From a virus: a DNA stretch of 36,898 nucleotides. Where the stretch lies: positions 1 to 36,898 of IMG/VR virus record IMGVR_UViG_3300032116_000628; one strand, given 5' to 3'. Below, piece after piece: positions 1-36,898 of this stretch; the first letter of the stretch is position 1; every line of letters starts with the position of its first letter. A program made the translations under genes and the position numbers. The notes below the pieces were generated by a model, which did not search any database, was not told the origin of the DNA, and saw only the letters and a list, made by a program, of their open reading frames with translations.

Positions 1-251
1 TCAGTTTCTGTAGTGATTTCTCCCTTAACTACAAGAGTTCCTTCTTCAACAGTTACTTTAACATCATCTTTAGTGAAGCCAGCAACTGCTACAGACAACT
101 TATAGGTATCTTCATCTACCTTAATTAAATCATAAGGTGGATAAGATTGACGTGTTGCAGTATTGTGTACATGATTAAAGCGGTTCAATTCACGATTGAA
201 ACCAATAAAAAAAGGATCTTTGAAAAGATCCAGAGTATACGAACTTACCAT
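1..251 (-). CDS. Hsp20/IbpA-family small heat shock protein (partial, 3' end off window)
   Basis: A reading frame starts at the ATG at 251-249 and stays open to the left edge, so the C-terminus is missing. An AAGGAG ribosome binding site lies just upstream. The N-terminus has the Hsp20-class layout: a segment with DPFFIGFNREL, then YPPYDLIKVDEDTYKLSVAVAGF, i.e. the first strands of the alpha-crystallin domain, followed by DDVKVTVEEGTLVVKGE. Family role: ATP-independent holdase that keeps unfolding proteins soluble. Hsp20 genes are known in T4-like cyanophages, where a role in virion assembly or host stress is assumed. It closes a run of proteostasis-type genes (subtilase, HslV-like). It probably has its own promoter at 308-336. 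Confidence 0.88.
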   Translation of the reverse strand, partial: MVSSYTLDLFKDPFFIGFNRELNRFNHVHNTATRQSYPPYDLIKVDEDTYKLSVAVAGFTKDDVKVTVEEGTLVVKGEITTET

Positions 252-274
252 TTTTTCTCCTTTTCAGCGAGTAA

Positions 275-305
275 GTAGTGCACCCCCATTTGGCAGGTGC
301 ACTAC
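275..305 (-). repeat. Perfect 10-bp inverted repeat (RNA hairpin) in hsp20 leader
   Basis: Arms GTAGTGCACC (275-284) and GGTGCACTAC (296-305) are exact reverse complements around an 11-base loop. The outer arm lies at or just before the predicted transcription start of the promoter at 308-316, so the transcript would carry the hairpin at or near its 5' end, or start inside it. No T-run follows on the minus strand, so it does not look like an intrinsic terminator. Possible roles are a 5' mRNA-stabilising hairpin or an operator; this is inference. Confidence 0.7.
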
Positions 306-307
306 CT

Positions 308-336
308 ATTATATCACTACTTAACTGATACTACAA
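308..336 (-). promoter_or_regulatory. Promoter of hsp20, extended -10 TGATATAAT
   Basis: Minus-strand TGATATAAT at 316-308 is a perfect TGn extended -10. TTGTAG at 336-331 sits exactly 17 bases upstream and matches only the TTG of a -35. It follows directly after the TAG stop of the subtilase gene. Predicted start is near 301, giving a leader of about 50 nt that contains the hairpin. Confidence 0.65.
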
Positions 337-1144
337 GTTCTTTAGATAAAGACTTTATATAATCATAGGTTGCTTGATATGAACCCTGATAGTTCTTTGC
401 CCAAAAGGCTGCAAATGCAGCGGTAGCAGGAGATGTTCCCATAATCCTCTTACCATTTAATTCATATGTTCCAAGAGCATAAAAATCTAACTCTGAAGCG
501 CTATTACTATAGAGTTCAATGTTACCTCTTTCTCCAACTGCACCAACTGAGACTGCCTCAGAAATACAAGATGGGTAGTCAACACGAGTCTTGTCATATC
601 TATTGCCAGCAGCAAATGCTGTGGCTACCCCCATACCCTGCAAAGAAATAATTGTGTTACGAAGATTTTGATTTACTGGACAATAATGACCTTTTCTTGC
701 AAATCTATTTGATCCAAAAGAAACAGATGTTGCAACAATATTAAATTTAGTTTTATTTGAAACAACCCACTTTAATGCTTCATTAATAGTATTGTCAGTA
801 TAGATTCCAAGAGTTCCACTATTTGTCATTGGAACAATGCGAATAAATACAATGTTAACGTCAGGTCCAACAAACTTAGCCACAGATGACATTTGTGTAC
901 CGTGATCAAACATGTTCTTATATAGTTGGCTTGCTGGAAGCGTTGCTGCCCCAGGACCTTCCATGAATGCTTGTTTATTTGGACAACGTTTTTCTTCCAT
1001 TAAGCACACTTCATGAATTACATTGACAACAGAGGTGTCAATTGCTGTATCAATAATTGCTATTGATGGTTTTTGATTTGCTGATACCGCTGGCAAAAAT
1101 GCAGCAGTAAATAGAATTACTAGTAGCCCCACTACCTTTTTCAT
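317..1144 (-). CDS. Secreted subtilisin-like serine protease (S8 family)
   Basis: 275 residues, ATG start with AAGGAG ahead of it. Residues 1-22 form a signal peptide (MKK, hydrophobic core, VSA cleavage site), so the product should be exported by a Gram-positive-type host. The S8 catalytic residues are all present: Asp32 in IIDTAID, His81 in DHGTQM, oxyanion Asn181 in FAAGN and Ser238 in MGTSPATAAF. There is no room for the inhibitory prodomain usual in secreted subtilases, and only a few cysteines (47, 54, 155, 193) that could form disulfides. Substrate is unknown: candidate roles are processing host surface proteins, virion maturation or late lysis. It lies between a small unknown gene and hsp20. 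Confidence 0.88.
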   Translation of the reverse strand: MKKVVGLLVILFTAAFLPAVSANQKPSIAIIDTAIDTSVVNVIHEVCLMEEKRCPNKQAFMEGPGAATLPASQLYKNMFDHGTQMSSVAKFVGPDVNIVFIRIVPMTNSGTLGIYTDNTINEALKWVVSNKTKFNIVATSVSFGSNRFARKGHYCPVNQNLRNTIISLQGMGVATAFAAGNRYDKTRVDYPSCISEAVSVGAVGERGNIELYSNSASELDFYALGTYELNGKRIMGTSPATAAFAAFWAKNYQGSYQATYDYIKSLSKELVVSVK

Positions 1145-1159
1145 TTTTCTCCTTTTATA

Positions 1160-1363
1160 TTAGATAAATATTCTAATAACGTGTTCGCATGGGTCGCCTC
1201 CTGCTTCCCATTCTTCTAACTCTTCTTCACTCATATATTGCATACCACCATCATGTGTGTGGCAATATGGATCACTAACCCAACCTCTTTCAATACCGTT
1301 CTGTAACCAAATGCCAAACTCTTGCTCATCTGGAGACAAATCCTCTTCAGTCATATGATTCAT
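1160..1363 (-). CDS. Small conserved phage-type protein, possibly metal binding; leaderless start
   Basis: 67 residues, acidic N-terminus. The conserved-looking core contains DPYCHTHDGG and GDPCEH, giving two Cys and three His that could hold a metal ion. I recognise this as a small protein type seen in actinobacterial phages, but no function is known. The start at 1363 has no Shine-Dalgarno sequence; instead a near-consensus promoter (1370-1398) places the predicted +1 on the A of this ATG, so it is probably translated from a leaderless mRNA. An in-frame ATG three codons later is the alternative. Confidence 0.75.
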   Translation of the reverse strand: MNHMTEEDLSPDEQEFGIWLQNGIERGWVSDPYCHTHDGGMQYMSEEELEEWEAGGDPCEHVIRIFI

Positions 1364-1369
1364 ATATTT

Positions 1370-1398
1370 AGTATATACCTAAATGCTTAGAATGTCAA
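1370..1398 (-). promoter_or_regulatory. Strong sigma-70-type promoter, predicted leaderless transcript
   Basis: Minus strand TTGACA at 1398-1393, exactly 17 bases, then TATACT at 1375-1370. The -35 lies inside the last codons of the HslV-like gene. Seven bases after the -10 comes the A of the ATG at 1363. An inverted repeat, ATTTAG (1366-1371) and CTAAAT (1379-1384), straddles the -10 and could be an operator. Confidence 0.75.
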
Positions 1399-1912
1399 TA
1401 GGACCTTTACAAGTTGGAGAGTGATTAATAGCAGCCTGAACTGCTGATACTGCTCTTTTTCTTGTATCTTTTGTTTTTTGTGTAGCATAAAGCGATCCTA
1501 AAGCAATATCTCCACCAGACCCCATAGTTAAGTAATCTTGTTCGTATTGTGTTAATGACATATCACCAGCACTGTGTTCATATATTTTTCCACGAATACA
1601 AATTATCATACCAAAATCACCAGATGAAGATGTATCAACCCACCACTCTTCATAAAATTTTCTAAGAGATTTAAGAAATTTACTATACATAAATTTGTCA
1701 ACACTTCCACGACCCTCAAACTGTGGTGGTACAAATAAATGTCTTATTCTATCCCCATCCATAGATCCAGCATATCCAAATAGATATCCTTCTTTTTTCC
1801 AAATTTTTGGACTTGATCCAACACCAATAGAATTATCATCTGAAATACCACGATCTCCAGCCATCCAGATTTTATTGTCTATTGCATCTTTTACAGCGAC
1901 TATACAGGTCAT
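1379..1912 (-). CDS. HslV/proteasome-beta-like N-terminal threonine hydrolase
   Basis: Start chosen at the ATG 1912-1910, because GGGG stands about six bases upstream and because this start puts Thr directly after Met; Met removal then exposes the catalytic Thr1 (MTCIVAVKD). A GTG two codons earlier is possible but would bury the threonine and has poor spacing. HslV landmarks follow in order: AGD (Asp20), SPK (Lys36), GYAGS near 47-50 and GSGG near 131-134. Length 177 residues matches HslV (about 175). Family role: barrel-forming peptidase normally fed by the HslU or proteasomal ATPase. No unfoldase gene is in the window, so it may use a host ATPase, or act without one. It has its own near-consensus promoter. 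Confidence 0.82.
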   Translation of the reverse strand: MTCIVAVKDAIDNKIWMAGDRGISDDNSIGVGSSPKIWKKEGYLFGYAGSMDGDRIRHLFVPPQFEGRGSVDKFMYSKFLKSLRKFYEEWWVDTSSSGDFGMIICIRGKIYEHSAGDMSLTQYEQDYLTMGSGGDIALGSLYATQKTKDTRKRAVSAVQAAINHSPTCKGPIDILSI

Positions 1913-1940
1913 TTTCACCCCAGACTATTGTTGTTCCTTT

Positions 1941-1969
1941 AGTATACCAGGAAGATTTTAATACGTCAA
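1941..1969 (-). promoter_or_regulatory. Promoter of the HslV-like gene
   Basis: Minus strand TTGACG at 1969-1964, 17-base spacer, TATACT at 1946-1941 preceded by TGG, i.e. both a near-consensus -35 and an extended -10. Predicted start is near 1934, giving a leader of about 20 nt. The TGGTATACT element is identical to that of the replication promoter at 19643-19651. Confidence 0.8.
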
Positions 1970-1976
1970 ATAGGCT

Positions 1977-2558
1977 TTATTTAATGTTTTGACCACAAGT
2001 TGGGCAGGTCTTGGGCGCAGAAACAGCCTCAGAAGGCTTAGATTCAGCCTGTGAAGCCCCTTTAAACTTGGGGCGACCAAATCCTACAATAGATACCTGA
2101 ACAGCCTTTTTATTCTTCTTATATGCACGAAGTTTCTTTACAACTTCTCCGCCATTTCGCTGTGATTTCTTTGGGTCCCCTGAAGTGTTGCCTTCAATGC
2201 ACCATACAGTTCCATCTTCATTGTCTTTAATAACAATGCCAACATGAGAAATACGATCTACGCCATCTCCTGGAAAATCAAAATAGGCAATATCTCCTGG
2301 CTCTGGATCACAAATTTGTGCATCATACCAACGACCAGACTTCTTAAATGCTGCTGCTCCACCTGGAGTATAGACAGTGTTTGGAACTTTTACTCCTGCT
2401 TTATCAGCACACCACATAACAAATGATCCACACCATGGCTGAAAATTAGCCTTAGTGAAAGCACCATACTTTGTTTCGTTGTCTTTAGGACCTTCTATAT
2501 AACCAATTTCTTCTTTGGCTATTTCAATTAATTTTGCTGCTGTTCCCATTTCTGACAT
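1977..2558 (-). CDS. Endolysin, CHAP-domain amidase/endopeptidase
   Basis: 193 residues. Residues about 8-155 match a CHAP (NlpC/P60-like) peptidase: catalytic Cys43 in PWCGSF, His105 in ISHVGIV and the polar residue region Glu122/Asn124 in IEGNTS, with the typical PGDIAYFDF strand between. The fold cuts peptidoglycan stem peptides or the amide bond. No signal peptide, so it needs a holin. After a basic linker and a Ser/Ala/Pro-rich stretch, the C-terminus ends in CPTCGQNIK, half of a zinc ribbon, which could dimerise around zinc or act as a small wall-binding tail. It sits last in the lysis cassette, three bases after the two-helix membrane protein gene. Confidence 0.88.
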   Translation of the reverse strand: MSEMGTAAKLIEIAKEEIGYIEGPKDNETKYGAFTKANFQPWCGSFVMWCADKAGVKVPNTVYTPGGAAAFKKSGRWYDAQICDPEPGDIAYFDFPGDGVDRISHVGIVIKDNEDGTVWCIEGNTSGDPKKSQRNGGEVVKKLRAYKKNKKAVQVSIVGFGRPKFKGASQAESKPSEAVSAPKTCPTCGQNIK

Positions 2559-2560
2559 AA

Positions 2561-2971
2561 TTAATCCTTATCCCAATCCTCATCTACTGGTTGCTGTTCT
2601 GGCATTTGACCATCTGGCTTTGCTGCAAGTCTTGCCATAGTTGCATCAATTTCTGCTTCAAGTTTTTTATCTGCTTGAGTATTCTTAGCATCCATTTCTT
2701 TATTGTCAAGTTGTGCTTTCATAATATCTTTAGCACCAGACTGACCAATTAATAATCCTGCCAATGTTCCTGTAATAAATGTTGCAACAGATCCAAGCAC
2801 ATTGAAGAACATCTTATCATTTTCTGATTGTGATCCTACTGGCTGTGTTACAAACAATAGTCCATATAGAATTCCAACCGAAGTTAAAAATAAAATTGAA
2901 CCAAGAGTAATTCCTAGAATAAATTTTAATCTTGCATCTAATTCTTGTGGACTTAATCTTTCTTTACTCAT
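2561..2971 (-). CDS. Two-helix membrane protein, candidate holin
   Basis: 136 residues. Two hydrophobic segments at about 17-42 and 57-77 are separated by a short polar loop; after them comes a charged, coiled-coil-like tail (about 80-120) ending in an acidic tip. Position directly upstream of the endolysin and overlapping the lipoprotein gene supports a lysis role. The long cytoplasmic helix is bigger than in the simplest holins, so a spanin-like or holin-regulator role is also possible. SD-like GGGGTAGG precedes the ATG. Confidence 0.65.
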   Translation of the reverse strand: MSKERLSPQELDARLKFILGITLGSILFLTSVGILYGLLFVTQPVGSQSENDKMFFNVLGSVATFITGTLAGLLIGQSGAKDIMKAQLDNKEMDAKNTQADKKLEAEIDATMARLAAKPDGQMPEQQPVDEDWDKD

Positions 2972-3179
2972 TACCTACCCCTTTTGTTTTTTGATATTTA
3001 TCCCATGTTGTTTTTCCAACTAAATCTTTTGAGCATAGTCCAACAGGTTCACAAATTGGTGGATTACATTCTGCCTTTTCCCAATTTGTTGGATCTTGGC
3101 AAGGATAACGATAATGACCGTCATAGCCACATCCCGTTAATAGTAGTCCTAAAAGGGCTACTCCAATTATCCTGATCAT
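2964..3179 (-). CDS. Cysteine-rich phage lipoprotein
   Basis: Signal peptide II pattern: MIRIIGVALLGLLLTGC, with lipobox LTGC and lipidation at Cys17. The mature part, about 54 residues, carries four more cysteines (YPCQ, AECN, ICEP, LCSK), which probably form disulfides outside the membrane. Similar Cys-rich lipoproteins occur in other aquatic phages with unknown function. Neighbours are lysis genes, so a lysis accessory or superinfection-exclusion role is possible. Start chosen at the ATG 3179-3177, because the -10 at 3187-3195 predicts +1 at 3180/3179, i.e. a leaderless message; the ATG at 3188, three codons earlier, lies within the -10 and would need read-through from AAGGAA. Confidence 0.72.
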   Translation of the reverse strand: MIRIIGVALLGLLLTGCGYDGHYRYPCQDPTNWEKAECNPPICEPVGLCSKDLVGKTTWDKYQKTKGVGNE

Positions 3180-3186
3180 ACCCACC

Positions 3187-3195
3187 ATTATATCA
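3187..3195 (-). promoter_or_regulatory. Extended -10 TGATATAAT before the lipoprotein gene
   Basis: Exact TGATATAAT at 3195-3187, in the gap after the stop codon of the 69-residue membrane protein. No good -35 seen. Predicted +1 falls on or one base before the ATG at 3179. Confidence 0.55.
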
Positions 3196-3196
3196 G

Positions 3197-3406
3197 TTAT
3201 TCCTTTTCTTCACGAAGAGGGATAGTGATTAGCCATAGCACTATTGATACTAGGGTTGCTATACCTACAATTTGCTGTGCGGTACCTGTGAGGGTAAGCC
3301 AAGCAATAAAAAAGCCCAAAATGGTAAATACCTGAGCAATACTTTCAATAATTGCAGCCTTAAACCACTTAAGTAGACTTTTAACTATCTTCTTAATCAT
3401 GTTCAT
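3197..3406 (-). CDS. Small two-helix membrane protein, candidate holin
   Basis: 69 residues: a basic amphipathic N-terminus (MNMIKKIVKSLLKWFK), then two hydrophobic helices at about 20-40 and 44-62, and a short charged tail (REEKE). Size and layout are holin-like (class II). AAGGAGG stands seven bases ahead of the ATG. It lies at the head of the lysis genes, directly after the large surface protein. With a second candidate holin downstream, the pair could be holin and antiholin. No family recognised. Confidence 0.65.
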   Translation of the reverse strand: MNMIKKIVKSLLKWFKAAIIESIAQVFTILGFFIAWLTLTGTAQQIVGIATLVSIVLWLITIPLREEKE

Positions 3407-3407
3407 A

Positions 3408-5084
3408 TTATAACCTCCTTATTGACATAACAGAACTAACTATATTTCCTACTAAAATAACAGGGACCACTACCTCTTGAACTTTTTCTCTTTGGTCATC
3501 TGTCATATCTTTGCCCCATTCAGATGGGCTAAAAACCTTATCAAAATCTATGTTTGTCAATGCTCCTAACGGATCAGATAGAAACTGGTCTGCTTGAGCC
3601 TCAGTAATAGCATCTGCTACCGTATATGGCATTGGGGCATCTGCATTTTGTTCTGCCTTGTCAGCAAATGTTGCAATAGCAATAGCAACTGCTGGGTTAT
3701 CTTTTGCTGATTTTGCAAGAATATCTACTTCATTAGTTTTTACGCCAAGATTTTCTGCTACATCTACTTTTGCTTCTTCTGTCAATGCTAACAATGTATT
3801 TCCAATTGCAGCCATTTGATCTGCTGTAAGTTTAATTATTTTATTATCTTTACTTGTAAGGTTAGCAATAACTCTGCTTAAATCTTCTGTAGTACCTTCA
3901 CCTTGTTGTGGAACAAGATTTATGATAGTATCTTCTTGTGATGGTTCTTCAGAAGGTTCGTCAGGAGTTGGCTCTGGTTCAGGAGTTACATCTAAATCTA
4001 TATCCGTTGGCTGAGGTGAAGGCTCTTGTGAAGGCTCTGGAGTTGGATCAATCTCTTCGTTCTCCACATCTGTGGTATCAGGGCTTGGAGAAGGATTGGA
4101 ATCTTCTGGTTCAGTTTGCTCTGCATTATCAGGGAATCTTGGATCCTCTGGAGTAATAATTTCTGGCTCTATTTCAACATCAGGTTCTGGGGTAGGATCT
4201 GAGTCTGTTGTTGTCTCTGGCTCTGGTGTTGGCTCTACAATAATTTCAGGAGTTGGATCTGGTTCAGCAATTACAGTTGATTGAGCAGCGGCAATAGCAT
4301 TTGCAATTAATGATGCAGTTACTCTAGCCTCTTCTTGAAATGTTATTTCTTCTTGTGTTGGACCAGCAGGTTCTTGTGGTTGTCCTGGAACATATGTTTC
4401 TTCATCTACTGGTGCTGCTGTTAACTCTAAACTTTCTGGATCTTGTACTTCATAAAATCCAGCAGATTCTAATGAAACAACCTGTCCATTATGTAGCCTT
4501 ACGCCTGTTCTTAAACCAGCATAGTTCTCAGCAACACCTGTGGCTGGAAAAGCAGTACTATAAGAAATTGCTAAACCACCAGTATTAGTAATAGCAGCAT
4601 TAATAACAATATTAACTGGTTCTGGCTGACTTTGTAACCATATTGGTCTAAGGTTCATATCTATTTGAAATCCACCCTCACTATAACTAATGATCATGGA
4701 TTCATCAGGTCTACCCCATCCAGCAGTAGATGGATATATAACCCAGTCCATTGAGTATAAAGATATAGAGGGTGTTTGTGGATAATCCCAGTAAGTGTTG
4801 TCTGGGTTTCCAAATGTAATTACTGAGTTCGTTGTTGCATATACAGCACTATACTGTACACCGTCAAAATTAATTGTAGTAGCAATTGGGATCTGATAAG
4901 AAACATCATCTCCTCCACAAGCCTCTATGGTATGAACCGTAGGAACATCATCACCTTCATATGCTGCTGCAAGAGTCTGAGTCTGATATGAGTTTAGGCA
5001 GGCTGCCCATGAACTTTGAGGGAAAGCAAATAAACTTCCAAAAATTATTCCCACCGCTGCAATTATGCGTAGCGATTTGTTTAT
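3408..5084 (-). CDS. Secreted, tail-anchored surface protein with Pro/Glu/Thr-rich linker; probable AUA start
   Basis: The only standard start, GTG 5054, has no ribosome site and cuts the signal peptide in half. Ten codons upstream an ATA codon (5084-5082) stands six bases after AGGAG and yields MNKSLRII, hydrophobic core, SSWA cleavage: a complete signal peptide. From it the protein has about 558 residues: a beta-rich ectodomain (about 30-215, with DGVQYSAVYATTNSVITFG, resembling nidogen-like modules); a long Pro/Glu/Thr/Asp linker (about 230-400) of PTPEPE-type units; a helical domain; and a final hydrophobic helix near 540-555 followed by RRL. It should sit on the host cell surface. Function unknown; receptor masking or adhesion are guesses. 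It has its own promoter. Confidence 0.75.
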   Translation of the reverse strand: MNKSLRIIAAVGIIFGSLFAFPQSSWAACLNSYQTQTLAAAYEGDDVPTVHTIEACGGDDVSYQIPIATTINFDGVQYSAVYATTNSVITFGNPDNTYWDYPQTPSISLYSMDWVIYPSTAGWGRPDESMIISYSEGGFQIDMNLRPIWLQSQPEPVNIVINAAITNTGGLAISYSTAFPATGVAENYAGLRTGVRLHNGQVVSLESAGFYEVQDPESLELTAAPVDEETYVPGQPQEPAGPTQEEITFQEEARVTASLIANAIAAAQSTVIAEPDPTPEIIVEPTPEPETTTDSDPTPEPDVEIEPEIITPEDPRFPDNAEQTEPEDSNPSPSPDTTDVENEEIDPTPEPSQEPSPQPTDIDLDVTPEPEPTPDEPSEEPSQEDTIINLVPQQGEGTTEDLSRVIANLTSKDNKIIKLTADQMAAIGNTLLALTEEAKVDVAENLGVKTNEVDILAKSAKDNPAVAIAIATFADKAEQNADAPMPYTVADAITEAQADQFLSDPLGALTNIDFDKVFSPSEWGKDMTDDQREKVQEVVVPVILVGNIVSSVMSIRRL

Positions 5085-5117
5085 TTTATGCTCCTATTTA
5101 ACTATATAGATAAGCAT

Positions 5118-5126
5118 ATTATATCA
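5118..5126 (-). promoter_or_regulatory. Extended -10 TGATATAAT of the surface-protein/lysis unit
   Basis: Exact TGATATAAT at 5126-5118, directly after the terminator T-run. The -35 position lies in the terminator stem and has no match, so it relies on the extended -10 or an activator. Predicted start near 5111, about 27 nt before the inferred AUA start. Confidence 0.65.
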
Positions 5127-5130
5127 CGAC

Positions 5131-5160
5131 AAAAGAAAAAGGCGCAGATTGCTCTGCGCC
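5131..5160 (-). terminator. Intrinsic terminator after the Ig-like surface protein gene
   Basis: Read on the minus strand: GGCGCAGA, loop GCAA, TCTGCGCC (5160-5141), an 8-bp GC-rich stem with a GNRA tetraloop, followed by TTTTTCTTTT (5140-5131). Classic Rho-independent terminator, 18 bases after the stop codon of the 372-residue gene. It is the only convincing one in the window. Confidence 0.92.
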
Positions 5161-5178
5161 CTAATCTTTAATAGTTAA

Positions 5179-6297
5179 TTACTTAACTAGTTTGACCTTT
5201 GCCTTTGGATTTTTTGCATTCCACTTTTTAGCAAGATCATTGAATGACTTCTTCATTGCAACAAGTGCTGCAGCGTTGTCAGCCTTTACCTTAGCAAGTT
5301 CTGCAGTTGCATCAGCAATAGCCTTATCAGCAGCAACCTTAGCGGTTACAGAGTCAGCATTTGCTTTAGCAAGTTCAGCCTTTACCTTGATTAGTTCTGC
5401 ATCAGCAAGCAACTTTGCATCAGCGAGAGCCTTTGCAGAAGCAGCCTTTTCTGCAGCAAGTGCAGCATTAGCAGCATCACGAGCAGCAGTCATTGATGCA
5501 AGTTCAGTTGCAAGATCACGATTTGCAACTACCTTTGATGCTGTTAGAACTGGAGTAGCAAAACCTGCAATTGCAGACTGTGCTGTAACAGAGGCACCAA
5601 GACCAAAAATAGCAACAGCATTGCCAGAAGCAGCCATTGTTACCTTAAAGTCAGCGGTTCCAAAGTTTGTTAGTCCAGATCCAGTTGTTGCAGTTACTGT
5701 GTCAAGTGTTCCGTTAGAAACAGTTGCATTAAGAGCAACGCCAGTTACCTTGTTACCAAATACGTCAGTAGTTGTAACTGTATAAGTCTTTTGTGTTCCT
5801 GATGCAGCAGTGTCATCTCCAGCAACAGAAACTGTATTTACGTTACCTGCAGTACCCTGAACATAATATGTTGTGGTTGTACCCTGGTTTGTAATTACAA
5901 CAGTACCAACAGCAATAGTCTTTGTAAAGACAAAGAATGTTGCAGTTGTGCCTGTACCAGTTGCAATGGTTGCAGAAGCAGATCCAGCAGATGCTGTTAC
6001 TGGTGCAGCAGATGTAGCAGTTGCAAGAATGATTGAAGCATTTGTTGCTGAAACTGTAACTGCTGTTCCAGTATCTACTGTGGCAACAAACTTAAGAGCG
6101 TCTGTTGCATCTACAGAGTTATCTGAAGGAACTGGAAGTGCTACGGCTGCTGTTGTTGACAAACCATTGTTTGTCGGAGCAGAACCATTAACCGTGATTG
6201 CCACTGTCATTGGGGCAGCACTTGCAGGTGTTGCGACAATTGTGCTCAATGACAGGGCTGCAACCACGCCAAGAGCGATCTTCTTAAATGAATTCAT
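5179..6297 (-). CDS. Secreted host-like surface protein: Ig-like domains plus Ala-rich coiled coil
   Basis: 372 residues. Signal peptide MNSFKKIALGVVAALSLS...ASA (1-27) with AGGAG ahead of the ATG. Thr/Ala/Val-rich beta region (about 28-250) contains a Big_1/invasin-like stretch, DVFGNKVTGVALNATVSNG (about 175-195). Then an Ala/Lys heptad-rich coiled coil (about 265-345) and a basic tail with KKWNAKNPKAKVKLVK. No LPXTG or C-terminal membrane helix. The gene is visibly richer in G+C than its neighbours and its product resembles secreted proteins of small freshwater actinobacteria, which suggests acquisition from a host. It ends in a strong terminator, so it forms a separately tuned transcript end. 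Role unknown: surface mimicry, receptor replacement or virion decoration are all possible. Confidence 0.75.
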   Translation of the reverse strand: MNSFKKIALGVVAALSLSTIVATPASAAPMTVAITVNGSAPTNNGLSTTAAVALPVPSDNSVDATDALKFVATVDTGTAVTVSATNASIILATATSAAPVTASAGSASATIATGTGTTATFFVFTKTIAVGTVVITNQGTTTTYYVQGTAGNVNTVSVAGDDTAASGTQKTYTVTTTDVFGNKVTGVALNATVSNGTLDTVTATTGSGLTNFGTADFKVTMAASGNAVAIFGLGASVTAQSAIAGFATPVLTASKVVANRDLATELASMTAARDAANAALAAEKAASAKALADAKLLADAELIKVKAELAKANADSVTAKVAADKAIADATAELAKVKADNAAALVAMKKSFNDLAKKWNAKNPKAKVKLVK

Positions 6298-6321
6298 TTT
6301 TCTCCTCTATAATTCATCGTT

Positions 6322-8103
6322 TTATATTAGTTTGTATTCATTAAGGAAATCTTGAACATCGTCAGGAATTTCCCTAGTATCTAATTCTACCATAGCCCTC
6401 TGCTTTTCTGCAAGTCGGGTGGCAGAACTCCAAGTATGAACATCAATCTCTAGATTAGAGTCCCTACTTGTGTGGGAAATTGCTCCGAATACCGCCCCAC
6501 AAACAGCATCCGCTAAGTCCTTAGATTTCTTGCGTGGATGATCTACACGATTATTTTTCATAATCTTTAGTTCACCCATCTCTTCAAGAAGCAAAGGAAT
6601 CATAGGCATTGCGATTCTCTCTTCATATATCATCATAGCCAAATCCTCATAATGTTTCTTGGCTACTGAAACGGTATCAGTCCTCATTCCTACCGCCTTT
6701 AATTCCTGTTGAATATCAAAGGATTGCCAACGGTCAAACGAAACCATACCAATATTAAACCCTTCTCTGCGAAGATTAATAATCCACTTTTTTACCTCAG
6801 ATAGGTCAACTGGACCTTCTACCTTTGGCTCCCACCATGCAACGGCATCAACAACAACTATTGGGGCAACCTGTTGATAATCTTTAATTACCTGAATGTT
6901 TACCCATCGTTCAACATGTGCAATAGCAACTGCACATTTGTCGTGCCTTTGTGCAAGGTCAGCATGAACATAATATACTTTATCAGGGTCTGGCTTAAAA
7001 GTCAAATCAAACCTTCTGTGAGAATCTATAGGATTTCTTAATGTCATACACTTTTCTAATTTTTCTTTTTGTTTAAAAAATGCATCTGATGAATAGGTTG
7101 GGGTACAAAGAAAACGCATCATGGCATCTCCTAAGTCTGTTAAAAATGCAATCTTAAAATCATCAATCTTTCTTGTAGGGTTTACTTCCCATGTAGGTCT
7201 TTTAAGTGCAAACATTCTGGGGTATTTATATGATTTAATATGGTCTTCTTCCCAGACTATTTCAAATTCATTATCTGGTCCTTCTGGTAATTCTTCGTTA
7301 ATAATAAACTTGTGTCGTCTTTCTATTACTTCTTTTTCCATAATTACATCTTCATACCGTTTTGAAATGAAGTCACCGTTATAGCGGGGGAATGATAGAA
7401 GAACTACTTTTCCAAGATCTGGGAAACGAGAGTCTACCGTACCTCTAAATGCCTTATATATATTGTCAGCAGTTTTACCTTGATCATTTCCTGTTCCTAC
7501 CTCTGTAGCAAAACCAGAAATCTCATCAAGTACCGCCATAAATAAGTTAAGACCCTCATGTGATTCACGCTCAGAGTGTCCTGAATAAACTGTAATTGAT
7601 TTATTAAAACCAATAGAGTTTACCTTTGGATCATATTTTCCTGCAAACCACGGAGACTTTTCAATCTTTGTCTTAAAACCTTTAAAAAAAACATTTTTAG
7701 CCTGCTCTGCGTTAATAGCAACGTTGATAATATCAATAGCATCACCAGAAGGTTTGCCATAATATCTTGCAGGATCTTTTAAGCATAGTAGTTTATATAC
7801 AACATAAGCACAGGCAACAGTAGAAACAAAGTCTTTACCGCTACCTTTTCCAAGTTGAAGAATAATTTCATTCTTAGTATATTTAGCAAAATGCTTATCA
7901 CCTTGCTCAGTTCCCATTAATATATGTAAATCTTCTTTACGATAAATTTGACTCATTGCTTCAACAATGTCATACTGAATTGCAGACAGGGGTGGCTGAC
8001 CTAAAAAATCTGGAGATTCAACAAATGTTTTTACGTCTACAGGATTTTCATCAAACTGGTTATCTTGAAGCGCTTCAAAAAAATCATTGAACTTGGTGGA
8101 CAA
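6322..8103 (-). CDS. Terminase large subunit (TerL)
   Basis: 593 residues, DNA-packaging ATPase and nuclease. ATPase: Walker A-like GKGSGKD near 84-92 (Asp where Ser/Thr is usual) and Walker B MAVLDE near 190. RNase H-like nuclease: HADLAQRHD near 378, SFDRW near 455 and DLADAV near 530, giving the acidic metal ligands. It starts at TTG 8103, inside the end of terS; an in-frame stop lies three codons upstream and no ATG follows early. Adjacent TerS confirms the pair. Packaging mode cannot be told from sequence alone. Confidence 0.93.
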   Translation of the reverse strand: MSTKFNDFFEALQDNQFDENPVDVKTFVESPDFLGQPPLSAIQYDIVEAMSQIYRKEDLHILMGTEQGDKHFAKYTKNEIILQLGKGSGKDFVSTVACAYVVYKLLCLKDPARYYGKPSGDAIDIINVAINAEQAKNVFFKGFKTKIEKSPWFAGKYDPKVNSIGFNKSITVYSGHSERESHEGLNLFMAVLDEISGFATEVGTGNDQGKTADNIYKAFRGTVDSRFPDLGKVVLLSFPRYNGDFISKRYEDVIMEKEVIERRHKFIINEELPEGPDNEFEIVWEEDHIKSYKYPRMFALKRPTWEVNPTRKIDDFKIAFLTDLGDAMMRFLCTPTYSSDAFFKQKEKLEKCMTLRNPIDSHRRFDLTFKPDPDKVYYVHADLAQRHDKCAVAIAHVERWVNIQVIKDYQQVAPIVVVDAVAWWEPKVEGPVDLSEVKKWIINLRREGFNIGMVSFDRWQSFDIQQELKAVGMRTDTVSVAKKHYEDLAMMIYEERIAMPMIPLLLEEMGELKIMKNNRVDHPRKKSKDLADAVCGAVFGAISHTSRDSNLEIDVHTWSSATRLAEKQRAMVELDTREIPDDVQDFLNEYKLI

Positions 8104-8623
8104 CCGTAATCACTTCCCCTTCTTTTGCAATAGCGGAAAGTCTTTGCATAATTAAATCACGTACTTCTGGATGCTCAGAGGCAATATCACGAAGAATGTT
8201 AACAAGAACTTCTTGTTTGCGTTCAATTTCAATCATCTCTTCTGCCAACTCTTTATTTTCTAATAGTCCAGCCTTTTGTAGCATGTCAATTCTTCTTGCT
8301 TCAATATCCATAACAAGTTTAATTGCTTGAGTTTTGGCAGTAAGATTTGCTGTGGTAGTAGCATCATCAATAACTTCATATGCTTGTTGAATTAATTTTG
8401 TATAGTGTGCATCCGCTCCAACCAAAGCATCCTTAGCACGAGCACGAATAGCGTCATTAGCAGATGCCATAGCCTTCCACTCATTTAGATGTGCAACTAC
8501 ACGAGTACGTGGAATAGTAAGAGTCTTTGCAATTTTAGTTGGATCATTACCCTTTAGGTACTCTTCTACAACTTTATTTACTTCATCAAGATGTTTTACT
8601 AGTTCAATCTCAGTGTCGCTCAT
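8084..8623 (-). CDS. Terminase small subunit (TerS)
   Basis: 179 residues. An N-terminal helix-turn-helix (DPTKIAKTLTIPRTRVVAHLNEW, about 27-49) is followed by long helices (about 55-150) fit for oligomerisation. Family role: ring that recognises phage DNA and hands it to TerL. GAAGGA precedes the ATG. It overlaps terL by 20 bases and the DUF3310 gene by 14, so the three are translationally coupled. The call rests on HTH, size and place before terL. Confidence 0.82.
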   Translation of the reverse strand: MSDTEIELVKHLDEVNKVVEEYLKGNDPTKIAKTLTIPRTRVVAHLNEWKAMASANDAIRARAKDALVGADAHYTKLIQQAYEVIDDATTTANLTAKTQAIKLVMDIEARRIDMLQKAGLLENKELAEEMIEIERKQEVLVNILRDIASEHPEVRDLIMQRLSAIAKEGEVITVVHQVQ

Positions 8624-8855
8624 ATTTTCCTTCTAGTCTATTAATTTCATCTTGAATATAGAATATTGCTTTTTTTAAATCTTCGGTGTGAGTTTCTTCA
8701 TTTTTAAGTCCTGCCCTCCAAAGATATTTAAATGCATTGCCAATATTAAAATTACGATGGCGTGTAATTTCTATAGCCTCAACACCAGACGGATCTGATG
8801 TGTAGTGTGTTGGATGATTGACTTGATCTACTACAATGTTAAACTTTTCAGTCAT
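8610..8855 (-). CDS. DUF3310-family phage protein (T7 gp1.7-like domain)
   Basis: 81 residues from the ATG 8855-8853, chosen over an upstream ATG at 8870 because GAGGAAG lies just ahead. The family signature is clear: VNHPTHYTSDPSGVEAIEI near the N-terminus, FNIGNAFKYLWRAG in the middle and DLKKAIFYIQDEI near the end. DUF3310 occurs in many phages; in T7 gp1.7 it belongs to a nucleotide kinase, but this short version may only share the fold. It overlaps the micropeptide gene by 8 bases. Confidence 0.85.
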   Translation of the reverse strand: MTEKFNIVVDQVNHPTHYTSDPSGVEAIEITRHRNFNIGNAFKYLWRAGLKNEETHTEDLKKAIFYIQDEINRLEGKYERH

Positions 8856-8973
8856 TATCTTCCTCTTCATTTAAATTAAAATCAAATGCATCTGGTAAAT
8901 CTTTTAGTGTATAAAGAGCATACGCAATGCCAACGGCACTAGCAATAGTTGCTATTACAAATAACTTTTTCAT
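8848..8973 (-). CDS. 41-residue single-span membrane micropeptide
   Basis: ATG 8973-8971 with AGAGGTAGG upstream; stop TGA 8850-8848. Sequence: basic MKK, one hydrophobic helix (about 4-22, LFVIATIASAVGIAYALY), then an acidic tail ending in NEEEDND. It could be a signal peptide-like or membrane-anchored peptide. It fits tightly between the HTH gene and the DUF3310 gene with overlaps typical of real phage genes. No family recognised. Confidence 0.72.
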   Translation of the reverse strand: MKKLFVIATIASAVGIAYALYTLKDLPDAFDFNLNEEEDND

Positions 8974-8978
8974 AATGC

Positions 8979-9134
8979 CTACCTCTTTGATTTTCTTAGC
9001 CCAAACTTAGCAAGATAAACATAGATTGTTTCTACGCTTACCCCACACTCTTTAGCAATATCTTCTGGACTTTTTTTATCCATATGATAACGCTTCTTAA
9101 GCCATAATTCATTCTGATACATTTTAGCACCCAT
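8979..9134 (-). CDS. 51-residue helix-turn-helix protein
   Basis: ATG 9134-9132 with AAGGAG eight bases ahead, stop TAG 8981-8979. The core, LWLKKRYHMDKKSPEDIAKECG, then VSVETIYVYLAKFGL, is a helix-turn-helix of the kind that recognises DNA in recombinases and homing-endonuclease tails (HTH_23-like). Nothing else is in the protein, so it may be a small transcription regulator or an adaptor. It follows the RuvC-like gene by two bases. A promoter-like sequence overlaps its start. Confidence 0.78.
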   Translation of the reverse strand: MGAKMYQNELWLKKRYHMDKKSPEDIAKECGVSVETIYVYLAKFGLRKSKR

Positions 9135-9150
9135 GGCTACTCCTTGTCAA
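9121..9150 (-). promoter_or_regulatory. Promoter-like TTGACA-N18-TAAAAT overlapping the HTH gene start
   Basis: TTGACA at 9150-9145, 18-base spacer, TAAAAT at 9126-9121 preceded by TGC. Both elements and spacing are the same as in the ssDNA-binding protein promoter (16910-16939). Predicted +1 near 9114 lies inside the HTH reading frame, so it would serve the micropeptide, DUF3310 and terminase genes. Confidence 0.5.
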
Positions 9151-9715
9151 ATCCTACTGCTTTGTCCCAGTTATTAATAGCCCAATGCCCAATACCTGCT
9201 GCATCTGCCACATCATAATCATCTATCTTTTTATCATATGCTATTTCTAACAACTTTATTGTTCTTTTCTTTCTAAAGTCACGCTCATATGATTTATACC
9301 AAGATAATGATTTACCAGGGTTTACTGCTCTTATCTGTAATTGTTCTTCTTTAGATAGTTTCTTGTTACCTAGGTAGTTTTGCCATGTTATTGGAGATAC
9401 CCTGCCAATTGTAGAAATACCTGCCAGCCCAGCACCGCCAAGAATTGCTCCCTGGACCAATGCAAGATCTGCTGCAGTTTTTGGGGAGTTCATAAAAACG
9501 GTATGTTCAATAACAATAGTCTTTACCATATTATAATGATCAAACAAAGCCCTAGTCTTAGCAGTAGCATCTATTACCTTTTGATATATATTCGCACCTT
9601 CAAAGTTTATTTTTCCATATCCAGTTAAGGTTTTATATGTATAAAATGCAAAGGCAAGACTATTAGTACTAGCGTCAATAGCACAAATATTTGCTGGCTG
9701 ACTAATCTTGCTCAT
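9137..9715 (-). CDS. RuvC-like Holliday junction resolvase
   Basis: 192 residues from ATG 9715 (a TTG two codons earlier is possible). RNase H-fold resolvase motifs: ICAIDAST (Asp14), TIVIEHT (Glu70) and the acidic cluster KKIDDYDVADAAGIG (Asp165-171), as in RuvC where the last Asp residues bind metal. Family role: symmetric cleavage of four-way junctions; in phages it trims branched concatemers before packaging. It lies at the end of the recombination genes, next to the packaging genes, consistent with this. Confidence 0.85.
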   Translation of the reverse strand: MSKISQPANICAIDASTNSLAFAFYTYKTLTGYGKINFEGANIYQKVIDATAKTRALFDHYNMVKTIVIEHTVFMNSPKTAADLALVQGAILGGAGLAGISTIGRVSPITWQNYLGNKKLSKEEQLQIRAVNPGKSLSWYKSYERDFRKKRTIKLLEIAYDKKIDDYDVADAAGIGHWAINNWDKAVGFDKE

Positions 9716-9998
9716 AATCAAAGTATCCTTTTATTTCTTTTAACATTTTATCTACCGCCTTTTTACTAACATTACAGTTAGCACAAAATCCAGAGTCATT
9801 ATAAATAGATAGTTTTAAACCACATCCACCTAAACATTTTCTATCCTTCTTTTTTCTTTTTAATCTTTTTGTAATTAAATATCTTTCTGCAATCTTTTCT
9901 CTTGTAGCCAAATCTCTGCAGGTTTCACTGCAATAAACCTGATAACTAACCCTAGGTTCAAAATATTTGTTACAACCGAAATGACTACAAAGTTTCAC
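9702..9998 (-). CDS. Zinc-finger protein with two Cys clusters
   Basis: 98 residues, GTG start preceded by GGGGGA. Cluster one: CSHFGC at 4-9 then YCSETCRD (about 23-29), like FCS/MYM-type fingers. A very basic stretch follows (ITKRLKRKKKDRKC), then cluster two, CLGGCG and FCANC (about 55-75). It probably binds nucleic acid. Genes of this look occur in actinobacterial phages next to resolvases. Overlaps both neighbours by 14 bases. Function unknown. Confidence 0.78.
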   Translation of the reverse strand: MKLCSHFGCNKYFEPRVSYQVYCSETCRDLATREKIAERYLITKRLKRKKKDRKCLGGCGLKLSIYNDSGFCANCNVSKKAVDKMLKEIKGYFDYEQD

Positions 9999-10818
9999 TC
10001 AATCCCCCAAGAGATTTTATTTTTACTACCCCTGGCTCTGCAGCAGCACAGGCAGCCTTTACAGGACAACCTTTGCATATCTTAGAGTTTGCTCTATAGT
10101 TTTTCTGTGGAATAGTTTTATCTTTCCATGATTTATAAACTATACGCATCCAGTCAAAACTATTATCAATCCAATTTTTGTATTCTTCTGTTACCTCTAT
10201 TGGAAATACAAGAAGATCGTGATTGTTTTTATTTTCATATATCAATACGCCTTTTGCTTTTTTTAATACCTTCATGTAAATTATTAATTGCTTTACATGA
10301 TAATCTGCTGGCTCACTTTTATTTTTATAATATTCAAAAGACTCAGACTTCATAGTTTTAATTTCGCCAACTATTTCTTCATCTTTTATTTCAAGCATTG
10401 CATCTCCCCAGCCAAAAATTGGAGGATCTGAATGGGCAACCTTAAATTCTGTTGTATATTTTTCTTTACCAGTTTCATCAAAATATTTTTCATCAAGAAA
10501 TTTCTTTGCTATTCCAGAGTCCAACATAGCCTGTTGAATTCTATCATGGGACATAGTTCCAGCATTCATATTGGCAATATCATATGCGTCATTATTGCTT
10601 TCGAATATATTGCCTTCAAAAGCAAGGTACCAGTATCGTGGACATTCGCCATGTCCAAACACAAGGCTAGATGGAGCAAACGTCTTTTTCTTGGTATATT
10701 TAGGTTCTTGTTTGGCTATGTAGCCACTGTTAATTTTTTCTATAAGAGCAGCGCTATCAAGGATATGAGATGTATCATCAGCCCTTTTCATCATCTGCTT
10801 TATCAAGTTTTTAGTCAT
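9985..10818 (-). CDS. Cas4/RecB-like PD-(D/E)XK nuclease with Fe-S cluster
   Basis: 277 residues. Nuclease core: His91, Asp139 in WGDAML, Glu152-x-Lys154 in GEIK and Gln177 in VKQLIIYM. Iron-sulfur ligands: Cys59 in GECPRYWYL and C-terminal Cys248, Cys251, Cys257 in KICKGCPVKAAC, the Cas4/AddB arrangement. Family role: single-strand exonuclease making ends for recombination. There is no CRISPR array or cas1 here, so a recombination role with the RecA-like protein is likeliest. It has its own extended -10 promoter at 10836-10844 and an AAAGGAT site. Confidence 0.88.
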   Translation of the reverse strand: MTKNLIKQMMKRADDTSHILDSAALIEKINSGYIAKQEPKYTKKKTFAPSSLVFGHGECPRYWYLAFEGNIFESNNDAYDIANMNAGTMSHDRIQQAMLDSGIAKKFLDEKYFDETGKEKYTTEFKVAHSDPPIFGWGDAMLEIKDEEIVGEIKTMKSESFEYYKNKSEPADYHVKQLIIYMKVLKKAKGVLIYENKNNHDLLVFPIEVTEEYKNWIDNSFDWMRIVYKSWKDKTIPQKNYRANSKICKGCPVKAACAAAEPGVVKIKSLGGLSETL

Positions 10819-10835
10819 TAGAATCCTTTTTATCT

Positions 10836-10844
10836 ATTATATCA
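10836..10844 (-). promoter_or_regulatory. Extended -10 TGATATAAT before the Cas4-like gene
   Basis: Exact TGATATAAT at 10844-10836, one base past the stop of the previous gene. A TTGAAA at 10866-10861 is 19 bases upstream, a long but possible spacing. Predicted start near 10829, leader of about 11 nt containing AAAGGAT. Confidence 0.62.
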
Positions 10845-10845
10845 G

Positions 10846-11163
10846 TTACCGCATTATGTATTTCAATGCAGATACCAAGTCATTAATTGCTTCTGCTGCT
10901 GTGTAATAAATGTTTTTCTTTCCTCTATCAGTTTTATCTACATTTGTCATCCACGTAGCCCTGAATGACATTTTTGCTGCAATCGCCTGAAGTCTTACTA
11001 TTTCAAGACTTGCCACTTGTGGTGGAATATCTGGCTTTACAATAAGTTTGGCAATCATTGTAAGAGCAGTAGTAAGTTCTTCATCTTTCATATAGTCAGC
11101 AATCTCACTAAGACCATTTACCATATCTATAGTAGTCTTAGCAGGTTCAATTTGTTCTGCCAT
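10846..11163 (-). CDS. Unknown helical protein in recombination operon
   Basis: 105 residues from ATG 11163, chosen because GGGAGG lies six bases ahead; a TTG at 11169 overlaps that site. Mostly helical: an acidic N-terminal half (MVNGLSEIADYMKDEELTTAL), a PDIPPQ turn, and a C-terminal half with basic WMTNVDKTDRGKKN and YTAAEAINDL. No motif recognised. It overlaps the Hjc-like nuclease gene by 17 bases and precedes the Cas4-like nuclease gene, so it may assist DNA processing. Confidence 0.72.
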   Translation of the reverse strand: MAEQIEPAKTTIDMVNGLSEIADYMKDEELTTALTMIAKLIVKPDIPPQVASLEIVRLQAIAAKMSFRATWMTNVDKTDRGKKNIYYTAAEAINDLVSALKYIMR

Positions 11164-11455
11164 TTTCAACCTCCCACGTTAGTTGATCTAATAAATCAAA
11201 TTCTATTATAGCAAGACGAGTTTTTTTATTGCCTTCTCCAAGTATTACTACTATGGCTGGAGATTTATCAGTGCCCGCTTTTATTGAATCTGTTACAACT
11301 TTAGCCCACACATCTTGGTTTATCGTAAAAGATTTTGCTGTTTCTTTAAAATCAACAACAAAATTTCTCCAAGTAGCATCCCCCTTCTTGGTATTTCTAC
11401 CAGAATTTTTATGTTGCTTGGCACCTATTCTTTTACTTTCACTTTTCTCGCTCAT
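11147..11455 (-). CDS. Hjc-like PD-(D/E)XK nuclease
   Basis: 102 residues from ATG 11455, preceded by AAAGGA. A longer frame upstream to 11533 overlaps the previous gene too far. The pattern KNSGRNTKKGDATWRNFVVD-x-K (Asp26, Asp35, Lys37) and the following helix with INQDVWAKVVTDSIKAG and PAIVVILG resemble archaeal Hjc and small phage endonucleases, which cut branched DNA. If right, the phage has both Hjc-like and RuvC-like resolvases. It could also be a nuclease of another PD-(D/E)XK branch. Confidence 0.62.
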   Translation of the reverse strand: MSEKSESKRIGAKQHKNSGRNTKKGDATWRNFVVDFKETAKSFTINQDVWAKVVTDSIKAGTDKSPAIVVILGEGNKKTRLAIIEFDLLDQLTWEVENGRTN

Positions 11456-11630
11456 AGTCCTTTTTCTTTTTGTAACCGACTTGAAACAGTTGAGACTTAG
11501 ATAGATGCTTGTTAGAACACATCCAAGTTGCAATTCCAGTTTCTATATATACCCTCATAGTTAAAACTTCTTCTTTGCATGTTCTACAAGGAAATTTTCC
11601 AGGATAGATAGAAAATTTTTCTTTAGACAT
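11439..11630 (-). CDS. Small zinc-ribbon-like protein
   Basis: 63 residues. CRTCKEE near 15-21 and a third Cys in WMCSNKHLS near 38 (with a His after it) make a probable three-Cys, one-His metal site on a short beta sheet, followed by a basic tail KKKKDYEREK. It overlaps recA by 8 bases and the Hjc-like gene by 17. Likely a nucleic-acid or protein adaptor; function unknown. Confidence 0.72.
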   Translation of the reverse strand: MSKEKFSIYPGKFPCRTCKEEVLTMRVYIETGIATWMCSNKHLSKSQLFQVGYKKKKDYEREK

Positions 11631-12639
11631 TTGAAAGTTTATTTTTCAACATATTTTGTAAATCTAAATCTTCTTTTACTCTGTTAATCAATCCATCACG
11701 ACCTTGTACCTTGGTTCCATCTTCTAGTTGGTACCACGCACCAGTTCTATTAACCAAACCAGCAAGTTCGGCGGTATCAACAAGATCGCCAATAGTATCG
11801 ATGCCAAGACTGTCACCTCTAAAATAGAAATCATACTCACCACTTTGGAAGGAAGGCGAAGTTTTAGAGAACTGTAATTCCCAACGAACCTTGCGACCAA
11901 TCTTTTCTTCAATGAGTTTATCTCCAACATGTATTTTCCCCTTGATTGCCTGATTATCTGATTCAGACGAGAATAATTTAATTACAGTAGACGAATAAAA
12001 CTTAGTAGCCTGTCCACCAGTAGGCTGTTGACTTGTATACATTGCATTAATATTATTTCTAGATTGTGAAATTAATACAAGCAATGTTGGCTTTACCTTA
12101 TTATTTGCATAGTTAAGCATCTTCCATGCATTACTAAAGTCACGAGATTCTGCACCAATTTGTTTTGTATTTTCTAGTTGCTTTAACTCTGTTGAGTCTT
12201 TTTCAAAATAAATGGCAGGAAGTAAAGATGTAATAGAGTCAACAACTATCATATCTACACCAGCCTCTATAAGATTAACGCCTACATCTACCATTTCATT
12301 AATAGTTCTGGCTTGAGAAACTATTAGTTTTGATGTATCTACCCCAAGTTTTTCTGCCCATGTTTTATCATATGACATTTCTGCATCAATCCAAGCACAG
12401 ACCTTACCTTCTTTTTGTGCTATTCCTATCATTTGTAAACAAAGTGATGACTTAGCGCTAGACTTGCTGCCCCAGACAAGAACCTGTCTACCATATGGCA
12501 ATCCACCATTAAGTGCACGATTTAAACCAAAACTTGGTGTTGCAGCATATTCCGTTTTAGGAACTTCATCTCCTACTAAAATACTTTTTCTTAGTTTAGG
12601 ATTTAACTGTGATAATACATCTTCAATAGTTACTGTCAT
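11623..12639 (-). CDS. recA: RecA-like recombinase
   Basis: 338 residues. Walker A is GSKSSAKS (57-64): the second Gly of GxxxxGK is Ala. The catalytic Glu87 lies in WIDAEMSYD, and Walker B is VDMIVVDSITS (Asp134). SQSRNNINAMYTSQQPTGGQA (about 190-210) matches loop L2 of RecA/UvsX proteins. Family role: ATP-dependent strand exchange. Length is near bacterial RecA (about 350), but the C-terminal domain is shorter. It is translationally joined to the MazG-like gene. Confidence 0.9.
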   Translation of the reverse strand: MTVTIEDVLSQLNPKLRKSILVGDEVPKTEYAATPSFGLNRALNGGLPYGRQVLVWGSKSSAKSSLCLQMIGIAQKEGKVCAWIDAEMSYDKTWAEKLGVDTSKLIVSQARTINEMVDVGVNLIEAGVDMIVVDSITSLLPAIYFEKDSTELKQLENTKQIGAESRDFSNAWKMLNYANNKVKPTLLVLISQSRNNINAMYTSQQPTGGQATKFYSSTVIKLFSSESDNQAIKGKIHVGDKLIEEKIGRKVRWELQFSKTSPSFQSGEYDFYFRGDSLGIDTIGDLVDTAELAGLVNRTGAWYQLEDGTKVQGRDGLINRVKEDLDLQNMLKNKLSNV

Positions 12640-12956
12640 TAGAATCTTACCCCATGCTTCATTGGTCTACTAGAATTCTTTTCCATCTTTTCTTTAATAG
12701 CATAGTCAAGAGATTTCTTCATATACCCTGCCTCTACCATGCCAGCATAAAGATCAAGGGTACGAATAATAATATCTGCAAACTCATCTGACATTTGATC
12801 TGGATCCATCTCTTTACGAAGAGCCTCCATTGCTTCTACAACCTCAGAAACAATCATCATCATTTGCTTTGCTACAAATATAGGGTCTACTGTTCTATCC
12901 CAAAATCCTTTGCTAACAGCATTTTTATGTATTTCTTCTGCTAAATCATCAAACAT
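12639..12956 (-). CDS. MazG-like nucleotide pyrophosphohydrolase
   Basis: 105 residues. All-alpha NTP-PPase motif: SEVVEAMEALRKE (about 37-49) gives the ExxxE ligands, and DEFADIIIRTLDL (about 57-69) the ExxD ligands for magnesium. The tail KMEKNSSRPMKHGVRF is common in phage MazG-like proteins. Family role: hydrolysis of (d)NTPs to NMP; in phages it may clean or recycle nucleotides or change host ppGpp. It sits between polymerase and recA. Confidence 0.85.
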   Translation of the reverse strand: MFDDLAEEIHKNAVSKGFWDRTVDPIFVAKQMMMIVSEVVEAMEALRKEMDPDQMSDEFADIIIRTLDLYAGMVEAGYMKKSLDYAIKEKMEKNSSRPMKHGVRF

Positions 12957-15900
12957 TTACTACATCCTCCATTATCACTGTGCCATCTTTTGTTTTACCA
13001 AACTCAAACTTGTATACATTGCCAGCCTCTACGTGCATATACGCTTTTGCAAATGTTGTTGGAAATACTGTGACTGCATGTAATTCACGACCCGAATCAG
13101 CAAGAGTAAGAGATGCCATCTTCTTTCCAGCCTTAGTAGTTCTTGGCTTAAATGAAACTACAAACATTTCATCATCTTTATACGGCAACATTTTATAATT
13201 TAAAAATTTAACAAGCGGATCTTTAGAATCTTTTATTTCATCAGCAGGTACTGCAGATACAACCCGATTATCACTTGCAACAACAATATAAGTACGACCA
13301 GCCTCAATAGTGGTATTTTCTTCATCAAATATACCCACACTTCCTGTTTTATCTAACAACTCTACCCTTGACCACCCTTTACTTCTCTTAATTGATTTTA
13401 CCATACCCATCAAAATAAATGCGCCTTTTTCTTCATACTCTTCAATATCATTTATATAAGCATAGTAATGTTGTGGAACTGGCATATTAAATTCAGGAAG
13501 GTTAAGATACTCGTATAAGTTTTCCTTAACTCTTTCTGCATCGGCTGGGTTGTCTGGAAATGTAAGTGCGCCAATAGCATTCATAGCCTGTAATGCACGA
13601 CTATTTACTCCGTTACCTTTTGTAAATGTAAATTCTTCTACTTCTTTAAAAGACTTGAATGGTCTAGCAGCAATATAACGATCAGCGATAGTATCAGATA
13701 TATACTTAATTGCTGAAAGTCCAAACCTAATACCCTTACCTTCAATTTTAAAATCTTTATCCGAATCATTAATATGAGGCAACTTAATTGGAATGCCCAT
13801 TCTTTTCGCTTCAATTAAATACTCCGTTCTTGTGTCTTTGTCCTTCTCATTTTTAAGAAGAGCAAACATAAACTCTATCGGATAGTGGTATTTGAGCCAC
13901 GCCGTCCAATACGAGAGAGTACTGTAAGCAACGGCATGTGATTTGTTGAACGAATACCCAGCATGTGCTTCAAAATCATGCCACAAATCCAAAGCGGCAT
14001 TAGGAGCAATATAAGCAGAAGCACCTTTAATGAACCTATCTTTGAACTCATCAAACTCTCTAGCATCCTTTTTCTTACCAATAATTTTACGAACTTTGTC
14101 AGCCTCAGCCATTGTCATACCGCCAAGTTCAACGCAAGCCTGCATAACCTGTTCCTGATATAGAATACACCCATATGTTTCTTCTGTAAAAGGCTTTAAA
14201 ATCTGATGCAAATAATCAATATTTTGACGACCATGCTTACGAGCAATATACTCTTTACCAATGGTGTTCATGGCACCTGGACGAACAAGAGCATTAGAAG
14301 CAGCAAGTTCTGAAAGATTATTTACTCTCATTTTAACTAAAAGATTAGTATATGGGGTTGCTTCACACTGGAATACTCCTTTTGTGTATCCATCAGAAAG
14401 CATCTGATAAACATTTTTATCATCCATATCAATTTTAAGAAGATCTATTTTTTTACCATGTCTATCTTCAATAATATCAACAGTATCTTTAAGAACGCTG
14501 AGAGTTTTTAAACCAAGAGCATCAATTTTAATTAAACCAATACGCTCTGCCTCTTCCATATCTACCGCCACAACTGGCATACGATCATCGGACCCAGTAA
14601 CGCTACGAGTTTCTAATGGAGCATACTTAAAGATTGGCTCTTTGCTTGTTACAACACCAGCAGCATGAATACCAGTTCCACGAATACGACCACGAAGTTG
14701 GTCGCCAAGAGCAACCACCTCTGGATATTTATCACGGAACCATTCTGCATTTCTTGATGTGCAGAAATCATCCCATGTATCTACAGTCTTAAGAACCTTA
14801 TTAACATCTGGTAAAGGAATATTAAGTGCACGAGCAACATCTCGTACAACACCCTTATCTTTAAATTCTAAAAATGTTGCAATAGAAGCAACATGTCTAT
14901 ATTGTCTAACAAGATAATCTTTTACTTCATCACGACGAGAGTCTTGAATATCAGAGTCAATATCTGGAAAGTCATTACGCTCTGGATTAATAAAGCGAAA
15001 AAACAGCAGTCCGTGCTTTATTGGATCAATGTCTGTAATACCAATTGCATAACAAAGCAAAGATCCAGCAGAGGATCCACGACCTGGACCAACCATAATA
15101 CCTTCCTTTTTTGCCCAGTTAAGCATGTTACGAACAACCAAGAAATAAGGTTCAAAGTTTTTTTCACTAATAATTTTTAATTCTTCATCAAGACGATCTA
15201 GGTATTCTTTGTTTATATCAAGTCCACGTTCTTTTAAACCCTCTAAGGCAAGTTTCTTTAACTCATCTCCTGGATTTCTGTATTGAACTGGCAATAAATT
15301 AAGACTAGACTTAATATCATAGTCTTCCACCTTGTTCATAATCTCAATAGTACTGGCAAACATTTCTTCATTATCTATACCCTGCTTTGCCATACAGGCT
15401 TTCATCTCTTCATATGATAAAAGGTGAATGTCAAAGGATCGGAAAGACATTTGACGATCTGCACCATAAAGATAATCAAGCCTATCCATCATGTCTTTAT
15501 GCTTTTTAGACTTTTCATATGTAACATCTTTTTGTAATTTTGCATGGGTGTTCAGGATAAGCATAAGTTCCTGAATTTCTTTTTGGCTGGTATCTGAATG
15601 ATGACAATCTGGGGTAACTACAATTTTTACCCGCATAGATTTAGCCAAATCAATTAATCCTTTATTTACCTTTTCAGGATTATGTGGCATTACTTCAATA
15701 TAATAATCATCTCCAAATGTTTCTTTAAACCATGCAACATGCTTCTTAGCAATGGCAAGTTCATCTAACTCTACCGCTTTAGCAATCCAGCCACTGAGGC
15801 AGGCGGAAGTTACAATAATTCCTTCTTTATATTTTTCTAATGTTTTAAAATCAAATCTTGGCTTACTAAAAAATCCTTCAGTCCAAGCAATTTCATTAAT

Positions 15901-16224
15901 CTTATTTAGGTTTTCTAAACCCTGTTGATTCTTAGCAAGAAGAACTATATGATGATAGTTTTGGTCAAGAGGATCAGTGCGGTCTGCCTTTGCTCTCTTG
16001 TCAGCCATATCCGTCGTCATATAGCCTTCTACGCCAAGTATTGGCTTAATGTTATTTGCTTTTGCAATACGGTGCAGTTCCCTATGCCCAGATAAAGTAC
16101 CGTGGTCAGTGATAGCAATTGCTTGCATCCCTAACTCAACTGCACGGTTCACGTATTCTTCTGGAGTAGCAACACCATCCATTAAGGAATAGTGCGTATG
16201 CACATGTAAGCCAACATAATTCAT
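12949..16224 (-). CDS. dnaE: DNA polymerase III alpha subunit (family C, DnaE-like) with PHP domain
   Basis: 1091 residues. N-terminal PHP domain (about 1-280) with metal ligands visible: His7/His9 in HVHTHYS, ITDHG, GVEGY, HIVL, SACLSG and TPDCHHSD, so proofreading activity is possible. Polymerase core: GPGRGSSAGS (about 377-386), catalytic Asp residues in FPDIDSDIQD (about 417-426) and the third in IKIDALGLKTL (about 565). Then fingers, a helix-hairpin-helix region and an OB-fold near 930-1000. Replicative polymerase of the phage. The start codon lies in a hairpin shared with the ssDNA-binding gene's end, with no clear SD. Confidence 0.96.
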   Translation of the reverse strand: MNYVGLHVHTHYSLMDGVATPEEYVNRAVELGMQAIAITDHGTLSGHRELHRIAKANNIKPILGVEGYMTTDMADKRAKADRTDPLDQNYHHIVLLAKNQQGLENLNKINEIAWTEGFFSKPRFDFKTLEKYKEGIIVTSACLSGWIAKAVELDELAIAKKHVAWFKETFGDDYYIEVMPHNPEKVNKGLIDLAKSMRVKIVVTPDCHHSDTSQKEIQELMLILNTHAKLQKDVTYEKSKKHKDMMDRLDYLYGADRQMSFRSFDIHLLSYEEMKACMAKQGIDNEEMFASTIEIMNKVEDYDIKSSLNLLPVQYRNPGDELKKLALEGLKERGLDINKEYLDRLDEELKIISEKNFEPYFLVVRNMLNWAKKEGIMVGPGRGSSAGSLLCYAIGITDIDPIKHGLLFFRFINPERNDFPDIDSDIQDSRRDEVKDYLVRQYRHVASIATFLEFKDKGVVRDVARALNIPLPDVNKVLKTVDTWDDFCTSRNAEWFRDKYPEVVALGDQLRGRIRGTGIHAAGVVTSKEPIFKYAPLETRSVTGSDDRMPVVAVDMEEAERIGLIKIDALGLKTLSVLKDTVDIIEDRHGKKIDLLKIDMDDKNVYQMLSDGYTKGVFQCEATPYTNLLVKMRVNNLSELAASNALVRPGAMNTIGKEYIARKHGRQNIDYLHQILKPFTEETYGCILYQEQVMQACVELGGMTMAEADKVRKIIGKKKDAREFDEFKDRFIKGASAYIAPNAALDLWHDFEAHAGYSFNKSHAVAYSTLSYWTAWLKYHYPIEFMFALLKNEKDKDTRTEYLIEAKRMGIPIKLPHINDSDKDFKIEGKGIRFGLSAIKYISDTIADRYIAARPFKSFKEVEEFTFTKGNGVNSRALQAMNAIGALTFPDNPADAERVKENLYEYLNLPEFNMPVPQHYYAYINDIEEYEEKGAFILMGMVKSIKRSKGWSRVELLDKTGSVGIFDEENTTIEAGRTYIVVASDNRVVSAVPADEIKDSKDPLVKFLNYKMLPYKDDEMFVVSFKPRTTKAGKKMASLTLADSGRELHAVTVFPTTFAKAYMHVEAGNVYKFEFGKTKDGTVIMEDVVNV

Positions 16225-16244
16225 TGATTAATTACCAATCAATG
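16222..16244 (-). repeat. Perfect inverted repeat across the ssb stop/dnaE start
   Basis: CATTGATT (16222-16229) and AATCAATG (16237-16244) are exact reverse complements around a 7-base loop. In the mRNA the stem holds the dnaE AUG and the loop holds most of the ssb stop codon. This looks like a translational switch: the ribosome ending ssb would open the stem. Whether a protein binds it is unknown. Confidence 0.65.
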
Positions 16245-16885
16245 TTTGTTGCAGTTACAGATGGAGTATCAAATCCAAAGTAGAATGCTTCCTGCTCTGG
16301 ATATGGAACTTCACGAACAACCTTTTCTAGATTAAAGAACTCTTTGCCTTCCCACTTAAATGGCTCTGAGTCTGGAGTTGATGGAATAAGAGTGTAATTG
16401 GTTTCAGTACCCTGACCATTACGCTTCAACTTCCATTGTAGATTGGAGATGCTACCTGTTTCAAGAGCATACTCACGAATTGTATTAAATGCAGATTGCT
16501 TGCTAATGCCTTGTGACCATACAGCAATGTATGGATCTTCAGTGCCATCATCAACTAGCACATTTGTATAGAAACGAAGACGTGCTCTCCAGCCACTCTT
16601 TGGTTCTTTACGTGCCATTTCACAGCCAAAGCAACGACCTTCAGTTTCTTGAGTACATGCTGCTTTACGCTTATAGTCTTTTGGATTTGTGTGTTCTGAT
16701 ACAACAACAGCAAGACCACGATCTTCACTAAAGTTTGCTGAGTCAGAATCAAGTTCGTTTACAAAACGAATTTTTGCTGCCTGTCCGTCTGCCAACTTGA
16801 CCCAACGAACCTTTGTTCCTGTGCTTTCATATTTTGGCTTTTCAACTAATGCGTTGATGTTCTTAAGCCCTTTTACTATAGTCAT
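16232..16885 (-). CDS. ssDNA-binding protein, T4 gp32-type with zinc site
   Basis: 217 residues. The best clue is a His/Cys3 set: His65 in SEHTNP, Cys77, Cys85 and Cys88 in CTQETEGRCFGC. T4 gp32 holds zinc with His64, Cys77, Cys87 and Cys90, nearly the same positions and spacing. Aromatic and basic residues around (WRARLRFYTN, WKLKRN) fit an OB-fold binding cleft. The acidic C-terminal tail of T4 gp32 is weak here. Role: coats single strands at the fork and directs partners. It has its own strong promoter and AAGGAG, fitting high expression, and lies between primase and polymerase. Confidence 0.82.
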   Translation of the reverse strand: MTIVKGLKNINALVEKPKYESTGTKVRWVKLADGQAAKIRFVNELDSDSANFSEDRGLAVVVSEHTNPKDYKRKAACTQETEGRCFGCEMARKEPKSGWRARLRFYTNVLVDDGTEDPYIAVWSQGISKQSAFNTIREYALETGSISNLQWKLKRNGQGTETNYTLIPSTPDSEPFKWEGKEFFNLEKVVREVPYPEQEAFYFGFDTPSVTATNIDW

Positions 16886-16907
16886 TTTTCTCCTTATATA
16901 AGTTTTT

Positions 16908-17840
16908 CTATTTTAGCATAGCAATTATGGAATTGTCAAACTGATATTCAAGTTGTCTAATAGCATCATCATTCATATCACCAATGTCTTTATATTGTTT
17001 ATCTAATTTGATTACTGTTACTAGTGACCCTAATTTCTCAGTTAGGCGGTCAGCCATAATTGAGCCTGCTTCATCGTTATCCGCTACAAGTACCACGTTA
17101 GTGAAGTACTTTTTCAATAATTTCATCTGGCTTGATGAAACATTAGCCCCCAGCGTAGCAACTGCGGGTAAACCTACTTGATCTAATCTAATTGCATCAA
17201 AAGATGATTCAACAACATAAATAACTTTTGATGACTTTACTCTATGAAGATTAAATAATATTTTACTCTTAGGTAATCCTGGTGTATTTTTAAACTCTTT
17301 TTTCTCTACCGTTCTTGCAACAAACCCTATACACATACCGTCAGGTGAGTGCATAGGAACAATAACTGAATCTTGTTTTTCAGAATATCCTAGATCAAAC
17401 TTAACCATTGAGTCTTTGTTAATCTTGCGCCCCTCAAAATATGACACGGCTCTTGGGCTTTCTACTGCTTGCTTATTTAGTCTTTTGATTAATAACTCAT
17501 CATACTGAACAAAATCAGGGGCAGCATAAATAGCCTTGTTAACTACATCCTCTAAGTTAGTCTCAACCTCTTTACTTTTAATATATCTAATTGCTTCAAA
17601 ATAAGATCTACCAGTCATATGCATAATTAATTCAATAAGGTTTTTAGTTGTTTGGCAACCAAAACAAAAGAATAGCCCAGACTCTTTTGATACTTCTCCA
17701 GCAGGTGTTTTGTTATTATTATGATAGGGACAAAAAATAATATAGTCAGTACCGTATTCTGCTTCTATGTCTATTCCAGCACCAGTTAGTACCCTGTGTA
17801 TTTGTTGTGCTGTATATATATCGTTACTTTTTGTCTTCAT
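16908..17840 (-). CDS. DNA primase with CHC2 zinc finger and Toprim domain
   Basis: 310 residues from ATG 17840 (AAGGA just ahead; a TTG at 17870 lacks an SD). Zinc finger: Cys37-x2-His40 in FCPYH and Cys59-x2-Cys62 in FCFGC, the CHC2 pattern of DnaG and T7 gp4. Toprim: Glu211 in VVESSFDAI and Asp254-x-Asp256 in VADNDEAG for metal. Makes RNA primers on the lagging strand. It lacks a DnaG-style helicase-binding C-terminal domain, so contact with the helicase must be made otherwise. Overlaps the helicase gene by 17 bases. Confidence 0.92.
   Translation of the reverse strand: MKTKSNDIYTAQQIHRVLTGAGIDIEAEYGTDYIIFCPYHNNNKTPAGEVSKESGLFFCFGCQTTKNLIELIMHMTGRSYFEAIRYIKSKEVETNLEDVVNKAIYAAPDFVQYDELLIKRLNKQAVESPRAVSYFEGRKINKDSMVKFDLGYSEKQDSVIVPMHSPDGMCIGFVARTVEKKEFKNTPGLPKSKILFNLHRVKSSKVIYVVESSFDAIRLDQVGLPAVATLGANVSSSQMKLLKKYFTNVVLVADNDEAGSIMADRLTEKLGSLVTVIKLDKQYKDIGDMNDDAIRQLEYQFDNSIIAMLK
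16910..16939 (-). promoter_or_regulatory. Promoter of the ssDNA-binding protein gene
   Basis: TTGACA at 16939-16934, 18-base spacer, TAAAAT at 16915-16910 preceded by TGC. The -10 overlaps the primase stop codon. Predicted start near 16903, about 18 nt before the ATG. Confidence 0.8.
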
Positions 17841-19047
17841 AATCCTTGTATCTGTAATATCCTTTATCAAAATCTGCTTGTACTAAAAAGTCTCCCATGA
17901 ATCCATTACGGTTTTTTCTAAACGCACATTCAATTATATCACTGTTGGATGCTCTACCAAGTGCAAGAACCCAGTCTGCATCATATGCAATTTGTCTTGA
18001 CCATGCTGTTTGACCTAGAGTTGGAACTGTACTCATATTAGTAACATCATCTGGCGTTGCAGAAGAAATTGCAATAATAGGAACCTCTTCACTAATTGAC
18101 ATTAGTTTTAATTCACGAGAAAGATTCTTCATTCTTACAGTTTCATTATCAGACTTTTGGTTTGGTGCCATAAGTTGTAGATAATCTACAATTACAAAGT
18201 CTGGTCTATATTGATCAATCTTTCCACGAATAACTGATGGAGTAATTTCTCCACCGCTATCATTTGAAATAATATGAAATGGTGGCTTACCTAAAATCTT
18301 ATTGTCGTGCCACTTCTTTAACATATCTATTTCAATATCTCCATTAGAAATCTTGCGATGTGACCAAAGACCTTCGCCCATAATTGCAAATACACGATTA
18401 CGAACTTCTGTCTCTGACATTTCAAGACTTATAATCATTGGTGTCTTGCCCTGTTTCCATGCCTGTACGGCAAAGTAAAGAGCAAGCCAGGATTTGCCAA
18501 TGCCTGGATATGCTAGGAAAATCCCTAATTGCCCTGGCATAATCCCTGAAGGAAGGTAGTTGTCAAACCCTGGCAAGCCTGTTTTTATTCCGATCTTACC
18601 AAGTTCTTGTTGTTTTTTTACATTTTCAAAATACGCAATAGCAGATTGAATATCTGTTGCATCAATATCACGAATAGCCGATGTATTCTTTTTTAATTCA
18701 GAAGTCTTTGTGATTAATTGCTCTAAAGCCTTTACCCCTTGTCCACCCTGCACATCAGTAGCAGCATTACGAATAATGTCTTTTAGACTGTCATTTAAAT
18801 AGTCAGCCTGAAATTCCTCTAAGTGATGTTTTGTTGTGCCAACACCAGCAACTGGTGCAAAATCTCTAAACTTTTCAACTACTAGAGATACTGGTGGAAC
18901 GGTTCCATTATTTTCTGTATACCGCTTTATAAAATTCCATACATCTCCATGCGTTCTAAGCATAGAGTCAATATTGGCTTGAAGTAAAATATGGACTTGC
19001 TTATCTTCTAGTACTGCCGATATTAGTTTTCCCTCTGTATTACTCAC
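17824..19047 (-). CDS. Replicative DNA helicase, DnaB-like
   Basis: 407 residues, GTG start with AGGAAG seven bases ahead. N-terminal helical domain (about 1-130), then RecA-type motor: Walker A YPGIGKSW (about 175-182), LEMSETEVRNR (motif 1a, about 210), Walker B FVIVDYLQLM (about 275) and GLGR-like AWSRQIAYDADWVLALGR (about 350). Family: hexameric 5'-3' helicase. The gene after it is the primase, and the 102-residue gene before it may be its loader. Confidence 0.93.
   Translation of the reverse strand: MSNTEGKLISAVLEDKQVHILLQANIDSMLRTHGDVWNFIKRYTENNGTVPPVSLVVEKFRDFAPVAGVGTTKHHLEEFQADYLNDSLKDIIRNAATDVQGGQGVKALEQLITKTSELKKNTSAIRDIDATDIQSAIAYFENVKKQQELGKIGIKTGLPGFDNYLPSGIMPGQLGIFLAYPGIGKSWLALYFAVQAWKQGKTPMIISLEMSETEVRNRVFAIMGEGLWSHRKISNGDIEIDMLKKWHDNKILGKPPFHIISNDSGGEITPSVIRGKIDQYRPDFVIVDYLQLMAPNQKSDNETVRMKNLSRELKLMSISEEVPIIAISSATPDDVTNMSTVPTLGQTAWSRQIAYDADWVLALGRASNSDIIECAFRKNRNGFMGDFLVQADFDKGYYRYKDYEDKK
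17933..17941 (-). promoter_or_regulatory. TGATATAAT inside helicase gene, possible primase promoter
   Basis: Exact TGATATAAT at 17941-17933 within helicase codons, about 90 bases before the primase start. TTGGTA lies 16 bases upstream. It is the only copy of this element found inside a coding region, so chance is a fair explanation. Confidence 0.3.
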
Positions 19048-19348
19048 TTAACCACTTCCTAGCCAATAGTCTACGCTCTTCACGTTCTTTTAAATCTTGT
19101 TCTGTAGCATTTCTACCATTAAGAATTTCTTGTGCATTGTAGGCAAAAAAATTCCAATTTGGAGTTTGCGCTACACTAAAATAATAATCTAACAAGTCAT
19201 AACAAGCCTTTAAGCCATATGATTCTACAAGGGCATCTGAAGCCCACTGTTCAACATTAAGATTGAGATTAGACTTTTGCTCGTATCTCTGCAAATGAAG
19301 TTTATTGTAGCGACTGAGCAAAGCCATTCGGTCTTTGCGATCTACCAC
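19040..19348 (-). CDS. Helical protein before the helicase, candidate helicase loader
   Basis: 102 residues, GTG start with GAGGAG five bases ahead. Predicted mostly helical: ESYGLKACYDLLDYYFSVAQTPNW then NFFAYNAQEILNGR, similar in feel to the C-terminal parts of phage replisome organisers and loaders, with a charged tail KEREERRLLARKW. It overlaps the helicase gene by 8 bases. The loader role is inference from position and size. Confidence 0.68.
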   Translation of the reverse strand: MVDRKDRMALLSRYNKLHLQRYEQKSNLNLNVEQWASDALVESYGLKACYDLLDYYFSVAQTPNWNFFAYNAQEILNGRNATEQDLKEREERRLLARKWLSE

Positions 19349-19350
19349 AA

Positions 19351-19578
19351 CTACTCCTCAGTAATCTCTGCTTTTGCTTCTTGAACCTTTTCAACAACTT
19401 TTGCTTCAACAAACTCATATACACGATTCATCGCATCATTTGTTGTTTCGCCATCACGAACATGGTCTACTACCCCAAGATCAACTCGCAAAGATTGAAA
19501 GTTACCCAAATTAAGTGTGTATCCAAGTGTTGCAGATACCTTTGTTTCATTACGTTCTTCCACCACTGCCTCCTTCAT
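19351..19578 (-). CDS. Small conserved phage protein of unknown function
   Basis: 75 residues, first gene after the strong promoter at 19643-19671. The first part looks beta-rich (SATLGYTLNLGNFQSLRVDLGVVDHV), the second a helix (NDAMNRVYEFVEAKVVEKVQEA) with an acidic end. Proteins of this look are common near replication genes in actinobacterial phages. GGAGG-type site ahead of the ATG. No function can be given. Confidence 0.72.
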   Translation of the reverse strand: MKEAVVEERNETKVSATLGYTLNLGNFQSLRVDLGVVDHVRDGETTNDAMNRVYEFVEAKVVEKVQEAKAEITEE

Positions 19579-19581
19579 AGG

Positions 19582-20127
19582 CTAATTAATGCTCTCTCCC
19601 CAAACAGGTATAAACCTGCCGTCTTCAGTTTTTGTATAAACCAGTATACCATTACCAGTTCTGCGTGTCAACTCCTGAAAAGTAGGAGTCATATTATTTG
19701 TTATTAAATTATCTTTTCTTGGTCTACCCATATGTATGCTTGCAAGTATATCACGAATCTCTTTTACCTGCGACTCAGAATAGTATGCACGAATTTGCCA
19801 ACCACGCTCACCATTTATTTTAGATCCAATAGGTGGCGGCACAACTCCTCGTTTTATCAACAAAGGAAGATACTTACGATGCCTATTGACAAGTCGTGCA
19901 GTTTCTGCTACAGTGTATGCCTTTTCTCTATTTTTTCTAAAATCAGTACGAAAACAAGTTTCTAATCTATCTTTTGTAATATTGTATACAGTTACCATTC
20001 CAGTAGATCTTGAACTATGGTGAAGTCTAACAAGATCACCATTTAAAAACCAAATATTTTGGTTTCCTTTTATTACAGGCTGGCTATTGTAGTTTTTGCT
20101 TTCAAGTTTTCTAGGTTTAAAAGCCAT
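19582..20127 (-). CDS. MerR-like DNA-binding protein with AT-hook-like motif
   Basis: 181 residues, AAGGAGGG ahead of the ATG. Centre (about 70-130) is a MerR/excisionase-type winged helix: KAYTVAETARLVNRHRKYLPLLIKRGVVPPP, then GWQIRAYYSESQVKEI. Directly after it is GRPRKDN, an AT-hook core (GRP). The N-terminal part (NIWFLNGDLVRLHHSSRSTG) looks beta-rich. It lies before the replication operon, and its own 3' end holds that operon's promoter, so it is a good candidate regulator of it. Target unknown. Confidence 0.75.
   Translation of the reverse strand: MAFKPRKLESKNYNSQPVIKGNQNIWFLNGDLVRLHHSSRSTGMVTVYNITKDRLETCFRTDFRKNREKAYTVAETARLVNRHRKYLPLLIKRGVVPPPIGSKINGERGWQIRAYYSESQVKEIRDILASIHMGRPRKDNLITNNMTPTFQELTRRTGNGILVYTKTEDGRFIPVWGESIN
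19643..19671 (-). promoter_or_regulatory. Consensus promoter of the replication operon, inside the MerR-like gene
   Basis: TTGACA at 19671-19666, exactly 17 bases, TATACT at 19648-19643 preceded by TGG: full -35 plus extended -10. Predicted start near 19636, about 58 nt before the 75-residue gene. It would serve helicase and primase independently of tail transcription. Confidence 0.8.
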
Positions 20128-20264
20128 AAACCCTCCTTGCTATCAGAAGGCGGATGATAAAATGTTCTAGATCCACATCTGATACAATAAACTTCTAAAT
20201 GTATTTGACTAGAGTATTGTCTATCAATAAACATTCTACCCTTGCAGCGTCTGCAATAAATCAT
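20073..20264 (-). CDS. Small zinc-ribbon protein
   Basis: 63 residues. Two Cys pairs, YCRRCKG (4-7) and YCIRCGS (about 27-30), about 20 residues apart with beta-type residues between, form a rubredoxin-like zinc ribbon. It overlaps the MerR-like gene by 55 bases, longer than other overlaps here, but the zinc motif and the ACAAGG site argue that it is real. Possibly a transcription accessory; unknown. Confidence 0.7.
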   Translation of the reverse strand: MIYCRRCKGRMFIDRQYSSQIHLEVYCIRCGSRTFYHPPSDSKEGLWLLNLENLKAKTTIASL

Positions 20265-20278
20265 TAACCTTGTTCCCC

Positions 20279-20722
20279 TTAATTAGGAATACCAATTATA
20301 ATAAGGTTGACAGCCAGAGAAAGATCTCCAGATGCGCCAAATCTTACTATTCCTTCTACCCTTGATGTAGTTACAGATTTTAAAATAACTGTAACATTTT
20401 GTCCTGCTGGTGTATTTCCAATATTTACTGCTGTTGCAGTTGCAATTGGAGCATACTTAAAATCTGATGGAAAGTCATAAGAAAAAGTTTTTTCGTTTCC
20501 TGCGTTAACTGTAGAGTTATTTGCTACTTCAATATATCCACCAATTACTCTTGCTTCTGATGTTTTTACACTTTGCTTACCAGCAGAAACGGTATCTACA
20601 GTGGTATAGTTATATGTAGCAGATGAAACCTGCGTAGAAATATCATTAATAGTATCAGCCAACTGATAGATGTATGTAACATCTAGTGGTTGACCTCGTT
20701 CTGGTAGTGGTACTTTTGCCAT
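20279..20722 (-). CDS. Probable virion decoration or tail-fibre-tip protein
   Basis: 147 residues. Short helical N-terminus (PLDVTYIYQLADTINDISTQVSS), then beta-rich repeats: TVSAGKQSVKTSEARVIGGYIEV, FSYDFPSDFKYAPIATATAV, VNLIIIGIPN, the look of the H-type beta-sandwich domains at phage fibre ends. It follows the other tail genes. A TGATATAAT at 20732-20740 lies ten bases ahead. Family not identified. Confidence 0.6.
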   Translation of the reverse strand: MAKVPLPERGQPLDVTYIYQLADTINDISTQVSSATYNYTTVDTVSAGKQSVKTSEARVIGGYIEVANNSTVNAGNEKTFSYDFPSDFKYAPIATATAVNIGNTPAGQNVTVILKSVTTSRVEGIVRFGASGDLSLAVNLIIIGIPN

Positions 20723-20731
20723 TATCTCTCC

Positions 20732-20740
20732 ATTATATCA
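20732..20740 (-). promoter_or_regulatory. Extended -10 TGATATAAT before the fibre-tip-like gene
   Basis: Exact TGATATAAT at 20740-20732, right after the stop codon of the FN3-like gene. No clear -35. Predicted +1 near 20725 leaves only about three untranslated bases, so a message from here would be nearly leaderless and would miss the GGAGAG site. Confidence 0.5.
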
Positions 20741-21274
20741 TTAGACTGTTTCATTTAAAAGCCTATAAACTTTTAAAAATGGTGTTCCAGGAGCACCGTC
20801 TGCTCTTTCTACTGGTTCACCCTTTAAATATATCTCTATGCTCATTCTGTTTGGGGATGATGGCTGAACAACGCCATTTATGGTATATGTATTAGGTATT
20901 GGCAAAGATAAAGATGTTGTGTCAATTCTTTCTTTATATAACCAATCTCCATCACCACCGCCACGATCCCATCTAACCCAAATATCATATTCATGTGTTT
21001 TTGTAATAGAATACGTTTTTGCATTAACCACTTTGGTCACTTCAACAGAATCCCAAACAATAGACGCTATGCTTCCAGCCTTATAAAACTGTATATCTCC
21101 TGTAACAAATGTAAATCCTGGCTGCAATAAATATACTGGAGACCAGTGTGAAGTTCTGTTTTTATCAGATGAGACTATGCGGTATCTTACAGAATAACCC
21201 TGTGTTTCTGTGCTTAATGCTGGAAGGTTTTCTATTGGTGTAATAAATTTTTTAACAGTTTCTTGCGTAGCCAT
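20741..21274 (-). CDS. Minor tail protein with fibronectin III-like domain
   Basis: 177 residues. FN3-like strands: YSVRYRIVSSDKNRTSHWSPVY (about 27-48), IASIVWDSVE (about 68-77), THEYDIWVRWD (about 92-103). Such domains are frequent in tail-tip proteins and may bind carbohydrate. The Gly/Asp turn RGGGDGDW and the later NRMSIEIYLKGEPVE segment close the domain. Overlaps the next upstream tail gene by one base. Confidence 0.68.
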   Translation of the reverse strand: MATQETVKKFITPIENLPALSTETQGYSVRYRIVSSDKNRTSHWSPVYLLQPGFTFVTGDIQFYKAGSIASIVWDSVEVTKVVNAKTYSITKTHEYDIWVRWDRGGGDGDWLYKERIDTTSLSLPIPNTYTINGVVQPSSPNRMSIEIYLKGEPVERADGAPGTPFLKVYRLLNETV

Positions 21275-22425
21275 TATGTTACACCCACAGAAAATCTAAA
21301 TTCAATATAGTTACTGGTGTTTGGACTTTTAATGATAGTCTCTGCGTCACTTGTTTTAACTACTGAATACCCAGTGAGACCATACAATGGGTTAGTAGTA
21401 GCAATATTTTCCAAACGAAGAGCATCAAGGGCAATGTAATAATCATCTGATGGAGTATCAGAAACTAATGCACAAGCATATATTTTTACAACAGTTACAG
21501 CATTCCATGTAAACCCTTGTGTCTGATATAGTTCTTGTAGTTGTTTCTTAATTACAAAATATCTATTTGTAGAAAAATCATATGTTCCACCAGTACCGCT
21601 TCCATTTTCAAGTTCTATTTCAAATCTTGCAAACTCACCGCTATTTTCAGTATCTGTTTCTGCAAAATCTACCAAAATTCTAACGGTATCTGGAACTAAA
21701 GATGAACCGCCATCTTTACTAATAATAGAAAATGCAAGCCTAAGTTCATCTATTGGAGAGTTTCTTGTAAAGTTAACATCTGCTCCAGTTAGGTGTATGT
21801 GATTTGATCCTGACTCAATAACAAAATGACCTTCTGCGCTTCCAGTAGAAGAATCAATAGTTAGGTCTGCATCATCTCCACGAATTAAAATAATATTATT
21901 TAAAAATCTACAACGCTCATATCTTTCTGGTCTTGGTGATTTAAAAAATATTGAGTTATCTGCATTTGTTTGAAATACTTTGTTTGATGTTGCAATAATA
22001 TTATTGTTATCTGGATCATCAAGTGGACTTGTAATAGTTGGAATTGATGTTGCAGCAACATTTGTGTGATACTGCCAGTTTTCACCCTGAGTAAAAGCAA
22101 AAACTGTTTTGCTATCAAAGGCTCCAGCAGATGGGTTAGATCCTGCTGAATAAAGACCTATCTCAGAAATCTCATATCTTTCTTCTGTAGGTAATTCTGC
22201 TGTAAGAACTATCTTTTCTGTGCCGCTTTCATTTACGAATCCTCTTGATGAAATTGGTACACGAAACATCTCAAAGTCTAGGTTTTGTTTTGTAGCATAG
22301 TTACCGTATGGATCAGATGTATCCAAGGGCTGTGCTCCGCATCCTATAGCAATATAAGAAGCATAGGCTGGTGCCTGCCCAATAAGATATTTACCAATGA
22401 TGGATTTGCCTGTGTTTGTAATCAT
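21274..22425 (-). CDS. Tail-fibre or baseplate-type tail protein
   Basis: 383 residues. N-terminal part MITNTGKSIIGKYLIGQAPAYASYIAIGCGA and ELPTEERYEISEIGLYSAG is a type seen at the start of tail-fibre or minor tail proteins of many actinobacterial and cyanobacterial phages. The rest is beta-rich with many Asp/Asn/Ser turns (about 180-380), consistent with a jelly-roll-like, possibly receptor-binding part. ATGA overlap with the upstream gene. Confidence 0.7.
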   Translation of the reverse strand: MITNTGKSIIGKYLIGQAPAYASYIAIGCGAQPLDTSDPYGNYATKQNLDFEMFRVPISSRGFVNESGTEKIVLTAELPTEERYEISEIGLYSAGSNPSAGAFDSKTVFAFTQGENWQYHTNVAATSIPTITSPLDDPDNNNIIATSNKVFQTNADNSIFFKSPRPERYERCRFLNNIILIRGDDADLTIDSSTGSAEGHFVIESGSNHIHLTGADVNFTRNSPIDELRLAFSIISKDGGSSLVPDTVRILVDFAETDTENSGEFARFEIELENGSGTGGTYDFSTNRYFVIKKQLQELYQTQGFTWNAVTVVKIYACALVSDTPSDDYYIALDALRLENIATTNPLYGLTGYSVVKTSDAETIIKSPNTSNYIEFRFSVGVT

Positions 22426-23435
22426 AATTCCGCCTCATATATTGTACCACCTGTAGTAATTTCAACCTCTATCTGCTCATCTTCTTGAAGATTAACAGCC
22501 TCTACAATCAAGTCCCCAGTTTGTGTGTCTATATATACGTGTTCTTCATCTGGTCCGCCACCAACTATGGGAACCTTAGATTCAAACTTTATAGCAAAGT
22601 TTTGAAAATATTTATCTGAGGTAGCCTGAATTGCCAAAATATTATTTGGATTATATTCTTGTTGAATTTGTGTTAAATTTTTAATAGGTTGATAAATAAT
22701 TTGCTGACCATTTACCGTATCATTTCTAGCAACATTAATTAATTCTTGACCACCAATGTTTTCAAAAATAAGATCAGACATAATCTGAATTGGAACTGCT
22801 TCTTCGTCAAATAAAATAGTATCTATTGGTGCAGTTTTAACTGGAGGGGGTGGTGGAGTTTGTGTAACTGGGCTAATATTTGATGGTTGAGAAACAATGG
22901 TAGATGGAGTAAGTGGAATAGGATCGGGAGTAGGTGAATAGGTTGTGTTAGAAGGAGTATTATCTCTTTCAGATAATGCCCTTCTCCTTCTTTCTTCTTC
23001 TTCTGCTCTTTTTATTTCTTCTTCTGCTCTTCTAATTGCGTCATCTTGTTGAGCCTTTGCTTGTGCTTCTCTTGCACGACGCAATGCTTCCTGTGCTTCA
23101 GCAACAGCAATTCTTGCATCATCTTGAGCCTTTTTAGCCAATGCCCTTTGTTGTGCAAGTTCTTTATCTTCTGCTGCTCTTTTTGCTGCTAACTCTGCTG
23201 CTTTTTGTGCCGCTTCTGCCGCCTTTGCTTCTGCTATTTTTGTTTTTTCATCTACAACAGTACTTTGTCTTTCTCCAGAACGATATGACTGATACTCCTG
23301 CATTGATCTTTCTTCTGCCATTCTAAATCTACCAGGATTGAAAGAACTATTGACTGCTGGTGCTTTTTCAGACTGTTTTGCTGGTGCTGGCTCGCCTCCA
23401 CCATCAATAAGCATTTGACCAAAATTAAAAAACAT
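22422..23435 (-). CDS. Structural tail protein with long coiled coil and Pro linker
   Basis: 337 residues. Three parts: an Ala/Lys/Glu/Arg coiled coil (about 60-155, with AEAQEALRRAREAQAKAQ and EEEERRRR), a Ser/Thr/Pro linker (about 160-205, PPPPPVK), and a compact C-terminal domain (about 208-337, with AVPIQIMSDLIFENIGGQELINV). Such a rod plus head could join the hub to fibres. Position between hub and fibre genes supports this. Family not recognised. Confidence 0.65.
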   Translation of the reverse strand: MFFNFGQMLIDGGGEPAPAKQSEKAPAVNSSFNPGRFRMAEERSMQEYQSYRSGERQSTVVDEKTKIAEAKAAEAAQKAAELAAKRAAEDKELAQQRALAKKAQDDARIAVAEAQEALRRAREAQAKAQQDDAIRRAEEEIKRAEEEERRRRALSERDNTPSNTTYSPTPDPIPLTPSTIVSQPSNISPVTQTPPPPPVKTAPIDTILFDEEAVPIQIMSDLIFENIGGQELINVARNDTVNGQQIIYQPIKNLTQIQQEYNPNNILAIQATSDKYFQNFAIKFESKVPIVGGGPDEEHVYIDTQTGDLIVEAVNLQEDEQIEVEITTGGTIYEAEL

Positions 23436-23436
23436 T

Positions 23437-26400
23437 TTATACCTCGCTTAAATACAGCATCATATTAGGACCTGTATTATTTCTTGAGTATTCAATATTA
23501 TATATTACAAATCTATCGCTAGTTGGTGCCACCAAGTCAAGACCTTCTTGGTTTTTATAGTTAATTGTAACTATGTCTCCAAGTTGAAGTGTTGGCAAAG
23601 AATAAATGTTCATACCAACAGATTTTTTGGGAACCATAATTTTATTAATAATCCAACCCATCAAAGCATCTGCATCATCTTGTGTTTGAATATACGGAGT
23701 ATCAATGCTAAATTCATTTTTACCATATATTAATCTACTTAGTTTAATATCATCGTATTTTGCTTTTTCTACTAACGGAGAATATAGCAATGCGGTTCCA
23801 CTAAATGGTGGATCAGACAGGTTGCTCTTTTTGCTAAAGTATTCATCTACTGTTAATTCATAGGTAGTGTCTTGTGTAAATGCTACACCCTGAATTCTTA
23901 AATAGTTACCGCTTGTTTCATCAAGAACTAAAGCCTTGTCTGAAGCATTAAATATTAAGAACTCAGCCCCGTATGAGTCAGCCTGGAATCCAGAAACTGA
24001 GTATCCTTTAATGCGGTTAAAGGTTGGAGACATTTGTGCATACAACGCTGGGTATGCTTTGTCATATCTAATATCAAAATATGCACACTCACGCATAATG
24101 CTTCCAAATTCATCAAAGTACATATTATATTTTGGTGGTTGTTGTGCACTAATTCCAGAAAGGTAGGTTCCTTGAATAATACCACTCATGGCATATTTAC
24201 GGAAAGATTCATTAGCATCAATTTGCTTATCTCCAAAAACAGCAGATAATGTTTCTCCAACTGTGAAAACTGTATTCTGTGAATAATTTTCAGATAGTGC
24301 ATATACGTGCTCAAACATACATCTAGAAGAGCCACGAGTAAATAAAGCCATATTATTATAAATAGGTAGTGGATCTGGATCATCAATAATTTTAATTAGT
24401 CTATTATTAATATATAAGTAGAATCTTCTTGTTTTTCCTATGTCTTGATATTCTACTGATAGGTCGTATACCGTTGGTTTATCTTCTCCAGCCATTCTGT
24501 ATTGACCAGTAAATCTACCGTCATCAACAATAATATTTGTAATACCGCCCCACAATTTAATTGGAATAGCATTGTCATTTGCAGATTCTTTTTTTACTTT
24601 ATAAAATACAACATTGTTAATGTTTCTTTCAGCCTGACCATTTTTATCAAGTTTTAGATAAGATTCAACGTTTGTTTCTGTTAATGCTACTATTTCAAAA
24701 TAATATCCATTGTTTGTTTCTGGATTAAGTAATACGGCTATACCGCCAGATCCTCCACCAATGCTAACATTTTGATTTGGTTGTACACCATTAACCTGAT
24801 AGTATGAAGTAGATCCAATAGGTGTTTGACCACGGGTTTCATTATTTTCAATTTTTCCAATAATTCTAATTCGTGTACCAAAATTTTTATAGGCACCGTT
24901 TAGATTTTTATAAACATATGAAACAAAGTTTAGTGGAGTTTCTGTAGTTTTAAATGATGGTCCATTCATAACAAGAGCAGATGACTGAATTGTTCCAGTT
25001 TGTGTAGACTTTAAGTTATTTACTGTAGTTTCAGTTAAATAGTTTGTAGCCATAAAGTTTTTAATAATACCATTCCTTGTGGTTTGACGAGCAAGAGTAT
25101 TGTTTACTCCAGCAGCACCTGTTGTAGTTGCTGGTCTAGTTACATCATCATCAAGTGTGGTGGTAAATAAGTATTGAGTTTGCATGTTACATCCACGAAC
25201 ATAATCATTGTTAGACCAATAATCGCTAATTCCAGCAGTGTGTTCAACGACTGGAGTTCCAAATTGACCCCTTCCGTGCTCATATACTGGTCCAGGTTGC
25301 AATCTTGCAATTCCATCAACTGTTTCATAATATGGTGTAGAAAATATTCTAATTAGTCCAGTTGGATATATTTTTCCATTAAATGGGAGCGATGCAAAAT
25401 ATCTTTGATACTCTTGATTATTGCTTATCCAAACATTTCCAATTCCTGTAATATTAAATTCAGCAGCATCATATTTAATAACTTCCCCATTAGAATATAG
25501 ATAACCCTGATATCTTGTAAGCCAATAAATATTTTCACCAAGATCCATAGTATTATTAATTACAACACCGTTGACTACCGTTGGAAGTTGATTTGATAAA
25601 TTTGAATTAAGGGGCATAGCACCAAGAACATAGTTGCCTTGTTTAGATGCAACCTCATTTATTGTTTTAGTTGCTTCATCGCCTGCTACTTCCCATAAAA
25701 GAACTGGCTTATAGATCCAAGTTTTATCACGATCAACCATAGTTGCTTCTCTAATACTTCCATAAGAACGTTGAATATATCTAGTTGTATAGTTAATCTT
25801 TCCATCATTATATACACGTTTATCTTCAGATGCAATTGAAAGAATGTTGGGAAGATTGCCAGATGTTGCATTTTGTATAACACCTTCATTTGTTTGATTA
25901 TTAGAACCAGAAAGAATGAAGTCTATTGATCTATCATCTGCGTCTGGCATTAAGTAATCTTTACTCATTACAACAAAATTATTGTATTCATCAAAAAACA
26001 TTGCTGTTTGCGTTGCAATAGCAAGTTGATTTAAAATCTCTGCTACGTTTTGATCTGGAGCAACAAAGAAATATGGAATAATTGGATCTGACTCTCCCGT
26101 AATTCTTTTAAATGTATAGTTAGTAAAACCAATATAGTCAAGAATAGTACATATAGCCATACTTAGTGATGTTTGCGTCATTAAAAGTCTTGGAGCAGCG
26201 ACAGATTCTAGATAAAAATAAAAGTCACGAAGATTAATAGATACTGTACCAGCAGTTATGTCTGCTTGCGGGATACCCTCTGAGTAAAGTGTTTTAATTG
26301 GAATATAGTAATCAAAACCATTAACATTCATTATAATTTCATAAAAATTAAATTTAATATTTTTACGAAGGTATCCAGAAATAATGCTATCTTCATTATT

Positions 26401-27747
26401 AGCATTGAAAGCCTGATCATCATCAAAAATATTTATTGATCCAGTAGATGCAAGCAATTGACCAACTGGAAGAGATGTGACTCCAACATCTGATAAGATT
26501 TTAGTAACCTTGTAGTCTATTACTTTATCTGATATATTTCCAACTAGCCTTGGAGACATTTCAATAAGATCAAATGTTGTATCAAATTTGTTCATTGTCT
26601 CTACAATAACTCTTATTCCTTGTAAATATACAAACTCTCTATAAACAGTTCCGCTATTTACTGGATCTGTAAATTGATCTGGATTGGTAAAGTCTGTTAC
26701 AAAACTTGTATTGCTACCAATTGTTTCAGAACCTAGTTGCCATCCATATGTTGGGGTAAATTGTTCATAATCTTCCCCAGTCCATATATAAAATGTTCCT
26801 CTGTCCCCTTCATTTTCTACAACTAAATATGCATATCCATTTATAGTAGATTCTGGAAGTAGGGTGCTAGAAGCAAGTTGTTCTGTAAAAATAAATATGT
26901 CTTTATATGCATCTGGAATAATTAGCCCATAGTGAATTTCAAGATATCCATCAACTCCAATAATAGGAGTTCCATCACTTCTGGTTGTACTTTCGGTAAA
27001 CGAAATAGCATCAGACCAATTGTTATTTATTAAATATTGTATTTTCCATCTTGCTGGAGTTGTTTTGTTAGCATTACCATATAGTGGGTCATTAAAAGAT
27101 CCAGAGGCTGTTTTAAAAGGTCCAAGATCCACAGAGCCAACATTAGTCTGCATTTTTAGTACAACTCTATTTGCTGGCACCTGATTTTTATAAACAACAA
27201 ACGGTACAGCATCATCTATGTAATTAAGACCATTTAATTTTTTATTTGAAACACCATACTCTACATTATCTTCTGTTCTATATGAAGTCCAGTATCTAAA
27301 TTCATCATAGCGTGATGGCATATAGTATCTTGGTCTTTGTGCCATACTTGCTCCAGAATTTGCTAAATATCGTCCACCAAAATATAGTGGTTTATTAATT
27401 CCAGATCTTGGTCTAAATGGTTTCAAGCAGTCTTCCAAAGAATAAATCATTTTCATTTTTTCTTTTTGAAGAGTAAATTGCTGAGGAACACCAGAGTTGG
27501 TAAACCCATTATCAATAACTACATCTGCGTCAGTTGCACCAGTGTAGTAATTACCAGCATCTAAATTATCAAAAGTATTTGGAAGTGTTGCATAAGTAGA
27601 CCCAAGAGTTGTTGGACGATAACGATAGTTTCCAACCTTAAAAATATTATCTGGCATATTCATATTCCATTCAGCAAGTACTAGAGACTTTAACTGAACT
27701 GTTGCAGATGTTTCTAGATGGGTCTTTAATGCTTCACTTACAAACAT
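23437..27747 (-). CDS. Tail tip/hub protein (Tal-like), 1436 residues
   Basis: GAGGT ahead of the ATG. Mostly beta. A hub-like segment near 525-605 (MAICTILDYIGF, FVAPDQNVAEILNQLAIATQ, FFDEYNNFVVMSKDYL) resembles the gp27/Tal fold of tail hubs. A lectin/concanavalin-like middle (about 930-1170) contains YYFEIVALTETN and YDLSVEYQDIGKTRRFYLYIN. The end (LPTLQLGDIVTINYK...DRFVIYNIEY) is typical of the last domain of hub proteins. It lies after the Dit-like gene, in the usual order tape measure, Dit, Tal. It closes the tail tube and likely anchors receptor-binding proteins. Confidence 0.78.
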   Translation of the reverse strand: MFVSEALKTHLETSATVQLKSLVLAEWNMNMPDNIFKVGNYRYRPTTLGSTYATLPNTFDNLDAGNYYTGATDADVVIDNGFTNSGVPQQFTLQKEKMKMIYSLEDCLKPFRPRSGINKPLYFGGRYLANSGASMAQRPRYYMPSRYDEFRYWTSYRTEDNVEYGVSNKKLNGLNYIDDAVPFVVYKNQVPANRVVLKMQTNVGSVDLGPFKTASGSFNDPLYGNANKTTPARWKIQYLINNNWSDAISFTESTTRSDGTPIIGVDGYLEIHYGLIIPDAYKDIFIFTEQLASSTLLPESTINGYAYLVVENEGDRGTFYIWTGEDYEQFTPTYGWQLGSETIGSNTSFVTDFTNPDQFTDPVNSGTVYREFVYLQGIRVIVETMNKFDTTFDLIEMSPRLVGNISDKVIDYKVTKILSDVGVTSLPVGQLLASTGSINIFDDDQAFNANNEDSIISGYLRKNIKFNFYEIIMNVNGFDYYIPIKTLYSEGIPQADITAGTVSINLRDFYFYLESVAAPRLLMTQTSLSMAICTILDYIGFTNYTFKRITGESDPIIPYFFVAPDQNVAEILNQLAIATQTAMFFDEYNNFVVMSKDYLMPDADDRSIDFILSGSNNQTNEGVIQNATSGNLPNILSIASEDKRVYNDGKINYTTRYIQRSYGSIREATMVDRDKTWIYKPVLLWEVAGDEATKTINEVASKQGNYVLGAMPLNSNLSNQLPTVVNGVVINNTMDLGENIYWLTRYQGYLYSNGEVIKYDAAEFNITGIGNVWISNNQEYQRYFASLPFNGKIYPTGLIRIFSTPYYETVDGIARLQPGPVYEHGRGQFGTPVVEHTAGISDYWSNNDYVRGCNMQTQYLFTTTLDDDVTRPATTTGAAGVNNTLARQTTRNGIIKNFMATNYLTETTVNNLKSTQTGTIQSSALVMNGPSFKTTETPLNFVSYVYKNLNGAYKNFGTRIRIIGKIENNETRGQTPIGSTSYYQVNGVQPNQNVSIGGGSGGIAVLLNPETNNGYYFEIVALTETNVESYLKLDKNGQAERNINNVVFYKVKKESANDNAIPIKLWGGITNIIVDDGRFTGQYRMAGEDKPTVYDLSVEYQDIGKTRRFYLYINNRLIKIIDDPDPLPIYNNMALFTRGSSRCMFEHVYALSENYSQNTVFTVGETLSAVFGDKQIDANESFRKYAMSGIIQGTYLSGISAQQPPKYNMYFDEFGSIMRECAYFDIRYDKAYPALYAQMSPTFNRIKGYSVSGFQADSYGAEFLIFNASDKALVLDETSGNYLRIQGVAFTQDTTYELTVDEYFSKKSNLSDPPFSGTALLYSPLVEKAKYDDIKLSRLIYGKNEFSIDTPYIQTQDDADALMGWIINKIMVPKKSVGMNIYSLPTLQLGDIVTINYKNQEGLDLVAPTSDRFVIYNIEYSRNNTGPNMMLYLSEV

Positions 27748-27748
27748 T

Positions 27749-28387
27749 TTAGACCTCTTCCAGGGTTACCGATATATTCCAAAGATCAAAATTGCTGCCG
27801 CCACGTTTTACGACGGAATAATTAAAATCTGCAAAGTAAACCTGAATAATTTCGTTATATTGTGCCAAATGACTAAATGCTGAGTTGTCATCACCAAAAT
27901 TAGAGTACTTATCATATGCTAGATACATCCAAAATGGTCCAGGATGATTGTTATACCAATCTAATATTTCTACTCCACCAGCACCACCATCTGATGTAAA
28001 CTCTTGTGTAATGTTTTGATAAGGTGAAATACCAGTTGCAGGATCAAATTCTGCATTTTGAAAAAATGAACGGGATGGTAAAAGATTCCAAGAAAAACTA
28101 ATAGTCATTTTATCTGCAATGTGATATGAACGCATACGACCATTAATTGTTCTTTGGCGTTGCTCAATTCTTTGTGGCGTAAAACTCATTTCTCCACGAT
28201 TATCATCGGACAATATTAAAAACTGATCAATTAGGTCTGGATCTGTTCCCCCTGGAACATCTGCGCCAACCTCATATCCATTTGGAACATATATTCCACT
28301 AGTTAGTGTTCCAGCATTATTGGACCATAAAATACCCTGTGGACGCTGATATCTTTTTCTACCTGTTAAGTATGCTGCCGTTGCCAT
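27749..28387 (-). CDS. Distal tail (Dit-like) / minor tail protein
   Basis: 212 residues, starting within the tape measure stop. Beta-rich with ISFSWNLLPSRSFF (about 95-108), GVEILDWYNNHPGPFWMYLAYD (about 140-160) and the end VVKRGGSNFDLWNISVTLEEV, an arrangement seen in Dit-like or tail-completion proteins that lie between tape measure and hub genes. Forms the ring to which the hub attaches. The call rests chiefly on position and fold impression. Confidence 0.62.
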   Translation of the reverse strand: MATAAYLTGRKRYQRPQGILWSNNAGTLTSGIYVPNGYEVGADVPGGTDPDLIDQFLILSDDNRGEMSFTPQRIEQRQRTINGRMRSYHIADKMTISFSWNLLPSRSFFQNAEFDPATGISPYQNITQEFTSDGGAGGVEILDWYNNHPGPFWMYLAYDKYSNFGDDNSAFSHLAQYNEIIQVYFADFNYSVVKRGGSNFDLWNISVTLEEV

Positions 28388-31300
28388 TATGCCCTCTGGT
28401 TTCTAATTCTTTGTGCATCAATATATTTAATTTCATTCATAACTGCCTTGGCAATTCTGTCTGGACTTGCATTTGTTCCACCAACAGTTATGCCAACATT
28501 ATAATTATACACTGTGTTGGAATTGTCATTAATAGAAGAACTTGTGCTATTGGTTGGCATAGCAAATACATTATTTGGTGCAGATACACTATAAACTGGA
28601 GAGTTCATTTCTCTACCAATCATTGATGGATATTTTGCATCATTTAGTGCATTTAAGAATGGAGCAAATGCTCCTGCAGATTTTTTATTTACTACAAATT
28701 CTCCAGGTGTCAATAGGGCTGGAACTTTGTCTGTCATTCCTACTCCAGGAACAAAACCTCCTGCAGCCATCTTTCTAATAAAACCACCATACATTTTCTT
28801 TTTAGGAATAATGAAAGCGCCACCAAATGGCATATTTGCTTTTGCAACCGTATTGCTTCCAGTTGATTTTGGTGCAGGAAGTTTGATTGATGGCATACTT
28901 GCTTTTGGTACAGTATTACTTCCAGTTGATTTAATAATTGATGCCCCGCCAAATGGCATAGAAGATTTTGGAATTGTGTTGCTTGACTTTCCTCCAACAA
29001 GATTGGATCCAGAGGCACCTTTTCCTCCACCCTTTGGAAGAGCGCCAGTTGGTCTTTTTGGCAGATCTTTCTTTGTACCAGAATCTTTCTTTGTACCAGA
29101 ATCTTTCTTTGTACCAGAATCTTTCTTTCCAGAGTCTGTTTTTGCTCCTGTGTCTCCATCTCCAGAATCTCCGTCACCGCCATCACCATCTCCGCCACCG
29201 CCTCCACCGCCACCACTTCCTGCAGCAGCAAGAGCGGCAGCAAGTGCCATGGCAGCCTGAATAGCAGCCTGAATTTTGGAAATAATAGTGTCAATTTTTC
29301 CAGCAGTAGCGGTAAGTAAATTATTTGTCATAGTAATTACATCATTAAATTCACCCTGTTTAATTTTTTCTAAATCAAGAGCAAGTTGTGCATCTCTCCA
29401 AGCCTCACGTTGCACCTCTAGTTTTGCTAATTCTGCAGCCTTTTGATCATTAATTTTTTGTAGATTAAGTTCATGCTTTAACCTTTGCTGCTCAAGATTA
29501 TAAATTTGTGTATTTTGAATACCATAAATAATATCTTCAACAAGTTTAATATCATTTAGTTTTGCTTCACGCCTTTCTTCAAGAACATAGATAGCATCTT
29601 CACGAATACGAATTTCTTCTTGCTTAAGTGCACGGGCTTGTTCTAGTTTATATATTGCATCTTGTTTAATAAGTATTCTTGCCTGTACCGCTTCACGAGC
29701 CTCTTCTAGAGCAAAAACCTGCTGGCTAATCTGGAATTGTCTTGCCTCTACCTGCTCTCTTGTCATACCATCAGCAGTACGAAGACCACCTAGTTCTGCT
29801 TGACGTGCTGCATCTAACACTCCACCAGCACGACGTGATGCAGACTCTGCAGATTGTGCTCTCATTTCTTGAGCAGCCTGAGCAGCAGCAGAAATATCGC
29901 CTTGTGTTAATGCATCAGCAAGGCTGATTTGACTCTTTTGCTGTGCAATAATTTCTTGATTAATCTCAGAAACTTTATTGAGTGCTTCAGCCTGTGCATC
30001 ATACTTTTCGTTTATTGCCTGTGCAGCCTTATCCATTAATGTCATTGCATTTGCAAGATCTGATGACTCCTCTTGTAGGGCTGCAATAGGTCGCTCAAAA
30101 TCAATTTCAATTCCACGCTGTAGCGTATCAATAGTCTTTTGAATATCTTCAATAGGACGAGTAAACTGCATTTCAATTTCTCTAGAAATATCACTAATCT
30201 CTTCTTGTAGTATTTCTATTGGACGAGTTATTTCAAGTTCAATATTACGCTGTGCTAAATCAATACTACGTTGATATTCATCAATACTACGTTTTGCTGT
30301 TTGAATTTGACGATCAATTGCATCAATTGAATCTTGTTCAGCCTTGATAACATTTTCATATCTATCATCAATTTCAGCCTCAAGAATATCAAAATATTGA
30401 TTAGCCTTACTCATCATTTCATCAAAGAATTCACGCTGACCTTCTGGGGTAGCCATCTGAATCTGAATCTTAATAGCCTTTTCTTCTTTAAATGAATCAA
30501 GAAGTTTCTTAACTTTTTCAGCATCTACCTTGCCATTCTTTAAACCTTCAGTTAGCCATTTCATTAATTCTGGATTATCCATTACACGATTAATGTCTTC
30601 AAGTTTCATTCCCATGCCGCTCAATTGTGGAATGACTTGAGCAAAACTCTTATTGAGTTTATTTTCAGTATTAAGATTTGTAAAGAACTCTCTAATAGCA
30701 GCAGACTGAGCCTTCTTTTCAATTTTTTCCATAAGATCTGTTAATTGTTTTAATTGTCCTGGTTTAATTTTTCCAGTAGCAATACCAAGGGCAATTGTAG
30801 AATCGCTTGCATACTTAAGAGCCGTTCCTGCATCCATACCAGATTTTTCTAAAATCTTAAATGCTTTTGCCTGCATTAGCAAATCTTTGTTTTGTGCACG
30901 TAATGCTTCAAGAGCCTTTTGGAATGCAGACTTTTCTCCATCTCCACTAGTAACTGCATTTTTCTTTTTTTCTTCTTCTATCACCTTGTTAACTGTAGCC
31001 ATATACTTGTCATATGCCTGAGTTAATCCATAAACACCTCTAGCATGACGCATTGCTGCATCTGCGCCAGTTGCACCAAGATCAGCAAGCACGGAACTGC
31101 CTTCGCTAAGAATTCCAGCACTTATCAAAGTAAGAACCATCATTTGTTGTTTTGCGGTAGATAAATTGTCCAAGAACTTAGAAGCATCAACATTTAGTTC
31201 AGTGAATATCTTAGTTAAAACTAGTTTTCTTTGTGCTGCATCTAAAGCAAACACTCTACTAGTAACCTGATCAATAGACTGCGTAAACTGTTCGCTAGTA

Positions 31301-34300
31301 ATTGAGCCATTTTCAAATAGCGTAGTAATTGATTTTGCTGAAGTTGCTACAAAGGTAGAAAGATTAGCAAGTTGTCTTTTTAGGTCTTTTGTAGGTACTA
31401 ATTTTTCTACTAGTTTAACCCCATACCCTTGACCAGTTGGAACATATTCAAATACTTTATCAAATCCTTTAGCATATGTGCTTTGGAATACTTTAATATT
31501 TTCATCTAATGTTGATCCAAGTTTATCAAATGACTCTTTGGAGAAATCCATAGATTTAACATTAATAACAACATCTGTTTGCTCAGACTCTTCACGAAGT
31601 GCATCAATTATTGTTTGTACTTGCTCAACAGCAAAACCTCTTGCTCTAAGATCTAGAGCCAAAGATTGGAATGCAAGACGTGCCTCTACATTAGTTGCTT
31701 TTCTAAATGACTCAATTTGATCTTTAAAATCTTTTTGGAATCCCTCGTCTTGACGAAGCCTATCACGCTGAGATCTTACCTCTGGTGCCACTAACTCTCT
31801 ATTACGAAGATCTTCTCTTGACTCAAAAGCGGTACGACCAGCAACTACACCAAAGAAGTCACCAAGAGTTTTTGCTTGTTCTGCAGTAATCTTCATAGCC
31901 TCTGCAAGACCATATGTTTCTTTTCTTAATTCTTCTTGATTTTTATTATATGTTCTAATTCCTACTGCAGCAAGTCCTAACAAAGTAGTTGCAATTCCAA
32001 GTGGTCCAGCAAATCTTAAAGCAAATTTTCCAGCAGTCATAAGGTTCTTACCAAATCCAGCAAGACCTCCACCTTTAGCAAATAATCCTTTAACTGTTTT
32101 AGATCCCATAGCACCAGCAACTGTTTGTGCTCTTGTTACTGCAAGTTCTGCTATTTTAGCCTGTGTTAATAATTGTGTTACTGACATTAATGCAAATAGT
32201 AAACCTGAATATTTAAATACCGCTTGAGATAATTCACCAAGTTTTCCACCAGCCATTGATCCAGCACCTGCAAGGCTAGTAAGAGCAAATGTTCCAGTCA
32301 TCATAACTCTATTCATAGAGTCTATGCGTTGTTGTGATGTTTTACGTGCTGCTACTTCTGCATCAATAGCCTTTTTAGTCTCACCACTAATTGCTGCTGA
32401 TTGTGCTACCTGACCTACTGGAACTCCTGGTTGAGTAACTGGAACACGAAGTGGTTGTCCTCCTGGACCAAGCAATCCAGTATCACGCATTTGTGTAACT
32501 GCGCCCTGTGTAACTGCCCCTGCTGCCATTGCAACATCATCAGCCTGGTTCATCATTCCAACAGAAAGACCACGAGCAATATCTTCACCAATTGGAATAG
32601 TTCTTCTAGATGGAGATTGTGTTTGTGCTGCTTGTGCTGTTGCTAATACCGTTTGATTTACAACATCAGTTGCTGCAGCAGTAACTGGAGCAAATGACTG
32701 TTGACCTCTAAATCTTGCTTGTGTTAATGCCTGTCTAGCACCTGCTTGTTGTTGTTCAGTTCTAAATCCAACGCCAGCCTGTTGTGCAGGATTTTGCATT
32801 AAATAGTCTGTAGCAGCAATAGCGCCTCTTGCTTGTGGCACAAACGATGGAGAAAGTTTAGCCATTGATTCAGTAGAAGAAAGCATACGCTCAAGTACTT
32901 GTTTTTGGACAGCCAATTCTTGTTCTGTTAATGCAATATTATTGGTAATTTTTTCTCTAATAGAATTGACAATAGTTTCATCTGCATTAATCTCTGTAAG
33001 ATTTTTTAAATACTCTTCACGAGTAGGAACGGAAGAATCAAGAATGTTACTAATTTGATTTAGGGTAGAAGACTGAGCAACCCAAGCGTTTGGATCCCAT
33101 GCCTCGTCAAACATCTTATCAACATTGTCTTGCATTTGAATAACATGTGCTCTATGAATTTCTCCAGACTGCTTAACAGCATTAAGAATATTTTGCGTTT
33201 TCTTATCTGTTTTTGTTAGATCTATTCCTACTTCTTCATAGTACTTAACCATTGCTTCTTGTGCAGCCTTGCTGGATTCTCTTGCTCTTGATATTTCTTC
33301 CTGAAGAGCAATATTTCCTTGAGCCTGTTGTTCCATTGTCCCAACATTAGTTTGACCAGCACTAAACTTTCTTTCTCCTGGTCTACCACCAGCAACTAAA
33401 ATTCCTTTTGGAAGAAGTCCTCCAGTTAGTTCCTTAGTAACAACTTCAATCTCTCTAACAAATGAACCAATACTTATTTGAGTATCATTTGCCATTCTTG
33501 TAAGTGTTTCATTAACAATAGTCAATGCATTTTCAATACCGCTTCCATCTGCAAGCATTGCATCAACAAGTCTTTGTGCTTTAGCAGCAGTGTCTCTTCT
33601 AGCAAAATCTAATCCAGTAGTTTGTCCACCAACGCTTACGGTACCAGCCATAAATCCTGGAATATTTCCAGCAATCATTCCCTGAATTAATGGTGCATAC
33701 TGTTTTGCTTTATCCTTTGGAATAACTGCTTCTCCAGGAGTAAGCATCGCTGGAACGGTATCTTTGTTACCACTTCCAGGAACAACAACAACTCCATTAG
33801 CGTATTTATTAACACGCATTGTTCCTTTGTTAAATCCTTTAGCCTTTGGAGGTAGCATCATGCCAGGGTTATTCATTGCAAATTGTGCGCCAGCACGAGC
33901 AGCAGCCTGATAAGCCTGAATCAATTGAGCAATTGCCGCTGTTTCTGCAGTAAATGTTTGTGTTAATCTTGCATGTGATTGTTCAAGTGAGTGTGCTACA
34001 GCAGAAGCATTCATCTGCTCTGTAGTTAAATAATCTGTTTGCTCACCAAGAATCTGTGTTTGTCCAGTTAGTCTTAAGTATCCATTACGAAGAATCATTG
34101 CACCCTTGACAATGTTTGCTAAACCGTTTGCAAGCAAACCAAATGTCATAAGCGCTACTGGACCAATTGCACCAATTGCAACTGTTAATACTACTATTGC
34201 TTTCTTTACACCAGATGATAGGTTATTGAATTTTTCTAATATACCGCCAATAAATTCTACAATTGGAGTAACAGCCTGTAAGAATGTTTCTCCAACTGGA

Positions 34301-35826
34301 ACTAAAGCCATCTTTAAATCTTCAACAGACTTACGGAACTTATTCATTGCAGAATCTGCAGTCATTCCTAATTCTGACTCAGATAGTGCAGCAAGATCTT
34401 CTATTGATGTGCCCGCTAAATCAAGAACACGAGCAGCCTGACCAGTTTGATTTGTTACGTTATCAAAAAGGGTAGACAAACGAGCAAACTGGAATTTACC
34501 AAATAACTGCTCAATAGCACGAGCACGAGTAAGAGGATCAAGGGTATCTAAGGCTTGAGCAAATGCAATTACAGTGCCTTTAAGATCGCCCTGATTTGTT
34601 TCAACAATCTGCTTAATGTTAATACCCATGCCTGCAAGAATCTTGCTTGCTTTTTCAGTTGGGTTAATTAATGCTGCAAGACCTGACTTTAATGCGTTTG
34701 CACCTTCTGATGCATTTACTCCACCCTCTTTCATTGCTGCCATAAAGAAGGCTAAATCTTTTACATCACCACCAAGTTGTTGGATAACTGGAGCAACTTT
34801 AGGAATAGCAGTTGTAATATCATCAAGAGATACAACTGTTTGGTTTTCTACTGCGTTAAGAAAATCAATTGAACCAGCAAGATCTTCAGACGACATTTTA
34901 AATGCATTTTGCAATGAAATAGTTGTTTCAAGTGCTTTTTGTTGTTCAATTTGTCCTAGTACAGAAAGTCGTGTTGCTTGAGTAGTCTGTCTTTGTAAGT
35001 CAACTCCAGCGAAACCTGCTGCTGCGGCTTCTGCTGCTAAACCAACTGTAGATGATACTGAAATACCATACTTTGTAAACATTTCGCCAAGTGCTGTAAC
35101 ATCAGCCAGAGCCTGCTGTGTTTCTTCTCTTGGTGTAAATAAATCTCCATATACTTTACGGAACTTAAGCGCTGCTGCTTCCATTTCCATAAATGTTCTG
35201 GCTGCAGTAGTTCCAAGTGTGGCAAGTGGTAGTGTAAAACCAACCATCAACTGGCGACCAGCCCACTGAGTGTTCTTACCAAAGTTTAGAAGATTAGTAG
35301 ATCCTTGTTTAACAAGTTGATTAAATATTGCTTGTCTTTGTGCTGCTAACTGTGTCTGTGTAGACCAATTTTTCATATCCAATTGGTTTGGCATGATGGC
35401 AATAGCCTTCATTGCACCAGATGTATCACGACCTAGTTTGATATATTGTGTTTGTAGTTTCTTTACACGATCTTCGGCTACCTTGCCAATTGTGTCAAAC
35501 TCAGATTTAAAAAGTCTACCAAAGGTTTTTGTTGCGCCTCCCGCATAGCGGAAGTATTCACGCATTGAAAATTTATTTTTTTCTAAAGCATCAGTAAAAG
35601 ATTCTGATGTAGTTCTAACAGTACGTAGTTCTGCAGAGAAAGATCCTAAAGCATTTACGCTATTAAGAAAATTCCTCTGCAGATCTCGCTGTGCTAGCGC
35701 AGCAGATTCGCTGCTTTTTGCAATAGAGGTGTGGAACTGAGATATCTGACGCTGAAGAGCCTTTAGTTGGGCTAATGCTTGCGTAGTATCTATGTTAACG
35801 CCAATATTAGCATTAACGTCAGCCAT
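28387..35826 (-). CDS. Tape measure protein, 2479 residues
   Basis: The longest gene. N-terminal coiled coil, then the TP901/PhageMin_Tail core (about 195-440: FMEMEAAALKFRKVYGDLF, AAGFAGVDLQ, MAAMKEGGVNASEGANAL). Hydrophobic segments near 540-575, 1172-1220 and 1262-1294 may enter the host membrane at DNA delivery. Two DxVPAxLTPGE motifs at about 675-705 and 2352-2385 are a hallmark of many tape measures. It also holds 22- and 21-residue coiled-coil repeats, a Gly/Asp run and KKDSGT repeats near the C-terminus. By the usual 0.15 nm per residue rule the tail could be up to about 370 nm long. GAGGTG ahead of ATG. Confidence 0.95.
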   Translation of the reverse strand: MADVNANIGVNIDTTQALAQLKALQRQISQFHTSIAKSSESAALAQRDLQRNFLNSVNALGSFSAELRTVRTTSESFTDALEKNKFSMREYFRYAGGATKTFGRLFKSEFDTIGKVAEDRVKKLQTQYIKLGRDTSGAMKAIAIMPNQLDMKNWSTQTQLAAQRQAIFNQLVKQGSTNLLNFGKNTQWAGRQLMVGFTLPLATLGTTAARTFMEMEAAALKFRKVYGDLFTPREETQQALADVTALGEMFTKYGISVSSTVGLAAEAAAAGFAGVDLQRQTTQATRLSVLGQIEQQKALETTISLQNAFKMSSEDLAGSIDFLNAVENQTVVSLDDITTAIPKVAPVIQQLGGDVKDLAFFMAAMKEGGVNASEGANALKSGLAALINPTEKASKILAGMGINIKQIVETNQGDLKGTVIAFAQALDTLDPLTRARAIEQLFGKFQFARLSTLFDNVTNQTGQAARVLDLAGTSIEDLAALSESELGMTADSAMNKFRKSVEDLKMALVPVGETFLQAVTPIVEFIGGILEKFNNLSSGVKKAIVVLTVAIGAIGPVALMTFGLLANGLANIVKGAMILRNGYLRLTGQTQILGEQTDYLTTEQMNASAVAHSLEQSHARLTQTFTAETAAIAQLIQAYQAAARAGAQFAMNNPGMMLPPKAKGFNKGTMRVNKYANGVVVVPGSGNKDTVPAMLTPGEAVIPKDKAKQYAPLIQGMIAGNIPGFMAGTVSVGGQTTGLDFARRDTAAKAQRLVDAMLADGSGIENALTIVNETLTRMANDTQISIGSFVREIEVVTKELTGGLLPKGILVAGGRPGERKFSAGQTNVGTMEQQAQGNIALQEEISRARESSKAAQEAMVKYYEEVGIDLTKTDKKTQNILNAVKQSGEIHRAHVIQMQDNVDKMFDEAWDPNAWVAQSSTLNQISNILDSSVPTREEYLKNLTEINADETIVNSIREKITNNIALTEQELAVQKQVLERMLSSTESMAKLSPSFVPQARGAIAATDYLMQNPAQQAGVGFRTEQQQAGARQALTQARFRGQQSFAPVTAAATDVVNQTVLATAQAAQTQSPSRRTIPIGEDIARGLSVGMMNQADDVAMAAGAVTQGAVTQMRDTGLLGPGGQPLRVPVTQPGVPVGQVAQSAAISGETKKAIDAEVAARKTSQQRIDSMNRVMMTGTFALTSLAGAGSMAGGKLGELSQAVFKYSGLLFALMSVTQLLTQAKIAELAVTRAQTVAGAMGSKTVKGLFAKGGGLAGFGKNLMTAGKFALRFAGPLGIATTLLGLAAVGIRTYNKNQEELRKETYGLAEAMKITAEQAKTLGDFFGVVAGRTAFESREDLRNRELVAPEVRSQRDRLRQDEGFQKDFKDQIESFRKATNVEARLAFQSLALDLRARGFAVEQVQTIIDALREESEQTDVVINVKSMDFSKESFDKLGSTLDENIKVFQSTYAKGFDKVFEYVPTGQGYGVKLVEKLVPTKDLKRQLANLSTFVATSAKSITTLFENGSITSEQFTQSIDQVTSRVFALDAAQRKLVLTKIFTELNVDASKFLDNLSTAKQQMMVLTLISAGILSEGSSVLADLGATGADAAMRHARGVYGLTQAYDKYMATVNKVIEEEKKKNAVTSGDGEKSAFQKALEALRAQNKDLLMQAKAFKILEKSGMDAGTALKYASDSTIALGIATGKIKPGQLKQLTDLMEKIEKKAQSAAIREFFTNLNTENKLNKSFAQVIPQLSGMGMKLEDINRVMDNPELMKWLTEGLKNGKVDAEKVKKLLDSFKEEKAIKIQIQMATPEGQREFFDEMMSKANQYFDILEAEIDDRYENVIKAEQDSIDAIDRQIQTAKRSIDEYQRSIDLAQRNIELEITRPIEILQEEISDISREIEMQFTRPIEDIQKTIDTLQRGIEIDFERPIAALQEESSDLANAMTLMDKAAQAINEKYDAQAEALNKVSEINQEIIAQQKSQISLADALTQGDISAAAQAAQEMRAQSAESASRRAGGVLDAARQAELGGLRTADGMTREQVEARQFQISQQVFALEEAREAVQARILIKQDAIYKLEQARALKQEEIRIREDAIYVLEERREAKLNDIKLVEDIIYGIQNTQIYNLEQQRLKHELNLQKINDQKAAELAKLEVQREAWRDAQLALDLEKIKQGEFNDVITMTNNLLTATAGKIDTIISKIQAAIQAAMALAAALAAAGSGGGGGGGGDGDGGDGDSGDGDTGAKTDSGKKDSGTKKDSGTKKDSGTKKDLPKRPTGALPKGGGKGASGSNLVGGKSSNTIPKSSMPFGGASIIKSTGSNTVPKASMPSIKLPAPKSTGSNTVAKANMPFGGAFIIPKKKMYGGFIRKMAAGGFVPGVGMTDKVPALLTPGEFVVNKKSAGAFAPFLNALNDAKYPSMIGREMNSPVYSVSAPNNVFAMPTNSTSSSINDNSNTVYNYNVGITVGGTNASPDRIAKAVMNEIKYIDAQRIRNQRA
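28824..28992 (-). repeat. Three imperfect SNT(V/I)-x-K-x-x-MP repeats in tape measure C-terminus
   Basis: The encoded protein repeats SSNTIPKSSMPFGGA, GSNTVPKASMPSIKL, GSNTVAKANMPFGGA at roughly 20-25 residue steps, Pro/Ser/Thr-rich and basic. DNA copies differ by several bases each, so the repeat is old rather than fresh slippage. Probably an extended linker before the last tape measure domain. Confidence 0.75.
29065..29118 (-). repeat. Three perfect 18-bp tandem repeats in tape measure gene
   Basis: Plus-strand unit ATCTTTCTTTGTACCAGA occurs three times without change (29065-29082, 29083-29100, 29101-29118), followed by a partial fourth. It encodes the hexapeptide TKKDSG in frame. Perfect copies point to recent slippage; the length may vary between relatives without breaking the frame. 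Confidence 0.95.
29488..29676 (-). repeat. Three 21-residue coiled-coil repeats in tape measure
   Basis: Units start at residue about 2051: ILIKQDAIYKLEQARALKQEE, then IRIREDAIYVLEERREAKLND, then a diverged IKLVEDIIYGIQ unit. Period 21 (three heptads), with DAIY-LE at fixed positions. DNA is diverged. It follows the 22-residue repeats after about 130 residues. Confidence 0.8.
30052..30249 (-). repeat. Three 22-residue repeats (IE-x4-RPI) in tape measure
   Basis: Units from residue about 1860: RNIELEITRPIEILQ..., REIEMQFTRPIEDIQ..., RGIEIDFERPIAALQ..., each exactly 22 residues (two hendecads). The RPI in each unit would break or kink a plain coiled coil at regular steps. Confidence 0.85.
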
Positions 35827-35851
35827 TTATTTACACCTCGTTCTTAAGTTG

Positions 35852-36172
35852 TTATGCTGTTGCTGAAAGAGCGTCAGCGACTGTAGCAAGTTGTACACCT
35901 GATGCAGCCTCAACGATCTTGTAAACAGTTGGCAGATCTAGAACTTCTTCTAGTTTTACAATATCAGCCAATTCTGGCTTGTATTGCTGCATTGCGATTT
36001 GTACACACTCGATAAGAAGAGTCATTGACTTTTCATTATCATCCGCCACCGCCGCAACTCCCTCAAACTTCTTCATAAAAGGACGAAGAAGAGAGATTTT
36101 TAAAGGACGAACCTGGATTTTTGTACCATCCATAAGAACAAGTTCTTTTGTTTCGTGCTCAGTTGTTGCCAT
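35852..36172 (-). CDS. Tail assembly chaperone, short form (G-like)
   Basis: 106 residues, TAGGAGG ahead of ATG. Residues about 12-98 align with the upstream gene: MDGTKIQVRPLKISLLRPFM, CVQIAMQQYKPELADIV and VLDLPTVYKIVEAASGV. Family role: binds the tape measure protein during tail assembly. It has its own -10 (36198-36206), so it can be made in excess over the long form. Near its stop I see no slippery heptamer. Confidence 0.82.
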   Translation of the reverse strand: MATTEHETKELVLMDGTKIQVRPLKISLLRPFMKKFEGVAAVADDNEKSMTLLIECVQIAMQQYKPELADIVKLEEVLDLPTVYKIVEAASGVQLATVADALSATA

Positions 36173-36197
36173 TTTACCTCCTAATTAGGTTATGTTA

Positions 36198-36206
36198 ATT
36201 ATATCA
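36198..36206 (-). promoter_or_regulatory. Extended -10 TGATATAAT between the two chaperone genes
   Basis: Exact TGATATAAT at 36206-36198. No clear -35. Predicted start near 36191, about 19 nt before the ATG. A 10-bp palindrome CCTAATTAGG (36180-36189) that includes part of the ribosome site lies between. Confidence 0.6.
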
Positions 36207-36218
36207 GATAGGGGCTTA

Positions 36219-36898
36219 TTACGTTAAATTTTCATAATCTAGACCCATGCCAATGCCAAAGCCATATTTCTTTGCATTTGCACCTTGTAGAGCCAGAACA
36301 TCGTTGCTGTCCTTTGCTTGACCCTTACTGAATACCCTGGCTTTCATGTTTTCCCATTCTTTTTGTCCTCGTTCTGGGTTAGTAGCACCCTCTAAATCTA
36401 TGCCTTGAATTGCTGCTAAAAATTTTCTTTCTTCATAATCTAAATCTCTTTTACTTCCAAGGGTAGCCATAAGTTCTGGCATTGATAATGATAGTTCTAA
36501 CTCTTGATAGTCTTTCCAAATACCAAGCACAAATACCTCAGCCTCCAGTTTTGCCAAGTCTAGTTCTTGCCAAGTAGATCCTTTTTGCATAGCCTGATCT
36601 TTTACAGTATTATCAGATTCTTGATTAATTTTTATTCCAGCAGCAACATCAATAATTTTATATATTGTTGGAAGATCTAAATAATCTTCTGCTTCTTGTG
36701 CTATTTCTGGACAATATTGTTTTAAACATATAGAGGCACACTGTGTTAAAATATCTATGGCTTCATCGTCGTTCTGTGCTTGTTTCATTGACTGAAAGGC
36801 TGTCATAAATTCTCTTAGATATTTAATCTTAAGAGGAATTATTTCTAACTCTCTACCGTCAATTAAAAAAATATTATCTTTATTATATACTTCTGTAG
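36219..36898 (-). CDS. Tail assembly chaperone, long fused form (partial, 5' end off window)
   Basis: The frame runs open to the right edge; the ATG at 36806 is internal, since the 30 codons before it encode LIDGRELEIIPLKIKYLREF, which align with the start of the short paralog downstream. After the shared chaperone domain (CLKQYCPEIAQ, YLDLPTIYKIIDVAAGI), a C-terminal extension of about 115 residues follows in the same frame (SMPELMATLGSKRDLDYEERKF, GIDLEGATNPERGQKEWENMK). Such an extension is normally reached by a ribosomal frameshift (G-GT in lambda); here it is fused. Acts with the short form on the tape measure protein. Confidence 0.82.
   Translation of the reverse strand, partial: TEVYNKDNIFLIDGRELEIIPLKIKYLREFMTAFQSMKQAQNDDEAIDILTQCASICLKQYCPEIAQEAEDYLDLPTIYKIIDVAAGIKINQESDNTVKDQAMQKGSTWQELDLAKLEAEVFVLGIWKDYQELELSLSMPELMATLGSKRDLDYEERKFLAAIQGIDLEGATNPERGQKEWENMKARVFSKGQAKDSNDVLALQGANAKKYGFGIGMGLDYENLT

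Follow-up and report, generated by a model that had tools for sequence, protein, structure and literature searches.

A phage lineage that very likely infects actinobacteria carries, beside a core gene for a proteasome-like hydrolase, a gene slot in which predicted secreted proteases of unrelated types have been exchanged for one another. The locus was found in an IMG/VR fragment of 36,898 bases (the window, i.e. the whole stretch of DNA analysed). Its minus strand exhibits, in this order, the terminase large subunit, further genes, three small membrane/lipoprotein-like genes, a CHAP endolysin, an HslV-like hydrolase, a conserved protein (w67), a subtilase and an Hsp20 truncated by the contig end (Table 1). 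The hydrolase, w67 and subtilase genes are separated by 15 nt. The initial annotation had described hydrolase, subtilase and Hsp20 as one proteostasis cluster at the end of the late region. That end is simply where the contig stops: the terminase and lysis genes are found a short way upstream, and the sequence of relatives runs on well beyond Hsp20. The adjacency of the three genes is real and recurs in many relatives, except that w67, between hydrolase and subtilase, had been overlooked. We see about an even chance that the locus combines three neighbouring, independently evolving functions: a cytoplasmic self-compartmentalised hydrolase, a separately promoted exoprotease slot and a universal Hsp20.

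Table 1. Features of the locus in the window, with the evidence for each.
Feature	Position	Strand	Evidence
Hsp20 small heat-shock protein, truncated by the contig end	3..251	-	PF00011, PHROG 432
Secreted S8 subtilase without prodomain, filling the variable protease slot	317..1144	-	PF00082, conserved triad
w67, 67-aa conserved protein with CxTHDG ... GGDPC motifs	1160..1363	-	Alignment; position after the HslV-like gene
P2 promoter (predicted), TTGACA-N17-TATACT, overlapping the 3' end of the HslV-like gene	1370..1398	-	Conservation
HslV/BPH-type proteasome-like Ntn hydrolase, 177 aa, Met-Thr start	1379..1912	-	PHROG 1040, AlphaFold2, Foldseek
P1 promoter (predicted), TTGACG-N17-TATACT with TG extension, upstream of the HslV-like gene	1941..1969	-	Conservation
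CHAP-domain endolysin, directly upstream of the HslV-like gene	1977..2558	-	PF05257, PHROG 21825; syntenic in relatives
Three small membrane/lipoprotein-like genes (probably the rest of the lysis cassette)	2561..3406	-	ORFs 2561-2971, 2964-3188, 3197-3406; syntenic in relatives
Terminase large subunit	6322..8103	-	PHROG 9 (E-value = 1.8e-15)

The HslV-like protein is matched by PHROG 1040 ("peptidase HslV family", E-value = 2.7e-19) and has no match in the Pfam profile search. Its gene begins with ATG at position 1912, followed by ACC (Thr); where two start codons are possible, relatives conserve the one directly before the threonine. Equivalents of Thr1 (after Met removal), Asp17, Lys33 and the oxyanion Gly47 are found as T2, D20, K36 and an FGYAG stretch, and the GSGG loop is present, so that the motifs first read from the sequence (Thr after Met, Asp/Lys pair, GSGG loop) are all confirmed. 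T2 and K36 are invariant across all full-length relatives aligned, and Met-Thr, K36 and G46 are retained in near and distant relatives (alignments A1, A2 and A4). The residue at D20 is aspartate in most relatives and glutamate in some, among them L058 and several with 42-47% identity. The GSG loop is retained except for GAG in L063/L064 and GCG in L084/L087. Glutamate at the catalytic aspartate, with Thr and Lys retained, is observed in L058, L119, L132, L141, L144, L146, L179, L181 and L194. An AlphaFold2 model (pLDDT 92.7) exhibits four predicted helices (53-59, 71-89, 134-143 and 150-164). Its best PDB matches by Foldseek are BPH (5ovs/5ovt; E-value about 1e-11 to 2e-11, TM 0.77-0.78), then HslV, at only about 20% identity to these solved relatives. 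Both the profile and the model place the protein within, not outside, the proteasome beta-like Ntn fold, which is its predicted structure.

The hydrolase was found at 80 loci with 64-100% identity, and 155 phage records contain a relative. Its dN/dS values (0.03-0.18, NG86) clearly indicate purifying selection. In a survey where relatives were chosen via the terminase large subunit and not via the hydrolase, the hydrolase follows the terminase and lysis genes in all 15 evaluable relatives, with identity as low as 42% in some, which makes it a core gene of this phage lineage. Candidates for a bacterial source of the gene were rejected: one genome scan gave a single distant Nitratireductor relative (27%), and plasmids yielded only distant rhizobial, Paraburkholderia and Bacillus proteins. 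The host of the lineage is very likely an actinobacterium, as indicated by sequence comparison: WhiB is present in 15/15 relatives (among the controls, in Corynebacterium only), the DNA polymerase shares 54% identity with that of Streptomyces Stanwilliamsviridae over its full length, and the tape measure is similar to those of Streptomyces and Gordonia phages. The low GC content (35-38%) allows a guess at a Nanopelagicales host.

The hydrolase gene as such is not new. Phage proteasome homologs (PPH, AAH and CPH) have been described, with no AAA+ partner identified and no known function (Fuchs, Alva, Lupas 2021, PMC8665760). The present protein resembles them in its Thr-nucleophile proteasome-like fold, the lack of a propeptide, its occurrence in Caudoviricetes and the lack of an identified AAA+ partner (PMC8665760). 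It falls outside the PPH group, of which the members are about 140 aa long and lack helix H2, whereas our hydrolase is 177 aa long with a predicted helix at 71-89. The same study reported no actinobacteria-specific phage with AAH, in contrast to the very probable host of the present lineage. BPH (5ovs, 5ovt, 5ovu), the best structural match despite the low identity, is of the two-ring type with no known unfoldase (PMC8665760). HslV (ClpQ) of HslUV shares with the hydrolase the fold, the Thr1/Asp/Lys pattern and the GSG loop, again at about 20% identity; however, HslUV has the AAA+ partner HslU, of which no match is found in the 15 large relatives of the window phage. The direct profile match, PHROG 1040, comes from T5-like and other phages. 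In Salmonella phage S114 the PHROG 1040 gene lies among nucleotide-metabolism genes, not beside an endolysin and a protease slot.

The lack of an HslU-type ATPase, noted at the outset for the window, extends to its large relatives. AAA_2 (PF07724; ClpX/HslU) gave no match in the 15 relatives of 62-123 kb, the search control being positive in 14/14 genomes, and PF00004 gave sub-threshold P-loop matches only, of about 36 residues. A phage-encoded unfoldase was rejected on these grounds. The hydrolase probably loses its Met, exposes the threonine and assembles as a closed ring in the cytoplasm. Since the phage appears to encode no HslU/ClpX-type unfoldase, the ring probably either cleaves loosely folded proteins of the host or the phage unaided or recruits a host ATPase; a host HslU or other unfoldase may be its partner, the window genome itself being a fragment. 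Many actinobacteria possess a true 20S proteasome. This, together with the common fold and the missing phage ATPase, would suit a hydrolase that inserts into or competes with the host proteasome or HslV, altering host turnover in a dominant-negative or retargeting manner. However, the protein is only about 20% identical to the solved relatives, and a proteasome in this particular host is a supposition; we regard such interference as unlikely.

Two putative promoters accompany the hydrolase gene. Of 49 distinct upstream regions, 44 contain a P1-type element (TTGACN-N17-TATACT with a TG extension) about 35 nt before the gene, and in 42 of them its spacer is 17 bp long. Among four relatives with a gene inserted there, three have P1 beyond the insert, about 800-850 nt upstream of the hydrolase. 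An extra segment of about 700-800 bp between the CHAP endolysin and the hydrolase is observed in L011, L013, L016 and L034. P2 (TTGACA-N17-TATACT) overlaps the stop codon region of the hydrolase gene in 49 of 55 distinct regions, always with a 17-bp spacer, and is retained where w67 is missing (L023, G002 and G011). Its conservation is partly a coding effect, as the first hexamer encodes conserved residues (PIDIL); TATACT lies outside the gene. Within positions 1-6500 of the window, P2 is the best promoter match and P1 is among the three that come next. Neither the CHAP endolysin (0/47) nor Hsp20 (0/20) has such a site in front of it, and no strong promoter was found ahead of the three small lysis-type genes. 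Judged from their consensus, P1 and P2 would be active as conserved sigma-70-type promoters. With P1 and P2 before hydrolase and slot and none before the endolysin, hydrolase and slot would be promoted, and presumably timed, separately from the lysis genes. A strong hairpin with a T-run (5139-5162), between the genes at 5179-6297 and 3408-5054, is probably a terminator ahead of the lysis region.

Directly after the hydrolase gene, w67 is found in 61 of 69 relatives. This order is kept almost always, even where the HslV-like protein is only 42% identical. No Pfam or PHROG family passes for w67, and neither w67 nor the subtilase has a match among annotated phages. It is possible that w67 is a partner protein.

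The subtilase belongs to family S8 (PF00082, E-value = 2.7e-12), with the Asp-His-Ser triad (D32/H81/S238) and the oxyanion Asn in its PF00082 domain. All 28 distinct relatives retain D32, H81 and N181; S238 is retained in the 27 that extend to that region, one copy being truncated. About 10 residues separate the end of the subtilase's signal peptide from the catalytic Asp, and Pfam gives no match to an inhibitor I9 prodomain, which extracellular subtilisins have at the N-terminus. The initial description of this protein, with an intact triad and signal peptide and no prodomain, thus holds. Its dN/dS values are 0.06-0.33.

The swapped-protease slot, which the subtilase fills in the window, is the interesting part of the locus. 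Among 74 relatives it contains an S8 subtilase in 32, an HExxH-type protein in 14, a trypsin-like protein in 8 and a non-protease in 20; the slot protease is therefore dispensable at least sometimes. The trypsin-like occupants exhibit TAAHC and GDSGSP-type motifs and match Pfam trypsin. The HExxH-type proteins are probably metallopeptidases: HExxH is present in 10/12 distinct sequences and HExxxH in 2/12, and a Pfam M66 match lies just below the cut-off. The only structural matches of a model of such a protein (pLDDT 61) were to metzincins and fell short of significance (fragilysin, probability up to 0.97, E-value = 0.015), and a profile search in PDB gave no match. By a simple rule, not a trained predictor, signal-peptide-like N-termini occur in 28/28 S8, 5/5 S1 and 7/12 metallo-type occupants, and in 0/10 of the 221-aa and carbamoyltransferase occupants. 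Pfam matches to S8 and trypsin are confined to the slot across the 15 large relatives.

On a tree of HslV-like and CHAP sequences the four slot states require at least 17 changes; counting its starred branches only, S8 needs at least 7, the metallo type at least 5 and S1 at least 3. These counts are rough, given recombination and near-copies. Many of the contigs are fragments. S8 and metallo types interchange even within supported clades (L075 with L073/L074; L040/L045 with L029/L031/L035). The slot region forms a hypervariable island, bounded by w67 on one side and on the other by small genes in a conserved block. In L005, L010, L050, L067, L079-L081 and L007-type loci it carries a NodU-type carbamoyltransferase, a GlcNAc-type glycosyltransferase, DUF6065 and small secreted proteins. 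The slot proteins share catalytic motifs and signal peptides with secreted S8 and chymotrypsin-like S1 proteases, and perhaps with M66/metzincin-like ones. Unlike the known secreted proteases, the types are interchangeable at one phage locus, and the S8 form is very short with no prodomain match. None of the papers covered by our literature search describes an exchange of secreted proteases in phages.

The window Hsp20 exhibits a partial alpha-crystallin domain (PF00011, E-value = 1.2e-7; also PHROG 432), and the full domain is present in 15/15 large relatives. It lies at most 2 kb from the hydrolase in 4 of these 15 and 11-29 kb away in the other 11; near-copy contigs (G004/G013 and G002/G012) lower the number of independent cases. 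Gene maps place it directly after the subtilase in the window's clade and elsewhere behind a long block of other genes. In G003 (L036) it is on the strand opposite to the hydrolase, unlike in the other 14 large relatives, by inversion or assembly error. Inside the 5' part of the window's Hsp20 coding sequence, a terminator-like hairpin with a T run (214-231, minus strand) is possibly an attenuator, possibly chance.

Subtilase and Hsp20 are both near the hydrolase in 19 of 69 relatives; among near relatives in the terminase-anchored survey the subtilase is near it in 12/13 and Hsp20 in 9/12. The three genes are thus neighbours in part of the lineage, and their adjacency in the window's own clade, with hydrolase, w67 and subtilase only 15 nt apart, speaks for the proposal of the initial annotation that the three products process capsid or surface proteins together. 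We consider such a joint role very improbable. The HslV-like protein, unlike the subtilase, lacks a signal peptide, which would put the two to work in different compartments; Hsp20 is distant in 11 of the 15 large relatives, in many relatives an unrelated protease or none stands in place of the subtilase, and hydrolase and slot appear separately promoted. The differences in compartment and promoter, and the independent movement of the genes, led us to reject a joint proteostasis module. An exported protease is unlikely to process capsids, and the subtilase was rejected as a capsid maturation protease, being predicted to be exported and fitting no prohead protease family in these searches. Hsp20 would be a universal phage chaperone gene that came to adjoin the slot in this clade.

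From P2 the phage would express w67 followed, in most cases, by an exported protease, which is a subtilase here and elsewhere resembles either an HExxH metallopeptidase or trypsin. That unrelated catalytic folds have repeatedly replaced one another suggests selection for generic proteolysis outside the membrane, not for one substrate. Such a need for bulk proteolysis would also suit an auxiliary metabolic gene, the exported protease supplying the infected cell with peptides from dissolved protein. We find this quite unlikely: the products would diffuse off in dilute water, no peptide transporter is seen beside the slot, and no report of it was found in the literature search. Alternatively, the exported protease could be the last part of the lysis cassette, digesting envelope proteins for endolysin action and progeny escape. 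It has a signal peptide, and in most syntenic relatives the slot is about 1 kb or less from the CHAP endolysin and the small membrane/lipoprotein genes. However, two strong conserved promoter matches intervene, which the lysis genes lack (0/47 for CHAP), as do the hydrolase gene, w67 and sometimes another gene; a role in lysis seems somewhat unlikely. Most likely, the exported protease would shave surface proteins of the infected cell, blocking adsorption of rivals or loosening the envelope before lysis, a reading that we prefer because the activity, not the enzyme, is conserved. We tentatively propose, as one possibility, that in this actinobacterial phage lineage the separately promoted exported-protease locus, with its swapped S8, S1 and metallo types beside a core proteasome-like ring, is a surface-shaving system directed at competing phages or at the envelope of the host.

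Since their description in 2021, phage proteasome homologs have lacked an informative gene context. This lineage supplies one: a core hydrolase with its own putative promoter, coupled to a slot of unrelated secreted proteases. The exchange of one enzyme for unrelated ones that carry out the same chemistry strongly indicates that the activity itself is under selection, and makes extracellular proteolysis by the infected cell a testable phage function. Exported proteases are worth seeking in the accessory slots of other phages.
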